A stretch of DNA of 64,000 nucleotides, taken from positions 1,674,001 to 1,738,000 of the forward strand of contig NZ_CP059571.1 of assembly GCF_014055025.1 (NCBI RefSeq). Reading direction: 5' to 3'. Positions 1 to 64,000 of this stretch are shown one piece after another. Every line of letters starts with the position of its first letter. Positions within the stretch are counted from its first letter, which is position 1. The translations under genes were made by a program, and so were the position numbers. The notes beneath the pieces were generated by a model that did no database searches, was not told where the DNA came from, and saw only the letters and a list, made by a program, of their open reading frames with translations. The DNA is from Neisseria bacilliformis. GTDB taxonomy: Bacteria > Pseudomonadota > Gammaproteobacteria > Burkholderiales > Neisseriaceae.

Positions 1-34
1 ACCGGTATTAAAGCCGGTTTGAATGGGACGGTTT

Positions 35-619
35 TCACGGTCGCCGTTCGCCCCCAAGCCGCTGCCGCGTGAATGCCGGTTCGAAGGTGGCCAGTGTTTC
101 GTCCTGCGGCACGGCGGGGATGTCGGGGCGGGTCAGGTATTGGCCGAACAGGCGCAGCCCCATTGGGGCGAGTTCGCGCTGCCACAGGCTTTGTGCGGTA
201 TCGGTGGCGCGGATGTGGCACCAGTCCTGCAGCAGGATGCCGCCGGTGTCGGCGCCGTCGTCCATGCGGTATAGGGTGCCGCCGGTAACGGGCTCGCGCA
301 TATGGACAGCCCAGCGCACGGCGTCGCGGCCGCGATGGCGGGGCAGCAGCGAAGGATGGTAGCCGACGGCGCCGTAGCGCGCCTGATCGCGCAGGCTCTT
401 CGGGATGAAGACGTGGGCGTGGGCGGCAAGGATGACGTCGCATTCGGGTAGGGCCGCGGGCAGCGCGGTTTGCGCCGGTACGCCGTGGGCGGCGGCTGCC
501 TGAAACAGTCTGTCCGCGCTGTTCGGCGCGTAGACAGCGGTGACTTGATGGCCGTCGCGCAGGCATTGCTGCAAAAGCTCGGCGGCCAGCCATTTTTGGC
601 CGATGATGGTTATCCTCAT
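35..619 (-). CDS. Formyltransferase-like protein of the Com-led phage cluster
   Basis: This 194-residue protein begins MRITIIGQKW, a Rossmann start typical of N10-formyltetrahydrofolate-dependent formyltransferases. It carries the core GYHPSLLPRHRGRDAV near residue 90 and a DDGADTGG loop near residue 125. In methionyl-tRNA and glycinamide formyltransferases the catalytic triad is Asn-x-His plus Asp. Here the His and the Asp of DTG are present, but the Asn position reads Gly (GYH). The start is fixed by an ATGA overlap with the upstream ABC-GNAT gene. By position it is the last gene of the phage late region, where Mu has mom. I infer a role in modifying a base or a small-molecule donor; housekeeping tRNA formylation is unlikely in this setting. 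Confidence 0.8.
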   Translation of the reverse strand: MRITIIGQKWLAAELLQQCLRDGHQVTAVYAPNSADRLFQAAAAHGVPAQTALPAALPECDVILAAHAHVFIPKSLRDQARYGAVGYHPSLLPRHRGRDAVRWAVHMREPVTGGTLYRMDDGADTGGILLQDWCHIRATDTAQSLWQRELAPMGLRLFGQYLTRPDIPAVPQDETLATFEPAFTRQRLGGERRP

Positions 620-1743
620 GCGTCCTCCCCCTCTCCCAGATAGCGGAAGCCCTGTACGGCGCGGAAGTGGCCGCCGTAGCCCACAGCGTTGCCGGTTTTC
701 CCGCCGCTCGTGCGCTCCGCCGAGCGGCGTATGCTGGCGGCGGAGCGGGCTTTGTTGCCGCCGTATAAAACCGCCGATACCTGCGTCCACTTTTTGTCGC
801 GGCGCAGAGCGTTGGCCAACGCCGGATGTGAAGTGTGGAACAGCGTGCGCATGGGCTTTCGGTAGCGGTTTTCGCCGCGCAGCCACATCTCGCAGCAGGC
901 ATTGAGAAAGCGCATGCCTACGCCCGCGCCCTGCCACTCAGGCAGCACCACCAAACGGCACGCCCGCGCTTCGACCAAACCGGGGCGGGTACTGAACGCG
1001 ATATGCGCCACAGGCTGGCCGTTGACCAAACCCATGTAGTGGGTAGCGGCAATCATCGGCGGCAGTTTTAAATAATGATGCGGCTCAAACAGGCGCCAGT
1101 CGGCTTGTCGGCAAGGGTATATTTCCAGCTCGAGTTTTGGGCGTTGCCTGACCCACCCCCATTGGAATTGGCCGGTGTCGGTATCCAGCACCCAGTCGGG
1201 CTGCACCCAGTCCAAAATATCGTGGTGGCAGGACAGCAGTACTACCTGCCCCGTCGTACGGCGCCATGCTTTGGCAAACGCGCCCGCGCCGATTTGGGCG
1301 ATTTGGCGGTCGACCACCGAGCTGAACTCGTCCAATGCCGCAAAGGACGGTGCTTCGCACAGCAGTCGTGCCAGATTGGCGCGGAACTGCTCGCCGTTTG
1401 AGAGCACGGCGTACGGGCGCAGCCATGTCGGCACACTGCCCAAACCCACCGAAGCCAGCGCGGCGGTAATGTCGTTAAATGCGCCATCGGGTGCAATCGC
1501 ATCTACAATCGGCACATCCCGCGCCCATTTGGGCGCGTAGATGTGCCCCAGCTTTTTGCCGATGCTGGTTTTACCCGAGCCGGAAGAGCCGACCACCACG
1601 CCGATCTGCCACGGTTGCTCATCCAGCGGCAAATCCGCGCTTAGGTTAAAGTTTGCCCCGGTTTCCACATTAAACAGCGATTTCACAGCGGCGGCGCGGT
1701 AGCTGTCGAAATCCGAACAGCGATGGTTGATTTGGATTTTCAT
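616..1743 (-). CDS. ABC-type ATPase fused to a GNAT acyltransferase
   Basis: This 375-residue protein has two domains. The first is a soluble ABC ATPase: Walker A GSSGSGKTS at 52-60, signature LSNGEQ at 114-119, Walker B FAALDEF at 135-141 and a switch His at 173-174. No membrane segment is visible, so it is not a transporter. The second, from about residue 225, is a GNAT domain with acyl-CoA loop QGAGVG at 271-276. The start is set by an ATGA overlap with the 63-aa gene upstream, and its own end overlaps the formyltransferase start. Mom of phage Mu also has a GNAT-like fold, and this gene holds the matching place behind com. A role in DNA modification is an inference from that context. Confidence 0.8.
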   Translation of the reverse strand: MKIQINHRCSDFDSYRAAAVKSLFNVETGANFNLSADLPLDEQPWQIGVVVGSSGSGKTSIGKKLGHIYAPKWARDVPIVDAIAPDGAFNDITAALASVGLGSVPTWLRPYAVLSNGEQFRANLARLLCEAPSFAALDEFSSVVDRQIAQIGAGAFAKAWRRTTGQVVLLSCHHDILDWVQPDWVLDTDTGQFQWGWVRQRPKLELEIYPCRQADWRLFEPHHYLKLPPMIAATHYMGLVNGQPVAHIAFSTRPGLVEARACRLVVLPEWQGAGVGMRFLNACCEMWLRGENRYRKPMRTLFHTSHPALANALRRDKKWTQVSAVLYGGNKARSAASIRRSAERTSGGKTGNAVGYGGHFRAVQGFRYLGEGEDA

Positions 1744-1931
1744 ACGGTTACCACCTTTAATTTCAAACCTTGCGCTTTCAGCGCGGCGTACACCTGCTGC
1801 TGGTGCGGCTCGCTTTCGCACAGCACGACCACGCCGTACTGCTGTTTGTATTGGAAGCCGTTACGGCCGTAGTGTTTGGCCGCTTTTTGTTGCGGCGGCG
1901 GGTTTAGCGGGATGGCGTTGTTTTCGGGCAT
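1740..1931 (-). CDS. Small phage protein between Com and the ABC-GNAT gene
   Basis: The product has 63 residues, starting MPENNAIPLNPP and ending in a block of the form VVVLCESEPHQQQVYAAL plus a basic tail. I do not recognise the family by name. The C-terminal half looks like a small alpha/beta fold in which a strand is followed by a helix. The gene begins 28 nt inside the end of com and its stop overlaps the next start as ATGA. Its translation is therefore likely to depend on that of com, much as mom depends on com in Mu. It could be an accessory subunit of the proposed modification enzyme. Confidence 0.72.
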   Translation of the reverse strand: MPENNAIPLNPPPQQKAAKHYGRNGFQYKQQYGVVVLCESEPHQQQVYAALKAQGLKLKVVTV

Positions 1932-2086
1932 CCGTTTTTTCCTTTCTGAGGATTCGGATGCTCGGCGGCATTCTGGGTTGTTAAAGAACTGAATCGGTTC
2001 ACGGCCTTGCAGCGCGGGCATTTGATTTCAAAATTTCCCGTGCCGACGGCCAAGAGCTTATTGCAATGTGTGCAACGGTGTTTCAT
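1904..2086 (-). CDS. com: Com-like zinc-finger translational activator
   Basis: The 60-residue protein starts MKHRCTHCNKLL and carries two Cys pairs, CTHC at 5-8 and CPRC near 24-27, forming a zinc ribbon. This matches the Com family of Mu-like phages. Mu Com binds the mom mRNA and opens a hairpin that hides the mom ribosome site. Here the next gene is a 63-aa reading frame that begins 28 nt before the com stop, and no Mom protein is encoded nearby. Com is thus kept while the gene it controls has apparently been replaced. The start has a purine-rich stretch AGGAAACC some 10 nt upstream. Confidence 0.85.
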   Translation of the reverse strand: MKHRCTHCNKLLAVGTGNFEIKCPRCKAVNRFSSLTTQNAAEHPNPQKGKNGCPKTTPSR

Positions 2087-2262
2087 TTTTTGCGGTTTCC
2101 TACATCGTTAGTGATACAATCCGCCCGCCCTCGAGGGTGGCGGCTTTGGCTGATGCAGGCTGTTTCTGCTCGGCCGGCGCGGCAGGTGTCCTAACCGCCT
2201 GCCGCGTCGCCGTCTTTGTTTCCTATGCCCCGTCCGTTGCGGACGGGGTTTTGTTTTGCGCT
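2087..2262. promoter_or_regulatory. Com leader region with three GC-rich hairpins
   Basis: No gene is visible in these 176 bases. Three inverted repeats are present: CCGCC/GGCGG arms around CCTCGAGG at about 2121-2144, GCGGCAGG/CCTGCCGC at about 2177-2204, and CCCCGTCCG at 2228-2236 with CGGACGGGG at 2240-2248. The last is followed on the plus strand by TTTTGTTTT and looks like a terminator in that direction. On the minus strand it lies upstream of com and could end tail-operon transcripts only weakly. The late-promoter dyad found elsewhere in the prophage is absent here. Confidence 0.5.
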
Positions 2263-2562
2263 TTACCTTTTTGTTCCGCTCTCCTTTTTCAGACGGCCTT
2301 CACGCATTTCGGGCGGGAGGTGGCTGCGGGTGCGTTCCCGCTCGTACGCGCTTTGGCAGTGGTCGCGCTGGGTGAAGAACAGGGCGTTGGCGAGGGCGCG
2401 GGCGATTTTCCAGCGGCGGCGGGGCGACGCGGCCAGTACGGCGCGGCGGTGGATGCGGCTGGACAGGGTTTCGTCCGGCCAGCCGCCCGCGAGGGTGTTG
2501 AGCAGCTGGTCGGCGGCGATCAGGATGAGGCGCAGGCGTTCGCGCCCGTTGCTTGGTTTCAT
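2263..2562 (-). CDS. Small conserved phage protein, function unknown
   Basis: The product has 99 residues, starting MKPSNGRERLRLILIAADQL. It is Arg- and Trp-containing and mostly helical. I recall similar short proteins beside tail-fibre genes of Mu-like phages, but no function is known to me. A good ribosome site AAGGAAA precedes the ATG. It is the last gene of the leftward tail-fibre run before the Com leader, and an uptake-sequence core is embedded near its 3' end. Confidence 0.62.
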   Translation of the reverse strand: MKPSNGRERLRLILIAADQLLNTLAGGWPDETLSSRIHRRAVLAASPRRRWKIARALANALFFTQRDHCQSAYERERTRSHLPPEMREGRLKKESGTKR

Positions 2563-2577
2563 GTGTTTTTCCTTTTT

Positions 2578-3306
2578 TCAGACGGCCTCGGGCAGGGTGT
2601 AGCGGATTTCCACGGCGGCGAGTGCCGCCATATCTTCGGCGGCGCGGATTTGGGCTTCGATGCGCTGGCGTTCGCCGGCGGTGCGGGCGGTGAGCAGGGT
2701 ATAGGCTTTGGCTTTTTTGGCGGCCTTTTTGATCAGGGCTTCGCGGCCGATGCCGCGCGCGGCGGCGATGGTGTCGAGGACGGGGGTGGCGGCGGTGCGG
2801 TCAGCTTCCCAGGCGGCGGCTTCGGCGGCCTGTATGCTCCATGTTTGGATTTCAAATTCGGGCACTTCGGCCAGACCGGCGGCGGTGTCGATAAAGGCTT
2901 GGGCGGCGCGGGCGGCTTGGGTGAGGCGTTCGGCGCGGGCTTCTTCGAGGATTTCGGCCTGCGCTTCGGGGGTGAGTGTCCACGCGCCGTGTTGCCATGT
3001 GTGGCGGGCAGTGGGCGGGGGGATAAGGGTGAGGCCGTCTGAAAGTGCGCCCGCTGCGGTGACGGTTTCAAGCTGCCCCGTATCGGTGCGGTAGGCGGTT
3101 TGGCCGCGATGGTCGGGCAGGATGTCCCAGCCTGTGCCGTTCCAGCGAGCGCATTGGCCGTCTGAAAGCTCGGGCGGGTCGGTATCGATGCAGCGGGCGG
3201 GGAGCAGCCAGCCTTCGCCCAGGAGGTCGGGGTCGGCCTGGGTTTGGCCGAAGTAGAGGCCGTTTTCGTCGAGCTGGCAGACGGGTTTGGGGTGGTATTG
3301 GGGCAT
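2578..3306 (-). CDS. Tail fibre assembly protein
   Basis: This 242-residue protein directly follows the tail-fibre gene, the usual place for the fibre chaperone. The N-terminal half is rich in Trp, Asp and short turns (LDENGLYFGQTQADPDLLGEGW). The C-terminal half, from about residue 115, is a long Ala/Glu-rich helical region typical of assembly chaperones. The start is supported by AAGGAAAC about 6 nt upstream. The protein should assist folding or trimerisation of the collar-domain fibre and is unlikely to stay in the virion. Confidence 0.72.
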   Translation of the reverse strand: MPQYHPKPVCQLDENGLYFGQTQADPDLLGEGWLLPARCIDTDPPELSDGQCARWNGTGWDILPDHRGQTAYRTDTGQLETVTAAGALSDGLTLIPPPTARHTWQHGAWTLTPEAQAEILEEARAERLTQAARAAQAFIDTAAGLAEVPEFEIQTWSIQAAEAAAWEADRTAATPVLDTIAAARGIGREALIKKAAKKAKAYTLLTARTAGERQRIEAQIRAAEDMAALAAVEIRYTLPEAV

Positions 3307-3327
3307 TTTGTTTCCTTTCGGGGTTGG

Positions 3328-3357
3328 AGGCCGTCTGAAAGTTTTTCAGACGGCCTT
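3328..3357. terminator. Inverted AG-DUS pair
   Basis: AGGCCGTCTGAAA and its reverse complement face each other across four bases between the fibre and fibre-assembly genes. The pair forms a stable stem and can act as an intrinsic terminator as well as an uptake signal. A further single uptake sequence lies at about 3418-3429, next to the fibre stop codon. Confidence 0.75.
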
Positions 3358-3430
3358 TGGTTTGCGGGCAGAGACCGCGTGCGTGGCTTGCGCAACACAC
3401 CCTGCCTAAACGGCGGAGGCCGTCTGAAAA

Positions 3431-4831
3431 TCAAATTTTGATGCAGGCCAAGAGGGCGATGTTGCGCGGGCGGGTTTCGGCGCCGCCGCGCATGCCGGTG
3501 GTGGCGCGGACGGGGCGGTCGTCGGCGCGGGAAACGTCTTCCGTTCCGACGCTGTCGCCGGTCTCGCTGCCGTAGGTCGGGATGTCGGCGTTGATGTTGG
3601 TGACGTGGTTGTGGGCGCGGAATTCGTCGGCCTGCGCCGAACCTAAGGCGCGGTTGGCGTCGATGCCGCGCCCGTCGTCCCAGCCGCGCACAAATTCGCC
3701 GCGCAGGTCGGGCAGGTTGAAGGTGGTTTTGCCGTCGCCCGCGCCGTAGCTTGTGCCGACGGCGGCAAAAAGGGCGGCGTAGGCGGTGCGGGAGACGGCC
3801 GCGCCGTTGGCTTTGAGCCAGCCGGCGGGGGCGGTTTGGCCGGCGAAGTAGGCAATCATGCCGGAGGGGGCGGCTTCGGCCAGCTTGCCTGCGGTGGTGG
3901 CGGCGAAGTTGGCGTCGTCGCCCAAGGCCGTCTGAAATTCTTTGAGGGTGTCGAAGGCCGCGCCCGCGCCGCCGAGGATTTCGTTTTTCAGGGCGGTGCG
4001 CACGGCCTGCGCCTGCTGGCTTACCCAGCTTTTGTCGGCTTTTTCGTCGGCCAGTTTTTTGCCCATGGCGGCGGAGAGGGGGACGGCGGCGGCGTTGGAT
4101 GTCAGGCTGTTTTCCACGCTGCCGGTAACCAGTAGGGTGCCGGAGGCTTTGGGGAAGAAGTAGGTGTAGTTGCCCGCGACGCTGCCGTCGTTGCCGCTGC
4201 CCCATTTTTTGTCGATGTTGGCCGCGTCGGTTACGAGGCCGATGTAGGGGTCGTTGCCGCGTATGAGGTGGACGGCGTAGGGGCGCGGCGAGGATGCGTT
4301 GCGCCACGAGAGGGCGTTGTAGCCTTTGAGTTCGAGGGTTTCGGACAGGGCACCGCCGGTGAGCGGCAGGCAGGCGGCGGCGGCTTCGTCTATGGCTTTT
4401 TTCAGCTCTTTGCCCTGCTCGGCCGACAGGGCGGCGTCGCGCCCGCCCGCCGTGAGGTTGTCGATGAGTCTGACCACACCGGCGAGGGTGGCGGTGGCTT
4501 TGGCCAGCTCGTGGGTGTGGCCGGTGCCGCCGCTGCCCGCCCAGTTGGCGGTGCTGCCGGAGAGGGTGGACGGGGTGGCGAGGGTGAGGCTGCGGTTGGC
4601 GGCGAGGCTGCCGCCGCCGGTCAGCCCCGCGCCTGCGCCGATGGTAACGGCTTGCAGGCCGCCGATGCCCTGCACGGCTTTGGCCAGTTCGGTTTTGAGG
4701 TAGAGGGTGCGGTTGGCCAGCTGGCGGGTGGGGCGGTTGTCGATGCCGTTTGGGCCGCCCATTACCGGGTCGGATGTCTCAAACTGGTAGATGCCTTCTT
4801 CCCAGGCAGGGGTTTCGGTCAGATTTGCCAT
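3431..4831 (-). CDS. Tail fibre protein with tail-collar domain
   Basis: The 466-residue protein starts MANLTETPAWEEGIYQFETSD, a common N-terminus for Mu- and P2-type fibres that bind the baseplate. Gly/Ala/Ser-rich shaft segments fill the middle. A tail-collar domain begins near residue 330 with GMIAYFAGQTAPAGWL and continues through FNLPDLRGEFVRGWDDGRG. The protein should form the receptor-binding fibre. The ATG overlaps the stop of the tail protein I gene by one base. The C-terminal region is the likely host-range determinant. Confidence 0.9.
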   Translation of the reverse strand: MANLTETPAWEEGIYQFETSDPVMGGPNGIDNRPTRQLANRTLYLKTELAKAVQGIGGLQAVTIGAGAGLTGGGSLAANRSLTLATPSTLSGSTANWAGSGGTGHTHELAKATATLAGVVRLIDNLTAGGRDAALSAEQGKELKKAIDEAAAACLPLTGGALSETLELKGYNALSWRNASSPRPYAVHLIRGNDPYIGLVTDAANIDKKWGSGNDGSVAGNYTYFFPKASGTLLVTGSVENSLTSNAAAVPLSAAMGKKLADEKADKSWVSQQAQAVRTALKNEILGGAGAAFDTLKEFQTALGDDANFAATTAGKLAEAAPSGMIAYFAGQTAPAGWLKANGAAVSRTAYAALFAAVGTSYGAGDGKTTFNLPDLRGEFVRGWDDGRGIDANRALGSAQADEFRAHNHVTNINADIPTYGSETGDSVGTEDVSRADDRPVRATTGMRGGAETRPRNIALLACIKI

Positions 4832-5409
4832 TAAGCGGTTCCTCGGTTGAATTGGCCGTCGCGCAGGGCGCGACCGTTGTGCCGCAGCGCGGCCTGTTGG
4901 TAATCCAGCGACGCCAAAACGCAGCGGGCGGGGGCAAACGCAGCCAGCGTTTTACGCAGCATGGCGGCCTGGTCGTTGGTAATCGGCGCCGACATCAGAA
5001 TGCGGTAGTACGCCCAGCGGTCGGCGTGGCCGTGGGTATAGCGGCCGTCGCGGCGGATTTCGCCGTTGTGTTTTTTGTTGGACAGCCCTTCGATAATTTC
5101 CACTTCACCAAAACCCAGCCGCCGCACGATTTCGCGGATGGCCCACGGCGTGCCTTTTTTGCGGTGCAGCTCGTACGCGCCTTTAATCAGGCGGCGGCGG
5201 GCGTCGTCGCTTTCGGCCAGCCAGTAGCCGTCCACGCCCAAGATGCTGCGGCTTTCGGCCAAGAGTTCCAGATGCGCGGGCGCGACCAAATCGACCAGGC
5301 GCGGCATCAGGCGCGGCAGCTCGGCCAAATCCAGCCGCAGGCCGAGTTCGGCCAGCGCGCGGGCGCGTTGGTCGCGTTCGATAATCGCGGCGTAGGAGAG
5401 TTTGGCCAT
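4831..5409 (-). CDS. Phage tail protein I (baseplate)
   Basis: The 192-residue product matches the P2 gpI family: a helical N-terminus, then ILGVDGYWLAESDDARRRLIKG and HRKKGTPWAIREIVRRLGFG near residues 55-105. It sits between baseplate J and the fibre, which is the canonical J-I-H order. It should link the baseplate wedge to the fibre. The gap to J is only 3 nt, so the two are almost certainly cotranslated. Confidence 0.9.
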   Translation of the reverse strand: MAKLSYAAIIERDQRARALAELGLRLDLAELPRLMPRLVDLVAPAHLELLAESRSILGVDGYWLAESDDARRRLIKGAYELHRKKGTPWAIREIVRRLGFGEVEIIEGLSNKKHNGEIRRDGRYTHGHADRWAYYRILMSAPITNDQAAMLRKTLAAFAPARCVLASLDYQQAALRHNGRALRDGQFNRGTA

Positions 5410-5412
5410 TGC

Positions 5413-6546
5413 CTAGCCCTCTGCTGTATGCGCGGCGGCGCGGATATCGGCCGATATGCAGCGCGCCCATTGGTCGGGCTTAACTTCGGTCAGCGGCAGG
5501 CCGTGCAGCACTACGTTGTAAACGCCCGCCACTTTCAAGGCCGTCTGAAAAACGAGCGGCACGATGTCCAGCCCCAGCTTGGCGCGGCGGCGGCTTTCGT
5601 AGTCCGCCCAGGCGGCGCGGGCGGCGGCCAGCACTTCGGCGGCGTTGGCGCCGGTAAACAGGGTCAGCTCGGCATCCAGGCGGTAATCCACCGGCTGCGG
5701 CGCGGCCACGGATACGGTGTCGCACAGCGGCCGGCGGTCTTCGGCCGATAAGGCAGCCTGAACCTTGGCCAAGAGTTCGGCGGACGGCAGGCCGTCTTTG
5801 GCCAGCACGGTTACGGCGACGCGCCCGCCTATCGGGTTGCCCGCGCCGTCAAGCGCGTTGGCGACGTGGACGTCGGCCACGGCGGCGCTGGCCTGCCGCG
5901 CCCAATACTGGTAGGCGCCGACGGGGCCCGCGACGCTGAAACTCTCGAAAGCCAGCAGGATGCGTTCGCGGTAGGCTGCGTCGTCCTCCGCTTCCGCGCC
6001 GCCCGCCGATGCGGTGGTGTTGGCGGCGGCCACATCGATGGTCGGGTGCAGCCGCTCGGCCGGGGTGTTGATTTGCCCTGCCGACCAGCCGTTGCCGGAC
6101 AAGCCGGTTTGGGTGCACTCGGCGGCCAGTTCGACGGCGGGGCTTTGCGCGGTCAGCATGCCCGCTGCGGTGGTGGCAAACGACACCTGTCCGGCTGCAA
6201 CCAGCGTGCCTTTGGGCACGGGTATCTGTTGGCCGTCGATAAGCTGCGCGCTAAAACGCAGGGTGGTGAGCGCGCTTTGGGCACTTAGCCGGGGCGTGCC
6301 GACGTCGTCGCCGCACAAATCCAGCATCAGGCCGGTGGCAAAGCGCGGATGCTGCTGGCGGTAGGCTTCGTTGACCTGCGCCCTTAACAGCGTTTCGCGG
6401 TAGGCAAAGGTGTTGATGATGAGTCGCTCGATATGGGCGGGCTGCAACACCTTGCCCGCGCGGCGCTCGTAGTCGGCCACGGTCTCGGCCAGTACGGCGG
6501 CCAGATCGTCTTCGACGATTTTGATGTCGTTTTGGTTCCAATCCAT
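5413..6546 (-). CDS. Baseplate assembly protein J
   Basis: This 377-residue protein belongs to the baseplate J/gp47 family of contractile tails. It begins with a helical region (LAAVLAETVADYERRAGKVL) and carries the typical GGAEAEDDAAYRERILLAF segment near residue 190. The family builds the wedge of the baseplate. The gene follows W and precedes I, in P2/Mu order. An uptake-sequence core is embedded in the coding region near 5541. Confidence 0.92.
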   Translation of the reverse strand: MDWNQNDIKIVEDDLAAVLAETVADYERRAGKVLQPAHIERLIINTFAYRETLLRAQVNEAYRQQHPRFATGLMLDLCGDDVGTPRLSAQSALTTLRFSAQLIDGQQIPVPKGTLVAAGQVSFATTAAGMLTAQSPAVELAAECTQTGLSGNGWSAGQINTPAERLHPTIDVAAANTTASAGGAEAEDDAAYRERILLAFESFSVAGPVGAYQYWARQASAAVADVHVANALDGAGNPIGGRVAVTVLAKDGLPSAELLAKVQAALSAEDRRPLCDTVSVAAPQPVDYRLDAELTLFTGANAAEVLAAARAAWADYESRRRAKLGLDIVPLVFQTALKVAGVYNVVLHGLPLTEVKPDQWARCISADIRAAAHTAEG

Positions 6547-6586
6547 TTTTCAGGCTGCTTTTCAGTTTCGGCTTTCAGACGGCCTT

Positions 6587-6946
6587 TCAGGCTGCCTTAA
6601 ACTGCGTGCGGTAGATTTCGCCGACGGCATCGTCGGCCACCCGCCAGTGCAGGCTCACATACAGATGCGGCGCGGTGCCTTCGAAGGTGATGCCTTCGAG
6701 CTTCGCCCGCTTCTCCCAAGTTTGCACCGCCAGCGTGATTTCGCGCACGAAGTTGGGCACCAGCTCGTCTTCGGGCGCGTCGGTGTAGTCGTGGTGGCCG
6801 CTGCCGAAGGTCGGACGGCACACGTCTTCGCCCTTGCGGGTGGCCAGGATGTTGAGCAGGCACTGCTCGATGTCGGCGGCGTCTTCGACGGTGTCTTTCA
6901 GGCTGCCTGCGGGGGCGATCTGCCAGTGGCGGGAGCGGGGGTTCAC
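6587..6946 (-). CDS. Baseplate protein W (gp25-like)
   Basis: The 119-residue protein is a short gp25/GPW family member with the conserved DTVEDAADIEQCLLNILATRKGEDV and RPTFGSG motifs. This fold resembles lysozyme but acts structurally in the baseplate wedge. The start is GTG, with AAGGAACC just upstream. A minireading frame ATG-CCC-GCA-GAT-TAA lies between the upstream hairpin and this GTG. The stop is followed by mixed uptake sequences of two dialects at 6545-6600. Confidence 0.9.
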   Translation of the reverse strand: MNPRSRHWQIAPAGSLKDTVEDAADIEQCLLNILATRKGEDVCRPTFGSGHHDYTDAPEDELVPNFVREITLAVQTWEKRAKLEGITFEGTAPHLYVSLHWRVADDAVGEIYRTQFKAA

Positions 6947-6973
6947 GGGGGTTCCTTAATCTGCGGGCATAAC

Positions 6974-7031
6974 AAAGCCCTGCGCGTATGGTAGGCGCAG
7001 GGCTTTGAAACGGCTTTTAAAGGGGTTTAAA
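6974..7031 (-). promoter_or_regulatory. Late-promoter dyad and hairpin before gene W
   Basis: On the minus strand the 18-mer TTTAAACCCCTTTAAAAG lies at 7014-7031. It is followed by a hairpin with arms AAAGCCCTGCGC and GCGCAGGGCTTT (about 6974-7006) and then GTTATG. The dyad matches the elements before the protease, endolysin and chaperone genes. I infer a Mor-type activator site plus a structured 5' leader, so gene W may head a separate late transcript. The hairpin could equally end transcripts coming from gene V. Confidence 0.55.
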
Positions 7032-7036
7032 AATGG

Positions 7037-7660
7037 TTACAGCTGCGGCGTGCCGGTTTGGCCGCCGGAATCGCCGGGGTGGGTGTGGTTTGAGACAAAC
7101 TCTTGGAGACTGACGCCGTTGAGCAGGATGTCGCCCTGCACCTCGGCCGTGCCGCTGATGCTGGCCGCTACGCCGGCGCCGGCATTGCTCGCGCTCATGC
7201 CCGCGCTGTAGGTCAGATGGCCGAGAATGGCGGTGTCGCCGGTGATTTCGGTGTTCGGGGTTTGGATTTTGACCTGTTTGGCGGCCTTAACCAGTACATC
7301 GCCGGGCGTGTCGACCATTACTTGCCCGTTGCTGCGGTCGTGGCGGATGACCGTGCCGTTGGCAAACTTTTTGCACCAGATATTGCGGTCGGATTCGGAC
7401 GCGCGGTCGGCATCGTTGTAGATTACACCCAAACACACGCCGCCTTCGCCGCGCGCATCCAACAGGCACACGGCCAGCTCGCCCGCATCGGGCAGCGCGT
7501 AAAAGCGGTTGCCGCCCGCGCCCAAGGTCAGCACCGGCAGCCAGTCGGTTTCCATGTCTTCCAGCGCGGGCAGTTTCACGCGCACGGCGTGGCGCGTATC
7601 GTCCACCGCCGATACCGTACCGAATTGGAGCGTCGCGCCGAAATCATAGTCCTGCTGCAT
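7037..7660 (-). CDS. Baseplate assembly protein V (spike)
   Basis: The 207-residue protein begins MQQDYDFGATLQFGTVSAVD, an OB-fold start of the gpV/gp45 spike family. The C-terminal part, from about 130, is a beta-helix region ending in SNHTHPGDSGGQTG, the usual HxH metal-site tip. It should form the membrane-piercing central spike. I chose the ATG at 7660, which overlaps the end of gene D by 17 nt, because the longer reading frame adds only basic uptake-sequence-derived residues. Confidence 0.9.
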   Translation of the reverse strand: MQQDYDFGATLQFGTVSAVDDTRHAVRVKLPALEDMETDWLPVLTLGAGGNRFYALPDAGELAVCLLDARGEGGVCLGVIYNDADRASESDRNIWCKKFANGTVIRHDRSNGQVMVDTPGDVLVKAAKQVKIQTPNTEITGDTAILGHLTYSAGMSASNAGAGVAASISGTAEVQGDILLNGVSLQEFVSNHTHPGDSGGQTGTPQL

Positions 7661-8810
7661 TTTGCGTTTCCTTGTTTGGGTTTTCAGACGGCCTTTCAGG
7701 CTGCCCTTCGCTTTCGTCGGCAATGTATTCCACCATCTTCACTTCCAGCGATGTGGTGTAGCCCGTGCTGCGGCGCAGCTCGTGGCGGCTCTGTTTGACC
7801 AGATAGCGCCCCGAAAACTGGCCGAAGCCTTTGAGCCGCACAATCTGCCCGGCCACCAGCTTGGCATTGCCGAACAGGGTGATGTCGCCCGCCACCTGGT
7901 TGTGCGACGCATCGGAGAGCGCGGCATCGGCGCGGGCGGCCAGCTGCGCGTCGCTCTCACCCCTATTGGCGGTGATTTTGAGCGTGTCGGTGGTGGCGGC
8001 GCGTTTGGCCTTGGGGCGCAACGGCTTGTGCTTGCGGCTTTGGCGGCGCACGGTTTTTGCTTTGGCGTCATAGCCGCTGACCACCGCTTCCTGCGGCACG
8101 CCTTTAATCAAATCGCGCAGGCGCACGGTTTTGATGTCTTCGGGAAGCAGCAGCGCGACGGCTGCTTGTGCCGCGAGCTTGTCGTTGCGGGTAAAAACCA
8201 GCGTTTTGCCGACGATCTTGAAGCTGTGGCCGTATTCGCGGGCCAGGCGGGCGAGAAATTCGACGTCGCGCTCCTGATACTGGGTAATGCGGCCGATTTT
8301 GATGTCGGCCACTTCGCCGGTTACCGACAGTTTCAGACGGCCGGCCACCTGCCGCACGATGTCTGCGAGCGTGGTGTGCTCGTAGGCTTTGGGTTTGAGC
8401 GTGCGGTTGGCATGGCCGATGCCGGTGGACAGCGCTTTCAGGCTGACTACGCTCGGCGGATGGCTGTATTCGATTTCGGCAATCTCAAATTCGCCCAAAT
8501 CTACCATGCCCGTAAACTGGTCGCCCAGCTGCAAGGCCAGTTTGTCGCCCTGATTGGGATACCACGAGCGCAGCCAGCGGCCGTCGGTGTCTTCCAGTTC
8601 GAGCTGGATTTCGTCGGACTGGCCTTCGAGATAGTCGGTGTAGCCCAGCGACAGAAAATAGGGGCGGATGTCGGCGGTGATGTCTTTTTGCTCGTATTGA
8701 ATCAATACGTCGGGCAGGGTAACCGGATGGGCGGCGGGCGGTTTCAGGCTGCCTGCAAGGCCGTCTGAAAGTGCGTCCGACAGGCGTTCGGCCAGATTTG
8801 TAATGTTCAT
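7644..8810 (-). CDS. Phage late control/tail protein D (baseplate hub)
   Basis: The 388-residue product matches the gpD family of P2/Mu phages, the baseplate hub below the tail tube. Recognisable blocks are SGYDAKAKTVRRQSR and DVEFLARLAREYGHSFKIVGKTLVF in the middle. It is preceded by tail protein X and followed by V, the usual order X-D-V. Uptake sequences of both dialects are embedded at its 5' end (8748-8775), where they encode a Gly/Ser/Leu-rich stretch that looks dispensable. Confidence 0.9.
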   Translation of the reverse strand: MNITNLAERLSDALSDGLAGSLKPPAAHPVTLPDVLIQYEQKDITADIRPYFLSLGYTDYLEGQSDEIQLELEDTDGRWLRSWYPNQGDKLALQLGDQFTGMVDLGEFEIAEIEYSHPPSVVSLKALSTGIGHANRTLKPKAYEHTTLADIVRQVAGRLKLSVTGEVADIKIGRITQYQERDVEFLARLAREYGHSFKIVGKTLVFTRNDKLAAQAAVALLLPEDIKTVRLRDLIKGVPQEAVVSGYDAKAKTVRRQSRKHKPLRPKAKRAATTDTLKITANRGESDAQLAARADAALSDASHNQVAGDITLFGNAKLVAGQIVRLKGFGQFSGRYLVKQSRHELRRSTGYTTSLEVKMVEYIADESEGQPERPSENPNKETQNAAGL

Positions 8811-8819
8811 GCTTTACTC

Positions 8820-9035
8820 CTAACGCAGCCACGGCGGCATATCGTCTTGGTTCTGCGGTTTGGCGGGCAGCACCGGCACAAACACCGTCAGCCCCGCCGC
8901 AAAGGCTTCGCATACCGGCAGGTGCGGATTGGCGGCAATCAGCCCGCCGACCAGCAGCGCGTTGCCGTAGTAGCGGTGGGCGATTAAGTCCCAGCGTTCG
9001 CCCGCCGATGTGGTGTGCTGCAATACCGATTTCAC
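8820..9035 (-). CDS. Tail protein X (LysM-like)
   Basis: The 71-residue protein carries a single LysM-like module: TSAGERWDLIAHRYYGNALLVGGLIAANPHL, then a hydrophobic strand ending in FVPVLPAKP. P2 gpX proteins of this size are tail-completion proteins that interact with the hub. Its start overlaps the end of gene U. The short length is normal for the family. Confidence 0.88.
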   Translation of the reverse strand: MKSVLQHTTSAGERWDLIAHRYYGNALLVGGLIAANPHLPVCEAFAAGLTVFVPVLPAKPQNQDDMPPWLR

Positions 9036-9931
9036 GCGCCGTCCTTTCTCGCCGCCAGATGGGCGGTCAGGCTTTGCGCGGCGGCCGCGCCGTTTTGCAG
9101 GCTGTCGTTGGCAGCGGCGGCAAACTCTGCCGCCGTGTCCAGCCAGGCGCCGATGCTGCGGCTCTCCACACCGTGCCGCACGGCCGCCACGCCGTCGGCC
9201 AGATGGCGCGACGCCCGGCCGGCATAGGCCAGCATCCCGGCCGCACCTTTCAGGCTGCCTGCATACTGCGCCAACTCGGGCAGCGCATCGAGCCTGCCCA
9301 AGGCCGAACCGCCGAGCGTGAGCGCGTCGCCCAACACCGAAAACGCGGCAGCGGGGTCGTTTTTCAAATCGCGGGCACGGGCAATCAGACCCTGCACCTG
9401 CCCGATGTCCCGCTCAGCCGCGCGGTACAGGCGCACGCCTTTCTGCACTGCCGCGGCGGCCTTGGAAACCGTGCCGCGCACGCTTTCGGGTAGGAGCGAC
9501 AGCAGCGGGTTTGCCTGCGCCGGAGCAACGGCGGGTGCGGGCAGCGGGTTGTTCGGGTCGCCGACAAACTCGGTCAGCGACACTTCCAATTCCCGCGCCG
9601 CCGTGCGCCCCTGCGCGTCCTGCACCAGCGTGCGGGCGGTCAGCGACTCAATCACAAACCAGCCGATAAAACGTCCCGCGCCGGTTACCAGCGACAGCGC
9701 CTGCTGCGCTTCTTTCGCCGCCACCAGCCCCTTGTAGGCGGCATCGGGGCTGCCCAGCTTCCAGTGCAGTTTCAGGCCGAAGCGGATTTTGGTCAGCTCG
9801 TTGCCCACCGCCTGCAAGCGCGGGCGGCCGCCCAGCACTTCGTGTTTGGCGTAATCCGCGCCGTGCGTCTCTTCAAATTCGGTAAAGCTCTGCAACAGCT
9901 CGAAGCGCACCTCGCCCAGCATCGCGTACAT
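9032..9931 (-). CDS. Tail protein U-like, long form
   Basis: The first 130 residues match P2 gpU: MLGEVRFELLQSF, the GRPRLQAVGNELTKIRFGLKL segment, and FVIESLTARTLVQDAQGR. P2 gpU is about 150 residues. Here another 160 or so residues of Ala-rich helix follow, in which the protein resembles Mu-type DNA-circularisation or tail-terminator relatives. The gene follows the tape measure directly. The extension may be a fused chaperone or a tail-length stop element, which I cannot distinguish. Confidence 0.8.
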   Translation of the reverse strand: MYAMLGEVRFELLQSFTEFEETHGADYAKHEVLGGRPRLQAVGNELTKIRFGLKLHWKLGSPDAAYKGLVAAKEAQQALSLVTGAGRFIGWFVIESLTARTLVQDAQGRTAARELEVSLTEFVGDPNNPLPAPAVAPAQANPLLSLLPESVRGTVSKAAAAVQKGVRLYRAAERDIGQVQGLIARARDLKNDPAAAFSVLGDALTLGGSALGRLDALPELAQYAGSLKGAAGMLAYAGRASRHLADGVAAVRHGVESRSIGAWLDTAAEFAAAANDSLQNGAAAAQSLTAHLAARKDGA

Positions 9932-12621
9932 CAGTAAGCCCTTCTTTGTATTTCCGCCATCATGCGGCGGTACATCGTTTCAAATTCCTGCAAACCCAGC
10001 CGCAAGGCAGCCTGAATCTGCTGCGGGTCACCGCCGGGGGCATTGATGGTCGGATTAAAATGCACCGTAATGCCGCCGCCCGCTGCCTGATTCTGCCGCG
10101 CGGCGGCGAACTCGTCGGCGTTGGTGCGTATCGATGCGGCCATTTCCGCCGACAGGCCGCTGCCGGCAGTGAAACGCTGTTTCAGACGGCCGGCCACCGA
10201 CTGCACCGCCGCCAACGGCCGCCCCGCCGCCGCGCCGATACCCAGCTGCAAGCCTTCCATCAGATAGCCGCCGTAGCTTTTGAACACGCGGCTGGGCGAG
10301 TGGATGGCGACCGGGCCGGTAAAGGCCGACTTGATACGGTTGACCAGCGAGGTAACCGTGCCGATCACCGCATCCACTTTGGATTTGATGCCGTTAACCA
10401 GCCCGTCCAGCAGCATCTGGCCGAAGCCGGTGAACTTGGCGGGCAGCTCGATGCCGAACCAGCCCATCACAGCGGCAAATGCCGAGTAAAACGCGCCCAG
10501 CGGCGACCAGTTGACGATTAAAGCCAAAATGCCCGACAAGCCGCCGTCAAAGGCGGTTTTGATTTCCGTCCACGCCGCATCAGCCGCGCCGAACAGCGTG
10601 TCGAAAATCATCCGCCAGCCGTCCACAATCATCGCGCCGGTCTCGACCACGGCGGCCAGGATGCCGCCGATAACCGAGCCGACGGTTTCGCCGAAGCCGC
10701 GTGCGCCGCCTTCGGATTCCTGCGTCAGGCTGAAAAATTCCCCCAGCCAGTCCAAAACCGGCTGCAACACCGGGCGCACGGTTTCCCAAATCCCGCCCAG
10801 CGCGGCGGCCAAACCGTCAAACAGCGGCAGCACGGGTTTGAAGGCTGCCGTCAGCCCGTCCCAAAAACCGAGGAAAAACGCCTTTATAGGCCGCCAGTAT
10901 TTGTAAATCAGGAAAGCGGCGGCAGCGAGGGCGGCGGCAATCCAGCCGACGGGCGTGGCCAACAGGGCGCGGCCGAGGGAAAGGACGGCGGTGCGGGCAA
11001 GCGACAGGAAACGGAGCAGGCCGGAAAAAGCCCTGCCGATACCGGAAAAAGCCGCCGCCGCAACCGATTTGCCGAGCGACAGGCTGCGGGCAAGTATGCC
11101 CGTGCCGCTTTTGAAGCGCAGCACGGCCACCAGCCAGTCCGCACCCAGCAACGCCCTGCCCAGTTTTACGGCGGCGGTAAAGCCGCGCCACTCGTTCAGC
11201 AGGAAGCGAAAGCCCAGGCCGCCGATTTTCAGAGCGGCAAGACCCGCAACCAGATGCACCAGCCCGCTGACAAATTTCGGGTTTTCCGCCGCCCAGTCGG
11301 CAAACGCGCCGACCAGCGGTTTGACCGATGCCAACGCGCCGTTAATGGCGGGTAACAGCACGCTGCCGACGGTAATGCCGATCTCGGCCAAACCGTTTTT
11401 GAACAGCTTAAACTGGTTGGCGGTGGTGGCCGAACGGTTGGCAAACTCGCGCTGCATCGAGCCGAGGTATTTCAAGTTGCCCGATGCGTCTTTTTCCGAG
11501 AGCAAATCCAGCTGGCGGTTGTACTCGCCGACATTGTTGGCCAGCAGCATCACATCGTCGGCGTAGTTGCGGCCGAACATTTTCAGCAGCAGCGGAAACT
11601 GCTCGTCTTTGGGCAGCTGCTTGATGCGCGACAGCAGGTTGAGAATCGCGCCATTGGCGTCTTTATTCATGGCGGCGGCAAATTCTTTGGCGGTCAGCCC
11701 CAGCCTGGCCAGTTCTTTCCTGCCCCCGCCTGTTTTCAAAACCGACAGCGAGGTAACCATCCCTTTCACCGCCTGCGCCGCCAGCTCGGGTGCCTTACCC
11801 ATGCTTAAAAAGGTACTGCCCAGCGCGGCGGCCTGGTTTTCGGTCAGGCCCAGCTGCTTGGTGTCGCTGCCGACGCGGGTCAGCACATTGACGATATCGG
11901 CGGCCTTGGAGTTGGCATTGTCCGACAGGTGGTTGATGGCATCGCCCAGACGGCTGATTTTGGGGATGGGGATTTGCAGCACGTTCGACAGCGTCGCCAT
12001 CGCCTCGCCGGCATCGCCCGCCGCCATATCGAAAGCCACGCCCATCTTGGCCGCATCGGAAGCAAAGCCCGTCAGGTCTTTGCGCGCCACGCCGCTTTGG
12101 CCGCCGGCGGCCACGATGGCGGCCAGCTCTTTACCCGCCATCGGGATGTCGCGGCTCAGTTTGAGAATGTCCCGCTCCATCTGCCGGAACTGCTGCGGCG
12201 TATCGAAGTCCACCACCTTTTTCACATCGGCCATTGCCGACTCGAAATCGACAGCCAGCTTGACGGGAACGGCAATCACGCCGCCCGCCGCCGCCGCACC
12301 GAGCAGCTCGTCTTTAAAACCGGCGCGCTTGTCATAGTGGTACTGGCGCAAATGCCGCAATTTGACGATGTCGGCGCGTTTGGCGTTAATCTTGTCGATG
12401 GTCTGCCCGAGCTGCACATACTCGCGGCGCAACTCGCCCACCCGCTGTTTGGACATGCGCAGCGGGTTGTCCAGCGTCTCTTTCAGCAGACGCTGGCGGC
12501 GGTTCAGCGTTTCGGTAACTTCGCCCAGATACTTCATAGACGAGCCGACGCTTTTGATGCCGGCCACCGCCGCGCCGACAGACGCGCCGATGGTGATACC
12601 GATGGAGAAACTGCTTGCCAT
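9931..12621 (-). CDS. Tail tape measure protein
   Basis: The 896-residue protein starts with Gly-rich helix (FSIGITIGASVGAAVAGIKS), contains the TP901-type core near 130-330 (AMADVKKVVDF, LSRDIPMAGKELAAIVAAGGQSG), and has several hydrophobic segments between 410 and 690. The C-terminus bears GGGITVHFNPTINAPGG, typical of P2/Mu tape measures. Its length should set tail length. It is the first large gene after the tail-assembly chaperone pair. The start follows a plus-strand small gene and a hairpin, so translation here may rely on its own ribosome site. Confidence 0.93.
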   Translation of the reverse strand: MASSFSIGITIGASVGAAVAGIKSVGSSMKYLGEVTETLNRRQRLLKETLDNPLRMSKQRVGELRREYVQLGQTIDKINAKRADIVKLRHLRQYHYDKRAGFKDELLGAAAAGGVIAVPVKLAVDFESAMADVKKVVDFDTPQQFRQMERDILKLSRDIPMAGKELAAIVAAGGQSGVARKDLTGFASDAAKMGVAFDMAAGDAGEAMATLSNVLQIPIPKISRLGDAINHLSDNANSKAADIVNVLTRVGSDTKQLGLTENQAAALGSTFLSMGKAPELAAQAVKGMVTSLSVLKTGGGRKELARLGLTAKEFAAAMNKDANGAILNLLSRIKQLPKDEQFPLLLKMFGRNYADDVMLLANNVGEYNRQLDLLSEKDASGNLKYLGSMQREFANRSATTANQFKLFKNGLAEIGITVGSVLLPAINGALASVKPLVGAFADWAAENPKFVSGLVHLVAGLAALKIGGLGFRFLLNEWRGFTAAVKLGRALLGADWLVAVLRFKSGTGILARSLSLGKSVAAAAFSGIGRAFSGLLRFLSLARTAVLSLGRALLATPVGWIAAALAAAAFLIYKYWRPIKAFFLGFWDGLTAAFKPVLPLFDGLAAALGGIWETVRPVLQPVLDWLGEFFSLTQESEGGARGFGETVGSVIGGILAAVVETGAMIVDGWRMIFDTLFGAADAAWTEIKTAFDGGLSGILALIVNWSPLGAFYSAFAAVMGWFGIELPAKFTGFGQMLLDGLVNGIKSKVDAVIGTVTSLVNRIKSAFTGPVAIHSPSRVFKSYGGYLMEGLQLGIGAAAGRPLAAVQSVAGRLKQRFTAGSGLSAEMAASIRTNADEFAAARQNQAAGGGITVHFNPTINAPGGDPQQIQAALRLGLQEFETMYRRMMAEIQRRAY

Positions 12622-12693
12622 ATTGCTGTTGCGACCTTATGATTTGCCGGAAAAAAGGAGCGCGCCGTGAACGACAGATACGCAAAGATTTTC

Positions 12694-12721
12694 AACCGAA
12701 ACCGCCGACGCGGTTTCGGTT
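12694..12721. terminator. Strong 12-bp hairpin
   Basis: Arms AACCGAAACCGC (12694-12705) and GCGGTTTCGGTT (12710-12721) pair perfectly across a 4-base loop. TTTTGTCCTTT follows on the plus strand and GAAAATCTTTG on the minus strand. It lies between the tail chaperone and the tape measure. It may lower tape-measure expression, or belong to the plus-strand small gene that begins at its edge. Confidence 0.55.
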
Positions 12722-12943
12722 TTGTCCTTTGCCGCGTGGATGGCGGTTTTGGCCTTGTGGGTATTGTCCGCGTACCCCGCTGCGGATGCGTCCGTACTGC
12801 TGCCGCTCGCGCTGGTTTGGCTGCTAGGCGCGGCTCTGTTTATGCTGCTGGGCAGAATCCCCGTTTTGCTGGCCGGCGCGCTGGCCGGCGGTCTGTTTGC
12901 CGGACTGGCCCTGCTCAAACACAGGCTGCGCGCCCGCCGCTGA
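12722..12943 (+). CDS. Small three-helix membrane protein on the opposite strand
   Basis: This 73-residue frame lies alone on the plus strand inside the leftward tail operon. It has three hydrophobic segments (about 2-18, 25-43, 46-65) and ends in a basic tail KHRLRARR, as in holins or other small inner-membrane proteins. Codon use fits the neighbours (CTG, GCG, GGC). The start is uncertain: TTG at 12722 or an internal ATG six codons later. The frame also runs upstream without an ATG. A good AAAAAAGGAG site precedes a GTG at 12667, but in another frame. It may be an independently expressed moron. Confidence 0.45.
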   Translation: MSFAAWMAVLALWVLSAYPAADASVLLPLALVWLLGAALFMLLGRIPVLLAGALAGGLFAGLALLKHRLRARR

Positions 12944-12944
12944 A

Positions 12945-13143
12945 TCAGCCTTTCCGATAGCCCGCCTTGATTTGGCGGGCTGCTTCTTTTTGGAAGGTCA
13001 GGAAGTCTTCCATGTCCAACCCGTCTATCTCCCGCAGCGGCCAGCCGTACCACCACGCCATATCGGCGCAGGCGGCGGCCAGCAGGCGGTGGAAGGTTTG
13101 CGGGTCAGACGGCTCGCGGCGGCTCTTGGCAGGTGCGAAAAAA
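12945..13143 (-). CDS. Tail chaperone frameshift extension (E-prime)
   Basis: In the frame that is two bases behind gpE (equivalently one ahead), an open stretch runs from the T6 tract at 13138-13143 to a TGA at 12945. It contains the gpE-prime hallmark: a helix followed by MAWWYGWPLREIDGLDMEDF. There is no good start codon. Slippage on TTTTTTC would join gpE residue EFF to FAPAKSRREPSDPQTF and on. Long-tailed phages make such gpG-GT type fusions as tail-assembly chaperones. P2 uses a -1 shift and Mu has been reported to use -2, and this arrangement fits -2 or +1. Confidence 0.78.
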
Positions 13144-13404
13144 CTCCTGCATCTGCTTGTAGTCGCACAAATCCATATTTTCCAAATCTTCGGGTACCAG
13201 CCCGGACAGGCGCGCCATCATGGCGATTTCCTGCGCCGCGTCGCCTTCCAAATGCGCCACCGCGCGGATGTCGCCCACTTTGGCGCGGCGCACGGTTACG
13301 CTTTCCAGCAGTGTGCCGTCCGCCAGCCTGATCGGGCAGTACAGCCTGATTTCTTTGCCAACGCCCATCTGTTCCCGCATCTTCTGCGCTTCGTTCTGTG
13401 CCAT
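13105..13404 (-). CDS. Tail assembly chaperone gpE
   Basis: The 99-residue protein, from the ATG at 13404, starts MAQNEAQKMREQMG. It contains the conserved LADGTLLESVTVRRAKVGDIRAVAH and ARLSGLVPEDLENMDLCDY blocks of P2/Mu tail assembly protein E. It lies between the tube and tape-measure genes, the universal place for these chaperones. A run of six T in the coding strand at GAG-TTT-TTT-CGC (13138-13143) sits 11 codons before the stop and is the likely frameshift site. I preferred the start at 13404 because TAAGGACTGGAAA precedes it. Confidence 0.88.
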   Translation of the reverse strand: MAQNEAQKMREQMGVGKEIRLYCPIRLADGTLLESVTVRRAKVGDIRAVAHLEGDAAQEIAMMARLSGLVPEDLENMDLCDYKQMQEFFRTCQEPPRAV

Positions 13405-13450
13405 TTTCCAGTCCTTAAAAAAATCGCCGGGTGGGGCGGCCAAAAGCAAA

Positions 13451-13518
13451 ACCCACCATCAAAATCAGATGGTGAGTTTAGTTTTCAGGCTGCCTTGCGG
13501 CTTTTAAACGGCTTTAAT
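13451..13518 (-). promoter_or_regulatory. Late-promoter dyad and hairpin between tube and chaperone
   Basis: The minus strand carries ATTAAAGCCGTTTAAAAG (13501-13518), a near copy of the dyads at 7014, 19213 and 29252. It is followed by a king-type uptake sequence and then a hairpin with arms ACTCACCATC and GATGGTGGGT, trailed by TTTTGCTTTT. The hairpin is a credible terminator for the highly expressed sheath-tube transcript. The dyad suggests a new activator-dependent start for the chaperone and tape-measure genes. Confidence 0.55.
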
Positions 13519-13520
13519 AA

Positions 13521-14039
13521 TTACTGGCCGAGGTTGCGGCGGAATTTGGCGAACATGTCGGCGCCGTCCACGCGGTACTGGTTGGTGAAGGCGTCGAAAT
13601 ACAGGATTTCGCGCCCGCCCGCTTTCAGGCTGCCCGCGTGGGCGAGAAAGGTGCTGGCAAACTCGGCGCGCTCTTTGGGTTTGTAGGTGCCCAGCGGCGA
13701 TTTGGAAAAATTGCCGGTCAGCACGGCCACCAGCGGCACTTCTTCCACCCGCCCCAGCGCGTTGTGCTGCTGGATGTCGGCGCGGATCATCAGCTGCTGG
13801 GCTTTGAACGGGTCGTACACCGCGCGGAAGGCGTCGGGGTAAAAGCCGTTCCAGTTGATTTCGGCTTCGCCCACTTTGATGCCCATCGGCAGGGATACGC
13901 CGATGGCCATGCCCAGCCCTTTGTATTCGTCCTGCTCGATTTCGATTTCGGGCAGCTTCACTTCGCCGGACTTGCCGATTTGGGTGGTGCCGTTCAGGTA
14001 CAGCGCGGCGTTGTAGATGACGTTTAATTCGATGCTCAT
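13521..14039 (-). CDS. Major tail tube protein
   Basis: The 172-residue protein matches the FII/tube family of contractile phages: LNVIYNAALYLNGTTQIGKSG at the start, IEIEQDEYKGLGMAIGVSLPMGIKV near 30-55, and a C-terminal EILYFDAFTNQYRVDGADMF. It follows the sheath gene by 12 nt, as expected. It should form the inner tube through which DNA passes. The length is typical. Confidence 0.92.
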   Translation of the reverse strand: MSIELNVIYNAALYLNGTTQIGKSGEVKLPEIEIEQDEYKGLGMAIGVSLPMGIKVGEAEINWNGFYPDAFRAVYDPFKAQQLMIRADIQQHNALGRVEEVPLVAVLTGNFSKSPLGTYKPKERAEFASTFLAHAGSLKAGGREILYFDAFTNQYRVDGADMFAKFRRNLGQ

Positions 14040-14051
14040 GTCTCAAACCTT

Positions 14052-15452
14052 TCAGTTGCCCGCCTGTCCGGTCAGGTTGACCAGATATTTGCGGGTCATT
14101 TTGCTGGTATTGGTGATGCGCTCGGCGGGCAGCTTGGGCGTGTAGTCGTATACCAGCGGCACCTGGCCTTTGGAAAAGGCGTCGGCCAGATCGTAGTCGT
14201 AATCGAGGCTCACCGATGCGCCGACAATGCTTTTCAGGCTGCCCAGATAGACGCGGTAGCCTTCGAGCAGCGCGTCCAGCAGTGCGTCTTCGATCGGGCG
14301 GTCGATGTATTGCAGGGCGTAGCGGCGCAGGCTTTCGTCGATCACGTCGCCGGTGCGCTGGGCGACCTCGAAGTTTTTGATGTGGCTTACGCTGGGGAAG
14401 CAGGCCAGGCGGTTGCCCCACATTTTGAAACCGCTGCCGTAGCTGTTGAACACGGTGGTGATGCCTTTTTCGTTCAGGCGGTTGGTTTCGCTCTGCGGGT
14501 CGTCGCCGCGGGCGGTCAGGCCGATTTCCAAGCCGGTTACGCCCAGCAGCTCTTGGTTGGATATGCTCCACCAGTAGCCTTTTTCGACGTCGGTTTTCAT
14601 GCGCAGGCCGGCGGCATGGGTGGCCAGGCTTTCCAAACCGAGCGGGCCGGCAACGTGCGGGAAAAACAGCTGGACGCGGTCGGAGGCCGTCTGAAAGTTG
14701 ATTGTGCCCAAGGAGCCGCGCCCTTCTATGGCTTGGCTCAGGCTGGTGCCTTTGGGGGCGCTGATGTAGGCGATGGCTTTGAGTTTGTCGGCCTTGGCAA
14801 TCATGGCCGCCGCGCAGGTGGCGGTTTGGTCGTACTCGGGCACGATGATGATTTTGGCGTCCGCGCCGTAGCGGCTGTAACCCTCGGAAAGCAGCTCCAA
14901 ACCGGTGCGCTTGCCGGTGGCCGCCACATAGCCGCCGAGAATGTCGGCTTCGCTGACTTTGGCCGGATCGGTGTAGCTGTATGTGATTTTCGGGGCGGCG
15001 GGCGGTCTGGCGAACACGATGTCGCCGGTCAGCGCATCGAGCGTGTAGTCCGTACCTTCGGTCAGCGCGGCGGCGCCGTCGGATACGCTGTAGCCCGCTT
15101 GGATGGCGGGGTGCGCGGTTTTGGCGCGCAGGGTGTCGGCATCGACATTTAGGGCTTCGTCGCTCACGCTGCTTTTGTGTTTGGCCGGGTCGCAGACGTT
15201 AATCACATAGGCGATGCCCGAACCGTAGCGCGTCCAGATATTGGCCGCATCGGGCAGGGTAAAGCCCGCGCCGGTAAGCGCGCCGCCGAATGCGGCGAAG
15301 TCTTTGGCCGTCTGGCACACGGCGATTTCGTTTACTTTGCCCGCCGGTGCGGTGCCGACAATGGCGGTAATCGCGCCGTCCACGGTATAGACGGGGCTGG
15401 AACCGGCATCGATGCGGATGGTTTCGGTGCCGTGGTGGTAGGCTGCTGCCAT
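14052..15452 (-). CDS. Tail sheath protein
   Basis: The 466-residue product has the N-terminal DAGSSPVYTVDGAITAIVGTAP motif of Mu/P2 sheath proteins. It has a central variable domain and a C-terminal ATPase-like domain with GNRLACFPSVSHIKNFEVAQRTGDVIDESLRRY. The C-terminal half is the conserved contractile core. It lies directly upstream of the tube gene. It should assemble around the tube and contract on infection. Confidence 0.93.
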   Translation of the reverse strand: MAAAYHHGTETIRIDAGSSPVYTVDGAITAIVGTAPAGKVNEIAVCQTAKDFAAFGGALTGAGFTLPDAANIWTRYGSGIAYVINVCDPAKHKSSVSDEALNVDADTLRAKTAHPAIQAGYSVSDGAAALTEGTDYTLDALTGDIVFARPPAAPKITYSYTDPAKVSEADILGGYVAATGKRTGLELLSEGYSRYGADAKIIIVPEYDQTATCAAAMIAKADKLKAIAYISAPKGTSLSQAIEGRGSLGTINFQTASDRVQLFFPHVAGPLGLESLATHAAGLRMKTDVEKGYWWSISNQELLGVTGLEIGLTARGDDPQSETNRLNEKGITTVFNSYGSGFKMWGNRLACFPSVSHIKNFEVAQRTGDVIDESLRRYALQYIDRPIEDALLDALLEGYRVYLGSLKSIVGASVSLDYDYDLADAFSKGQVPLVYDYTPKLPAERITNTSKMTRKYLVNLTGQAGN

Positions 15453-15471
15453 AGGGTTCTCCTGATTGGGA

Positions 15472-15951
15472 TTAAGGGGTTTGCGGGCTGCCCTGCTGCC
15501 GCAGATAGACGGAAGTCAGCTTGGGTGCGGACGGGGCTTCGTACTGTTCGATCTGCTGGGTTTCGGTCTGCACCAAGAGCTGGTACTGCCACGCGCCGCC
15601 GTCTTCGGCCAGAAACTGCTCGCTGATTAAGTGGCAGGGCAGGCAGTCGGGCGGGCGGTAGCCGACAACGGCCAGCCGCAGCGCGTCGAGCAGGTCGAGT
15701 GCTGCGCCGTCGTGGTGCACGCCGCGGCCGAACACAGTCAGATGCAGGGTCAGATCGCGCTGCTGGGCAATGCGGCCGGTGTCTTCCAGCTTGCCGAAAC
15801 GGCTGCCCTGGTATCCGACCAGCACCGCACCTTTGGGGTGCATAAAGCGGTACTGGGCGGGCTTGTCGGGAAACAGCTCGACGCTGTATCCGGCCAGCTG
15901 CTCCCGCAGGTGGTCGCGCACGGCGGTGAGTATCGGCAGGGTGGCAGCCAT
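15472..15951 (-). CDS. Mu gp37-like tail-region protein
   Basis: The product has 159 residues and resembles the Gp37 family found between head-completion and sheath genes of Mu-like phages. Conserved blocks include LREQLAGYSVELFPDKPAQYRF and FGKLEDTGRIAQQRDLTLHLTVFGRG. The stop-start junction with the gp36-like gene is a one-base overlap. The family is thought to be a tail terminator or joining protein. I infer this from position and not from a motif. Confidence 0.8.
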   Translation of the reverse strand: MAATLPILTAVRDHLREQLAGYSVELFPDKPAQYRFMHPKGAVLVGYQGSRFGKLEDTGRIAQQRDLTLHLTVFGRGVHHDGAALDLLDALRLAVVGYRPPDCLPCHLISEQFLAEDGGAWQYQLLVQTETQQIEQYEAPSAPKLTSVYLRQQGSPQTP

Positions 15952-16385
15952 CAGTAGCCCTCCCAGTTTTGTTTGGCCTTGGCGCGGACGTGATACGCCC
16001 CGCCTTCGGTCTGCGGCCGGTCGGGCGCATCGGCATCGTCGCGCACGCCCAGATGGATTTTGCCGTCGCGGATATTGGCCAGCACTTTGAGCGCGTTCTC
16101 GTAAGAGAGTTGCAGCGGCTTGGGAAACTCGGCGGCGTTGATGCGGCGGCTATGCAGCCAGTGCCGTGCGATGTCGGTGCACAGCGGCCGCAGGATGCTG
16201 GGAGCGGGTTCCAGCGGCAGGCGGTAGCGGCCGGTCAGATAGCCGTCGGCCAGCTCGCAGGCGTAGGCGATGGCGCGGTCGATGATTTCCCAGTCCGGCG
16301 CGCTGCCGTAGCCGTCGTCGTTGGACAGTTGCACCAGCTCCACTTTGCCGACGGCCGCCGCGATGTCTTCGCGTGTGAGGTACAC
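15951..16385 (-). CDS. Mu gp36-like head-tail protein (DUF1320)
   Basis: The 144-residue protein begins MYLTREDIAAAVGKVELVQLSND. It contains the DUF1320 pattern AIAYACELADGYLTGRYRLPLEPAPSILRPLCTDIARHWL. This helical adaptor-like family sits between the capsid cluster and the sheath in Mu. It probably forms part of the head-tail connector. The start follows the gp35-like stop by 3 nt. Confidence 0.87.
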   Translation of the reverse strand: MYLTREDIAAAVGKVELVQLSNDDGYGSAPDWEIIDRAIAYACELADGYLTGRYRLPLEPAPSILRPLCTDIARHWLHSRRINAAEFPKPLQLSYENALKVLANIRDGKIHLGVRDDADAPDRPQTEGGAYHVRAKAKQNWEGY

Positions 16386-16388
16386 GGC

Positions 16389-16724
16389 CTACTCCTTCGC
16401 ACCTTTGCCGTGGCCGCGTTTGGGCGTTTGGTCATCGGCAGCCGGCGTTTCAGGCTGCTTATCCGTTTCAGGCTGCCCCTCGGGCGGGTTTTCAGACGGT
16501 GTTTCCGGCGGCGCCTCGGGCGGGTTTTCAAGCGGCGTTTCGCCGTCTTCCGCATAACCGGCGGCGGCCAAATCGGATTCGGAGATTTCCGCTTCGCTGA
16601 CGTGGGCGGCCACCAGCCCGTACTGTTCGGGCGTCAAATCCACCGCTTCGCCGGCTTCGACGCGGTATTCGCGGCCGTCTGCATCTTCCAAAATCAGCGG
16701 CGTGTGGGCGATATAGGTTTTCAT
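16389..16724 (-). CDS. Mu gp35-like protein with Pro/Glu-rich tail
   Basis: The 111-residue product has a short folded N-terminus (TYIAHTPLILEDADGREYRVEAGEAVDLTPEQYGLV). A low-complexity, repeat-rich C-terminus of ENPPEAPPETPSENPPEG type follows, ending in a basic GHGKGAKE. Similar proteins lie next to the capsid gene in FluMu-type prophages. The acidic/proline tail is encoded by uptake-sequence-like DNA of both dialects near 16448-16500, so the repeats may have grown by uptake-sequence insertion. Function is unknown. Confidence 0.75.
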   Translation of the reverse strand: MKTYIAHTPLILEDADGREYRVEAGEAVDLTPEQYGLVAAHVSEAEISESDLAAAGYAEDGETPLENPPEAPPETPSENPPEGQPETDKQPETPAADDQTPKRGHGKGAKE

Positions 16725-16726
16725 GC

Positions 16727-17065
16727 CTAGCCTCCGATTTTGATGCGCACGGTGTCGTTGGCCGCAGCGGCGGCATCGAGTGCGTATCCGGCAACGGCCG
16801 CACTGCCCGCCTGTTTCACCGCGCAGCCCTGCGCGTCGGCAGCCACTGCATCGCCTGCGGCCAGTGCGCCGCCCGTTTCGACTACGGCAATGCCGATGGC
16901 GTCGACGGCGGCAGTATCGCCCGCAGCGGTGTCGTAGGGCGCCACGCCCAGCACGGCTTCGCCGGCTTTGGCCTGTTTTCCCGCGTAGTTGACAAAACGG
17001 TTGGCGACGATTGCGCCTTCCGCGCGGATGGTGGTGGTCAGCACCACCTGTTTGGTTTTAGCCAT
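16727..17065 (-). CDS. Capsid decoration protein (DUF2190)
   Basis: The 112-residue protein is Ala/Gly/Val-rich with the DUF2190 layout: TTTIRAEGAIVANRFVNYAG at the start, AIGIAVVETGGALAAGDAVA in the middle and ANDTVRIKIGG at the end. These proteins form trimeric cement on HK97-fold capsids. It lies just behind the major capsid gene, separated by an inverted uptake pair that could serve as a terminator. The expected stoichiometry therefore fits a strong, separately attenuated gene. Confidence 0.82.
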   Translation of the reverse strand: MAKTKQVVLTTTIRAEGAIVANRFVNYAGKQAKAGEAVLGVAPYDTAAGDTAAVDAIGIAVVETGGALAAGDAVAADAQGCAVKQAGSAAVAGYALDAAAAANDTVRIKIGG

Positions 17066-17077
17066 TTTTCTCTCCCA

Positions 17078-17106
17078 AGGCAGCCTGAAAGCCTTTCAGG
17101 CTGCCT
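17078..17106. terminator. Inverted pair of king-type uptake sequence
   Basis: AGGCAGCCTGAAA (17078-17090) faces TTTCAGGCTGCCT (17094-17106) across three bases, between the capsid and decoration genes. The dialect AGGCAGCCTGAA is the one assigned to Kingella and not the AGGCCGTCTGAA used by the flanking chromosome. The stem can act as a terminator or attenuator. Confidence 0.8.
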
Positions 17107-17114
17107 CAAATTGT

Positions 17115-18053
17115 TTAGGCGACTGCCTTTTCAAACAAATAGCCGCACGCGCTGCCGACCACCGCCGCTTTGCGGATGTCGGTGTAGCGGGCGTATTCCA
17201 CCTTGCCGCCCACGCCGTCGAAGCGGTCGACGAGCGGCATACCGCGGCGGCGGAAGGTGTAGCCGAAGGCCGGTTCGCCCTCGTCGTTGCCGTCTGAAAC
17301 GGCGTGCGGGCGCACAATCAGGCTGGCGAACTTGCCCCAGATGTCGGCGGTCTGCTTTTTGCCGTCGGGCACGGATACCGCCGCGCCGACGATGATGTCG
17401 TCCAAATCCAACAGGTTTTTAATCTGATCGACCGACAACAGCGTTTTGCGCTCGCCCGAAGACAAGGCGCCGCGCAGGCCGTCGTGCTTGGACAGTGCGT
17501 GCAGCACGCTCGCGCCCACCACCAGTACGCGCGGCGATACGCCGCAGGCGGCGCGCACCAGCTCTTTGGCGTTGGCGATGTCTTCCATCGGGTCGGACGT
17601 GCCGTCGCTCCATTGTTTGGTGGCGGACAGGTCTTTGCTGTGGCCGCTCTCGTAGGCCGATTTGGCGGTAACGAGCTGTGCGGTTTCGACTTCTTGGCGC
17701 AGCTGCACGCCGCGCACCACACGGCGGGCGGCTTTGGCGCGTTCGTCGTACAGGCTTTCGGCCTGTTCGCGGTAGTCCACGCCCGCCGACAAATCGTGCT
17801 CTTCCAGCACCACCGGCAGGTAGGACGGCGCATCCAGCGTAATCACATTGCTGGCCGCGCCCACCGCGCGTTCGGTGCGGTACTCGACAAACGAGCCTTT
17901 GCCGAACACCGGCACGCGCACGCCTTCTTTGTCGGTAAAGACAACGGGCATAATCCGCTCGGCGACAAACTCGGCCTGCTTCATGCCCAGCGCCAGCTGC
18001 GTCAGTACGGGATCGATCTGCCCGCGCAGGTTTTTCAAATGAGAAGTGCTCAT
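17115..18053 (-). CDS. Major capsid protein
   Basis: The 312-residue protein begins MSTSHLKNLRGQIDPVLTQL from the ATG at 18053, preceded by AAGGAAAC. It has the layout of an HK97-fold head protein: a long N-terminal arm, a P-domain helix around residues 95-120 (EQAESLYDERAKAARRVVRG), and a C-terminal RPHAVSDGNDEGEPAFGYTFRRRG block. It follows the protease/scaffold gene, as gpT follows gpI in Mu. It should be the main virion protein. Confidence 0.88.
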   Translation of the reverse strand: MSTSHLKNLRGQIDPVLTQLALGMKQAEFVAERIMPVVFTDKEGVRVPVFGKGSFVEYRTERAVGAASNVITLDAPSYLPVVLEEHDLSAGVDYREQAESLYDERAKAARRVVRGVQLRQEVETAQLVTAKSAYESGHSKDLSATKQWSDGTSDPMEDIANAKELVRAACGVSPRVLVVGASVLHALSKHDGLRGALSSGERKTLLSVDQIKNLLDLDDIIVGAAVSVPDGKKQTADIWGKFASLIVRPHAVSDGNDEGEPAFGYTFRRRGMPLVDRFDGVGGKVEYARYTDIRKAAVVGSACGYLFEKAVA

Positions 18054-18080
18054 CGTGTTTCCTTGTTCAAACAATCAAAG

Positions 18081-19157
18081 TTATTCGGATACCGTGCGGC
18101 GCGCCGCCTCGGCGTAGCTGATGCCTTCTTTGGCCGCCAGCGCCAGCGCGCGCTGGTGGTGGCTCAATGCTTCGGGGTCGGCGTTCTCGGCGAAGTCGGC
18201 GGACACAAGCGCGGGTTTGGCCGTTGCGCCTTTGGCCAGATGGCCGACGGCAGGCAGCTGTTGCGGCAGTACTGCACCGAGAAACTCGCGCAACGCGGCG
18301 GACAGCGTTTTCTTGCCGTCGCCCTCGCCGAAATCGGCGGTGGTGTGCTGCGGGTACTCGGCAAAGTCCAAAGCCTGCACCACCAGTTCTTTGTCGGCAG
18401 GTTTCAGACGGCCTGCTTTGACCAAGCCTTCGGCAAAGTCGGTGTTTTCCTGATGCGCCGCTTCGCGCTCGGACTGCGCCTGCGCGTCTTTCAGCTTCTG
18501 CAGTTCGGCTTGCGCCGCTGCGGCGGCCTGTTCGGCCTGTTCGCGGGCGGCTTTCTCTGCCGCCAGTTGTTCTTCGGTGGCCATATCGGGCTCCTTGGGT
18601 TCGGGGTTGGTGGGATGGGATTCGGGTTGGGATGTGTTCGGCTGCGGGTCTTCGGCAAAATCGGCAGCCTGAAAACCGAGCGCGGCCAGCAGGCGGCGCA
18701 GCAGGGTGGCCGGTTCGGCGCTCTCGCCAAATTCGACCACGCCCGCTTCCGCCTCGTTAAACTCAATCGGTTTCAGCCCTTTAACCGCAGGCGGATGCGC
18801 GCCCAAAAAGCCGACATGGCGCAGCGACCATTTGCCCGGTGCGGGATTGGCGGGGGCGTCGGGTTGGTAAAAGCTGGCCGACACCTTTTTGTAGCGGCCT
18901 TGGCGCACCTGCTCGGCAAAGGCCGCGTCCATCTGGGCAAAGTCCGCCAGCAGGCTGTTTCCCTCGGCTTTCAGGCTGCCTACCCAGCCGTAGGCGGGCG
19001 CGTCGGTTTTCGGGTGGCCGACGACTACCGGTGCTTCGTGCACGGCCGTGTTGTAGGCTGCCGCCGTCGCCGCCAGGTCGTCGGCACTGATGGTGATGCG
19101 CTGGCCGTTGTTGTCGGTGTGCGTGCCGGCGCGGAAGATTTCAAAAAATTCGGACAT
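18081..19157 (-). CDS. Mu gpI-like prohead protease with scaffold domain
   Basis: The 358-residue protein begins MSEFFEIFRAGTHTDNNGQ and continues EAPVVVGHPKTDAPAYGWVGSLK, the hallmark of the Mu I protease family. The N-terminal 170 residues are the serine protease. The Ala/Glu/Gln-rich stretch from about 190 to 245 is a coiled scaffold that is cut out during maturation. It heads the leftward late operon. Its ATG is only two bases beyond a hairpin plus T5 tract. The only plausible ribosome site, GATGGGG, is inside the hairpin arm. Confidence 0.9.
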   Translation of the reverse strand: MSEFFEIFRAGTHTDNNGQRITISADDLAATAAAYNTAVHEAPVVVGHPKTDAPAYGWVGSLKAEGNSLLADFAQMDAAFAEQVRQGRYKKVSASFYQPDAPANPAPGKWSLRHVGFLGAHPPAVKGLKPIEFNEAEAGVVEFGESAEPATLLRRLLAALGFQAADFAEDPQPNTSQPESHPTNPEPKEPDMATEEQLAAEKAAREQAEQAAAAAQAELQKLKDAQAQSEREAAHQENTDFAEGLVKAGRLKPADKELVVQALDFAEYPQHTTADFGEGDGKKTLSAALREFLGAVLPQQLPAVGHLAKGATAKPALVSADFAENADPEALSHHQRALALAAKEGISYAEAARRTVSE

Positions 19158-19164
19158 ACAAAAA

Positions 19165-19230
19165 GCCCCATCGGTGTGATGGGGCGATTTTCATGCACGG
19201 GTATAATCCAATCTTTTAATACGCTTTAAA
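19165..19230 (-). promoter_or_regulatory. Late-promoter dyad and hairpin before the protease gene
   Basis: Reading the minus strand, TTTAAAGCGTATTAAAAG (19213-19230) is followed by GATTATACCC and then a hairpin GCCCCATC/GATGGGGC (19165-19185), a T5 tract and the ATG at 19157. The ATG lies 55 nt from the dyad. The endolysin gene has the same layout with a spacing of 53 nt. I infer a Mor-activated late promoter and a leader hairpin that hides the ribosome site or terminates early. A TATAAT box at 19202-19207 on the plus strand serves the divergent small gene. Confidence 0.62.
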
Positions 19231-19245
19231 AAAGAGAGTTCCAAG

Positions 19246-19491
19246 ATGGCTATAAACGAATTTACGCGCAAACAATTAAATAATGAACTTATGAAAGAGT
19301 TACAAAAACGCTATCCTGAGCTGATGCAAGAGCGGTTATCAGAAAAAGTGCAGTTGGTGGTACTACCGATAGAAAGTCGACAAGGAAAAATTACTGTTGC
19401 CGTTCGTTTTGTTGATGCCCAGTATCGCCGAACAGCAAATTTTGAGTACCAGAACAATCGGTGGTATTGCACTCGTGATTGGAACGATTAA
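19246..19491 (+). CDS. Small plus-strand protein between early and late operons
   Basis: The product has 81 residues, starting MAINEFTRKQLNNELMKELQKRY, and is charged and soluble with a helical N-terminus and a beta-rich C-terminus ending WYCTRDWND. I do not recognise it. Its base composition is visibly more AT-rich than its neighbours, with AAA, AAT and TTA codons, which suggests separate origin. A perfect TATAAT box at 19202-19207 lies 39 nt upstream and a GAGAG site precedes the ATG. It is the only plus-strand gene between two leftward operons, a typical place for a lysogenic conversion or anti-host gene. Confidence 0.7.
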   Translation: MAINEFTRKQLNNELMKELQKRYPELMQERLSEKVQLVVLPIESRQGKITVAVRFVDAQYRRTANFEYQNNRWYCTRDWND

Positions 19492-19575
19492 ACAAAAACC
19501 CCAATTTTGCGTTTTTAGCGCGTTTCGGCGCTCAGACAGGCAAACACCCGCTTGCGCGGCAAAACGCCGTAAAAA

Positions 19576-19601
19576 AGCGGTCAGAAGCAAACCTGACCGC
19601 T
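19576..19601 (-). terminator. Early-operon terminator
   Basis: On the minus strand the stem AGCGGTCAG/CTGACCGCT with an 8-base loop is followed by a run of six T. It overlaps the mor stop codon by two bases. It closes the leftward early operon and isolates it from the protease-led late operon. Confidence 0.82.
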
Positions 19602-19962
19602 ATTTTGGTTTGTCCGCCGCATCGCCGAACAAATCGCCCTGGCTTTTCGCCCGCTCGCGCCTGCCGACCTCCTTCACAATCTTGTAAATCTGCTGCACGG
19701 TCAGATGGTATTTTTTCGCCAGTGCGGCATGGTTGCGGCCGTCGAAATCCCGATAAACCTGCATATCGCGCTCGGACAGCTGGCCGAGATGGTTTTTCGG
19801 GATGTAAATCAGCTGGCCGCCCCAGTTGTCGGTGATATGCCGTGCCACTTTTTTGCTCAGCGCCAGCGCCTTTTTGCGCTCGATGGGCAGCTCGGACAGC
19901 AGGCAGGCCGCCATCTGGTCTTCCAAATCCGTAACCAGCTCGGGTACGCGCTCATCCGCCAT
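19600..19962 (-). CDS. mor: Mor-family transcription activator
   Basis: The 120-residue protein matches the Mor/C family of Mu. It has a dimerisation part (LPIERKKALALSKKVARHITDNWGG), a short hinge GGQLIYIPKNH, and a C-terminal helix-turn-helix ALAKKYHLTVQQIYKIVKEV. Mor activates the middle promoter in Mu, and C activates four late promoters. Only one family member is seen here, so it may do both jobs. It is the last gene of the early operon, overlaps gemA by 11 nt and ends at a strong terminator. The four TTTAAA-N4-TTTAAAAG dyads are its likely targets. Confidence 0.9.
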   Translation of the reverse strand: MADERVPELVTDLEDQMAACLLSELPIERKKALALSKKVARHITDNWGGQLIYIPKNHLGQLSERDMQVYRDFDGRNHAALAKKYHLTVQQIYKIVKEVGRRERAKSQGDLFGDAADKPK

Positions 19963-20407
19963 GTTTGGCCTCCTCTCTTTGTTTCCACTGTTTCAAATGC
20001 TCGATCACCTTTGACGCATTGTCCGCGTCCAGCCAGCCGTGGTGGTCGGTGCCGGTCATCCGTTTGACAAAACGGGCAAGGCTGATTTCCGACGAGCTGC
20101 GTACCGCGCCCATTTGGTGCAACTCCAGCCACAGCCCCCGTATCATTGCCACCTGTGCGCCGTAATCGCGCACCGGCAAATCTTTTTTGCCGCTTTCAGA
20201 CGGCTTGAGTGTTACCACAAAACCCTGCGCCTTCATCATCCGCAGCGCAGTTTCCAGCTCGGTAAGATTCATCGCCTTGCTGCTGGTTTTGCCGCGCGAA
20301 GCGTTGGCCAGCAGCGTGCGGTAGGCGGCATCGTCCATCTGCAACTGCCCTTTGGCCACGTGCAAAAGCCGCACCAGCCGCGCCTTTTTCTGCGCCGTCG
20401 TTTCCAT
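19952..20407 (-). CDS. gemA: GemA-like regulatory protein (Mu gp16 family)
   Basis: The 151-residue protein carries the family blocks ARLVRLLHVAKGQLQMDDAAYRTLL and MIRGLWLELHQMGAVRSSSEISLARFVKRMTG. In Mu, GemA affects host gene expression and replication during the lytic cycle. It lies directly before mor, as in Mu. An uptake core GCCGTCTGAA is embedded in the coding region (about 20196-20206), read as KPSESGK. The start at 20407 is preceded by GGAGGCAGT. Confidence 0.88.
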   Translation of the reverse strand: METTAQKKARLVRLLHVAKGQLQMDDAAYRTLLANASRGKTSSKAMNLTELETALRMMKAQGFVVTLKPSESGKKDLPVRDYGAQVAMIRGLWLELHQMGAVRSSSEISLARFVKRMTGTDHHGWLDADNASKVIEHLKQWKQREEAKHGG

Positions 20408-20428
20408 ACTGCCTCCCGTTTCTGCGCC

Positions 20429-20549
20429 AAAAAGTGAAACGGCGTTTCACTTTTTCAAATAAAATCAAATAACTGCAAACATCATAGCGCAATCCGGAAC
20501 AAATAACAAAGGCCGTCTGAAAACCTGTTGTCGGTTTCAGACGGCCTTT
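20429..20549. promoter_or_regulatory. Perfect 13-bp palindrome and DUS pair upstream of gemA
   Basis: AAAAAGTGAAACG (20429-20441) and CGTTTCACTTTTT (20443-20455) form a perfect inverted repeat around one G. A partial copy, GAAACGCTGTTTCACTTTT, is found in the ner-like gene near 27409. The element lies 22 nt upstream of the gemA start and looks like an operator, or a terminator for HU transcripts. An inverted AG-DUS pair at 20508-20549 follows the HU stop codon. Confidence 0.6.
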
Positions 20550-20562
20550 GGCTTGCGGCGGT

Positions 20563-20856
20563 TTAAGCGTTGACCGCGTCTTTCAACGCTTTGCCCGCCT
20601 TAAATTTCACCGCCATGTGCGCGGCAATGGTGATGGCCTCACCGGTTTGCGGGTTGCGGCCGCTGCGTTCTGGCTTGGATTGCGCTTCAAATGTGCCGAA
20701 GTCGGTTATGCTGACTTTGAAGCCGTTGCGCAAATGGGTTTTTACGGTGTCCAGCAGGTTGTCGATAAGCCTCGCCGCTGCAGCGGTGGAGATGTCAGAC
20801 AAGGCGGCGGCCTGTTTGACCAGTTCGGTTTTGTGGATGGTTTGTTTGTCTTGCAT
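20563..20856 (-). CDS. HU-family DNA-binding protein
   Basis: The 97-residue protein has the complete HU layout: an N-terminal helical dimer part (KTELVKQAAALSDISTAAAARLI), the strand FKVSITDFGTFEAQ, and the DNA-binding arm RSGRNPQTGEAITIAA. Mu transposition requires host HU at the transpososome and IHF at the enhancer. A phage-encoded HU in the early operon may supply this. Its ATG follows the preceding 43-aa gene by 2 nt. Confidence 0.92.
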   Translation of the reverse strand: MQDKQTIHKTELVKQAAALSDISTAAAARLIDNLLDTVKTHLRNGFKVSITDFGTFEAQSKPERSGRNPQTGEAITIAAHMAVKFKAGKALKDAVNA

Positions 20857-20858
20857 GG

Positions 20859-20990
20859 CTATTCTCCCAATTGGTTGCAGATGTCTTCTGCGTCGGTTTC
20901 GCTGATGTTGTTTTCTTCACAGTAGGCCAGCCAGGCTGCCCAGTTTTGTTCCAAAAAGTCTTTGATGATTTGTCCGTCTTCGATTTGCAT
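20859..20990 (-). CDS. 43-aa acidic phage protein
   Basis: This short gene encodes MQIEDGQIIKDFLEQ, a Trp-containing middle (NWAAWLAYCEENN) and ends CNQLGE. It is strongly acidic. ACAGGAGCATCATT precedes the ATG, giving a strong ribosome site. It fits tightly in the early operon, 2 nt before HU and 44 nt after the next gene. Its size and charge suggest a DNA-mimic or host-protein inhibitor, but there is no direct evidence for that. Confidence 0.68.
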   Translation of the reverse strand: MQIEDGQIIKDFLEQNWAAWLAYCEENNISETDAEDICNQLGE

Positions 20991-21034
20991 AATGATGCTC
21001 CTGTTTCAAATGCGGCAGGCCGTGCCGCGCGGTA

Positions 21035-21289
21035 TTACTCGGTTTCAAACCGGCCGGCGGTAGCAAACACGTCTGCCATCACCTTGTCGGCAAAGTCTTG
21101 GTCGATCAGCTCGTCAAATGCTTTGTCGCGCAGCTCCTCAGTGGCAAAGCCGAGATAAAAGGCGGCAGTCAGGCCGTGCAACATAGCCTCGAATTTGACG
21201 GCGGGGCTTTCGTCTTCATCTTGTGTTTCAGACTTGCAGACCAGCACCTGCCGCCCGTGGCATTCAAACAGTTTTGCCCAGATTTCCAT
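21035..21289 (-). CDS. Hypothetical early phage protein
   Basis: The 84-residue product starts MEIWAKLFECHGRQVLVCKS and is acidic (EDESPAVKFEAML, KAFDELIDQDFADKV). The ATG at 21289 follows AGGAACTGAAA, a better site than the longer alternative. Similar short proteins are common in the MuB-GemA interval of Mu-like phages. I do not recognise a domain. Confidence 0.7.
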   Translation of the reverse strand: MEIWAKLFECHGRQVLVCKSETQDEDESPAVKFEAMLHGLTAAFYLGFATEELRDKAFDELIDQDFADKVMADVFATAGRFETE

Positions 21290-21299
21290 TTTCAGTTCC

Positions 21300-21911
21300 T
21301 TATACTTTCGCAATATCCAAACTCATCAGGCTGTACTCCCCGTTGGCTTCGCGCCGGTACACGCGCACAAAGGGCTTGCTGGTCTGCACCTGCACGCTGT
21401 CGGAGAGTGCGTCCATTGCGCGGTGCCATTTCTCGTCGTCGATGCTCAGGCGGCGCAGGCCGAGTACGCGGGTGGTGCTGATGTTGCCTTCTTTGTCCAC
21501 TTGGAAAGCGTCGTTAATTAGGGCTTTGAGTTCGGGGCGGCTGTCTGCCGTCCATTCGTTGATGCACTCGTCAATCAGGGCTTTGGCGGCGGCCAGGCGC
21601 TCGTCAAAGGTCAGGGTGTCCTGCATGGCCAGCGCGATGCGGTAGGCGCCGTCGAAGCTCATCAGGCGGATATTGCCTTTCGCACCGCCCAGCTTCGCGC
21701 CGTATTTCTCGGCGGAAAGCTGGGCAAAGGCGGCGATGTCGTCCATCGCGCTTTGTTTGAACGCGGCGATGTTGTCGCGCACGGCCTGCGCTTTGGCGAC
21801 GATTTCCATCACCAGCTCGTCGCGCAGCAGGTCGGTTTCTTTGATGTTTTCCAGCGGGATCAGATTGCCTTTCGCGTCTTGGCGGTAGCGGCTCAAATCG
21901 ATTTCAGTCAT
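21300..21911 (-). CDS. DUF3164 family phage protein
   Basis: The 203-residue protein begins with a short disordered segment (YRQDAKGNLIPLENIKETD). It contains the DUF3164 core: DELVMEIVAKAQAVRDNIAAFKQ, GGAKGNIRLMSFDGAYRI and a C-terminal SKPFVRVYRREANGEYSLMSLDIA. This family is a constant member of the early region of Mu-like phages. Its function is unknown. It overlaps the upstream gene by 8 nt. Confidence 0.85.
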   Translation of the reverse strand: MTEIDLSRYRQDAKGNLIPLENIKETDLLRDELVMEIVAKAQAVRDNIAAFKQSAMDDIAAFAQLSAEKYGAKLGGAKGNIRLMSFDGAYRIALAMQDTLTFDERLAAAKALIDECINEWTADSRPELKALINDAFQVDKEGNISTTRVLGLRRLSIDDEKWHRAMDALSDSVQVQTSKPFVRVYRREANGEYSLMSLDIAKV

Positions 21912-22362
21912 GTTGTTTGCCTTTCTGTTTCTGCCTTGCGGCGTAAATTCGTCTGCATTCTTCTACGGAGCGGCTTCTCGTTCCGTGTATCCATTCGGTT
22001 TGACATACGGGTGCGTCTTTCAGACGGCCTATGATTTCCTTTGCCATCTGCCGGCCGTATTCCGTGGCCGTGTGCTTGTCCTCCAGTCTCGGTTCGAGAC
22101 GCAGCGGCTCCGGCGGCAGGACGCGGGTGAAATCCGCAGGGTTCGGCCATTCGTTTGATTCGGCAGCCAGTTTCTCAAATGCCGAGCGGACACGCGGTGC
22201 ATCCCGCTCAAATTGCCATTGCTGCCTGCTTAGGATTTTCAACCACAGTATCGCCACGGGTTTCAGATCCGCTGCGGCGGGGCGGCCTTTCAGGTTCAAT
22301 GTGGCCAGCATGGTAAAACCCTGCGCAATTTCTTTTTTCAGCCAGTTAAGTTCCTCCTCCAT
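21904..22362 (-). CDS. Hypothetical early phage protein
   Basis: The 152-residue product is basic and helical, starting MEEELNWLKKEIAQGFTMLA. It includes WPNPADFTRVLPPEPLRLEPRL, a pattern I associate with small proteins near replication genes of transposable phages. It overlaps both neighbours (17 nt with the upstream gene, 8 nt with the DUF3164 gene), so the three are translationally coupled. No function can be assigned. Confidence 0.7.
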   Translation of the reverse strand: MEEELNWLKKEIAQGFTMLATLNLKGRPAAADLKPVAILWLKILSRQQWQFERDAPRVRSAFEKLAAESNEWPNPADFTRVLPPEPLRLEPRLEDKHTATEYGRQMAKEIIGRLKDAPVCQTEWIHGTRSRSVEECRRIYAARQKQKGKQHD

Positions 22363-22840
22363 TTCCCCACTCCATTAAGTCCGCTGCGCCTTCGCGCAGC
22401 TTGGTGCTCGGTGCGGCCTGCCTGACGGGGAGGCCGTCTGAAACCGCTGTTACCGCCGTTTTCTCCGGCTTCCAAAAAGTGATGTTTTCCAGTAAGAAAC
22501 CGTGGCTGGTCAGCGGCGGGGTCAGCCGCTCTTTCTCCAACGCCTCAAAGCAGCGCTCCACTGCCCAAATCCATGCCTCGCGCGGGGCGGGGTAGGTTTT
22601 TTTGTTACGTCTGATTTCTTCCGCCCGTATCATCGGCAAAAGCTCGCCCAACAGACGGGCGGTGCGGGCAAAGCTCAGGTCTTTTTCGCGCGGGCGGAAC
22701 AGCGTCAGATATTTGAGCATCGCGCGGGTCAGGCCGTCTGAAATCCCTGCCAGCGCAATCAGCGCGGCGCGGGCTTCGTCGTGGGCGATGAGTACGTCGA
22801 GGCTCATGCCTGCGCCGCAGGACGGGCATCTGACTTTCAT
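22346..22840 (-). CDS. Zinc-ribbon early phage protein
   Basis: The 164-residue protein starts MKVRCPSCGAGMSLDVLIAHDEARAAL, a CxxC ribbon followed by a helical part. Homologous-looking proteins sit in the early regions of Mu-like phages. Only one CxxC is seen, so zinc would need dimerisation or other ligands. The C-terminal 40 residues are low complexity and contain an uptake-sequence translation (VSDGLPVRQ). It overlaps the next gene start by 4 nt. Confidence 0.72.
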   Translation of the reverse strand: MKVRCPSCGAGMSLDVLIAHDEARAALIALAGISDGLTRAMLKYLTLFRPREKDLSFARTARLLGELLPMIRAEEIRRNKKTYPAPREAWIWAVERCFEALEKERLTPPLTSHGFLLENITFWKPEKTAVTAVSDGLPVRQAAPSTKLREGAADLMEWGNGGGT

Positions 22841-23103
22841 TGTGTCACCCCCATCCGTGCCAAATCCTCATCGGTCGGCTCAAACGGCATGGGCGGCTCG
22901 ATGCCGAGGCTCATCGCGTCTTCTTTGACGGGAGCTTCCAGCCCGGGCGGAACGGCGGTGTCTGCCGCGTGTTCCGCCCGCACGGCCGGTGCGGGCTGCG
23001 CAACGGCGGGGCGGTCGCACTCGGACAACAGTACGAGATAGGCAAAACAGAGCGCGGCAGCCAAGAGCCAGCGGCGCAGGGCTTTTAAGGTTTCGTGCCA
23101 CAT
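22837..23103 (-). CDS. Small membrane-anchored early phage protein
   Basis: The 88-residue product starts MWHETLKALRRWLLAAALCFAYLVLL. One membrane segment (about 11-27) follows a positively charged N-terminus. A proline/alanine linker and an acidic C-terminus ending DLARMGVTQ come next. It is a probable single-pass inner-membrane protein. The start overlaps nothing and lies just before the MuB stop. Superinfection exclusion is one possible role for an early membrane protein, but that is a guess. Confidence 0.65.
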   Translation of the reverse strand: MWHETLKALRRWLLAAALCFAYLVLLSECDRPAVAQPAPAVRAEHAADTAVPPGLEAPVKEDAMSLGIEPPMPFEPTDEDLARMGVTQ

Positions 23104-23104
23104 T

Positions 23105-24263
23105 TCAAACGGCCTCCACCATATCAGCATCTACCGGCATGCCCAGTTCGGCGGCTTTGTTCATGGCGGCGGCCACCAGGTTGTTGACGGCCAGCGGATA
23201 CAGCAGGCTGGTTTCGCGGCTGCCTTGGGTGCTGCGGCTGCGAATGGTGAGCCGTGCGGCAACGGCATCAACGGCGGCCGCATCCATAATCTGCGCGATG
23301 TCGGCACCGGCGCGCTCGAACTTGTGCTTCAGGTAGCCGGCGAGCCTGCCGTCGGTCAGCGGCTCAAGGGTAACGATTTCGCAGCGCTGCACCACTTCGC
23401 GCACGTTGGGGTTGTTTTCCGAGAGCTTGGTCGCCAGCTCGGTTTGGCCGATCAGGATGATGCCCAACAATCTTTCAAAGCCGTTTTTCAGCTCGTAAAA
23501 GCGTTTCAGGTGTTTGAGTGTCGGTATCGGCATACCGTGCGCCTCTTCGATAATCAGCACGTGTTTGTTGCCGGCTTTCGCGCTCTCCTGCAGGGCGCGG
23601 TGGATTTGGCGGAAACGGGCTTCGGGGCTGCGTTTGGGGGATGTGCCGGGGGCAACGGCTTCAAGGATGGCTTCGGCAATGTGTACGGCTTTCAGGGTTT
23701 TGCCCTTTTGGTCGTTGTCTTCCATCGCCAGCACATACGGCTCAATCATCACAATCTGCCTGCCTTCGCGGTTGATGCGGTCTTGCAGGTCTTCGCGCAG
23801 GGTGGATTTGCCCGCACCGCTCTCACCCACCGCCGCCATAAAGCCGCCGTGGCAGGCCGTCTGAAACATGGCCTCGCGCACATAGCGCACGTCGGGGGTG
23901 ATGTAGAGATCGTCCGAACTGTTGATTTCGTCGTTGAAGGGGTCGCGTGCCAGGCCGAAGTGGCGGCGCGCGGCTTGTGTCAGGGTGGATTTCCGAAGTA
24001 ACATTTCTCTGTCCTCGCTTTCATGGTTGGGGATGGGTGCGGCTTCCCGCTCGTTTCTCAGGCTCGCGGGAATGTCCGCACCGTTCTGCTTAAAAAAGTC
24101 TTTCAATTTCCCACGCAGCGCCGCTGCGTTTTTTTTTCGGCCATCTGCCGTGGTTGACTACTGCCACCAGCATCGGCTTGGAGCAGCCGATTTCGGCGGC
24201 GGCTTTGGCAAAGGATTTGCCGGTTTGCTGCAGGGCGCTTTTCAGGCTGCCTTCCGTTTCCAT
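23105..24263 (-). CDS. MuB-like transposition ATPase, frameshifted at an A9 tract
   Basis: The large frame (from about 24106) encodes an AAA+ ATPase of the MuB/ExeA type. It has Walker A GESGAGKST, Walker B VLIIEEAH and a sensor GIILIGQTELATKL. It has no good start. An ATG at 24263 with a strong site AAGGAGGTG begins an N-terminal helix-turn-helix (SFAKAAAEIGCSKPMLVAVVN), as in Mu B, but this frame ends at 24090. Both frames meet at nine A residues (24129-24137 on the coding strand). Eight would fuse them in frame into a protein of about 385 residues. This is either a mutation, a phase-variable tract, transcriptional slippage or a sequencing error. MuB stimulates MuA and chooses targets. Confidence 0.85.
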
Positions 24264-24272
24264 TTCACCTCC

Positions 24273-26048
24273 TTATCCGTTGACAATTCTCAAATGGCTG
24301 CGGCGGCTGATGCGCTCGTACACCGCTTCGGTTTCGCTTGACGGCGCACCGTCGGGGAACTCGCGCATCAGGATTTTCACGGCCGTGTTCCAGTTACCGC
24401 CCGCCGCTTCGATGCGCGGTTTTAAGAGCTTGGCCAGCTCCACTTTGCTCAGAATCTGTTCGCGTACTTCCATGCGGTTGAACTCCATCTGCTGCCCGCG
24501 CTTGGGCATATACAGCGTATTGCTGGCGGCCAGCGTGTCTTCCTGATGCTTGTATGGGTCGATTTGCCCACCGAAAGGCACAGCCTTGCCCTTGCGTTTG
24601 GCCGCCGCCGCTTCCAGCGTGTCGGCCTGCATCGCCAGTTTGTCCAGCTCCTTGGCGTGCTGCTGCGCGGCGGTTTCCGCTTGGCCTTTGTACTCTTTGC
24701 CAATCACAGCCGCGTCGGCTCTGAAGCCCATTTCGTCAAACACTACCTGCGGCACGGCCTGCCAGATTTCGTTGCCCTCGGCGTCGTAGGTGGCGATGCG
24801 CGCGCCGTCGGTTTCCCACGGGTTTTTGGCTACCAAGAGCTTCTGGCCGACCAACACGTGCGGAATGTCTTTCACGCTGTAATAGCGGCCGCCAAACCTG
24901 ATTTCCAAATCCGGCGACACTTTCGCTTCTTTAGGGGCGGATACCGCCAGCTCTCGGCAGTAATCGGCAGGCGGCGGCAGAATCAGCTGCTCGGCCTTGA
25001 TTTTGTTCCATGCCTGATAACGGGTCAGACCGTGGCGGCTGTGAATCTGCGTGCCGTTGTAGTAGCGCATCCAGCGCTCGGCCAGCGCATTCAGGCGGTC
25101 AATATCGGACACTTCGGTAAAGCGCAGCCCGCTTTCAAAGGCGGTTTCGACAATGTCGTTGCCTTTTTCCACCTGTCCCTTGGCGCGCGGATTGCCCGGC
25201 TTGTTAATCTGCACATGCACATCCAACGCCTTGCACAGATTCTTAAAGGCCGCCGAAGTATTCGCGCTGCCCGGGTCGAGCATTACCATGCGCGGCACGC
25301 CGCGAAACGGGTCTTTCAGGCTGTCGGCTTTCTCCTGCATCATGTAAATGAAAAAATCACACAGATTCGCGCTGGTTTCGCCGCCGAAGTAGTAGCGGGC
25401 GATAATCGTGCCGCTGGCGTGGTCGGTGCCGGTGTAGCGCCACACGCGGTCGTTTTCGATGCGCTCCACGTTTTTCGGCTTGTTTTTGTAAAACTCCTCC
25501 TGCTTCATCACCCGCAGGCCGCTGTCGTCGCCGTGGCGCGGCAGGTAGTAGAGTACGCACAGGCTCGGGTCGATCTGCCAGCAGTGGTTCGGGTGTTCCG
25601 ATTTCATGCGGTTGACCGGTGCGGGCTGCAAAAGCTGGTCGGGGTGCAGCCGGTATTCGCGCAGCGCACGGACTATCGTGCTTTCTGACAGCGGCAATAC
25701 TTCGCCCGTTTCCGTATCGATGCGGCACGCTTCGATTTGCCCGTTTGCCCTGAGCATCTCCACCGCGCGGCCTACCGTCATCAAACGCTTGCCGTTGCGC
25801 CGCATCGCTTCCATTAACACCGCCGAAATCAGCTTGGCTTCGGCAAGCGGCAGCTCCGATTTGCCCGCATCGCTGCGCCGCTTGCGGCTCGGTTTCACCG
25901 CCACCGCTTCCAGCCTGCGGTAGAGCGTCGCTGCGCTGATGCCCAACTCTTCGGCCTGCCGTTTCAGATAGGCCGTTTTCTCGCCGCGCCCCAAGGTCTC
26001 GGCATGGCGCGACACGGCGGCCAGTTTTTCGGTTAAGGCGGGATTCAT
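24273..26048 (-). CDS. MuA-like DDE transposase
   Basis: The 591-residue protein has an N-terminal helix-turn-helix (AYLKRQAEELGISAATLYRRL). Its DDE catalytic core has Asp160 (CWQID), Asp258 (MVMLD) and Glu294 (GQVEK), the last two 35 residues apart. A beta-barrel and a helical C-terminus for MuB contact follow. Mu A has 663 residues, so this is a slightly shorter relative like those of BcepMu and D3112 phages. It is the main early gene and lies 9 nt before the MuB start. It carries out integration and replicative transposition. Confidence 0.95.
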   Translation of the reverse strand: MNPALTEKLAAVSRHAETLGRGEKTAYLKRQAEELGISAATLYRRLEAVAVKPSRKRRSDAGKSELPLAEAKLISAVLMEAMRRNGKRLMTVGRAVEMLRANGQIEACRIDTETGEVLPLSESTIVRALREYRLHPDQLLQPAPVNRMKSEHPNHCWQIDPSLCVLYYLPRHGDDSGLRVMKQEEFYKNKPKNVERIENDRVWRYTGTDHASGTIIARYYFGGETSANLCDFFIYMMQEKADSLKDPFRGVPRMVMLDPGSANTSAAFKNLCKALDVHVQINKPGNPRAKGQVEKGNDIVETAFESGLRFTEVSDIDRLNALAERWMRYYNGTQIHSRHGLTRYQAWNKIKAEQLILPPPADYCRELAVSAPKEAKVSPDLEIRFGGRYYSVKDIPHVLVGQKLLVAKNPWETDGARIATYDAEGNEIWQAVPQVVFDEMGFRADAAVIGKEYKGQAETAAQQHAKELDKLAMQADTLEAAAAKRKGKAVPFGGQIDPYKHQEDTLAASNTLYMPKRGQQMEFNRMEVREQILSKVELAKLLKPRIEAAGGNWNTAVKILMREFPDGAPSSETEAVYERISRRSHLRIVNG

Positions 26049-26051
26049 CGC

Positions 26052-26906
26052 TTACTCCCCGTTGCCATCGCCCAGCCATGCCGGTTTGGCATCGGTCGGC
26101 GCTTCGCGCGGCAGGGCAAACTGCTCGCGCAGCAGCTCGCAGTCGCGGATGATTTGGTTCAGGCTGCCCACCATTGCCGGTGCATGGTCGAAACCGTGCG
26201 CTGCGCCGTGCGCGCTCATCTGCTCGAACATCTCTTTCAGGCGGCTCACCTGCGAGCGGATGCCCACTTCCAAGCTGCCCAGCTGCATGGACAGCTCGCT
26301 GCCGACATCGGCAGGCGCAGGCTCTTTCAGGCTGCCTTGTTTTTTGGTCAGTTTCTCGGCCAATTCGTCGATTTTGCGGCTCTTGTCGGCAATCAGTTTG
26401 TCTTTGGCTTCAGCGGTGTCGCGGCTCTCGCGCAGGGCAAGCCGCAACTCTTTCACGGTCATACGGTCGACATCGTCCAACGTCATGCCGTTTACCTCTT
26501 CGCCGTCGGCCAAGCCGGTCAGCGTTACGTCTTCTTCTACCAAGAGTTCCAGCAGTTTGGATTTGCCCAAGCCCAACAGTTTCGGCACGGCCTTTTGCAT
26601 TTGCGGCGTGGCAAACCGCTGGGTGGCCGCCATCAGCCGTGCCGCTTCTCGGTAGTGGATACCCAGTTCCTGTTCGGCCAGCGCACGGAAGCGTCCGTGT
26701 TCGGTATGCTCTTTCAGTACAATCAGGGCGCGGCCGAGCTCAAACATGCCTTCCATTGTTTTATAGGCTGCCTGACGGGCACGTTCTACCCAAGTCGCTT
26801 CGTTATAGGTTTCGCCATTGCCCCACTGCTCCATCACCATCACGCTGTGCATGGCAGCGTGATTACTGTTTTGTACGACTTCGCGCTCAATAATTTCCTG
26901 ACTCAT
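26052..26906 (-). CDS. DUF3102-like phage early protein
   Basis: The 284-residue protein has a helical domain of DUF3102 type (MEGMFELGRALIVLKEHTEHGRFRALAEQELGIHYREAARLM). A coiled coil follows near 150-190 (LRLALRESRDTAEAKDKLIADKSRKIDEL). The family is found beside transposases and replication genes in phages and plasmids, and resembles ParB-like or DNA-binding accessory factors. It precedes MuA in the early operon. A perfect 16-bp palindrome lies 15 nt upstream of its start. Confidence 0.8.
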   Translation of the reverse strand: MSQEIIEREVVQNSNHAAMHSVMVMEQWGNGETYNEATWVERARQAAYKTMEGMFELGRALIVLKEHTEHGRFRALAEQELGIHYREAARLMAATQRFATPQMQKAVPKLLGLGKSKLLELLVEEDVTLTGLADGEEVNGMTLDDVDRMTVKELRLALRESRDTAEAKDKLIADKSRKIDELAEKLTKKQGSLKEPAPADVGSELSMQLGSLEVGIRSQVSRLKEMFEQMSAHGAAHGFDHAPAMVGSLNQIIRDCELLREQFALPREAPTDAKPAWLGDGNGE

Positions 26907-26920
26907 GTTTCACTCCAAAA

Positions 26921-26936
26921 GTGACGACGTCGTCAC
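26921..26936. promoter_or_regulatory. Perfect 16-bp palindrome, probable operator
   Basis: GTGACGACGTCGTCAC is fully symmetrical and sits between the IclR-like gene and the DUF3102 gene. It is flanked by AAAA on the left and ATTT on the right, which extends the partial symmetry. Its place behind two regulator genes suggests an operator for one of them. Confidence 0.6.
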
Positions 26937-26946
26937 ATTTCAATTT

Positions 26947-27237
26947 CTACAAACTGCCGCTGTCCACACGGTTACCGATTTCCTGCACCTTGCTTTGCAG
27001 CCGCTCTTGCTGTTTGCGGAACCGCTCGGCGATTTGCAGCGTTTTGATGCTGTAGGCGAAATTGCCGTTGTCCAGCTTCACCGCCAGCCCCTCCGCAATC
27101 AGATCGTCCAAATCGCGGCTCACCTGCGTCGGCGTCAAATCCAACCCAGCAGCGATTTCCTTGTTGGACAAACCAATCAGCGGGTGCGCTTCCAATGCTT
27201 TAAATACCCTTAAAACCCTTTGGCCTTTACCGCTCAT
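26947..27237 (-). CDS. IclR-type winged-helix phage regulator
   Basis: The 96-residue protein is a single winged helix-turn-helix: QRVLRVFKALEAHPLIGLSNKEIAAGLDLTPTQVSRDLDDLIAEGLAVKL. A short coiled tail follows (FRKQQERLQSKVQEIGNRV). Stand-alone IclR-like HTH proteins are common in the early operon of Neisseria and Pseudomonas transposable phages. It may help silence early transcription or act as a transposition accessory. It lies between the Ner-like and DUF3102 genes. Confidence 0.82.
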   Translation of the reverse strand: MSGKGQRVLRVFKALEAHPLIGLSNKEIAAGLDLTPTQVSRDLDDLIAEGLAVKLDNGNFAYSIKTLQIAERFRKQQERLQSKVQEIGNRVDSGSL

Positions 27238-27246
27238 ATCGGCCTC

Positions 27247-27438
27247 CTATGCAGATGCCGCGTCTTTGGGCTTTAAGCCGATCTCAACCGCAATTTGGTG
27301 TGCCTTACCGCGATTAGCCTTAATCGAACCGTTCAAAATACGCGATACATAGGTCGGGTCATAACCGCGCTCTTCGCACCAAGATTTGATGGTCTTTCCC
27401 TCGTTTCTGAAACGCTGTTTCACTTTTGCTGAATTCAC
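27247..27438 (-). CDS. Ner-like DNA-binding protein
   Basis: The 63-residue protein has a compact helix-turn-helix: VKQRFRNEGKTIKSWCEERGYDPTYVSRILNGSIKANRGKAHQIAVEIGL. It is the first gene of the leftward early operon and faces the repressor across a 135-bp control region, exactly where Ner lies in Mu. Ner represses both the early and the repressor promoter during lytic growth. A copy of the GAAACG-N3-TTTCAC motif is embedded in its first codons. Confidence 0.85.
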   Translation of the reverse strand: MNSAKVKQRFRNEGKTIKSWCEERGYDPTYVSRILNGSIKANRGKAHQIAVEIGLKPKDAASA

Positions 27439-27573
27439 GGAATATCTCCTAACAATCTCGTGATAAAATGGAACTTAAAGGATTAAACTATCTTGCTTAA
27501 TTCTTGCTGCAATCATATTGGGATTATTTCCTTAAAGCAAGAATATTTCCAAATTATTTAGAGAATATTTCCA
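27439..27573. promoter_or_regulatory. Lysis-lysogeny control region
   Basis: This AT-rich divergent spacer separates the Ner-like gene from the repressor. It contains three spaced copies of a GAATATTTCC-like element: GATTATTTCC at 27522-27531, GAATATTTCC at 27541-27550 and GAATATTTCC at 27563-27572. It also has repeated CTTGC motifs near 27492-27508 with an inverse copy GCAAGAAT at 27537. These are likely repressor operators and promoter elements. The repressor ATG has no clear ribosome site. Confidence 0.65.
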
Positions 27574-28227
27574 ATGAGTTTGATTTTTAGGGAAAATGTT
27601 CGGAAATTAATTGATGATTCGGGCTTGAATGTCGCCGAATTTGCCGAACGGATAGAAGAAAAAAGCAGCCGCGTGAACGATGTTTTGAACGGAAAACAGC
27701 GGCCCCCCTTTGATATGATTGAAAAAATACTGTCGGTTTTTCAGATTGACGCCAACTGGCTGATTACCGGGCATAAAAATCCTAATGGACTGGGGAATAT
27801 TTCTGATGAATATGAATATATCCCGTTTTACGACGTTGAGGTGTCGGCCGGATACGGAGCAGATGCCTACGGCGCGGTACACCCGCAAAGCTATTTGGCG
27901 TTCAGAAAAGACTGGCTGCGATCGCGCGGCTTGTACCCGAAAGATTTGAGTTGCGTAAAGGCTCGCGGAGACAGCATGGAGCCTACTATCAATAATGGTG
28001 ACACCCTGCTCGTCGATGCCTCGCGCAACATGCCGCGCGACGGTTATATCTACGTTATCCGCAGTGCGGATACGCTGTGGGTAAAGCGCATCCAAAAACA
28101 TATCGACAACAGCTTGCTGCTGATTAGCGACAACGGCACCTATCCGCCGATGACATTAAGATCCGATCAGCACCACGACATCCAGATCATCGGACAAGTA
28201 GTTAATATTTCAAAAGAATTTATTTAA
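27574..28227 (+). CDS. LexA-type phage repressor (S24 family)
   Basis: The 217-residue protein has an N-terminal helix-turn-helix (LNVAEFAERIEEKSSRVNDVLNGK). The C-terminal S24 autoprotease has a probable cleavage site Ala92-Gly93 (EVSAGYGA), catalytic Ser134 (RGDSMEPT) and Lys171 (LWVKRIQ). Such repressors are cut with the help of RecA after DNA damage. Mu's own c repressor lacks this domain, so induction here should be SOS-controlled. Codon use is AT-richer than in the structural genes. The late lysis arm follows on the same strand. Confidence 0.93.
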   Translation: MSLIFRENVRKLIDDSGLNVAEFAERIEEKSSRVNDVLNGKQRPPFDMIEKILSVFQIDANWLITGHKNPNGLGNISDEYEYIPFYDVEVSAGYGADAYGAVHPQSYLAFRKDWLRSRGLYPKDLSCVKARGDSMEPTINNGDTLLVDASRNMPRDGYIYVIRSADTLWVKRIQKHIDNSLLLISDNGTYPPMTLRSDQHHDIQIIGQVVNISKEFI

Positions 28228-28240
28228 AGTCAGAAAACAA

Positions 28241-28262
28241 GGGGTATAAAAGGGGTATAAAA
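28241..28262 (+). repeat. Tandem 11-bp repeat GGGGTATAAAA
   Basis: Two perfect adjacent copies end at the ATG of the 27-aa leader gene. The second copy supplies AAGGGG as ribosome site and both contain TATAAA, a possible promoter element. Slippage in this tandem could alter spacing. Confidence 0.8.
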
Positions 28263-28345
28263 TGAAAAAGACCCTGCTTACCGCCTGTATCACGGTCTGC
28301 GCCTCAGCTCCTGCCCCCGCCGTTAACTTGAAAGAAAACCCATGA
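28262..28345 (+). CDS. 27-aa leader peptide coupled to a lipoprotein gene
   Basis: The frame reads MKKTLLTACITVCASAPAPA and ends VNLKENP, with TGA overlapping the ATG of the next gene as ATGA. It resembles a signal peptide or an entericidin-like lipoprotein start (LLTAC). A good ribosome site lies in the tandem repeat just before it. It may exist only to couple translation, or it may be a tiny lipoprotein. Confidence 0.5.
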   Translation: MKKTLLTACITVCASAPAPAVNLKENP

Positions 28346-28932
28346 AGCGCGCGTTACTGGTTTTATCCCTGCTGGCTTTGGTCTCTTGCGGCGGCCAACC
28401 TGCCGCTACCGAAGCACCATCGTCCGATCCGGCGGCAACTGCCGAGCCGGCCGCGTCCGCCCCGCTTGAAAAAAGGAAAACCCTACCGCTGGACTATGCC
28501 GCCTACAGAACGGCAGCCAATGCCGCGTTAAAACAACAAAAATCAAAACTGGTACTGCCTGAAAACATCGAACTCGCCGCCGTACCGGACGAGCCGGGTA
28601 CGCGGAAAGTAGTACACCATTATCCCGAAGGCTTGGATGTGGTTGCCGAAACTGATGCCGACGGGAACATGCTCAATCTGCGTGTTATCTGGCACAGCGA
28701 TACCGAGCCGAAAAAAGCCAAACAGTTATCGGCTGCCGCAGCCGTTTTGCTGGCGGCAACCGCTCCCGAAGACCGGACGCTGGCAAAAGACACCGCCTAC
28801 CAAATAGAACGGGCGGTATCCGCCCATAATCAAGGCCGCGAGCCAACAGCGGTTTTCTCGCGCGGCGGCGTCGCTTACAAGGTAACCGTCACCAACCTGC
28901 CCAGCGTGGTACTGACTGCCCAACCCGAATAG
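28342..28932 (+). CDS. Prophage-encoded lipoprotein (moron candidate)
   Basis: The 196-residue protein has a lipoprotein signal MKRALLVLSLLALVSC (lipobox LVSC, lipidated Cys16). A disordered Ala/Pro/Ser linker follows to about residue 45, then a folded periplasmic domain (KVVHHYPEGLDVVAETDADGNML). It is placed right behind the repressor gene and before the lysis genes, where lysogenic conversion genes are often found. It may be expressed in the lysogen and act at the envelope, for example in superinfection exclusion. That is inference. Confidence 0.78.
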   Translation: MKRALLVLSLLALVSCGGQPAATEAPSSDPAATAEPAASAPLEKRKTLPLDYAAYRTAANAALKQQKSKLVLPENIELAAVPDEPGTRKVVHHYPEGLDVVAETDADGNMLNLRVIWHSDTEPKKAKQLSAAAAVLLAATAPEDRTLAKDTAYQIERAVSAHNQGREPTAVFSRGGVAYKVTVTNLPSVVLTAQPE

Positions 28933-28941
28933 GAGTGCCTT

Positions 28942-29196
28942 ATGAAAACCACCTATATCGTCCAGCCCTTTGTTTTGCAGAAAATCAAAGGCCAGATCGT
29001 GTTAAAGCCCGAAAAGCCGATGCAGTTCAATTACGAAGACGACGCCCTGCGCCGCGCCGAACGGATGGCGGAAAAGTTTGACGGCGTGGTAGCCGTGTCG
29101 CAGGAATATGACGAGGAAAGCGGCGAAATGGGCAGAACCGTACTGCTGCGCCAAATCGGCCAAGTTCCCGAAGATATCGCCGACAGTTTCTCCTAA
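28942..29196 (+). CDS. Hypothetical protein behind the lipoprotein
   Basis: The 84-residue protein starts MKTTYIVQPFVLQKIKGQIVL. It contains a helical segment DDALRRAERMAEKFDGVVAVSQEYDEESGEMGRT, which looks like a small DUF-type soluble fold. I do not know its function. It follows the lipoprotein gene by 9 nt with AGGAGTGCCTT as ribosome site, and both are closed by an inverted king-type uptake pair. Confidence 0.7.
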   Translation: MKTTYIVQPFVLQKIKGQIVLKPEKPMQFNYEDDALRRAERMAEKFDGVVAVSQEYDEESGEMGRTVLLRQIGQVPEDIADSFS

Positions 29197-29200
29197 ACAC

Positions 29201-29234
29201 AAGGCAGCCTGAAAACCGTTTCAGGCTGCCTTTT
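29201..29234 (+). terminator. Inverted king-type uptake pair with T tail
   Basis: AAGGCAGCCTGAAA and TTTCAGGCTGCCTTTT face each other across ACCG, giving a strong stem followed by T4. It should end the repressor/lipoprotein transcript before the lysis operon. Confidence 0.82.
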
Positions 29235-29251
29235 CCCATTTCGCCCTGTTT

Positions 29252-29315
29252 TTTAAAGCCGTTTAAAAGCCCGAATCTGCTCCCGTATCTAAGATGCCGC
29301 CATCTGATACGGGAG
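29252..29315 (+). promoter_or_regulatory. Late-promoter dyad and SD-sequestering hairpin before endolysin
   Basis: TTTAAAGCCGTTTAAAAG (29252-29269) is followed by a hairpin with outer arms CTCCCGTATC (29280-29289) and GATACGGGAG (29306-29315) and inner arms AGATG/CATCT. TTTTTCT and the ATG at 29323 come next. The ribosome site CGGGAG is within the 3' arm. The same order of dyad, hairpin, T5 and ATG precedes the protease gene. I infer Mor-dependent late transcription plus RNA-structure control of translation or termination. Confidence 0.62.
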
Positions 29316-29322
29316 TTTTTCT

Positions 29323-29853
29323 ATGCACATCACACTCACCGCCGGCCACAGCAACACCGATCCCGGCGCGGTAAACGGCAGCGACCGCGAAGCGGACATC
29401 GCGCAGGATATGCGCAATATCGTCGCCGCCATTTTAAAAAGCGATTACGGCCTATCTGTTAAAACCGACGGCGAGGGCAAGGGCAATATGCCGCTGCGCG
29501 AAGCGGTCAGGCTGATTGCCGGCAGCGCTTTGGCCGTTGAGTTTCACACCAACGCCGCAGCCAATAAAACCGCCACTGGTATCGAAGCGCTGGCCTTGCC
29601 CAAGCACAAGGCCGCCTGCCAGCGTCTGTGCCAAGCCGTGGCCGATGCCACCGGCTGGAAACTGCGCGGCGAGGGCGGCTACAAGCCGGACAATGCCGGA
29701 CAGCACAGCCGTCTGGCTTACGCACGGGCGGGCGGCATTATTTTTGAGCCGTTTTTTATTTCCAACGATGCCGACCTTGCAACTTGGAAACAGCGCAAGT
29801 GGCCGGTTTGCCGCGCGATTGCGGCGGCGATTGCAGCGGAAGTCAAAAAATGA
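29323..29853 (+). CDS. N-acetylmuramoyl-L-alanine amidase endolysin
   Basis: The 176-residue protein is an Amidase_3 fold: His9 (AGHSNTDPGA), Glu23 (DREADI) and His75 (VEFHTNA) as zinc ligands, and Glu142 (IIFEPFF) as catalytic residue. It has no signal peptide, so release would need a holin. It heads the rightward late arm and overlaps the next small membrane-protein gene. The enzyme cuts the amide bond between muramic acid and the stem peptide. Confidence 0.9.
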   Translation: MHITLTAGHSNTDPGAVNGSDREADIAQDMRNIVAAILKSDYGLSVKTDGEGKGNMPLREAVRLIAGSALAVEFHTNAAANKTATGIEALALPKHKAACQRLCQAVADATGWKLRGEGGYKPDNAGQHSRLAYARAGGIIFEPFFISNDADLATWKQRKWPVCRAIAAAIAAEVKK

Positions 29854-30005
29854 AAGAAGTCGCCCTACACGCCCTGCACATCGGCGGCAAGCTGATGTTG
29901 GCCTATATCGCCCTGCTGGCGGCACGCGAGCAGGTGCCGTATTACGGCTGGTTTGTATTTTTGGCCGTGGCCTATGCGCTGGGCACGTCGTTAAAGGTGA
30001 ATTGA
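29850..30005 (+). CDS. Small membrane protein, holin candidate
   Basis: The 51-residue protein has two hydrophobic segments: HALHIGGKLMLAYIALLAAR and YYGWFVFLAVAYALGTSL. Its start overlaps the endolysin stop as ATGA and it ends just before the next ATG. Small two-segment proteins next to an endolysin are typical holins or antiholins. There is no sequence motif that proves it. Confidence 0.7.
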   Translation: MKEVALHALHIGGKLMLAYIALLAAREQVPYYGWFVFLAVAYALGTSLKVN

Positions 30006-30266
30006 ATGAGACCGATCAAATGGCTCACCGGCCTGATTGCCAACCCCGCCACCGGACAAATCAGCCACAGCAAACTGTGGGCAAACGTCGCCGCCGCGCT
30101 GATGACCTATAAATTCGCCACCGCCGCCGAATCCGCCGAATGGATGTGGTGGTGCTACGGTGCGATGGTCGGCGGCTACGCCCTGATTAAGCGCGGCATC
30201 GCCGCCGTGCCGCAAATCGAGCAAATCCGCACGGAGGCGAAAAATGATGCTGCCGATACCGAGTAA
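30006..30266 (+). CDS. DUF2644-like lysis-cassette membrane protein
   Basis: The 86-residue protein starts MRPIKWLTGLIANPATGQISHSKLW. It contains hydrophobic stretches around residues 27-40 and 46-60 (WMWWCYGAMVGGYALI). Similar proteins occur between the endolysin and Rz genes in FluMu-type prophages. It is either a holin or a partner of the preceding small protein. The end overlaps the Rz-like gene by 23 nt. Confidence 0.72.
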   Translation: MRPIKWLTGLIANPATGQISHSKLWANVAAALMTYKFATAAESAEWMWWCYGAMVGGYALIKRGIAAVPQIEQIRTEAKNDAADTE

Positions 30267-30672
30267 AGCGCTGCTTTCAGGCAGCCTGAAAACCGCGCTG
30301 CCGCTGCTGCTGGCCGCCGCGCTGGCCGCTTACAGCTACCGCGCCGGTTATCTGAAACGCGATGCCGCCGCCAAACTGGAAACCGCCCAAATACAGCAGG
30401 TGCATGCTGCCGCCCGCCTGAAAGCCGAGCAGGAATATTCCGCCAAGCTGGCCGCCGCTGCGGCCGAAAAGCAGCGCTGGTCGGATTACGCCCAAACGCA
30501 GTCTGCCAAGCTGGCCGCGGCCGAGCACACTCTGGAGCAAAAACAACACGCCATCCGGCAGGAGATACCCCATGCAATACGTAAAGACAATGCAGACGGC
30601 CGCTGCTTTGGCGGCCTTGGCGCTGACAGCCTGCGCCTCTACCGCCAAGCCTTCGGCTACAGCGCCGATTAA
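30244..30672 (+). CDS. Rz-like inner-membrane spanin
   Basis: The 142-residue protein has an N-terminal membrane anchor (LPLLLAAALAAYSYRAGYL) and a long Ala/Gln/Lys coiled coil (residues 40-105), the layout of an i-spanin. A king-type uptake sequence is embedded near the start and encodes SGSLKT. The Rz1-like gene begins inside it in the +1 frame, the classic nested arrangement. It spans the periplasm in the last step of lysis. Confidence 0.85.
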   Translation: MMLPIPSKALLSGSLKTALPLLLAAALAAYSYRAGYLKRDAAAKLETAQIQQVHAAARLKAEQEYSAKLAAAAAEKQRWSDYAQTQSAKLAAAEHTLEQKQHAIRQEIPHAIRKDNADGRCFGGLGADSLRLYRQAFGYSAD

Positions 30673-30868
30673 AACGGTATCCGTGCCCGCAATGCCGTCC
30701 GCCCCCTTTGGGCTGCTGGCCGAACACGGGCACCCCGCGCGCCCGGCCGGCGGCTCGCCCGAACAGCTGTTAAACCACGCCGTGCAATACGGTGCCTACT
30801 GCCAAAAGCTCGCAGCCCAAGTAGCGGGCTGGCAGGCGTGGTACCGGCGGGGGGTGAAAACCGAATGA
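30572..30868 (+). CDS. Rz1-like outer-membrane spanin lipoprotein
   Basis: The 98-residue protein has a lipoprotein signal with lipobox LTAC (lipidated Cys near 21) and a proline-rich mature part (VPAMPSAPFG). It starts inside the Rz-like gene in a different frame, overlapping by 101 nt. This is the typical o-spanin. Its stop overlaps the next ATG as ATGA. Confidence 0.85.
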   Translation: MQYVKTMQTAAALAALALTACASTAKPSATAPIKTVSVPAMPSAPFGLLAEHGHPARPAGGSPEQLLNHAVQYGAYCQKLAAQVAGWQAWYRRGVKTE

Positions 30869-31074
30869 GCGACATCATCGACCGCGCATCCGAGCGCGAA
30901 GCAGAGCTGCTGGCCGAGGCGCTGGCCAGATACCAAAGGCCGTCTGAAAACCGAGGCAGCCTGAAAAACTGCGCCGACTGCGGCGAGCCGATACCCGAAG
31001 CGCGGCGCAAAGCCGTTTCAGGCTGCACGCGCTGCATTGTCTGTCAGGAATATTTCGAGCACGGATGGCCGTAA
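30865..31074 (+). CDS. TraR/DksA-type zinc-finger protein
   Basis: The 69-residue protein has a short coiled-coil start (MSDIIDRASEREAELLAEAL). The C4 zinc finger has ligands in CADCGEPIPEARR and CTRCIVCQEYFE. Mobile-element TraR proteins bind the RNA polymerase secondary channel and alter promoter choice without ppGpp. Here it lies in the lysis operon, coupled to Rz1 by ATGA. Uptake sequences of both dialects are embedded at 30938-30965. Confidence 0.85.
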   Translation: MSDIIDRASEREAELLAEALARYQRPSENRGSLKNCADCGEPIPEARRKAVSGCTRCIVCQEYFEHGWP

Positions 31075-31076
31075 AC

Positions 31077-31400
31077 ATGGACAACAAAACCTTTATCAGC
31101 ATTGAGTTTTGGCAGCTCGTCAGCTTTCTGCTCTCCTTTCTCGGCATCTGTTTCGCCTTCGGCAAAATGCTGCTCGGCCAGTTCCAAGCCCAGCAGGAAG
31201 AGCGGCACAAGCAGCAGGCGCGGCTGCACGAAAAGGTAGAGCAGCTGGAAAACCAGTTTGCCGAACAAAAAGCGCTGCTGCCGGAAAAATACGTGCTGCG
31301 CGACGACTACATCCGTAATCAGGCGATTCTCGAAGCCAAGATGGACAGCATCCAAAAAACCCTTACCGACCTCTACAAAATGGAAAGCCAGAAAAAATGA
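31077..31400 (+). CDS. Mu gp25-like membrane protein (DUF2730 type)
   Basis: The 107-residue protein has one N-terminal membrane helix (FWQLVSFLLSFLGICFAFG) and then a coiled coil rich in Gln/Glu (residues 35-70). Proteins of this layout precede the terminase genes in Mu-like phages. The ATG at 31077 is preferred, though an ATG four codons upstream overlaps the DksA-like gene. Function is unknown. Confidence 0.75.
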   Translation: MDNKTFISIEFWQLVSFLLSFLGICFAFGKMLLGQFQAQQEERHKQQARLHEKVEQLENQFAEQKALLPEKYVLRDDYIRNQAILEAKMDSIQKTLTDLYKMESQKK

Positions 31401-31702
31401 ACGAAAAAGCCCGCCGCGAAGGCATGCGCTGGCATTTGGTCAACACCCTGCACAAAGCCCGTCCCTACACCACCAGCGAAGTGTTTTTGCTCGACGTGAT
31501 GCGCGGCATCTATCCCGACGCCACCGCACTCGAATTGCGCCAGCAGCTCGACTATCTGGCCGACCGCAAAATGGTGGAACTGAACAAACAGCCCTCCGGC
31601 ATGTGGTTTGCCGATCTGACCAGCCTGGGCGTGGACATTGCCGAATACACGGTGGACTGCCGTGCCGGCATCGCCCGTCCGGAAAAATACTGGGAGGGAT
31701 GA
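31397..31702 (+). CDS. Mu gp26-like protein
   Basis: The 101-residue protein has a winged-helix-like pattern: RRWHLVNTLHKARPYTTSEVFLLDVMRG in outline, then ELRQQLDYLADRKMVELN and a strand GMWFADLTSLGVDIAEYTV. It overlaps the previous gene by 4 nt and precedes the small terminase gene by 1 nt. This matches the position of Mu gp26. It may bind DNA in packaging or regulation. Confidence 0.78.
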   Translation: MNEKARREGMRWHLVNTLHKARPYTTSEVFLLDVMRGIYPDATALELRQQLDYLADRKMVELNKQPSGMWFADLTSLGVDIAEYTVDCRAGIARPEKYWEG

Positions 31703-31703
31703 G

Positions 31704-32249
31704 ATGGCCAAACGCAGCGCAATCGACACCCTGCCCGAAGACATCCGCCGCGCGCTCGAGCGCAGGCTGTCGGAAAACGGCTTTGCCAATTACACCGAGC
31801 TGACCGATTGGCTGAACGCGCAGGGCTACGAAGTGAGCCGTTCCGCCGTCCACCGCTACGGCCAGAAGGTCGAGCGGCGTTTTGCGTCCATCAAAGCCAG
31901 CACCGAAGCCGCGCGCCTGATTGCCGAAGGCGCGGCCGACGAAGGAGACGCCCGCAGCGAAGCCCTGATGGCGATGGTGCAGACCGAGCTGTTCGATTCT
32001 TTGGTGCAGATCGGCGAAATCAACGACGACGAGCTGTCGCCGGTTGCCCGTTTCGATTTGATGAGCGAAGGCGCAAAGCGTATCGCCGGACTGGTATCGG
32101 CCAGCACCCGCCTGAAAGAATATCAGGCGAAAGTAAAAGCCAAAGTGGCCGCAGTGGCCGAAGACGCGGCCAAGCAGGCGAAAAAAGGCGGCCTCTCCGA
32201 TGAAGCCGCCGAAGCCATCCGCAAACAGATTTTGGGAATTGCATCATGA
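31704..32249 (+). CDS. Small terminase-type protein (Mu gp27, DUF3486)
   Basis: The 181-residue protein begins MAKRSAIDTLPEDIRRALERRL and has the HTH block YTELTDWLNAQGYEVSRSAVHRYGQKV of the gp27 family. It acts with gp28 in DNA packaging. I used the ATG at 31704, preceded by GGGAGGGATGAG, because the upstream extension is in another gene. It overlaps the large terminase start by 4 nt. Confidence 0.9.
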   Translation: MAKRSAIDTLPEDIRRALERRLSENGFANYTELTDWLNAQGYEVSRSAVHRYGQKVERRFASIKASTEAARLIAEGAADEGDARSEALMAMVQTELFDSLVQIGEINDDELSPVARFDLMSEGAKRIAGLVSASTRLKEYQAKVKAKVAAVAEDAAKQAKKGGLSDEAAEAIRKQILGIAS

Positions 32250-33760
32250 TGCCGTCTGAAAGCAGGCAGCCTGAAAAAACCGAAGACCGCACGCCTGCGG
32301 CCTTGTTGCCCTACCAGCAGCGCTGGTGCGCCGACACATCGCCGGTGAAACTGTGCGAAAAGTCGCGCCGTATCGGCCTAAGCTGGGGCGAAGCCGCCGA
32401 TACCGCCTTACTGGCCGCGTCCGAAAAAGGCATGGATGCCTGGTATATCGGCTACAACAAAGACATGGCGCTCGAATTTATCCGCGACTGCGCCAACTGG
32501 GCGAAGTTTTACAATCTTGCCGCCGGCGAAATCGAAGAAACCGAGGAAGTGTTTGTCGAAGGTGACGACAAAAAATCCGTATTGGCCTTTGTTATCCGCT
32601 TCGCTTCCGGCTGGCGCGTTACCGCCTTGTCCAGCCGCCCCTCAAACCTTCGCGGTAAGCAGGGGCGCGTCATCATTGACGAGGCGGCGTTCCACGAGCA
32701 GCTCGGCGAGCTGCTCAAAGCGGCAATGGCCTTGCTGATGTGGGGCGGTCAGGTACACATCATCTCTACGCATGACGGTGTGGACAATCCGTTCAACGAG
32801 CTGATTACCGACATCCGTGCGGGCAAGAAACCCTATTCCATCCACCGCATTACCTTTGACGAAGCCGTTTCAGACGGCCTTTACCGCCGCATCTGCCTGC
32901 GTTTGGGGCGCGAATGGACGAGTGAGGGCGAAGCGGCATGGTGCAAAGAAATCCGCGATTTCTACTGCGAAGACGCCAGCGAAGAGCTCGACTGCATCCC
33001 CAAAAACGGCGGCGGCAAATGGCTCAACCGCGCCTTAATCGAAAGCCGCATGAGCCCCTATACGCCCGTAATCCGCTACGACCAAACCGACGCTTTCGGC
33101 CTGCTGCCCGAGCCGCGCCGCGCCGCCGAAGTTTCCGACTGGATTGCCGACACCTTGCAGCCGCTGCTCGACGGCTTGGATGCCGAGCGCGTGAGCTTTG
33201 TCGGCGAAGACTTCGCCCGATCGGGCGACCGCACCGTCATCGTGCCGCTGTTGCAGCAGCGCGATTTGGCCTTAAAGCCGCCGTTTGTGTTGGAGCTGGG
33301 CAATATGCCCTTTGCCCAGCAGGAGCAGATTATCAAACACCTGCTGCACGGCCTGCCCAATCTGCGCGGCGCGGCACTGGATGCGCGCGGCAACGGCCAA
33401 TCGCTGGCCGAAGCCGTGCGCGACGAATTTGGCGCGGAGATTGTCGAAGCCGTGATGTTGTCGGAAAACTGGTACCGCACCCACACCGCGCCATTCAAAG
33501 CCGCGCTGGAAGACGGCACGCTCACCGGCCTGCCGCGCGACGAAGACATCCTGAACGATTTACGCGCCTTCGAACTGGTGCGCGGCGTGCCGCGCATTCC
33601 CGACATGCGCAGCAAAGGCCAAGACGGCCGCAAACGCCACGGCGATGCCGCCATTGCCTTTGTGTTGGCGCATTACGCCAGCCGAGAACTCAAGGTCGGC
33701 CCTGTGCGCGTATCCGGCCGCAATATCCGAAGGCGCAGCCGCTTTACCGGCGGCTATTAA
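32246..33760 (+). CDS. Large terminase (Mu gp28)
   Basis: The 504-residue protein has an N-terminal ATPase with the Arg-rich KSRRIGLSWGEA motif near 38-50 and Walker B RVIIDEAAF near 140. A C-terminal RNase H-like nuclease follows (VGEDFARSGD, AALDARGNG, DAAIAFVLAH). Mu-type terminases cut host DNA beyond the phage end after headful packaging. It lies in the normal gp27-gp28-gp29 order but on the plus strand, opposite to the capsid genes. Confidence 0.93.
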   Translation: MMPSESRQPEKTEDRTPAALLPYQQRWCADTSPVKLCEKSRRIGLSWGEAADTALLAASEKGMDAWYIGYNKDMALEFIRDCANWAKFYNLAAGEIEETEEVFVEGDDKKSVLAFVIRFASGWRVTALSSRPSNLRGKQGRVIIDEAAFHEQLGELLKAAMALLMWGGQVHIISTHDGVDNPFNELITDIRAGKKPYSIHRITFDEAVSDGLYRRICLRLGREWTSEGEAAWCKEIRDFYCEDASEELDCIPKNGGGKWLNRALIESRMSPYTPVIRYDQTDAFGLLPEPRRAAEVSDWIADTLQPLLDGLDAERVSFVGEDFARSGDRTVIVPLLQQRDLALKPPFVLELGNMPFAQQEQIIKHLLHGLPNLRGAALDARGNGQSLAEAVRDEFGAEIVEAVMLSENWYRTHTAPFKAALEDGTLTGLPRDEDILNDLRAFELVRGVPRIPDMRSKGQDGRKRHGDAAIAFVLAHYASRELKVGPVRVSGRNIRRRSRFTGGY

Positions 33761-33793
33761 ACCCAACCCAAGGCCGTCTGAAAGAATCCCGCC

Positions 33794-35296
33794 ATGCCCA
33801 AACCGCATTTCAAACTCAAAACCACCGCCGGCAGCGTTACCCTGCAGCCTGAAAACCTGACCGCCCATCTGGCCGTTGCCCGCCGCTTTATGGGGGCGGC
33901 CGGTTTCGGCGGCTGGCTAGCCAACCCCGACCCCGTACTCAAAAAGCTCGGCAGAAACATTGCCGTCTACCGCGAGCTGCTGGCCGACCCCGTGGTCGCA
34001 GGCCATGTGCGCCGCCGCAAAGCCGCCGTGGCCGGCATGGACTGGCGGCTCGATGATGACGGCGTGCCGCCCAAAGTGGCCGACACCGTATCCGCGCTGC
34101 TCGATGGTTTGGACTTGTACAAACTCATCGGCCAGATACTCGATGCCGCGCTGTTCGGTTATCAACCTTTGGAAGTGGTGTGGCAGCAGGGCAGCGTATG
34201 GCTGCCGCGCGAGATTACCGCCAAGCCGCAGGAGTGGTTTCATTTTGACGACGAAGGACGGCTGTATATTTCAGACAGCTTTTCAGGCAGCCTGAAAAAC
34301 GAACCCGTACCCGATTTCAAATTTCTCTGCCCCACCCACAACGCCACCTACCAAAATCCCTACGGCACGGGCGACTTGGCCAGCGTGTACTGGCCGACTG
34401 TCTTCAAGCGCGGCGGCCTGAAATTCTGGGCGGAGTTTGCCGAGAAGTTCGGTGCGCCGTGGATTATCGGCAAAGAGCCGCGCAGCAACACCCCCGCCGA
34501 CACCGAAAAGCTGCTCGATGCCTTGGAGCAGATGATCGGCAACGCCGTGGCTTCGATTCCCAACGATTCCAGCGTCGAAATCAAAGAAGCCGCAGGCAAG
34601 CAGGGCAGCGCGGATGTGTACGAGCGCTTTATCCGCTACTGCCGTTCGGAAATCGCCATCGCCCTGCTCGGACAGGACATGTCCACCGAAAAAGACACCA
34701 ACCACGCCAGCGCCGCCGCAGGCTTGGAAGTAACGCGCGACATCCGCGACAACGACTGCCGCATCGTCGAAGGCTGCCTGAACGAGCTGATCGACTGGGT
34801 GTGCGCCTTTAATTTTGGCGATGCTCCCCGCCCGCGTTTTGTGCTGTACGAAACCGCCGAAGGCGGCAAAGAGCAGGCCGAGCGCGACCAAATCCTTTCA
34901 GGTTGCGGCGTGAAATTCAGCGCATCCTATTGGAAGCGCGTGTACAACCTGAGCGACGAAGACATCGCCGGAATTGCTGTTGAAGACGGCCACAACCCGC
35001 AGGGCAGCCTGAAAACCGCTGCCGACTTTGCCGAATCCGAGCTGCCGCCCGATGCAGGCATGGTGATCGACAGTCTCACCCCCGGTGCAGGCAGTCTGAA
35101 TGCACAGGGGCGCGAGCTGACTGCCGCACTTGTGAACAACCTGCAGCAGGGCATGCCGCCGGAACAGCTGCTGGACAGTTTGACCGCTGCTTATCCCAAC
35201 TTGGATGACACAGCCCTGCAAAACGAGCTGGCACGGCTAATCTTTCTGTCCGAACTGGTCGGCCGCATTGAAGCGCGGCAGGAGCTGGCCGCATGA
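33794..35296 (+). CDS. Portal protein (Mu gp29, DUF935)
   Basis: The 500-residue protein shows the DUF935 portal pattern: DPVVAGHVRRRKAAVAGMDWRL, LDAALFGYQPLEVVWQ, WAEFAEKFGAPWIIGK and ALLGQDMSTEKDTNHASAAAGLEVTRDI. It forms the dodecameric channel in the head. An AG uptake sequence fills the 33-nt gap before it, and king-type sequences are embedded at 34284 and 35002. The stop overlaps the F gene start by 4 nt. Confidence 0.93.
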   Translation: MPKPHFKLKTTAGSVTLQPENLTAHLAVARRFMGAAGFGGWLANPDPVLKKLGRNIAVYRELLADPVVAGHVRRRKAAVAGMDWRLDDDGVPPKVADTVSALLDGLDLYKLIGQILDAALFGYQPLEVVWQQGSVWLPREITAKPQEWFHFDDEGRLYISDSFSGSLKNEPVPDFKFLCPTHNATYQNPYGTGDLASVYWPTVFKRGGLKFWAEFAEKFGAPWIIGKEPRSNTPADTEKLLDALEQMIGNAVASIPNDSSVEIKEAAGKQGSADVYERFIRYCRSEIAIALLGQDMSTEKDTNHASAAAGLEVTRDIRDNDCRIVEGCLNELIDWVCAFNFGDAPRPRFVLYETAEGGKEQAERDQILSGCGVKFSASYWKRVYNLSDEDIAGIAVEDGHNPQGSLKTAADFAESELPPDAGMVIDSLTPGAGSLNAQGRELTAALVNNLQQGMPPEQLLDSLTAAYPNLDDTALQNELARLIFLSELVGRIEARQELAA

Positions 35297-36198
35297 ACGC
35301 CGCCGACATTCAAGCCGTATTCGGCATGCAGCCTGAAAACGCTGTTACCTACCTGAAACAGAAAGGCGTCGCCGTGTCGTGGGACTGGCAGGACATGCTG
35401 GACGACGCCCATGCCGCCGCCTTTACCGTTGCCAAAACCACCGGCATGGATGTGGCCAACGACATCTATGCCGCCGTCGTCAAAGCCGCCGAAAGCGGGC
35501 AGAGCTTTGAGCAGTTCCGCCGGGAGCTGACGCCCGTATTGCAGGCCAAAGGCTGGTGGGGCAGGCAGGACGCGCCCAATCCCGACACCGGCGACATCCA
35601 GTCTGTACAACTGGGCGGCCCGCACCGCCTGAAAACCATCTATCTGACCAATATGCAGTCGGCCTATATGGCCGGACGCTACGTCGAAATGCAGGACGCT
35701 ACCGCCACCCATCCTTATTGGGAATATGTGGCGGTAAACGACGGGCGCACCCGCGAAAGCCACCGCCTGATGCACGGGCGCGTCTATGAAGCCGACGATC
35801 CGGTGTGGGACACCCTGTATCCGCCGCTCGACTACCGCTGCCGCTGCCGCGTCCGTCCGCTGTCGCGCCGCCGTGGCGAAGGGCGGGTGCTGCCGTCACC
35901 CGCGCTCGAAACCCAAACCGTCGACATCGGCGAAAACCGCTACACCGGCGAAGAGCGCTACGCCCAGCGCACCGGCATCCGCATCAACGGAAAATTCGTC
36001 GCCCCCAACGCCGGATTCAACAGCAACCCGGGCAAAAGCCTGCTCGAACGCACCGCACGGCTTGCCGTGGACAAAGCACAGGCCGTCCATCCCGAAATTG
36101 CGCGGGTTGCACTGAAAGAGATGATGGAAAACGACAGATTCAGCCGGTCACTCGACGCAGCGGCACTGGCTTGGGTGAAGAAACTGCTGGAAGGATAG
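35293..36198 (+). CDS. Head morphogenesis protein F (Mu gp30)
   Basis: The 301-residue protein is of the SPP1 gp7/Mu F type, with the minor-head motif YWEYVAVNDGRTRESHRLMHGRVYEADDPVWDTLYPPLDYRCRC in outline. The Cys-containing DYRCRCRVR end is conserved. It is a minor capsid protein needed for head assembly. It lies between the portal and G. Confidence 0.92.
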   Translation: MNAADIQAVFGMQPENAVTYLKQKGVAVSWDWQDMLDDAHAAAFTVAKTTGMDVANDIYAAVVKAAESGQSFEQFRRELTPVLQAKGWWGRQDAPNPDTGDIQSVQLGGPHRLKTIYLTNMQSAYMAGRYVEMQDATATHPYWEYVAVNDGRTRESHRLMHGRVYEADDPVWDTLYPPLDYRCRCRVRPLSRRRGEGRVLPSPALETQTVDIGENRYTGEERYAQRTGIRINGKFVAPNAGFNSNPGKSLLERTARLAVDKAQAVHPEIARVALKEMMENDRFSRSLDAAALAWVKKLLEG

Positions 36199-36201
36199 AA
36201 G

Positions 36202-36645
36202 ATGCTGAATATCGACTTGGATATCTCACAGGTAGAAGCCGGGCTGGGACGGCTGCTGGCCAACACCCGCGACACCCGCCCGATGATGCGCGGCATCGCA
36301 ACGGAACTGCTCAGCCTGACCGAGGACAATTTCGAGAACGAAAGCTGGGGCGGGGAAAAATGGCCGCAAAGCCGCCGCGCGGCTGAAACCGGCGGCAAAA
36401 CCCTGCAAAAAAGCGGCCAGCTGGTGGCAAGTATCACCGGCAAAGCAGGCAACAGCTACGCCCGCATCGGCAGCAACAAAGTATATGCCGCCATCCACCA
36501 TTTGGGCGGCAAAGCCGGGCGCAACAAAAAAGTACGCATCCCCGCCCGTCCCTACTTACCGATGAACAGTGACGGCAAACTCCAACACCGAGCCGAAGAG
36601 AACATCCTGCAAGTTGCCCTAGACGCTCTGACGCACGGGCTGTAA
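36202..36645 (+). CDS. Virion morphogenesis protein G (Mu gp31)
   Basis: The 147-residue protein matches the phage virion morphogenesis/G tail-completion family: MRGIATELLSLTEDNFENESWGGEKW, then GKTLQKSGQLVASI, YARIGSNKVYAAIHHLGGKAG and RPYLPMNSDGKL. It is the last gene of the rightward arm. In Mu the next gene would be I, but here the prophage ends about 110 bp further on. A terminator follows the stop. Confidence 0.92.
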   Translation: MLNIDLDISQVEAGLGRLLANTRDTRPMMRGIATELLSLTEDNFENESWGGEKWPQSRRAAETGGKTLQKSGQLVASITGKAGNSYARIGSNKVYAAIHHLGGKAGRNKKVRIPARPYLPMNSDGKLQHRAEENILQVALDALTHGL

Positions 36646-36653
36646 AAACACAA

Positions 36654-36676
36654 AAACGGGCAAAGACTGCCCGTTT
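36654..36676 (+). terminator. Terminator at the end of the rightward late arm
   Basis: AAACGGGCA and TGCCCGTTT pair across AAGAC, and GATTTTG follows. It lies just behind gene G and before the phage end. Confidence 0.8.
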
Positions 36677-36682
36677 GATTTT

Positions 36683-36784
36683 GTTTCATTGTGTGCAACG
36701 CCGTTTCATTCCGCCCGTCCCGCCAAATCCTGCTTCATCCCGATTTATCCCATTTATTGCAGAATGGGGTGGGGATTTATCTCA
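36683..36784. other. Prophage right end with repeated end-binding-like motifs
   Basis: Short related motifs recur toward the end: GTTTCATT at 36683 and 36703, GCTTCATC at 36732, GATTTATC at 36742, CATTTATT at 36752 and GATTTATC at 36773. Mu ends carry MuA sites containing GTTTCA and finish with TG...CA. Two CA steps fit the end, 36760-36761 and 36783-36784. The second is preferred because the motif series extends to it and the receptor frame resumes just beyond. Confidence 0.6.
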
Positions 36785-37390
36785 GGGGGTTTCAACACCA
36801 TCAAAGACATGATCGACCGCACCGTGGAATTTAACTTCCGCAACATCGAAAGCCAGAAAACCGCCGGCCTCGAATTGCAGAGCCGCTACGACAACGGTCG
36901 CTTTTTCGCCGACTTTTCCGCCACATACAACCTGAAAAACGGAGTGTGCGACGAAAGCAGCGCGATCTTCCTCGACCCGATGGGGAGCATCCCCAACTGC
37001 CTCAAAGACGGCCCGCCCGCCAGCTACCTGCACAACATGACCCCGCCCAAATACTCGCTCAACCTCACACCGGGCGCGCGTTTCCTCAACCGCAGGCTCG
37101 AAGTCGGCAGCCGCATCCTCCACCATGCCGGCCTGCGCAACCACGACCGCGAAAACTACGGCGACCTGGTGGACAAAGTGCGCCGCTCGGGCAACAACTT
37201 CAACGTCCCCATCTACTGGGGCAAAGTAACCACCCTCGACGCATGGATCAGCTACAAATTCCGCCACAACCTCAACGCCGAGCTGGTCATCACCAACCTC
37301 ACCGACCAATACTACCTCGACCCGCTGACCCGCACCCACAACCCCGCCCCGGGGCGCACCTTCCGGCTGGGCATCAGCAAAAAGTTCTAA
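36785..37390 (+). pseudogene. 3' remnant of a TonB-dependent receptor cut by the prophage
   Basis: About 200 residues remain, starting near FNTIKDMIDRTVEFNFRN. They carry typical outer-membrane barrel strands (KTAGLELQSRYDNGRFFADFSATYNL, DAWISYKFRHNLNAELVITNLTDQYYLDPLTRTHN). They end in GRTFRLGISKKF, with the terminal Phe needed for barrel assembly. The plug and most of the barrel are missing. The 5' part should lie beyond the left end of the prophage, outside the window. The barrel resembles receptors for haem or iron-loaded host proteins, but the ligand cannot be told from this piece. Confidence 0.85.
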
Positions 37391-37428
37391 CGCGGTGCTG
37401 ACCGGAATTTGAAAGCCCCGGCAAAGCA

Positions 37429-37484
37429 GAGGCCGTCTGAAAAACAGTTTCAACTTCGTTGAAACCGCGCCTTCAGACGGCCTC
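37429..37484. terminator. Inverted AG-DUS pair behind the receptor gene
   Basis: GAGGCCGTCTGAAAA and its inverse enclose a second small stem GTTTCAAC/GTTGAAAC. It is a typical neisserial terminator built from uptake sequences. Confidence 0.8.
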
Positions 37485-37499
37485 TATATATTAAGAGTT

Positions 37500-38040
37500 T
37501 GATGTATGGTGTGTGGCTCAAGCCACGCACGCGGTTCAGCCTTCCATGCCGCACAATCAATCCGTCCGTTCCACAAACAACCAAAACCGCTCATGCCGAA
37601 CCCAAGGTAGGGGGTGTCGCCCCGAGGCGACGCACGCGTTCTCTGCCGCACAAAGGCCGTCTGAAAATACAAATTGCGGATTTTCAGTGGAGTAGGTCGG
37701 GCATTCATGCCCGACAAACACCAAACACCGGCAGATTTGAAAGATGTCGGGCATAAATGCCCGACCTACTGAACGTATCACGCCGTGCCGAACCTGTTGC
37801 AGGGCAGCGGGTAGGTTGGGTTGCAAACCCAACATCGGCGGATTGCACGGATGTTGGGTCTCGCCCCGACCTACCTTACCGCTGCGAAGCCCAAACCGCG
37901 TGCGTGGCTGCGCCACACACCCTACCTCAGCGGCAGAGGTCGTCTGAAAACCCAACCCATGCCGAACCCGCCCGACAACTGACGTTCGTCAATGTTTGAA
38001 GAAACAAATATTTGTCCGCATTCATCAAGATTTCCGCCTG
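37500..38040. repeat. Composite block of palindromic intergenic repeats
   Basis: No gene is supported here. The block holds half-copies of the GTAGGGTGTG family (around 37505-37535, 37608-37650 and 37898-37926). It also has one complete GTAGGTCGGGCAT family element (37692-37769) and one GTAGGTTGGG family element (37811-37874). Several AG uptake sequences are present. One repeat family appears to have inserted into another. Confidence 0.75.
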
Positions 38041-38044
38041 CGCG

Positions 38045-39382
38045 CACTACTGTCCGGAATAAAAATCCCCACCCCAAAACAAAAAGGTTGCAGCCCAACG
38101 TTTTTACGGGTAAACCCCAGAGCGTCAACTCAAAAACATCAGGACTGCAACCATGTACAGCATAAGCCGACTCCAACAAATCATCAAGCCCATCATGCAC
38201 GGACGCTTCCGGCACCACATCCGCAAATATCAGGCAGACAAACACAATAAAGGCTTCGGCTGCCACAACCTACTGGTTTCCATGGTTTACGCCCACCTCA
38301 GCCACAGCAACAGCCTGCGCACCCTGGAACAATCCTTTAACGCCAACAGCAGCCACCACTACCACCTCAACGTCCGCAGCATCCGCCGCTCCACCCTGTC
38401 CGAAGCCCTCGCCAAACGCGACACCCGCCCCTTTGCCGATATGCTCGCCGAACTGATGCGCACATGCAGCCGCACCCTGCGCAAACCCACACAAGAAACC
38501 GCCGACTTACCCTACCTCATCGATTCCACCCCCATCGCCCTCAAAGGACGCGGCTTTGACCAATGGGTCAGTAACAACGGACGCATTGCTGGTTTAAAGA
38601 TTCATATACTGATGAACCATGCCAACGGCTGTCCCACCGCCCAAAGCATCACCGATGCCACCATCAACGACATCGACCAACGCCACATCGTGCAGCCTGA
38701 AAAAGGCGCGGCCTATGTTTTTGACAAAGGCTATTGCGATGACAACTGGTGGGCAGAACCGGATAACGCAGGAGCCTGTTTCGTTACCCGTCTTAAAGCC
38801 AATGCCGCCGTTCAAGTGGTAGAACGCATAACGTCATCTGAAAACCCAAACACCAATGCAACCATCTTGGCAGACGAATACATCCGCTTCAAACACAAGA
38901 AGAACAGCAACCGACTCAACCATTACCACAGCAAAACCCTACGCCGCATTACCGTCAAACGCGAAGACAAAGCCCCTTTGGTGCTAGTGAGCAATAACCT
39001 GACCGCCCCCGCCCAAGAGATTGCCGATACCTACAAACAACGCTGGCAGATTGAATTACTGTTCAAATGGCTCAAACAACATTTGCAGCTCAAACGCTTT
39101 TTCGGACGCAATGCCAATGCGGTGAAACTGCAACTGTTGTGCGCGATGATGGCGTATCTGCTGTTGAAGCTGTACCAACAAAGTACACGAACCTACGACA
39201 GCCTGCATTTGCTGTACGCACGGATTGCGGGTTGTTTGTTTGAACGACCGCAAACACTGTATGCCTGCTATGCGCAGCGAAGGCGGGAGAGGGAGGTGTG
39301 GATGGAGGCGCAGGAAAGGTTGATTTGATGTCAAGTGGGTAGGATGTTGATGTTTAAGGGGGACTTATTCCGGACAGTAGTG
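38045..39382 (+). mobile_element. IS4-family insertion sequence
   Basis: Terminal inverted repeats CACTACTGTCCGGAATAA (left) and TTATTCCGGACAGTAGTG (right) bound a single transposase gene. Outside them the flanks CCGCCTGCGCG and CGCGCAGGCGG are also inverted. They resemble the neisserial CCCGCCTGCGCGGG palindrome found again at 39778-39797. The element seems to have inserted into the centre of such a palindrome. Confidence 0.88.
38153..39328 (+). CDS. IS4-family transposase
   Basis: The 391-residue protein has a DDE core: first Asp in PYLIDSTPIAL, second in AYVFDKGYCD, and Glu in YKQRWQIELLFKWLK, the Y-R-E-K signature of IS4. The N-terminal domain (MYSISRLQQIIKPIMHGRF) is typical of the ISNme/IS1655-like neighbours. 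The gene is intact and fills the element, so it may be active. The start is at an ATG after AGGACTGCAACC. Confidence 0.92.
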   Translation: MYSISRLQQIIKPIMHGRFRHHIRKYQADKHNKGFGCHNLLVSMVYAHLSHSNSLRTLEQSFNANSSHHYHLNVRSIRRSTLSEALAKRDTRPFADMLAELMRTCSRTLRKPTQETADLPYLIDSTPIALKGRGFDQWVSNNGRIAGLKIHILMNHANGCPTAQSITDATINDIDQRHIVQPEKGAAYVFDKGYCDDNWWAEPDNAGACFVTRLKANAAVQVVERITSSENPNTNATILADEYIRFKHKKNSNRLNHYHSKTLRRITVKREDKAPLVLVSNNLTAPAQEIADTYKQRWQIELLFKWLKQHLQLKRFFGRNANAVKLQLLCAMMAYLLLKLYQQSTRTYDSLHLLYARIAGCLFERPQTLYACYAQRRREREVWMEAQERLI

Positions 39383-39415
39383 CGCGCAGGCGGGGACGGC
39401 CTTACACACGCCTGC

Positions 39416-39763
39416 TCAATGCAGCAGCATCACCTGATCACGATTCGCCCCCAGCACGCCCGGCACTTGGGCAAAGTGCGCCTCGGCCTGCGCCATGTCC
39501 GCCCCGTCGGGCACGGCCAGGGCGAGTCCGTTCATCGTTTTGTATTCGTAGATGATTTTCGCGCCGTATGCCTGCGCCGCACGCCGCAGCGGCGCGCTGC
39601 CGGTTTGCGCGTCGTAAAACACAATCAGGTTGCGCGGCGCGGCAGCCTGTTCGGCGGCGGGCGTGGGGGAGGGTTGCGGCGCGGCGGTGCAGGCCGCAGC
39701 AGCCAGACACAGCGACAAAGCGGCGGCACGGAAAATGCCGCTATCGGTATCGGTAAGATTCAT
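39416..39763 (-). CDS. Lipoprotein with inhibitor-I9-like domain
   Basis: The 115-residue protein begins with a lipoprotein signal (AALSLCLAAAAC). A proline/alanine linker and then a domain with the pattern LIVFYDAQTG...LRRAAQAYGAKIIYEYKTMNGLALAVPDG follow, as in propeptides of subtilisin-type proteases. Stand-alone I9 domains act as protease inhibitors or chaperones. I chose the ATG at 39763; the longer frame reads into a repeat. It ends 34 nt from the IS. Confidence 0.72.
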   Translation of the reverse strand: MNLTDTDSGIFRAAALSLCLAAAACTAAPQPSPTPAAEQAAAPRNLIVFYDAQTGSAPLRRAAQAYGAKIIYEYKTMNGLALAVPDGADMAQAEAHFAQVPGVLGANRDQVMLLH

Positions 39764-40025
39764 AAGCAAAGAGGCCGTCCCCGCCTGCGCGGGGATGACG
39801 TTTCTGAAAAAAAGCCGCATTCTACCCCACCGCCGCCCAACCGTGCCGCGCAGGCGCAAAACGGCAAACGCGCCCTGCCCTGCCCCGCCGCCGGTTTTGG
39901 CTGCGCCGAAGCTGCGTTTTCAGACGGCCTCTGCCTGTGGCAAACCGCCCGTCTGTGTTAGAATCCGCGCGTTTTTACACTTTGTACACAATGTTTGTCA
40001 GGCCGTCTGAAAAAGGATAAAAGCC

Positions 40026-40868
40026 ATGTGCCAGCTTCTCGGCATGAACTGCAACACGCCCACCGACATCGTTTTCTCGTTTGAAGGCTTCCGCCGGCGC
40101 GGCGGCCTCACCGACCATCATGTGGACGGCTTCGGCATCGGCTTTTTCGAACAAAAAGGCATCCGACTGTTCCACGACGACAAGCCCAGCGCGAATTCGC
40201 CCGTGGCCGATCTGGTTAAAGCCTACCAAATCAAATCCGAAAACGTCATCGCCCACATCCGCAAAGCCACCAGCGGCCGCACCTCGCTGGCCAACACCCA
40301 TCCCTTCGTGCGCGAAATGTGGGGCAGCTACTGGATGTTCGCCCACAACGGCCACCTGCAAAACTTCGCCCCCGCGCGCGGCCGCTACTACCGCACGGTG
40401 GGCAACACCGATTCCGAACGCGCCTTCTGCTTCATCCTCGAAGAACTGCGCCGCCGCTTCGACGACCGCCCGGGCGACGACGAGCTGTTCGCCGCCCTCG
40501 CCCCCCTCGTGCGCGAAATCCGCAGCCACGGCCTCTTCAACTTCATTCTTTCAGACGGCCAAGTCATGTTCGCCCACGCCAGCACCCTGCTGCACTACAT
40601 CGTGCGCCAGGCACCCTTCGGCGAAGCCCGCCTGCTGGATGACGACATCGCCGTCGACTTCTCCGCCGTAACCACCCCCGACGACCGCGTCGCCGTCATC
40701 GCCACCCTGCCGCTCACCGAAAACGAAACCTGGCGGCAGTTTGCCTGCGACGAACTGGCCATGTTCCGCGACGGCGCCATCGTGCGGCGCGAGCGTCCCG
40801 AGCCGCCGCGCTACCTCACCGCCGAAGAAGGGCTGGCCCTTGCCCGCGCCGTCGGCGCGTCCGCCTAA
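40026..40868 (+). CDS. Class II glutamine amidotransferase (YafJ-like)
   Basis: The 280-residue protein begins MCQLLGMNCN, so Cys2 becomes the N-terminal nucleophile. Family motifs are GFGIGFFEQKG, IAHIRKATSGRTSLANTHPFVREMWG and WMFAHNGHL. No synthetase domain is fused, so the acceptor of the ammonia is unknown. The gene is followed 10 nt later by nrdR. An uptake sequence lies just before the start. Confidence 0.88.
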   Translation: MCQLLGMNCNTPTDIVFSFEGFRRRGGLTDHHVDGFGIGFFEQKGIRLFHDDKPSANSPVADLVKAYQIKSENVIAHIRKATSGRTSLANTHPFVREMWGSYWMFAHNGHLQNFAPARGRYYRTVGNTDSERAFCFILEELRRRFDDRPGDDELFAALAPLVREIRSHGLFNFILSDGQVMFAHASTLLHYIVRQAPFGEARLLDDDIAVDFSAVTTPDDRVAVIATLPLTENETWRQFACDELAMFRDGAIVRRERPEPPRYLTAEEGLALARAVGASA

Positions 40869-40878
40869 GGATACCGCC

Positions 40879-41355
40879 ATGAAATGCCCCTTCTGCCAAC
40901 ACGCCGACACGCAGGTAACCGACTCCCGCCTCGCCGAAGAAGGCAACTGCGTCCGCCGCCGCCGCCGCTGCCACGCCTGCGACCAACGCTTCATCACCGT
41001 CGAGCGGCTGGACGTGCGCCTGCCCGACATCGTCAAAAGCAACGGCAGCCGCGTCCCCTACAACGCCCACAAACTGCGCACCAGCCTCGAACGCGCCCTG
41101 CACAAACGCCCCTTCGACAGCGAAGACGTGGACGACCTCGTCGCCGCCATCGAAGGCCGCCTCTACCGCCTCGGCCGCAAAGAAGTCTCCTCCCGCCTCG
41201 TCGGCGAAATGGCCATGGAAACCCTGCTCGCCACCGACCAGGTCGCCTACGTGCGCTTCGCCTCGGTGTACAAAAGTTTCAACGACGTATCCGAATTCAC
41301 CCAGGCCATCGCCACCCTGTCCACACCGCAGGCCGAAGCACAAACCGACGGCTGA
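40879..41355 (+). CDS. nrdR: Ribonucleotide reductase repressor NrdR
   Basis: The 158-residue protein has the zinc ribbon Cys3, Cys6, Cys31, Cys34 with RRRRRCHACDQRFITVE, followed by an ATP-cone (VKSNGSRVPYNAHKLRTSLERAL). NrdR binds ATP or dATP and represses ribonucleotide reductase genes. The length is normal. The start after TAAGGATACCGCC is clear. Confidence 0.95.
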   Translation: MKCPFCQHADTQVTDSRLAEEGNCVRRRRRCHACDQRFITVERLDVRLPDIVKSNGSRVPYNAHKLRTSLERALHKRPFDSEDVDDLVAAIEGRLYRLGRKEVSSRLVGEMAMETLLATDQVAYVRFASVYKSFNDVSEFTQAIATLSTPQAEAQTDG

Positions 41356-41505
41356 ACACGCTTTACACACTTTTCAGAAACGCCATCCCCGCGTAGGCGG
41401 GGACGGCCTCCTCCCGCAGAGGCCGTCTGAAAAACAAAAACCGCCCGGGCGCACCGAAGCCGCGCGGCAAACTCTTTCCAACCCGTTTTCCAGAAAGGAA
41501 AAAAC

Positions 41506-42699
41506 ATGTTCTTCGACAAAATCCAAGCCGCACCCGCCGACCCCATCCTCGGACTGGGCGAAGCCTTCAAAGCCGAAACCCGCCCCGAGAAAGTCAACCT
41601 CGGCATCGGCGTATACAAAGACGCGAACGGCGACACCCCCGTCCTCAAATCCGTCAAAGCCGCCGAAACCCGCCTGCTGGCCGACGAAAAAACCAAAAAC
41701 TACCTCACCATCGACGGCGTGGCCGCCTACAACGCCGAAACGCAGAAACTCCTCTTCGGCGCAGACAGCGAAATCATCGCCGCCCGCCGCGCCAAAACCG
41801 CGCAAAGCCTCGGCGGCACCGGCGCGCTGCGCATCGCCGCCGAATTCGTCAAACGCCAAACCCAAGCCGCCAACATCTGGATTTCCACCCCCACCTGGCC
41901 CAACCACAACGCCATCTTTGAAACCGTCGGCGTCAGCATCCGCAACTACCGCTACTACGACAAAGCCGCCCACGCCCTCGACTGGGACGGCCTGATTGCC
42001 GATCTCGCCCAGGCGCAAAAAGGCGACGTGGTACTGTTCCACGGCTGCTGCCACAACCCCACCGGCATCGACCCCACCCCCGAACAATGGGACACCCTCG
42101 CCAAAATGTCCGCCGAAAAAGGCTGGCTGCCCCTCTTCGACTTCGCCTACCAGGGCTTTGCCAACGGCATCGAAGAAGACGCCTACGGCCTGCGCGCCTT
42201 CGCCAAACACAACAAAGAGCTGCTGATCGCCAGCTCCTACTCGAAAAACTTCGGCATGTACAACGAACGCGTCGGCGCATTCACCGTCGTTGCCGAAAAC
42301 GAAGAAACCGCCAACCGCGCGTTCAGCCAGGTCAAAGCCATCATCCGCACCATCTACTCCAACCCCGCCTCCCACGGCGGCCACACCGTCGCCCTCGTGC
42401 TGCAAGATGCCGCCCTCAAAGCGCAATGGATAGCCGAACTCGACGAAATGCGCGCGCGCATCAAAGAAATGCGCCAGAAATTCGTCGACACCCTCAAAGA
42501 AAAAGGCGCGAAACAAGACTTCGGCTTCATCATCCGCCAAAACGGCATGTTCTCCTTCTCCGGCCTCACCCCCGAACAGGTTGACCGCCTCAAAGACGAA
42601 TTCGCCATCTACGCCGTGCGATCCGGCCGCATCAACGTCGCCGGCATCACCAACGCCAACATCGGCTACCTGTGCGAAAGCATCGTAAAAGTGCTGTAA
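41506..42699 (+). CDS. tyrB: Aromatic/aspartate aminotransferase
   Basis: The 397-residue protein is a class I PLP aminotransferase with the pattern of AspC/TyrB. It has Asn184 (CCHNPTG), Asp212 (LFDFAYQGF), PLP-binding Lys247 ([14 protein letters not shown]) and the C-terminal [12 protein letters not shown] arginine. It transfers amino groups between aromatic amino acids or aspartate and 2-oxoglutarate. The aromatic versus aspartate preference cannot be told with certainty. AGAAAGGAAAA precedes the ATG. Confidence 0.9.
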
Positions 42700-42717
42700 A
42701 CCGCGCCCGCGCAAGCA

Positions 42718-42756
42718 AACAGGCCGTCTGAAAACACAGTTTCAGACGGCCTGTTT
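42718..42756. terminator. Inverted AG-DUS pair behind tyrB
   Basis: AACAGGCCGTCTGAAA pairs with TTTCAGACGGCCTGTTTT, forming a long stem with a T tail on the plus strand. Confidence 0.85.
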
Positions 42757-42769
42757 TGCATAGGCATAA

Positions 42770-42877
42770 GTAGGGTGTACCGCCCCGGGGCGACGCACGC
42801 GTTCCCCGCCGCACAACCAATCCGCACGGTTTCCCAAAACCCCAAACCGCGTGCGTGGCTTGCGCCACACACCCTAC
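42770..42877. repeat. GTAGGGTGTG MITE-like element (108 bp)
   Basis: The element begins GTAGGGTGTAC and ends CACACCCTAC. Internal arms CGACGCACGCG and CCGCGTGCGTGG also pair. Complete relatives lie at 55724-55829 and 55922-56027. It sits between the tyrB and tkt terminators. Confidence 0.8.
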
Positions 42878-43007
42878 CCCAACGGCACGCATTTTCTGTT
42901 TGCAAACGGCTTTATCAGCAAGCAGCCGCAAACGCAAAGAGGCCGTCTAAAAACGCAGTTTCGGCATAAGCGAAAACGTTTTTCAGACGGCCTCTTTGTT
43001 TGCCCAA

Positions 43008-44993
43008 TCAGCGCAAAACCGATTTTACGATCCGCACCAGATTTTCCGTGGTGAAACCGAACAGTTTGAACAGCTCGCCGGCGGGGGCGGATTCGCCGAA
43101 GCGGTCGAGCCCCAATACTGCGCCGGTGGTACCGACGTATTTGTACCATCCGTCGGACACGCCCGCTTCCACGGCCACTTTGGGCAGGTGGGCGGGCAAT
43201 ACTTCGGCGCGGTAGGCCGCGTCTTGGCGGTCGAACACATTGGTGCTCGGCATGGATACGACGCGCACGGCGATGCCTTCGTTGGCGAGGGCGGCTTGTG
43301 CGTTCAGGGCGAGCTCCACTTCCGAGCCGGTGGCGATAATTACCGCTTTGGCTTCACCCGCCGCTTCGGATACGACATAGCCGCCGCGTTTGATGTTTTC
43401 AAGCTGCGCTTGGCTGCGCGGCAGGAATTTGAGGTTTTGGCGGCTGAAAATCAGGCTGGACGGGCGGTCGGCAGCTTTGACGGCTTCAGACCACGCGGTG
43501 AGCGATTCGGCGGTGTCGCACGGCCGCCATACGTCCATGTTGGGAATCAGGCGCAGGGTGGCGGTTTGTTCGACCGGCTGGTGGGTGGGGCCGTCTTCGC
43601 CGAGGCCGATGGAGTCGTGTGTGAACACGAAGATCGGGTTGATTTTCATCAGCGCGGCCATGCGCAGGGCGTTGCGCTCGTATTCGCTGAACATCAGGAA
43701 GGTTGCGCCGAAGGGGCGCACGCCGCCGTGCAGCGACAGGCCGTTCATCACCGCGCCCATGCCGAATTCGCGCACGCCGTAGTGGATGTAGTTGCCGCCG
43801 CTGTTTTTGGTAACGGACACGCTGCCCGGCCAGTCGGTGAGGTTGGACGGGGTGAGGTCGGCCGAGCCGCCCACCAGTTCGGGCAATGCTTTGGCGAGGA
43901 TTTCGATGCTGTTTTGGCTGGCTTTGCGTGTGGCGATGGTTTCGGCTTTGGCGCACACTTCCTGCAAGGCCGTCTGAACATAGGAGTCGAAGTTATCGGG
44001 CAGTTTTTTGTCCATGCGGCGGACAAATTCGGCGGCCTCAGCGGGGAATTTGGCCTGATATTGCGCAAACAGCGCGTTCCATTCGGCTTCGAGTTTCGCG
44101 CCTTTTTCTTTCGCGCTCCAAGCGGCGTAGATTTCCTGCGGGATTTCAAACGCGGGATAAGCCCAGCCCAAGTGTTTGCGGGTGGCTTCGATTTCGTCCG
44201 CACCCAGCGGCGCGCCGTGGGTTTTGTGGCTGCCTTCTTTGTTTGCGCTGCCTTTGCCGATCAGGGTTTTGCAGCAGATCAGCGAGGGTTTGCCGGTTTC
44301 GGCGCGGGCGGCTTCCACGGCGGCGGCAATCGCGGCGGTGTCGTGGCCGTTAACATCGGGCACAACATGCCAGCCGTAGCTCTCGAAGCGGGCGGGGATG
44401 TTTTCGGTAAACCAGCCGTCCACTTTGCCGTCGATGGAGATGTTGTTGTCGTCGTAAAGTACGATCAGTTTGCCCAAGCCCAAAGTGCCCGCCAATGAGC
44501 AGGCTTCGTGCGAGACACCTTCCATCATGCAGCCGTCACCCATGAAGACATAAGTGTGGTGGTCAACGATGTTGAGGCCGTCTTTGTTGAACTCGGCGGA
44601 GAGGATTTTTTCCGCCAATGCCATGCCCACTGCGTTGGCAATGCCCTGACCCAGCGGGCCGGTGGTGGTTTCCACGCCGTCGGTGTAGCCGTATTCGGGG
44701 TGGCCGGGGGTTTTGCTGTGAAGCTGGCGGAAGTTTTTCAGGTCTTCAATAGAAAGATTGTAGCCGGTGAGGTGCAGCAGGCTGTACAGCAGCATGGAGG
44801 CGTGGCCGTTGGAGAGGATGAAACGGTCGCGGTTGTAGAATTTGGGGTTGGCGGGATTGTGGTTCAGAAACCGGTTCCACACGACTTCGGCCATTTCCGC
44901 CATGCCCATCGGCGCACCGGGGTGGCCGGAATTGGCTTTTTGGATGGCGTCGGCGGATAGGAAGCGGATGGCGTTTGCCAATTGGGAGGGCAT
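43008..44993 (-). CDS. tkt: Transketolase
   Basis: The 661-residue protein starts [37 protein letters not shown]. It shows the thiamine diphosphate motif GDGCMMEG and the [17 protein letters not shown] loop. It interconverts sugar phosphates in the pentose phosphate pathway. The ATG at 44993 is used because the upstream extension is uptake-sequence derived. It is flanked by inverted uptake pairs on both sides, so it is a single-gene unit. Confidence 0.96.
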
Positions 44994-45037
44994 TTTCGAT
45001 ACCTTTTCGGAGCGGGAAAAAGCCGCGATTATCCGTG

Positions 45038-45333
45038 TTTTCAGACGGCCTTTCAAGGAAGGAGGCCGTCTGAAAAGGCTGTTTGGACATTGAACGGTGC
45101 GGCTTTCGGAGACGTCATTCCCGCGTTTATGCTCCGAAGAAGTACTGGCGGGGACAGCCTTCGGGTTTGGGCGGCAAAAACCGCGTGCGTGGCTTGCGCC
45201 GCATCTGCGCCAGCTTCACCTGCCTCAATGCCCAAACCGCGTGCCTCACCGGGCGGTGTAGGCGGTTGCTGCCGTGTAAGCAGTTTCCAATACGGTAAAT
45301 GAAAGGACGTCTGAAAACCGTTTTCATACGGCC
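45038..45333. repeat. Spacer with DUS pair and repeat fragments
   Basis: An inverted uptake pair (45038-45076) is followed by a fragment with CCGCGTGCGTGGC from the GTAGGGTGTG repeat family near 45179-45192. Single uptake cores flank it near 45309 and 45326. No gene is seen. Confidence 0.6.
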
Positions 45334-46602
45334 TCAGCGCACCTGCCCGCTGCCTTCGATGATGTATTTGTAGGTGGTCATTTCCGAGAGACCCATCGGA
45401 CCGCGGGCGTGTAGTTTCTGGGTGGCGATGCCCATTTCGCAGCCGAGGCCGAACTGGCCGCCGTCGGTGAAGCGGGTGGAGGCGTTGACGTACACCGCCG
45501 CGCTGTCGGTCTGTTCGGCGAAACGGCGGGCGGTTTCGGGATTGGCGGTAACGATGGCGTCGGAATGGCGGGTGCTGTGCGCGTCGATGTGGGCGACGGC
45601 TTCGTCGGCCGAGCCGACAATCTTGACGGCGAGGATGTAGTCGGAAAACTCGGTGTCGAAGTCTTCCGGCCGCGCCGGCGTGCCGCCGATGAGGGCGGCG
45701 GCGGCATCGTCGGTGCGCAGCTCTACCGGCGGCAGTCCCCGCGCCTGTCTGTCTTCAATCAGACGCCGGCGCAAACGCGGCAGGAAGGCGGCGGCGATGT
45801 CGCGGTGGACCAGGCACACTTCGGCGGCGTTGCACACCGAAGGGCGGCTGGTTTTGGCGTTGTCGGTGATGTCCAAAGCCATCGCCAAATCCGCGTCTTT
45901 GTCCACATAAATGTGGCAGATGCCGGTGCCGGTTTCGATAACCGGCACGCCGGCGTTTTCGACCACGCTGCGGATCAGTCCCGCGCCGCCGCGCGGAATC
46001 AGCAGGTCGAGCAGGCCGGTGGCTTTCATCATGGTGTAGGCACTGTCGCGGCCGGTGTCGGAGACAAGGCCGATGCAGTCGGGCGGCAGGCCGCTGTCCG
46101 CGAGCGCGGTTTTCAGGGCGCAAACGACGGCACCGGCGGTGCGCCGGGCTTCTTTGCCGCTGCGCAGCACCACCGCGCTGCCGCTTTTGATGGCGAGCGC
46201 GGCGGCGTCGGACGTTACGTTGGGGCGGCTTTCGTAGATGATGCCGATGACGCCGAAGGCGGCACGGACTTTGCGGATGACAAGGCCGTTGGGCAGGGTG
46301 CGGGTTTCGAGGATTTCGCCGACGGGGTTGGGCAGGGGAATCAGGGCGCGGATGCCTGCGGCCATCGCGCCGATGCGTGCGTCATCGAGCAGCAGGCGGT
46401 CGAGCATGGCTTCGGAAAGGGTGCCTTTTGCGGCGGCCATGTCGGCACGGTTGGCGGCGAGGATGTCGTCCGAGGCGGCCGAAAGCGCGTCGGCCATGGC
46501 GGCGAGGGCGCGGTTTTTGGTTGCGGTATCGGCGGTGTTGACGGCTTTTTTGGCGCGGTTTGCCCGTTCGAGCAGGGCGAGCGTGTCTTTGTCTGTGTTC
46601 AC
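45334..46602 (-). CDS. proA: Gamma-glutamyl phosphate reductase
   Basis: The 422-residue protein carries the aldehyde-dehydrogenase-like fold with the catalytic Cys in [15 protein letters not shown]. Typical ends are [28 protein letters not shown]. It reduces glutamyl phosphate to the semialdehyde in proline synthesis. It follows proB by 10 nt on the same strand, forming a proBA operon. Confidence 0.96.
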
Positions 46603-46612
46603 GGTTTGCTCC

Positions 46613-47722
46613 TCAAATGTCTTGCAGAAACAGTTCCAGCTCGGGCGTGATGCCGATCCAGTCGTCGCGGTGGACGGCCACGCCGCGCGGTTTGGGCGAG
46701 GCGGCGAGGGTTTTCAGACGGCCCGAACCGGTTTTGGCCCTGCCTTTGCCGAGGATGCGCGTGCCTTCGGCGTTGTACACCGTCAGCACGTCGCCCGCCG
46801 CAAACTGCCCGTCTACCGCCAGAATGCCCGAGGCCAGCAGGCTGCCGCCTTCGTGTGCGAGCGCGTGTTCCGCGCCCGCGTCAATTCTCAGACGGCCGCG
46901 CGAAGGGGCGTAAAACGCCAGCCACTGCTTCTGCGTCTTCATGGTTTGCTGCGCGGCAAACAGCGTGCCGTCGTCCTGCGCAAACGCCGCCTGCCACAGC
47001 GCGTCCGGTTTCTGCGAAGAACAGATGTACACCGGCACGCCCGCGTGGGTGGCGATGGCCGCCGCCTTGATTTTGGTGCGCATCCCGCCGGTGCCGTTCG
47101 CGCTGCCCGCGCCGTCGGCGGCCGCAAGCAAATCCGCGCCGATCTGCCCCACCCGCGCAATCCGCCGCGCCTGCGGGTCGGTGCGCGGATTGGCGGTGTA
47201 GAGGCCGTCCACGTCGGTGAGCAGCACCAGCAGATCGGCGCGCAGCATGGCCGCCACCTGCGCCGAGAGCGTGTCGTTGTCGCCCACTTTCAATTCGTCC
47301 ACCGTTACCGCGTCGTTTTCGTTGATTACCGGCACGGCGCGGCGGGCGAGCAGCACGTCAAAAGCCTGCAAGGCGTTGCGGTAGCGGCGCGGGTCGGCAA
47401 AATCGCCGCGTGTGAGCAGGATTTGCGCGGCGGCAATGCCCTCGGGCAGAAAGGCGGCAGTGTATTCTTCCATCAACAGGCTCTGGCCGACGGCGGCGGC
47501 GGCCTGCTTGTCGGCAATACGTTTGGGACGCCGCTCAAAACCGAGCGCGGCGAAACCCGCCGCCACCGCGCCGGAAGACACCAGCACCAACTCATGTCCC
47601 GCCGCATGCAGCACGGCAAGCTGGCGGACGATGCCACGCAGCTTGCCGGACGAGAGGCCGCCGCCCGCCCCGGTGAGCGAGCTGGTGCCGACTTTGAAAA
47701 CGATGCGTTTTTTGGATGCCAT
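46613..47722 (-). CDS. proB: Glutamate 5-kinase
   Basis: The 369-residue protein has the amino-acid kinase core ([56 protein letters not shown]). The C-terminal PUA domain starts near residue 280 ([14 protein letters not shown]). It makes glutamyl phosphate, the first and feedback-regulated step of proline synthesis. AGGAGAATCAAAA precedes the ATG. Confidence 0.96.
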
Positions 47723-48226
47723 TTTTGATTCTCCTGTGTTTTTTTCTTTTCCGGCAGCCTGCGCCGCCGCCTGCGTTATACCACAGGCCGTCTGAAAAAG
47801 CAGGCGGGGGAAACAAGCGGGAGGCCGTCTGAAAAGCGTTTAATCGTGTTTTCAGACGGCCTCTGCCGTTGCGTGTTTTGGTTTCTTAACATATCCGCGC
47901 TTTTCTAAATGTAGGAACACAAAAGGCCGTCTGAAAAACATCATTCCGGTTTTTCAGGCGGCCTTCGGGTCGGGCGGCAGAGACCGCGGGCGTGGCTGCG
48001 CCACACCCTGCAACGGGTTTTCGCAGGCGAAAACGGCAGAGGCCGTCTGAAAATCTGTTTTTCAGACGGCCTCTTACTCAGTTCGGACGAGATGGGCTGG
48101 CGGGTAGCTTGGGCTGCAAATCCAACATTGGCCGGTTGTGCGGGTGTTGGTCTGAAAACAGGCAAACGCAATTTTGGCTGAGCCGAAACTGCGCTTTCAG
48201 ACGGCCTCTGTTGCGGACGGGACGGA
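47723..48226. repeat. Gene-free spacer with four DUS pairs and repeat pieces
   Basis: Inverted or paired uptake sequences occur at about 47820-47864, 47922-47962, 48040-48075 and 48198-48208. Between them are a half-element ACCGCGGGCGTGGCTGCGCCACACC and a GGTAGCTTGGGCTG palindrome fragment. No coding region is supported. Confidence 0.7.
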
Positions 48227-48682
48227 CTAGCGCGGGCGGCGGTAGGCGGTGTGGCAGGACTGGCAGGCGGCGTCGGTTTTTTCGTAGGCGGCTCGGATTT
48301 TTTGCAGGTCGCCTTTTTGCGCCTCGGCGTTGAGTTCGGCCACGGCGGCGAGGAAGCTGTCGCGTTCGTGCGCGAAGGCGGCGGGCTGCTGCCAGATTTG
48401 CGGCAGGGCGCGGCCGTTGCCTTCGGGGTCGTTTTGGAAGTGGGCGAAGGGGTCTTGCGCTTTGGCGGCGAATACGGCGGCTGCGGCGCGGAAGGCTGCG
48501 GGGTCGTAGGCTTCGTCGCCTTTGGCGGCCTTACCCATTTGGGCGAACTCGGGCATCATTTCTTTGAAGGCGGCGGTGCGGTTGCGCGAGGCTTCGCCTT
48601 TGGGTTCTTCGGGCTGTCCGCCGCAGGCGGCGAGCAGGAGGAGGAGGGCGGGGAAAAGGGCGGCGGGGAGCGGTATGTTCAT
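48227..48682 (-). CDS. Cytochrome c'-type lipoprotein
   Basis: The 151-residue protein has a lipoprotein signal with lipobox LAAC (Cys20) and a C-terminal haem site CQSCH at 140-144. The four-helix bundle layout fits cytochrome c' (FKEMMPEFAQMGKAAKG, LQKIRAAYEKTDAACQSCH). Neisserial CycP of this type binds nitric oxide and protects against it. That role fits the denitrification genes further right. Confidence 0.88.
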   Translation of the reverse strand: MNIPLPAALFPALLLLLAACGGQPEEPKGEASRNRTAAFKEMMPEFAQMGKAAKGDEAYDPAAFRAAAAVFAAKAQDPFAHFQNDPEGNGRALPQIWQQPAAFAHERDSFLAAVAELNAEAQKGDLQKIRAAYEKTDAACQSCHTAYRRPR

Positions 48683-49002
48683 GGTGTTCCTTTTTTTGTT
48701 TTGGCTTGGTTTGGGGTCTGTTGGCAATCAATGTTTGGCGCGGCGGGTGGTTTTTTATAGTCGAACAAAATAAAAAATATTCATTGTAGGGTCTGTTGAC
48801 ATTCAGCCCGGCTAACTCGCTATTTATCCGATATTCTGCCGGGTTGAAGCCCGGCCTACATCGGGTAGCACACCCTACTTCGTTTTGTTGTGCAGGCCGT
48901 CTGAAAAACCGCGTGCGCGGTTTGCGCCACACGCCCCGCCTTGCATGCCGCATTTGTGTTGGCTGCGCAAGCTGCTGTTTGGAAAGGGTTTGCGGAGCGG
49001 AT
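48683..49002. other. Spacer with palindromic fragments
   Basis: No gene is supported. A GCCCGGC/GCCGGGC type inverted repeat (about 48806-48860), an uptake core at 48899 and a degenerate GTGCGCGGTTTGCGCCACACGCC half-element are present. The AT-rich part at 48755-48790 may hold the cytochrome c' promoter, with AAATATT and TATAGT boxes. Confidence 0.5.
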
Positions 49003-49440
49003 TCAAGCGGCCAGGGCGACGTAGCGGCCGCCGAATTCGGCAGCGGTGAGGCCGTCTGAAAGGGCTTGTACTTCGAGGTCGATTTTGCCTTTGCCGCGTT
49101 CGGCGTACATTTTGTGGAAATGCGCCCAGGCTGCGGGCTCGGGGCTGCGGGCGGTGAGGTGCAGGTCGCCGTGGGCGGGGGCGGTGTAGCGGATTTGGCT
49201 GCTTTGGATGACGATGCTGCCTTCGGCCTGCGGGCAGTTGAGGTGGACGAGTGCCCAGCCGCAGACGGTCGCGCCCAGGGCGGTGCTGCCGCCGAAGACG
49301 GTGTTTTTGTGGTTGCGGTTGGCTTGGTGGGGCATGAGCAGTTCCACGCGGTCGGTGCCGCAGGAAACAACGCGGATGCCGAGGGCGGTGGTGGCGGGGA
49401 TGTGGCGGTGCAGGAAGTCTTGCAGTTGCTGTTCGGTCAT
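49003..49440 (-). CDS. YiiD C-terminal-like thioesterase
   Basis: The 145-residue protein has a hot-dog fold pattern: IPATTALGIRVVSCGTDRVELLMPHQANRNHKNTVFGGS. This is the putative thioesterase domain found fused to a GNAT domain in E. coli YiiD. Here it stands alone. Its substrate is unknown, probably an acyl-CoA. I used the ATG at 49440 and rejected an upstream extension that reads through an uptake pair. Confidence 0.85.
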   Translation of the reverse strand: MTEQQLQDFLHRHIPATTALGIRVVSCGTDRVELLMPHQANRNHKNTVFGGSTALGATVCGWALVHLNCPQAEGSIVIQSSQIRYTAPAHGDLHLTARSPEPAAWAHFHKMYAERGKGKIDLEVQALSDGLTAAEFGGRYVALAA

Positions 49441-49513
49441 GGCGGGTTTGGGTTTGGCGGTTCGGAGGCCGTCTGAAAAACGGGTTTTACGCTTTTCAGA
49501 CGGCCTTTTGGGT

Positions 49514-49771
49514 TTATTGGTAGTGGTAGCGCAGGGCGATGAGCCAGATGCCGCTGTCGTCGGCTTTGTAGACGATGCGGTGTTCGTGGTTGATACGGCG
49601 GCTGTAATAGCCTGCGAGGTGGTGGCGCAGTGCTTCGGGTTTGCCCAGGCCTTCAAAGGGATGCCGCTGCATGTCTTTGATGAGCTGGTTGATGCGTTTC
49701 AAAACGGCTTTGTCGGTTTGCTGCCAGTAGAGGTAGTCGTCCCATGCGTCATCGGTGAAATGCAGCATCAT
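49514..49771 (-). CDS. yoeB: YoeB-family mRNA interferase toxin
   Basis: The 85-residue protein shows the Txe/YoeB pattern: FTDDAWDDYLYWQQTDKAVLKRINQLIKDMQRHPFEGLGKPEALRH in outline, then SRRINHEHRIVYK and the C-terminal RYHY. Catalytic Glu, Arg, His and Tyr are all present. It binds the ribosome and cuts mRNA at the A site. Its start overlaps the antitoxin stop as ATGA, in the usual antitoxin-first order. Confidence 0.93.
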   Translation of the reverse strand: MMLHFTDDAWDDYLYWQQTDKAVLKRINQLIKDMQRHPFEGLGKPEALRHHLAGYYSRRINHEHRIVYKADDSGIWLIALRYHYQ

Positions 49772-50019
49772 TCGGCCAGCCCGCGTACGGCGGTTCTGCC
49801 TGCGGCCACGTCGGCAACGCCTTTGGCCAGGCGTGCGGCGTTGGCGGGGCTGGCCAGCAGGTAGGCGGTTTCGGCCAGTGCGTTGTATTCGTTGATGTCG
49901 AGCAGGACGGCGGCCGCGCCGCCGGAGCGGGTGATGAGGACGGGTTCGGCGTTGTCGGCGACGCGGTCGAGGGTGGCGGCGAGGTTTTTGCGCAGTTCGG
50001 AGGCGTGGACGGCATACAT
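49768..50019 (-). CDS. yefM: YefM/Phd-family antitoxin
   Basis: The 83-residue protein has the YefM fold: MYAVHASELRKNLAATLDRVADNAEPVLITRSGGAAAVLLDINEYNAL in outline. The C-terminal tail would wrap the toxin. It neutralises YoeB and represses the operon. AAGGAATCCTCC precedes the ATG and the TGTACA operator lies 40 nt upstream. Confidence 0.93.
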   Translation of the reverse strand: MYAVHASELRKNLAATLDRVADNAEPVLITRSGGAAAVLLDINEYNALAETAYLLASPANAARLAKGVADVAAGRTAVRGLAE

Positions 50020-50058
50020 GGAGGATTCCTTGTATTTTGCGGTTGGTCGGGCGTAAAT

Positions 50059-50076
50059 TGTACATGAAAATGTACA
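50059..50076 (-). promoter_or_regulatory. YefM-type operator with two TGTACA cores
   Basis: TGTACAT and ATGTACA face each other across GAAA. The known yefM-yoeB operator of E. coli also has TGTACA cores. A -10-like TACAAT (minus strand, 50057-50062) overlaps the left core, so binding should block RNA polymerase. Confidence 0.82.
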
Positions 50077-50186
50077 TTTTGGTGCGCGCGCAATGGTTGG
50101 AGACCATCTGAAAGCGCAGCTTCGGCGCGGCCAAAAGCGGGTTTGGCGTTTTTCAGACGGCCTTTTTCGGTATTTGCACCCGGTGT

Positions 50187-51473
50187 TCAGCGGCGGGCGA
50201 GGATGGCGGTGGAGAGGTAGGATTTGACGCCGTCGGAGATGGCGTCGGCACATTGGCGGCGGAAGGTCATGCCGCTGAGTTTGCGTTCTTCTTCGGGGTT
50301 GGAGAGGAAGGCGGTTTCGACGAGGATGGAAGGGATGTCGGGGGCGCGCAGGACGGCGAAGTTGGCCTGGTCGAGGTCGCCTTTGTGCAGTTTGTTGTAG
50401 CGGCCGAGTTCGGCGAGCACTTTTTTGCCCAGCACTGCGCTGTCTTTGCCGGTTACGGTTTGGGTCATGTCGAGGATGGTGCTGTCGATGTCTTTGTTGC
50501 CGCCGGTTTTGACGCCGCCGATGGCGTCGGCGTTGTTTTGGGTTTGGGCGAGGAATTTGGCGGCCGCGCTGCTCGCGCCGCGTGTGCTGAGGGTGTAGAC
50601 GCCGGTGCCGCGCGCACTGGGGCTGGTGAAGGCGTCGGCGTGGATGGAGATGAAGAGGTCGGCGCGCAGTTTGCGGGCTTTGGCCACGCGCACGCCCAGG
50701 GGGATGAAGACGTCTTCGTTGCGGGTCATGAAGACTTTGTAGCCCATGCCTTCGAGGCGTTTTTTGGTTTCGCGGGCGATGGAGAGGACGACGTCTTTTT
50801 CGCGCAGGCCGCTTTTGCCGATGGCGCCGGGGTCTTCGCCGCCGTGGCCGGGGTCGAGGACGATGACGGGCTGGCGGTGGTGGCTGCGGTCGGGTGTGCT
50901 CGGCGGCGGGGTGCGCTCGGCACGGGGCGGGTCGGGCAGGCGGCGTACGGGCGGGGTGTCGGCTCCGGTGCCTCTGTTGCTGATTTTGCCCTGCGAGTAG
51001 TCTTCCAGGAGTGCCATCAGGGGGTCGTTGGCGTCGTCGGCGTGCATGGGGTAGAGGTCGATGACGAGGCGGTGTTTGAAGTTGGCGACGGGGGCGAGGG
51101 TGAAGAGCTGGGGGTTGACCTCGGCTTTGAGGTCGATGACGATGCGCACGGTGTCGGCGGTGTTCTGGCCGACGCGGATGATGCCGATGTAGGGGTCGGC
51201 GCGTTGGACTTTGCTGTTGATTTCCTGCAAAACGGAGTTGAGCTGCACGCCTTTGATGTCGAGCACGAGGCGGCGGGGGTGTTCGAGGGTGAAGTAGTTG
51301 TATTGCAGTTTTTCGCTGGCTTCGATGGTGATGCGGCTGTACGCGCTGGCCGGCCAGATGCGCACGGCGACGAACTGGGGCGGGGCTTTGGCGAAGGCGG
51401 CGGGAGTGAGGGAAAACAGCAGGCCGGCGGCGGCGCTGCGGACTATCTGGCGGCGGGTATATTTTTGATCCAT
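50187..51473 (-). CDS. amiC: Periplasmic N-acetylmuramoyl-L-alanine amidase AmiC
   Basis: The 428-residue protein has a Tat signal (TRRQIVRSAAAGLLFSL, Arg7-Arg8) and an AMIN domain (RITIEASEKLQYNYFTLEHPRRLVLDI). A Ser/Pro linker and an Amidase_3 domain (VLDPGHGGEDPGAIG, HADAFTS, LVETAFLSN) follow. It splits septal peptidoglycan during cell separation. Its start overlaps the end of tsaE by 31 nt, a common neisserial and enterobacterial order. Confidence 0.95.
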   Translation of the reverse strand: MDQKYTRRQIVRSAAAGLLFSLTPAAFAKAPPQFVAVRIWPASAYSRITIEASEKLQYNYFTLEHPRRLVLDIKGVQLNSVLQEINSKVQRADPYIGIIRVGQNTADTVRIVIDLKAEVNPQLFTLAPVANFKHRLVIDLYPMHADDANDPLMALLEDYSQGKISNRGTGADTPPVRRLPDPPRAERTPPPSTPDRSHHRQPVIVLDPGHGGEDPGAIGKSGLREKDVVLSIARETKKRLEGMGYKVFMTRNEDVFIPLGVRVAKARKLRADLFISIHADAFTSPSARGTGVYTLSTRGASSAAAKFLAQTQNNADAIGGVKTGGNKDIDSTILDMTQTVTGKDSAVLGKKVLAELGRYNKLHKGDLDQANFAVLRAPDIPSILVETAFLSNPEEERKLSGMTFRRQCADAISDGVKSYLSTAILARR

Positions 51474-51928
51474 GCTTCTAAACTTTTTCGGCCGTGGTTT
51501 GTGTGGGACTGCAAAACGGCACGCCTGCCGGCACCTTGGTGGGAAAGGGTGAGGGTGATGTCGGGCGGCGGGGTGTATGCGCCGCCTTTGTCCGGCCATT
51601 CGATGAGGCAGACGGCGTCCGCGCCTGCCAGTTCGTCCAAGCCCGCGTCTTCCCATTCTTCGGGCGAAGAGAAGCGGTAGAGGTCGAAATGGTGCAGGGT
51701 GAAACCGGGCAGCGGGTAGGATTCGGCAATGGTGTAGGTGGGGCTTTTCACCGTGCCGGTAAAACCGAGCGCGCGCAGGAGGTTGCGGGCGAAGGTGGTT
51801 TTGCCCGCGCCCAAATCCCCTTGCAGCCACAGCACCAGCGGCGCAGAGAGGTCGTCTGAAAAGGCGGCGGCAAAGGCGGCGGCGGCGGCTTCATCGGGCA
51901 GGGGGAAAACGGCGGCGGGTTCGGACAT
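51443..51928 (-). CDS. tsaE: tRNA threonylcarbamoyladenosine ATPase TsaE
   Basis: The 161-residue protein has Walker A GDLGAGKTT at 37-45, SPTYTIAESY and FDLYRFSSPEEWEDAGLDEL, as in all TsaE proteins. It works with TsaB and TsaD to make t6A37 on ANN-decoding tRNAs. The C-terminal 25 residues beyond GRRAVL overlap the amiC start and seem less conserved. Confidence 0.95.
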   Translation of the reverse strand: MSEPAAVFPLPDEAAAAAFAAAFSDDLSAPLVLWLQGDLGAGKTTFARNLLRALGFTGTVKSPTYTIAESYPLPGFTLHHFDLYRFSSPEEWEDAGLDELAGADAVCLIEWPDKGGAYTPPPDITLTLSHQGAGRRAVLQSHTNHGRKSLEAWIKNIPAAR

Positions 51929-52129
51929 CGGGCGTGTGTTCTGCTTGCGGGAAAAGGGCGGATTATGCGGCAAACGGCGGCGTTTGCAAACTGCACGGGC
52001 GGCAGAAAAGGCGCGGCGGGCGTTTTCAGACGGCCTTTTGGGTGTCGGCAGGCATCCCGATTGCAAACAGCCGCCAAGCCTTTGCCGCTATAATGCCCGC
52101 CGTTTTCCCAACCGCCGCGAAAGAGTGCC

Positions 52130-55100
52130 ATGCTCCGTCTCTACCAGTCCAACCGCCTCGAAGATTTGGCCGCCATGCTGCAAAAAGTGCAGCAGACCAA
52201 GCCGCTGTCCGAGCCGCTGCTGCCGGAAGAAATCATCGTGCAAAGCCAGGGCATGCGGCGTTTCATCGGCAACTATCTGGCCGAACACGGCGGCATCGCC
52301 GCCAACATCCGCTTCTCCCTGCCCGCCGGCTTCAACTGGCGGCTCACGCGCGCCCTGCTGCCCGACATCCCCGAACTCAGCCCCTTCGACACCGAAGTCA
52401 TGCGCTGGCGGCTGTTGGGGCTGTTTGTTTCAGACGGCCTCTCCCGCCCCGAAACCGCGCAGGCGCAGGCCGCCCTCTCGGGCTACCTCTGCGGCGGCGG
52501 CGCGGCGGCCTACCAGCTTGCCGGCGAGCTTGCCGACATCTTCGACCAATACCTCGTCTACCGCCCCGACTGGATAGACGCCTGGCAGCGCGACAGACTG
52601 CTCGGCCTGGGCGGCGACGAAGCCTGGCAGGCCGAACTGTGGCGTTTCCTAAACGACGGCCAAACCGCGCCCCACCGCGTAGAAATGTGGCACAGGCTCG
52701 AACAAGCCCTCCAATCCCCGCCCGACGGCCTGCTGCCCGAACGCATCTGCGTCTTCGGCATCACCGCCCTCGCCCCGATGTACCTGCAACTGCTGCACGC
52801 CCTCGCGCAACACACCGAAGTGCACATCTTCGCCCTCAACCCCGCCTCCGAATACTGGGGCAACATCATCGAACCCGCGCAAATCCTCGCCGCAGGCGGC
52901 GATGCCGACCCCGCCGCCGCCGGACACCCCCTGCTCGCCTCACTGGGCAAACAAGGGCGCGACTTCTTCAACGCCCTCGCCGAAAGCGAAGCCTCCACCG
53001 ACCTTTCCGCCTACCCCGAAGCCCCCCTGTCCGACAGCCTCCTCCACCGCCTGCAATACGGCCTGCAAACCCTCACCCTGCCCGACAAAACCGCCACGCT
53101 GGACGACAGCATCCGCATCGTCTGCGCCCACAGCCCCCTGCGCGAATTGCAAATCCTCAAAGACCGCCTGCTCGAACTCCTCGCGCACGACCCAACCCTC
53201 CAACCCCGCGACATCGCCGTCCTCACCCCCAACATCGAACCCTACGCCCCCTACATCGAAGCCGTGTTCGGACAAGAAAGCGGCCGCCCCCTGCCCTACT
53301 CCGTCGCCGACGTCAAACTCAGCCGCCGCCGCCCCCTGCTCCACGCCGCCGAACAAACCCTCGCCATCTTCGAGAGCCGCTTTGAAGCCGACAAAATCCT
53401 CGGCCTGCTCGACACCGAACCCGTCCTCCAACGCTTCGGCCTCACCCGCGAAGACCTCCCCCTGCTGCACGACACCATCGAACACCTCAACATCCGCTGG
53501 GGCTGGGACGAAACCATGCGCGGCGGCGCAGACCCCCTCTTCACCTGGCAGCAAGGACTCGACCGCATCATCCTCGGCTGGATACTGCCCGACAACGGCG
53601 AACTCTGGCAAAACCACGCCCCCTGGCACACCGACCCCGCCGTCATCCCCCTCCTCGCCCGCCTCGCCGCCTTCCTCCGCCGCCTCGCCCGCTGGCGGCA
53701 AACCTGGCAAACCCCTGCCACCGTCGCCGTCTGGACACAACGCATCACCGACATGCTGCAAGACCTCTTCGTCCAAGACAACCAAGCCCGCCAAGACATG
53801 CAGCAGCTCGCCCAAGCCCTCGCCCGCTGGCGGCAGGAAACCGAACTCGCCCGCTTCGGCGGCGAACTCGATTGCAGCGTCATCAACCGCCACCTCGCCC
53901 GCTACCTCGGCAGCCGCAGCGAAGCCGGCTTCCTGCGCGGCGGCATCACCTTTTGCAGCATGGTACCCATGCGTTCCCTCCCCTTCCAAACCCTCTGCCT
54001 GCTCGGCCTCAACGACGGCCAATTCCCCCGCAACACCCGCGCCGCCGCCTTCGACCTCATCGCCCGCCACCCCCGCAGAGGCGACAGAGCCCGCCGCGAC
54101 GACGACCGCTACCTCTTCCTCGAAGCCCTCCTCAGCGCGCGCCAACACCTCCACCTCTCCTACGTCGGCCGCAGCATCCACAACAACGAAGCCCTCGCCC
54201 CCTCCGCCCTGCTCAACGAACTGGCCGACTGCCTCGCCGACATGACCGGCCAAACCGCATCCGCCATCACCGAACAACACACCCAGCAACACCCTCTGCA
54301 AGCCTACTCCCCCCGCTACTTCGACAACAGCGGCCTCACCAGCAGCCGCGCCGACTACGCCGCCGCCCTCAACAGGCCGTCTGAAAACCCCGCCCCCTTC
54401 TACACCGCCCCCCTCACCGGCGACACCCCGCCCCAAAGCGTCGCCCACAACGACTTCCTCGACTTCTGGAAAAACCCCGTCCGCCACTGGCTGCGCCGCA
54501 ACCTCGACTGGCGCGCCCCCTACCACACCCAAGCAACCCCAACCAACGAACCCTTCGCCCCCACCGACGAGCGCGAAACCGCCGCCGCCTACACCCAAGC
54601 CCGCCTACTGCACCAAAACTTCACCGACACCGCCGCCCGCCTCACCGCCCGCTCCCTCCTCCCCGCCGGCCAAATCGGCGCACTCTGGCGCGGACAATAC
54701 GAAACCGCCGCCAAAAACCTCGACCAAACCCTGCTCGACAGCCCCCCCCTGCCCGACACCCACTACCAATACCATTCAGACGGCCTCACCCTCCACGGCA
54801 GCCTCACCCGCCTGCACCGGCACGGACAAATCCACCTCCTCGACCACCGCCCCAACGCCCCCGAACGCACCGCCCTCCTCCTGCAACACCTCATCTACAA
54901 CGCCGTCCGCCCCGAAGAAGCCGCCGACCTGCGCAGCCACTGGATACAGCCCGACCACACCGACACCCTTCCCCCCATCCCGCAGCAACATGCCCAAACC
55001 CTCCTCGACGCCTGGATCGCCTGGTGGCGCACCGGCCAAACCCAACCCCTGCCCTACTTCCCCAAAACCACCCTCGCCGCCGCCGAAGCCCTGCTGAAAA

Positions 55101-55330
55101 ACAGTAAAAAAAGCGACACCGAACGCCGCCGCGCCGCCCACAAAGCCGCCTACACCGCCTACTTCGCCAACAAAGCCGGCACCCCCCAGGCCGACTACCC
55201 CGAAGTCGCCCAAGTCTTCGGCCGCAACAACACCCCACCCATCGACGAAGACCCCTTCTGGCTCCTCGCCGAACACCTCGCCCACCTCCTCGCCGCCACA
55301 GAACAAACCGAACAAACACCCCCGCCGTAG
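52130..55330 (+). CDS. recC: RecBCD subunit RecC
   Basis: The 1066-residue protein starts MLRLYQSNRLEDLAAML. It has RecC hallmarks: EIIVQSQGMRRFIGNYLAEHGGIAANI, CVFGITALAPMYLQLLHAL, VPMRSLPFQTLCLLGLNDGQFPR and VAHNDFLDFWKNPVRHWLRRNL. It is close to E. coli RecC in length. The complex repairs breaks and, in Neisseria, aids recombination after DNA uptake. A TATAAT box lies at 52089-52094. recB and recD are not in the window. Confidence 0.95.
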   Translation: MLRLYQSNRLEDLAAMLQKVQQTKPLSEPLLPEEIIVQSQGMRRFIGNYLAEHGGIAANIRFSLPAGFNWRLTRALLPDIPELSPFDTEVMRWRLLGLFVSDGLSRPETAQAQAALSGYLCGGGAAAYQLAGELADIFDQYLVYRPDWIDAWQRDRLLGLGGDEAWQAELWRFLNDGQTAPHRVEMWHRLEQALQSPPDGLLPERICVFGITALAPMYLQLLHALAQHTEVHIFALNPASEYWGNIIEPAQILAAGGDADPAAAGHPLLASLGKQGRDFFNALAESEASTDLSAYPEAPLSDSLLHRLQYGLQTLTLPDKTATLDDSIRIVCAHSPLRELQILKDRLLELLAHDPTLQPRDIAVLTPNIEPYAPYIEAVFGQESGRPLPYSVADVKLSRRRPLLHAAEQTLAIFESRFEADKILGLLDTEPVLQRFGLTREDLPLLHDTIEHLNIRWGWDETMRGGADPLFTWQQGLDRIILGWILPDNGELWQNHAPWHTDPAVIPLLARLAAFLRRLARWRQTWQTPATVAVWTQRITDMLQDLFVQDNQARQDMQQLAQALARWRQETELARFGGELDCSVINRHLARYLGSRSEAGFLRGGITFCSMVPMRSLPFQTLCLLGLNDGQFPRNTRAAAFDLIARHPRRGDRARRDDDRYLFLEALLSARQHLHLSYVGRSIHNNEALAPSALLNELADCLADMTGQTASAITEQHTQQHPLQAYSPRYFDNSGLTSSRADYAAALNRPSENPAPFYTAPLTGDTPPQSVAHNDFLDFWKNPVRHWLRRNLDWRAPYHTQATPTNEPFAPTDERETAAAYTQARLLHQNFTDTAARLTARSLLPAGQIGALWRGQYETAAKNLDQTLLDSPPLPDTHYQYHSDGLTLHGSLTRLHRHGQIHLLDHRPNAPERTALLLQHLIYNAVRPEEAADLRSHWIQPDHTDTLPPIPQQHAQTLLDAWIAWWRTGQTQPLPYFPKTTLAAAEALLKNSKKSDTERRRAAHKAAYTAYFANKAGTPQADYPEVAQVFGRNNTPPIDEDPFWLLAEHLAHLLAATEQTEQTPPP

Positions 55331-55723
55331 GGTTTGCGCGCAAGCCCCGCACGCAGTTGCTGCCGTGAAAAGGCCGTCCCGAAAGCAGGAGGCTTCGCAC
55401 TCCGAAAAACAAATTTCAGACGGCCTCTGCCATTTGAGTAGAGTGTGCCACTCCAAGGCGATGCACGCTGTCTATGCTCTGCAACAAATGCCCGCGTCCG
55501 GCAAACCGTAGGTCGGGCATTCATGCCCGACGTTTTTGTCGGCTCGCTCAATCAGTCGGGCATAAATGCCCGACCTACGATTTCAGCCGTAGCAAGTAGC
55601 TTGAGTCCCAACCCGACACATTTGCCGTTTGCCCGAAAATGTCGGGTCAAGACCCACCCTACACCTGCTTCAATACCGAGAGGCCGTCTGAAAAACGTTT
55701 TTCAGACGGCCTCTGCCGTTTAA

Positions 55724-55829
55724 GTAGGGTGTGTCGCCCCAAGGCGACGCACGCGTTCTTCGCCCCGCAACAAATGTCCGCGCCCCGCAAACCCAAAAAC
55801 CGCGTGCGTGGCTGCGACACACACCCTAC
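55724..55829. repeat. GTAGGGTGTG MITE-like element (106 bp)
   Basis: The ends are GTAGGGTGTG and CACACCCTAC, and the inner arms CGACGCACGCG and CCGCGTGCGTGG face each other across a variable centre. It is the best match to the copy at 55922. Confidence 0.82.
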
Positions 55830-55921
55830 TTCGGCAGCAAGAGCGGTCTATGCCCTATGGTGGTTTACAAATAAAGAAAGGCCGTCTGAAACCCGTTTTT
55901 CAGACGGCCTCTGCCGTTTGA

Positions 55922-56027
55922 GTAGGGTGTGTCGCCCCAAGGCGACGCACGCGGTTGCAGATTTGCGCAAGGCACGGGATTCGTTGTGCGGCAAAGACCG
56001 CGTGCGTGGCTGCGCCACACACCCTAC
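55922..56027. repeat. GTAGGGTGTG MITE-like element (106 bp)
   Basis: It has the same ends and inner arms as the element at 55724, with a different 40-base centre. The first 32 bases are identical to that copy. Confidence 0.82.
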
Positions 56028-56191
56028 GCAGAGGCCGTCTGAAAGCGTATTTGGTAGGTCGGGCATTTATGCCCGACGTTTTTTATAATGAGACAAAACA
56101 GGAAATACACATCATAGCCGGCGTAGGGTGGGTCTTGACCCACCACAGTCATGCCGTTTTCCGCGCATGGTGGGTCGAGACCCACCATGCC

Positions 56192-56452
56192 TTAACGGCC
56201 TCTTGCTGTTTCGCCGTATCGGACGGACATCGGCGGATAAAACCACTGTGTGCGGCAGAACTTTGGCGGTGTTTTTTTTATAGTTGGTCGAGCAGCTCTT
56301 TCCATTGAATAAGGCTGGTTCAAGAAAACCGGGTATCGCAAGAAAATCGGTACGCGGTTATCTACATGCTGCATCAGCAACACCACATCGCGCAGGCTGA
56401 TATAGACAAAATCGTATTCGTCCGGTTTGGATTCCAAATCAGGCGCGATCAT
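56192..56452 (-). CDS. Short hypothetical protein, possibly frameshifted
   Basis: The frame gives 86 residues beginning MIAPDLESKPDEYDFVYISLRDVVLLMQHVDN. The first 45 or so look natural, while the rest reads into repeat DNA. In another frame the same region ends LIQWKELLDQL and a stop, which would be a more natural C-terminus. It lies 17 nt behind the interrupted lipoprotein gene, and could be its operon partner or a decayed piece. Confidence 0.35.
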   Translation of the reverse strand: MIAPDLESKPDEYDFVYISLRDVVLLMQHVDNRVPIFLRYPVFLNQPYSMERAARPTIKKTPPKFCRTQWFYPPMSVRYGETARGR

Positions 56453-56469
56453 GCTTCCAAATATTAATC

Positions 56470-57153
56470 CTATTCAAAACGGCTGTCAGAACCCAAAACC
56501 CATTGTCTTCCGTCTTGATAATAAACCACAATCATCAACCGGTTTTGCTGTGAATGATAGTCAGGGATCGGATCGGGATATTTCCAGGCCTTGATGTTGT
56601 TCAGCAAAAAGACGAACTGGTCAAACTGCTCGGGACGAAGCTTTAATCTGGCATAGTCATCCTCCAACAAGAGGTTGACATTGCCCTCGGAATCGGGAGG
56701 GGAATAGGGCATAAGCCGGGTTATGTCGTCGAAACGTACTTTATGCATATGAGTTGGTGCAGCAGTAACTCAGGCATAGTACACCTCAATGGTTTTGATA
56801 TTCTTATCGGATACAGACATCAGCTGCCCCAGCGGCACAGCGTATTTGGGAAACTCCCGATCGGTTTTCTTATGATCTATTGTAGCTTCAACATTGGCAT
56901 ACGGTTCAGCCTTTTGCCGCTTTCGCAACGCCTTAAAACTCGGATACTGCTGTTCGGTCAGTGCCATCAGTTTGTCCCACGCCGCCATATTGCGAGCGAT
57001 TTTGGCTTCGTCTGCTTGGAAGATGTCCACCCGTTTTTCCGTCGCTGCGGTCTGCGCCTGCGGGCTTGGCAGCGGAACGGGCTGCGCCGCTTTCTGCGGC
57101 AGGCAGGCTGCCGGTGTGAGAGCTGCCAGCCATATTGCGGGATGTTTGTCCAT
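56470..57153 (-). pseudogene. Lipoprotein gene with in-frame TGA
   Basis: The first part (57153-56770) encodes a lipoprotein of 127 residues starting MDKHPAIWLAALTPAACLPQK. It ends at TGA after VYYA. The same frame continues without a further stop to 56470, ending QWVLGSDSRFE. The paralogue at 63300 runs through this point (HYAGMRIAPTN), so the TGA stands for a Gly codon. The protein is an envelope lipoprotein of unknown role. Shared blocks include ADEAKIARNMAAWDKLMAL and FLLNNIKAWKYPDP. Confidence 0.75.
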
Positions 57154-57280
57154 GATGTTTCCTTTTTTGCGTTATCTGTTTATTCGATAAAAGCCGCCTG
57201 TTTGTTTTCAGACGGCCTTTTTGTATGGGATGTATTGGCAACTAATATTTTGACGGCTTTTGCACGCCGATTTGACGCTG

Positions 57281-58027
57281 TTATTCGGCGCAGCGGAAGC
57301 CTAAGTTGTGGACGGAGAATTTGGATTGCAGGCTGGTGCGGAAGCCGTAGCGCAGGAAGGCGGCGTAGTTGCTGGGGTCGGTTGCGCCGGCGGCTGCGCC
57401 GCTGCAAAACATGGAGCTGTCGACGCCGCCGGAGTTGAGCAGGCTGCTGTTGAAGTCTTCCGTCCATTCCCAAATCAGGCCGTGCATGTCGTAGATGCCC
57501 CAGTAGTTGGGTTTCAGACGGCCTACGTCGCGCAGGCCGCTGCGGCTGCCTTGGGCGTACCAGTTGAGAATGGTGTCGCGGTAGGCTTTTTCGTTCGCGC
57601 CGTTGGGTTTGAGTTCGGAGGCTTGTCCGGCAAATTCCCATTGGTTGATGGTGGGCAGGTGTTTGCCTTGGGCGGTGCAGTAGGCGTTGGCGGCAAACCA
57701 GGAGACGAAAACGACGGGTTTGTTGAGGTCGGATTTTTTGGGGGCGTAGCCGCCGGCGGTTTTTTCCCAATGCGACAGGTAGTGTTGGTCGCTTTGTTTG
57801 CTGCTGGGTTTGCCGCGCTGCCATTGCGGGTTTTTCTTGACGAATTCGTAAAATTCGCCGTTGGTAACGGGGGTTTTGTCGAGTTTGAACGGGCCGACTT
57901 TGGTCAGGGGGGCGTCGGCGGCGAGGTAGAGGGGGCGGTAGGTGCCGCCGGGCAGTTCGGACATGCCGGTGGCGGACGCGGTGGCGGAGATTATGGCCAA
58001 CAGGCTGTATAAGAAGGTTTTTTTCAT
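57281..58027 (-). CDS. NirV-like formylglycine-generating-enzyme fold protein
   Basis: The 248-residue protein has a signal peptide (MKKTFLYSLLAIISATASA) and an FGE-sulfatase domain: PGGTYRPLYL, KTPVTNGEFYEFVKKNPQW, PVVFVSWFAANAYCTAQGKHLPTINQWEFAG, MHGLIWEWTEDFN and HNLGFRCAE. Homologues called NirV accompany copper nitrite reductase genes. It lies two genes downstream of aniA on the same strand. It may help mature or modify AniA in the periplasm. No catalytic Cys pair of true FGE is evident. Confidence 0.82.
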   Translation of the reverse strand: MKKTFLYSLLAIISATASATGMSELPGGTYRPLYLAADAPLTKVGPFKLDKTPVTNGEFYEFVKKNPQWQRGKPSSKQSDQHYLSHWEKTAGGYAPKKSDLNKPVVFVSWFAANAYCTAQGKHLPTINQWEFAGQASELKPNGANEKAYRDTILNWYAQGSRSGLRDVGRLKPNYWGIYDMHGLIWEWTEDFNSSLLNSGGVDSSMFCSGAAAGATDPSNYAAFLRYGFRTSLQSKFSVHNLGFRCAE

Positions 58028-58061
58028 GACGGGACTCTTTTTTACGGTTGAATCGGTGCGC

Positions 58062-58586
58062 TTATTTCTGTCCGGCGCGGTAGTCGGCCACTTCCTTCGC
58101 GCTGACTTCGCCGCCGGCGTTGCCGAAGGAGTTTAAAACATAAGTGGACACGGCGGCTATTTCTTCGTCTTTCAGCGGGAAGGAGGGCATGATGCCGTCG
58201 TATTCTTTGCCGTTGACGGTGATTTTGCCGCGTATGCCTTTGGCGACGGAGGCGACGAGCTGCATTTTGTCTTGGGCGAAATAGTCGGACTTGCCCAGCG
58301 GGGGCAGGGCGGCGTTTGAGCCGAGCCCGTCTTCGCCGTGGCAGGCTTTGCAGCGTTTGTCGTACACGGCCTTGCCTGCTTTGAGGTGTTCGGGCACTTG
58401 CGGTACGGTGTTTTGCGCGGCGGATGCCTGCGCGTTTTGCGGCGGGTTGCTGCCGCTGTTTTCAGACGGCCTCTCGGCGGCTTGCGATGCGGCGGGGATT
58501 TGGTTTTGGTTGGTCTGTGTTTCTTGCGTGTTGCAGCCGGTAAGCAGCAGGCCGAGTATGACTGCGGCGGACAGCGGGTGTTTCAT
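58062..58586 (-). CDS. Monohaem cytochrome c lipoprotein
   Basis: The 174-residue protein has lipobox LTGC (Cys18), a disordered linker, and a class I cytochrome c domain with CKACH at 79-83 and axial Met133 (GIMPSF). It lies between aniA and the nirV-like gene, so electron donation to the nitrite reductase is likely. The linker contains a translated uptake sequence (AERPSENSG), showing that this part tolerates insertion. Confidence 0.88.
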   Translation of the reverse strand: MKHPLSAAVILGLLLTGCNTQETQTNQNQIPAASQAAERPSENSGSNPPQNAQASAAQNTVPQVPEHLKAGKAVYDKRCKACHGEDGLGSNAALPPLGKSDYFAQDKMQLVASVAKGIRGKITVNGKEYDGIMPSFPLKDEEIAAVSTYVLNSFGNAGGEVSAKEVADYRAGQK

Positions 58587-58862
58587 GATGCGTTCCTTTG
58601 TTGGCACCCTGCCGGTTTGTTGGTTGTGTTTTGTTCGTGCGGCGGGTGGGCGGGTTTGGTACGGGCGGATTGTTTGCCTGCGTTTTTGCGCAGTGCGAGT
58701 GTGCGTGCGCTTAGTATTTGGTGTAAAAAAAGGCATCCGTAACGCCTGAATTTCCGTTGCTGATACCCTTGCGGATGTTTTTCAGACGGCCTGATTCAAG
58801 AATACGGATGCCTGGCTTTCGGGCTGTCCCGCTGAGCCGGCCGGATGCCGGCCCAATCGGGA

Positions 58863-60101
58863 TTAGTGGCCTTCGGCTGCGGGAGCGGACGCGCCGGAAG
58901 CTGCTGCCGGAGCGGAAGCCGCAGGTGCGGAGGCTGCGGGAGCGGATGCGCCGGAAGCAGCACCTGTTGCCGCACCGCCCGCAGGCTGGTAGGCGTTGTC
59001 GCTCAGTTTTTTGGTCATGATTTCGGGATGGTCTTCACCCTCTACAACCAATTGACCCAGCGCACCTTTGTTGAACGCACGGAAGATGGAGTGGTCAACA
59101 ATGGTGAAGCTGCCCGGAATATCGGTTTTGAATTCGATGATGGCTGCGCCACCGGCCGGAATCAGGGTGCTCTGTACGTTTTCGTTCACCAGTTTGCCTG
59201 CTTCGACATAAACTTTGTCGAAGATTTCGCCGATTACGTGGAAGGAGGACACGAGATTCGGGCCGCCGTTACCGACATACATGCGTACTTTGTCGCCCAC
59301 TTTGGATTTCAGGGCATTGTCGCCTGCAATCGCGCCTACGTGGCCGTTGAATACCACATAGTCGGCGTCTTCACGGATGGCTTTGTCCATGTCGAATGCC
59401 TGATGGCCGGGCTCGCCGTATTTGCCTTTGGTGTAGAAGTCGCCCTGAACGATGTAGAACTCTTTGTCCACTTTGGGCAGGCCTTCTTTGGGCTCAACAA
59501 GTACCAAGCCGTACATACCGTTGCCGACGTGCATGCCGACAGGGGCTACGGCGCAGTGGTAGATGTACAGGCCGGATTGCAGGGCTTTCCAACGGAAAGT
59601 GGAGGTGCGTCCCGGAGCGGTGAAAGTGGCTGCCGAGCCGCCGCCCGTGCCGTTTGAAGCGTGGAAGTCCACGTTGTGCGGAACGGTGGAAGACGGATTG
59701 TTGGAGAATTCCACTTCTACGGTGTCGCCTTCGCGCACGCGGATCATCTGACCCGGAACGTCGCCGTTGAATGTCCAGTAGGTGTAATCGACACCGTCGG
59801 CCATTTTCATGGTTTTTTCAACGGTTTCCATTTTTACTTTAACCAAGGCGGCGTGGTCGCGGTTGACCGGGGGCGGAACTTCCGGAGCGTGTGTGGTTAC
59901 CGCATCAATAACGGGCAGCTGATCCACAGGCACGTCGGCTTCGGCGGATTGAGCCGGAGCTTCGGGAGCGGCGGAAGCGGTTTGGACAGCGGGAGTGCTG
60001 CTTTCGCCCGCAGGCTGGGTGGCAGCCTGTTTGTTATCGTCGTTACACGCCGCAAGCGCGAATGCGGCGGCAATCAGTGCAGCTAAGGTTTGGCGTTTCA
60101 T
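58863..60101 (-). CDS. aniA: Copper nitrite reductase AniA
   Basis: The 412-residue protein is an outer-membrane lipoprotein (lipobox LAAC, Cys19) with two cupredoxin domains. Copper-site segments are [35 protein letters not shown] and [12 protein letters not shown]. The Ala/Ser/Pro-rich C-terminus ([12 protein letters not shown]) resembles the glycosylated tail of gonococcal AniA. It reduces nitrite to nitric oxide. It diverges from norB and is preceded by a perfect FNR box centred about 41.5 bases before the predicted start point. Confidence 0.97.
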
Positions 60102-60147
60102 AGTTACTTTCCTTTTACTGGGTTACGTTCACAATTTACGTGGGGTA

Positions 60148-60189
60148 ATTATGGATTACCCATCTTAACATCTATTTGATATAAATCAA
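60148..60189 (-). promoter_or_regulatory. FNR-dependent aniA promoter
   Basis: TTGATATAAATCAA (60176-60189) is a perfect FNR site. On the minus strand CATAAT lies at 60148-60153, spaced as expected for a class II activated promoter. This fits anaerobic induction of aniA. Confidence 0.88.
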
Positions 60190-60385
60190 ATATGAGCTAT
60201 TAACGTTTCATTTCGTTTGCTTTACCCATTCCAACACGCGGCCAATCTGACTTAAACTGCGGAAAAATCAAACTAAATGCCGGCCGGAATTCTAAAAAGA
60301 AACCAATAGCGTTAAGGATTTCGGATGTTGCGGGAAAAACAGCCGCGCGTTTGCCGCGCCGCTTTCTTTCCCGAAAAAGTCGTGC

Positions 60386-60415
60386 TACAATTTTTAACAT
60401 TCATATTTTATGAAT
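60386..60415 (+). promoter_or_regulatory. norB promoter with NsrR-like dyad
   Basis: A TACAAT box (60386-60391) is followed by ATTCAT-N5-ATGAAT (60399-60415), which would cover the transcription start. Neisserial norB is repressed by the nitric-oxide sensor NsrR, and this dyad is the obvious candidate site. Confidence 0.72.
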
Positions 60416-60464
60416 TTTTAATTTAATTTCAATTTCAACACAACCACCCCTTAGGAGCATCATC

Positions 60465-62714
60465 ATGGGACAGTATAAGAAGCTATGGTTCCTGCTTTTC
60501 GCAGTACTGGCTGTCTGCTTTACCATCCTCGGCTATATGGGCTCGGAAGTCTATAAGAAAGCACCTCCGTACCCCGAAAAAGTCGTTACCGCGTCCGGTC
60601 AGGTCGTTATGACCAAGGACGACATCCTCGCCGGCCAGTCTGCCTGGCAGTCCACCGGCGGCATGGAAGTCGGCTCGGTTCTCGGCCACGGCGCATACCA
60701 GGCGCCGGACTGGACGGCCGACTGGCTGCACCGCGAGCTGGTCGCCTGGCTGGATTTTACCGCGCAAGAACGCTACGGTAAAAAATACGAAGAGCTGGAC
60801 GTTGCCCAGCAGGCCACCCTGCGCACCGAGCTGGCCGACGAATACCGCAACAAAGGCCGCGTCAAAGAAGACGGCACCGTGGTCATCAGCGAAACCCGCA
60901 AAAAAGCCATCGACTCCGTCGCGCCCTACTACATCACCCTGTACGGCAACGACGCTTCGATGAAGCAGACCCGCGACAACTTCGCGATGAAGGACAACAC
61001 CCTGCCCAGCGAAGAAGCGCGTAAGAAACTCACCAACTTCTTCTTCTGGACCGCGTGGTCCGCTTCGGCCAACCGTCCGGACAAGGATTTCACCTACACC
61101 AATAACTGGCCGCACGAGCCCTTGATCAACAACGTGCCGACCACTGAAAACTACATGTGGTCGTTCACCAGCATCGTGCTGCTGCTCAGCGGCATCGGCC
61201 TGCTGCTGTGGGGTTATTCCTTCCTGACCAAACACGAAGAAGTGCAGCCGCCCACCGAAGACCCGCTGGCGAAAATCGAGCTGACTCCCTCGCAGAAAGC
61301 ATTGGGCAAATACGTCTTCCTGACCGTTGCCCTGTTTATCGCACAGGTGCTGCTCGGCGGCCTCACCGCCCACTACACCATCGAAGGCCAGCACTTCTAC
61401 GGCATCGACTTCTCCGCCTGGCTGCCCTACGCCCTGGCGCGCACATGGCACATCCAATCCGCCATCTTCTGGATTGCGACCGGCTTTTTGACCGCCGGCC
61501 TCTTCCTCGCCCCCATCATCAACGGCGGCAAAGACCCCAAATTCCAGCGCGCAGGCGTGAATTTCCTCTACATCGCCCTGTTTATCGTAGTATTGGGTTC
61601 TTACGGCGGCAACTTCCTCGCCCTGAGCGACAACATGCCCGCCCACCTGAACTTCTGGTTCGGCCACCAAGGCTACGAATTCCTCGACCTCGGACGCTTC
61701 TGGCAGCTTCTGCTGATGGTCGGCCTGCTGCTGTGGCTCTTCCTGATGGTACGCTGCACATTCGGCGCGTTTAAAGAGAAAAACACCGACAAAAACCTGC
61801 TGGCCATCTTCGTAGCCTCCATGTTCGGCGTCGGCGTGTTCTACGCGCCCGGCCTGTTCTACGGCGAGCACACCCCGATTGCCGTCATGGAATACTGGCG
61901 TTGGTGGGTAGTGCACCTGTGGGTGGAAGGCTTCTTTGAAGTGTTCGCCACCGCATCGTTCGCCTTCATCTTCTACAACATGGGCTTCATCCGCCGCAAC
62001 ACCGCCACCGCAGCCACCTTGGCCGCAGCCGCCATCTTCATGCTCGGCGGCGTGCCCGGCACCCTGCACCACCTCTACTTCTCCGGCTCCACTTCCGCCT
62101 CCATGGCCATCGGCGCATGCTTCTCCGCGCTGGAAGTCGTGCCCCTGATCCTGCTGGGACGCGAAGCCTACGAACACTGGTCTTACCAAAACACTGCACC
62201 GTGGGCCAAACGCCTGCGCTGGCCGCTGATGTGCTTCGTGGCCGTGGCCTTCTGGAACATGATCGGCGCGGGCGTGTTCGGCTTCCTGATCAACCCCCCA
62301 ATCTCCCTGTTCTACATCCAGGGTCTGAACACCACAGCGGTGCACGCCCACGCCGCCCTGTTCGGCGTATACGGCTTCCTCGCACTGGGCTTCGTCCTCC
62401 TGGTCGCCCTCTACCTCAAACCGAACGACCACTTCAACGACAGCCTGATGACCTGGGGCTTCTGGATGCTTAACGGCGGCCTGGTCGGCATGATCGCCAC
62501 CAGCCTGCTGCCCGTCGGCGCGATTCAGGCCGCAGCCAGCATCACCCACGGCCTGTGGTACGCCCGCAGCGAAGACTTCCTGCAACAAGACCTGCTGGAA
62601 ACCCTGCGCTGGATCCGCACCCTCTCCGACCTCATCTTCATCGCCGGCGGCTGCTGCTTCGCATGGCAGGCCACCAAAACCGTTTTCGGTTTGGGTAAAA
62701 AAACCGCCAACTAA
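60465..62714 (+). CDS. norB: Quinol-dependent nitric oxide reductase NorB
   Basis: The 749-residue protein is a single-subunit qNOR. It has an N-terminal membrane helix (WFLLFAVLAVCFTILGYMGS) and a periplasmic domain of about 200 residues (QSAWQSTGGMEVGSVLGHGAYQAPDWTADWLHRE). A haem-copper-oxidase-like core of some twelve helices carries the His ligands (ARTWHIQSAIFW, GTLHHLYFSG, HAHAALFGVYGF). It reduces nitric oxide to nitrous oxide with quinol. AGGAGCATCATC precedes the ATG. Confidence 0.97.
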   Translation: MGQYKKLWFLLFAVLAVCFTILGYMGSEVYKKAPPYPEKVVTASGQVVMTKDDILAGQSAWQSTGGMEVGSVLGHGAYQAPDWTADWLHRELVAWLDFTAQERYGKKYEELDVAQQATLRTELADEYRNKGRVKEDGTVVISETRKKAIDSVAPYYITLYGNDASMKQTRDNFAMKDNTLPSEEARKKLTNFFFWTAWSASANRPDKDFTYTNNWPHEPLINNVPTTENYMWSFTSIVLLLSGIGLLLWGYSFLTKHEEVQPPTEDPLAKIELTPSQKALGKYVFLTVALFIAQVLLGGLTAHYTIEGQHFYGIDFSAWLPYALARTWHIQSAIFWIATGFLTAGLFLAPIINGGKDPKFQRAGVNFLYIALFIVVLGSYGGNFLALSDNMPAHLNFWFGHQGYEFLDLGRFWQLLLMVGLLLWLFLMVRCTFGAFKEKNTDKNLLAIFVASMFGVGVFYAPGLFYGEHTPIAVMEYWRWWVVHLWVEGFFEVFATASFAFIFYNMGFIRRNTATAATLAAAAIFMLGGVPGTLHHLYFSGSTSASMAIGACFSALEVVPLILLGREAYEHWSYQNTAPWAKRLRWPLMCFVAVAFWNMIGAGVFGFLINPPISLFYIQGLNTTAVHAHAALFGVYGFLALGFVLLVALYLKPNDHFNDSLMTWGFWMLNGGLVGMIATSLLPVGAIQAAASITHGLWYARSEDFLQQDLLETLRWIRTLSDLIFIAGGCCFAWQATKTVFGLGKKTAN

Positions 62715-62731
62715 TCCGGCTTGAAACCGCA

Positions 62732-62766
62732 GAGGCCGTCTGAAAACCATTTTTCAGACGGCCTCT
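62732..62766. terminator. Inverted AG-DUS pair behind norB
   Basis: GAGGCCGTCTGAAAA and TTTTCAGACGGCCTC pair across a short loop and are followed by TTTCT. Confidence 0.85.
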
Positions 62767-62910
62767 TTCTATCCGCCGAACCCCCAACCGCATATCCGGC
62801 AGCACCATCCCCGCGATAACGCCCGAAAAAAGACAGACAGCAACAGATCCGTCCTTTCCCCCGACCTGGCACGCGTTTGCAATCACCTTTTCCCACCGAA
62901 CCCCGCAGCC

Positions 62911-63225
62911 ATGTCCGATAACGCACCAAACAGCCAGTCCCTCAACACCCTGATTTCCACCAGCAGCACCATCGTCGGCATGGGGCTGGCACTGGTCGGC
63001 ATCCTCGCCGCCAAACAGCCGATGCAGAAAACCGAAATGGTTTCCGACGACCTGTTCCTCTTTTCCTCGCTCGGCTTCCTGCTCGTCGTCATCGGCTATC
63101 TGGCGCAGAAAAACAGCGGCCGCCCCTATGCCGCCCGCCTGATTATCCTGGCCGAATGGCTGTTTTCCCTCTCCCTCATCACCGTTGCCGCAGCCGCCTG
63201 CATCCTGCTGTACGCAGAAGTGTGA
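62911..63225 (+). CDS. Small three-helix inner-membrane protein
   Basis: The 104-residue protein has a soluble N-terminus (MSDNAPNSQSLNTLIS) and three hydrophobic segments: TIVGMGLALVGILAA, LFLFSSLGFLLVVIGYLA and LAEWLFSLSLITVAAAACILLYA. I do not recognise it. It lies alone between norB and the lipoprotein paralogue. No ribosome site is strong (CCCCGCAGCC), so the start is moderately certain. Confidence 0.72.
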   Translation: MSDNAPNSQSLNTLISTSSTIVGMGLALVGILAAKQPMQKTEMVSDDLFLFSSLGFLLVVIGYLAQKNSGRPYAARLIILAEWLFSLSLITVAAAACILLYAEV

Positions 63226-63299
63226 AACAAAAAAAGGCCGTCTGAAAACAGGCAGGCGGCACGTTTTTAAATTTTAGATAGCGCAAAAAAGGAAACATC

Positions 63300-64000
63300 A
63301 TGGGCAAACATCCCGCAATATGGCTGGCAGCATTGGCATTAACGGCCTGCCTGCCGCAGAAAACAGCATAGCCCGTCCCGCCGCCAAGCCTGCCGCCGCA
63401 AACCGTTCAGACACAACCCGAATCGGCAAAGAAACAGGAAAGGCGTTTCCAAGCAGACGAAGCCAAAATCGCCCGCAATATGGCGGCATGGGACAAACTG
63501 ATGGCACTGCCCGAGCAGCAGTATCCGAGTTTTGAGGCGTTGCGAAAGCGGCAAAAAGCCGAGCCGTATGGCAATGTTGAAGCATTGATAGACCATAAGA
63601 AAACCGATCTGGAATTTCCCAAACACGCCGTGCCGCTAGAGCAGCTGATGCCTGTATCCGACCAAAACATCGAATCGATTGCAGTTCATTATGCGGGCAT
63701 GCGGATTGCGCCGACCAATGTGTATAGAACCTATTTTTTGGAGGTAATGAATTTCTCACATACTAGGGCATACGGCCCTGACAGCAATCTGCTGGTGGAC
63801 AACATCGGAGGAGATACGGACATGGCAAATTTTCGTATTCCGCCGGAGCGGTTTTCGGAATTTGTCGCTCTGCTGAACAACATCCGGACATGGCGTTACC
63901 CGAATCCGCGTCCCGATTATGATGCCCAGCAGCACCGGCTGGCTATGGTGATCACTTATCGGGACGGAACAAAATGGGCACTGGGTTCAAACATGCGTTT
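63300..64000 (+). pseudogene. Lipoprotein paralogue with in-frame TAG, runs off the window
   Basis: The gene starts MGKHPAIWLAALALTACLPQKTA after AAAAAGGAAACATC and meets TAG at codon 24. The same frame is then open for at least 210 more codons to the window edge. It matches the gene at 56470-57153 nearly throughout (ADEAKIARNMAAWDKLMAL, KAEPYGNVEALIDHKKTD, LLNNIRTWRYPNPRPDY). It would be an envelope lipoprotein of about 235 or more residues. The signal peptide with lipobox LTAC is intact. Confidence 0.78.

Follow-up and report, generated by a model that had tools for sequence, protein, structure and literature searches.

A Com-led prophage operon in Neisseria bacilliformis with an ABC-ATPase/GNAT fusion and an FDH-type formyltransferase-fold enzyme: a possible DNA-formylating module

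In phage Mu, Com allows translation of mom, whose start lies within com in the +1 frame. The association of a GNAT acyltransferase with an ABC ATPase has been predicted to make an uncharacterised acyl modification of DNA, as stated in the relevant section of a jumbo-phage survey that credits Iyer 2013, NAR (PMC7824862, section 3.4.7). Formyl transfer has been described for both amine and thiol acceptors. The amine-formylating enzymes FMT, ArnA and GART are described as having an Asn in common (PMC4388273), the position of which is occupied by Ile104 in FDH, and the I104N exchange brings FDH activity below 10% (PMC4388273, citing Reuland 2006). FDH is reported to hand its formyl group to a 4′-phosphopantetheine arm, a thiol (PMC8748788), and its N-domain alone to act as a hydrolase with a thiol (PMC4388273). 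In the case of HypX, which carries an FDH-like domain, the authors propose the synthesis of formyl-CoA (PMC6802093).

A four-gene cluster at the right end of a Mu-like prophage

The window, i.e., the whole 64,000-nucleotide stretch of Neisseria bacilliformis DNA that was analysed, begins within a Mu-like prophage, close to its right end; the end itself lies, as judged by eye, about 100-150 bases further left. The prophage is identified by PHROG matches to a transposase (phrog_310, E 3e-119), a DNA transposition protein, a terminase, a portal, a tail sheath and head proteins, with the terminase about 30 kb away from the cluster. The slot that com and mom hold in Mu contains four genes, all on the minus strand and each overlapping the next: com (1904..2086, 60 aa), p63 (1740..1931, 63 aa), the gene of an ABC-ATPase/GNAT fusion (616..1743, 375 aa; ABC-GNAT below) and that of an FDH-type formyltransferase-fold enzyme (35..619, 194 aa; FMT below). 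The overlaps amount to 28 nt between com and p63, 4 nt between p63 and ABC-GNAT, and 4 nt between ABC-GNAT and FMT. Four overlapping Com-led genes in the com-mom position were what the sequence-only reading had described, and the coordinates, Pfam and PHROG matches bear it out. Two Rfam matches near the cluster, both below their gathering scores, were taken as chance. The 10-base uptake word is present in 71 copies in the window.

Com belongs to the zinc-ribbon family PF10122 (29.9 bits, cut-off 22.9), matches phrog_6417 and phrog_13819 (gpCom), and aligns with Mu Com at 43% identity over 46 aa (E 1e-9). p63 matches phrog_28816 (E 8.5e-20), and its reading frame is open further upstream, to 2021. 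ABC-GNAT matches phrog_11143 (E 1e-158), its nearest relative bearing an organism name coming from Neisseria sp. (78%), and FMT matches Formyl_trans_N (72 bits) and phrog_9240 (E 9e-58). A search of the genus with phrog_11143 gave matches in 46 of 46 genomes and in 14 of 14 control genomes, via the ABC part; by E-value, the full ABC-GNAT gene is found only in the window genome among the 46 genomes of the genus, with pieces of it in one other (G019).

The junction between com and p63 contains a candidate Com-controlled translation-inhibitor stem (1928..1961, minus strand), a hairpin formed by GCATCCG and CGGATGC. Its 7-bp stem holds the p63 start codon in the 3′ arm and a Shine-Dalgarno-like AAAGGA is located in the loop; the fold, computed on the identical sequence in another locus (L004), reaches −14.8 kcal/mol with a z of −3.27. 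Across 69 loci, the mean z at the com/p63 junction is −0.85 versus −0.54 and −0.39 for the controls (p 0.03 and 0.005, with kinship between loci uncorrected). A Mu-like Com switch of p63 translation, suggested earlier from the com overlap, is plausible in the window, where the hairpin covers the p63 start, but the signal is weak family-wide. A Com-p63 frameshift fusion serving as a ParB stand-in was rejected because the frame varies: relative to com, p63 lies in frame +2 in the window, in frame +1 in 64 of 70 loci and in frame 0 in some. Com-led loci are assumed here to be Mu-like, which was seen in two cases, by PHROG matches for the window prophage and by annotation for Komp_PAO1_1.

The ABC-GNAT fusion and its ParB-type partners

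The fusion protein is composed of an ABC-ATPase domain (residues 1-200; 1144..1743, minus strand) and a GNAT acyltransferase domain with a C-terminal extension (residues 205-373; 625..1131, minus strand). The window protein scores 28.4 bits against ABC_tran (cut-off 25), barely exceeds the cut-off of the GNAT family PF00583 (20.8 against 20.7 bits) and falls below that of PF13508 (23.9 against 27 bits). The catalytic motifs of both domains are nevertheless intact in sequence. Among 42 members, the Walker A motif, the signature LSNGE, the Asp-Glu of Walker B and the His of the H-loop are conserved in 39 to 42, and the GNAT acyl-CoA motif QxxGxG (Q-G-x-G-x-G) in 38 to 42, the motif F-x-x-H-H-Y-L being less strictly conserved. 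The AF2 model has a pLDDT of 86, and in the predicted structure the ABC domain resembles MalK and the GNAT domain RimI; among 50 predicted viral structures, within the matches listed, only a Leptospira phage LE4 protein gave a good match over the full length. Mom does not figure among the structural matches listed, an absence to which no weight is attached. No gene for a membrane partner was seen in the cluster. PADLOC reports a mad3 match in 42 of 42 members, which in the window protein spans 39 residues of the ABC part; it was taken as plain ABC homology, and a mad3 identity was rejected.

By sequence, the GNAT domain is not detectably Mom. None of the 42 members matches the Mom family PF25680 at E 0.002 or better, the window protein gives no match at E 1, and the hhalign comparison of ABC-GNAT with the Mom profile returns a probability of 0.5% (E 0.12), so that profile comparison detects no kinship between the two. 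Homology to Mom was rejected, the HHY/KHY motif being its sole support, and the earlier view that another GNAT replaces Mom at this position is upheld. The window protein is an ABC-ATPase/GNAT fusion of the kind that characterises the DNA-acylation family predicted by Iyer and Aravind, and the published example of this fusion, QAX98348.1, was recovered among the hits (H30) with 36% identity to the window protein.

The gene upstream of ABC-GNAT was described at first as encoding a 63-aa protein. The protein is present, but it corresponds to the C-terminal piece of a larger partner. In phages without Com, the gene preceding ABC-GNAT encodes a ParB-type protein whose final ~45 residues match p63, with the pattern YGVIVxCxxExxQxxVYxxLxxxGxxCKVV in the closer members. 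Seven of the 12 ParB-type partners of other phages match the window p63 with E values of up to 0.1 (2e-10 for the best), while those of Jace, EastWest, LE3, Pmp13 and P335 give no match at E 0.1 and have tails that are alike by eye only. A ParB_N match was obtained in six of seven partners tested, three of which exceed the curated cut-off (P335, E 1.7e-9); the partner in Gordonia phage Axumite, which also carries ABC-GNAT and FMT, has no Pfam match and was labelled ParB-like by its depositors. The ParB domain is absent from p63, which has no ParB_N match at E 1 in Pfam and shares only the C-terminal tail with these partners.

Four scans provided 172 distinct ABC-GNAT loci among the matches listed, after removal of duplicates recognised from part of the ABC-GNAT protein sequence; the selection favours close relatives. 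Com was found in 70 of them among the matches listed (58 by phmmer and 12 more by the Com profile), having been sought among the ORFs of each fetched stretch, where a contig cut upstream could conceal one. Partners were divided by ORF length into ParB-type (at least 140 aa) and short-tail (less than 100 aa). A long ParB-type partner occurs in 76 of the 172 loci, and Com in none of these 76, among the matches listed; the 82 short-tail loci, again among the matches listed, include 57 with Com by phmmer, 12 more by the Com profile and 13 without it. Because Com is absent with long partners (0/76) and usual with short tails (69/82), the Com-led branch seems, from these sequences, to have lost the ParB domain and retained the tail. 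The sequence-only reading would have been refuted by homologues lying mainly outside Com contexts with a known unrelated role; more than half do lie outside (Com in 70/172, among the matches listed), but no known unrelated role was found, and 76 of the 172 stand behind a ParB-type gene.

The FDH-type enzyme and other genes behind ABC-GNAT

His88, Ser90 and Asp124 are present in all 37 aligned FMTs, and the catalytic Asn in none, position 86 being G, A, V or I (Gly86 in the window). FMT scores 164 bits to FDH versus 109 bits to the next family, the N-terminal domain of ALDH1L1/FDH is its best match in both sequence and fold, and it combines the His-Ser-Asp triad, the absence of Asn and the formyltransferase fold that are characteristic of FDH. 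HypX matches the FMT profile at E 2e-12. The fold is also near that of Met-tRNA formyltransferase, although the alignment of the 194-aa protein covers no more than residues 4-208 of the 307 in the 1fmt chain; an identity as methionyl-tRNA formyltransferase, recognised by the Asn together with a C-terminal tRNA-binding domain, was rejected (Asn in 0/37). The absence of the usual Asn, pointed out in the sequence-only reading, is real. Since FMT keeps the FDH triad and FDH itself is without Asn, the missing residue is, to judge from sequence, the normal state of FDH-type thiol-using enzymes rather than decay.

Phages whose hosts are unrelated show the same order, p63-ABC-GNAT-FMT, which is therefore not due to chance. 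When the set was searched for in other phages, the 38 viral-contig loci of the closest ABC-GNAT relatives comprised 17 with all four genes, 8 with the last three, 6 with Com, p63 and ABC-GNAT, 4 with p63 and ABC-GNAT, and 3 with ABC-GNAT alone. Eighteen bacterial-genome loci comprised 11 with all four genes, 4 with p63, ABC-GNAT and FMT, 2 with ABC-GNAT and FMT, and 1 with p63 and ABC-GNAT; several contigs stop directly behind ABC-GNAT. In 79 of the 80 loci found through FMT (the best 80 of 301 confirmed), ABC-GNAT ends at most 126 nt from where FMT begins, and in the exception, L238, the contig is cut 120 bases before FMT. No report of a link between FMT and ABC-GNAT was found in the open-access papers searched.

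Among the loci seen, FMT is the mark of a single clade of ABC-GNAT. In a tree of 87 rows, the FMT-bearing set lies within one clade (SH-aLRT 100), whose stem measures 1.42 changes per column; one row (L036) is labelled 'none' in this tree, yet FMT is present in that locus. Among the matches listed, the 69 ABC-found loci of clade A include 51 with FMT, 5 without and 13 cut off (51 of the 56 testable), whereas the 50 of clade B include none with FMT, 47 without and 3 cut off (0 of the 47 testable). A wider scan of clade B, combined with the earlier loci, gave 124 distinct loci and FMT in none of them (among the matches listed, best 80 of the scan); a ParB-type gene lies upstream in 109 of these 124, is absent in 10 and cut off in 5, among the matches listed. 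The identity classes of 51-100% and 34-40% derive from best-80 selections, and the clade itself rests on the tree. FMT-less members of the FMT clade include early branches (L110, L089 and L108), so that both loss and late gain of FMT are compatible with the tree.

Other enzymes are found in the FMT slot. In Rhodococcus phage Jace, ABC-GNAT is followed by an aspartate decarboxylase (PanD; PF02261, E 2e-33) and then by a CoA-transferase III-like protein (PF02515, E 2e-8) of about half the usual profile length. A decarboxylase profile scan gave 20 loci and, with the earlier loci, 11 distinct by sequence; ten of these have ABC-GNAT upstream (gap of at most 160 nt) and a CoA-transferase-like (CoA_transf_3) gene next downstream, the remaining one (L388) having neither. 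Ten ABC-GNAT rows from nine PanD loci share a clade with three pair-less rows (support 98). In one locus (L133), a family-I CoA-transferase gene (CoA_trans PF01144, E 2e-34) overlaps the end of ABC-GNAT; a one-sequence scan, which reaches close relatives only, gave no second case of this type. Donor supply would be one rule covering FMT, PanD with the CoA-transferase-like protein, and the CoA-transferase. A family-2 glycosyltransferase that overlaps the end of ABC-GNAT in another locus (L324) falls outside this rule; it may have a decorating function or be there by chance. In most clade-B loci, no donor-type gene was recognised behind ABC-GNAT.

Proposed function and relation to described systems

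DNA is the likely target because the com-mom slot and the slot preceding the terminase both hold DNA-modification genes in some phages, and this slot argument is the main ground for it. A terminase is found near ParB and ABC-GNAT, within the stretch displayed, in 7 of 15 annotated phage regions. With the P335 partner as query, 492 phage records match. Four methylase-annotated matches that were inspected all contain N6_N4_Mtase, with ParB_N in the same protein in two, and the ParB-like methylase lies directly before the terminase in two of the four regions (WO and Lj771), but not in Javan108 and Wizard.

The reading that we favour, with a confidence somewhat short of even, is a phage DNA-modification operon in which ABC-GNAT formylates bases from formyl-CoA made by FMT. 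FMT is predicted to convert 10-formyl-tetrahydrofolate into formyl-CoA, and ABC-GNAT to transfer the formyl group from formyl-CoA to the bases of phage DNA. p63, represented elsewhere by ParB plus the same tail, would dock the enzyme, while the ATPase may gate or power it on DNA, in a manner comparable to TmcA, a helicase-GNAT acting on tRNA. Late in infection, Com would open translation of p63 and the following genes, in the way that Mu Com acts on mom, and the modification of the bases would keep host restriction enzymes from acting, thus shielding the phage DNA. To our knowledge, no enzyme-installed formylated DNA base has been described, nor has the formylation of nucleic acid from formyl-CoA.

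Across the family, the proposed rule is that the acyl-CoA depends on the last gene or genes of the operon, with FMT providing formyl, aspartate decarboxylase and a CoA-transferase together providing beta-alanyl, and a CoA-transferase alone providing another acyl group. It is possible, and we put it forward more tentatively, that these systems are modular phage DNA acyltransferases, made of a ParB-guided ABC-GNAT core and an exchangeable operon-encoded acyl-CoA maker, which produce N-formyl (FMT), beta-alanyl (PanD and CoA-transferase, Jace type) and other base marks. If true, this would be a plug-in form of phage DNA decoration in which a small gene for donor synthesis decides the mark, and whose chemistry could be guessed from the operon and checked phage by phage. 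It would bring new base modifications, explain genes annotated in some phages as tRNA-methyltransferase, GAR formyltransferase, ABC siderophore transporter or anti-CRISPR candidate, and open the prediction already published, that ABC-GNAT acylates DNA, to direct testing.

The same ABC-GNAT/FMT linkage data would fit a two-step DNA modification, in which the GNAT domain adds an aminoacyl group to the base and FMT then N-formylates the free amine, in analogy to Met-tRNA formyltransferase acting on Met-tRNA. An aminoacyl donor, for instance beta-alanyl-CoA, is suggested by the PanD variant, and the FMT fold is close to that of Met-tRNA formyltransferase. We consider this unlikely, given that 37 of 37 FMTs are without the Asn that PMC4388273 describes as common to the amine-formylating FMT, ArnA and GART, that the FMT sequence is much closer to the thiol-using FDH, and that no aminoacyl-supplying gene was seen between or just behind clade-A genes among clusters of downstream ORFs, the cluster families being unscanned. 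It has also to be considered that, during takeover, the module acylates a protein (of the phage, of the ribosome or the host RNA polymerase) and that its link to DNA is accidental. The alignment of the GNAT domain with RimI is consistent with such a role, as are the phage GNATs known to acylate host proteins (Rac, cited in PMC7824862), yet a partner of ParB type, or the tail of one, and a slot that DNA-modification genes occupy in two unrelated phage layouts render a protein target rather improbable. We give little credence to ParB and ABC-GNAT acting next to the terminase in packaging or chromosome handling, with GNAT as a regulator. The terminase near by in the displayed stretch of 7 of 15 annotated phage regions speaks for it; against it, the other 8 regions show no terminase near by, the ParB domain is gone in the window prophage, whose genes lie in the com-mom slot ~30 kb from the terminase, and the conserved acyl-CoA motif and the CoA-enzyme partners would be left unexplained. 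Least probable of all is that FMT tunes folate pools in infection as a free 10-formyl-THF hydrolase and takes no direct part in the ABC-GNAT reaction. Hydrolase activity is reported for the FDH N-domain alone with a thiol (PMC4388273), but ABC-GNAT is directly upstream in 79 of 80 FMT-found loci (best 80 of 301), and the loci seen have FMT in a single ABC-GNAT clade, a pattern not expected of a general metabolic gene.

DNA formylation by ABC-GNAT remains the preferred reading, and an acyl- or formyl-type DNA modification, which had been advanced from the sequence, is still the best guess, the acyl prediction being already in print (PMC7824862). Overall, the original observation is confirmed and its interpretation partly supported.

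Compared with Mu com-mom, the cluster has Com, the right-end position and an overlapping downstream gene in common, the latter being in frame +1 in Mu, as is p63 in 64 of 70 loci; it differs in that Mom is absent, p63, the ATPase and FMT are added, and the window p63 is in frame +2. FMT shares the His-Ser-Asp triad and the lack of Asn with the N-terminal domain of ALDH1L1/FDH, but stands alone with 194 aa and is without a carrier-protein or dehydrogenase domain. The N-terminal domain of HypX is likewise FDH-like and proposed to transfer formyl to CoA, whereas HypX is proposed to go on to CO and has a modified triad, according to its authors (PMC6802093). Phage ParB-DNA-methylase fusions have a homologous ParB domain and, in two of four regions, the pre-terminase slot, with a methylase in place of the tail and ABC-GNAT. 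The system predicted by Iyer is of the identical fusion type, as exemplified by QAX98348.1; the passages on it in PMC7824862 contain no mention of FMT, of CoA enzymes, of a ParB tail or of Com. What is added here is the clade marked by FMT, the tail shared with ParB-type partners, the donor genes that replace one another and the active site of FDH type, and together these lead to a specific, testable chemistry.

Prophage right end and a receptor-like ORF

On the left of window position 1, at about 4580-5880 of the fetched locus L076, lies an ORF that, judged by eye, resembles a TonB-dependent receptor, and the right end of the Mu-like prophage is located beside or within it. On this by-eye reading of the ORF, the receptor-like gene may be interrupted by the prophage.

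Labels and neighbours of the homologues

The Porphyromonas phage protein DBA55004.1 (L003, 4876-5004) is labelled 'acr candidate', yet it is a homologue of the 63-aa protein and precedes the ABC-ATPase/GNAT fusion (ABC-GNAT) and the formyltransferase-fold protein (FMT). Gp3 of Gordonia phage Axumite (L002, 1805-2452), labelled as a tRNA-methyltransferase, is FMT. In another locus (L324, 5118-5882), the 3′ end of the ABC-GNAT gene is overlapped by a family-2 glycosyltransferase gene.

Broken, doubled and split ABC-GNAT genes

An ABC-GNAT gene is present as broken pieces in one genome of the same genus (G019, locus L077). Downstream of ABC-GNAT in L110 (5329-6028), an additional ORF is followed by a second C-terminal piece of ABC-GNAT. 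In L380 (318-4138) the decarboxylase and CoA-transferase-like genes lie between two ABC-GNAT genes. The phage matches to the window protein also include some in which ABC-GNAT is matched in two or three pieces (H24, H27-H29, H35-H37, H40-H44 and H46); these come from phages of Streptococcus, Oenococcus, Lactococcus, Thomasclavelia and Enterococcus, among which the ABC and GNAT parts are, where annotated, separate ORFs.
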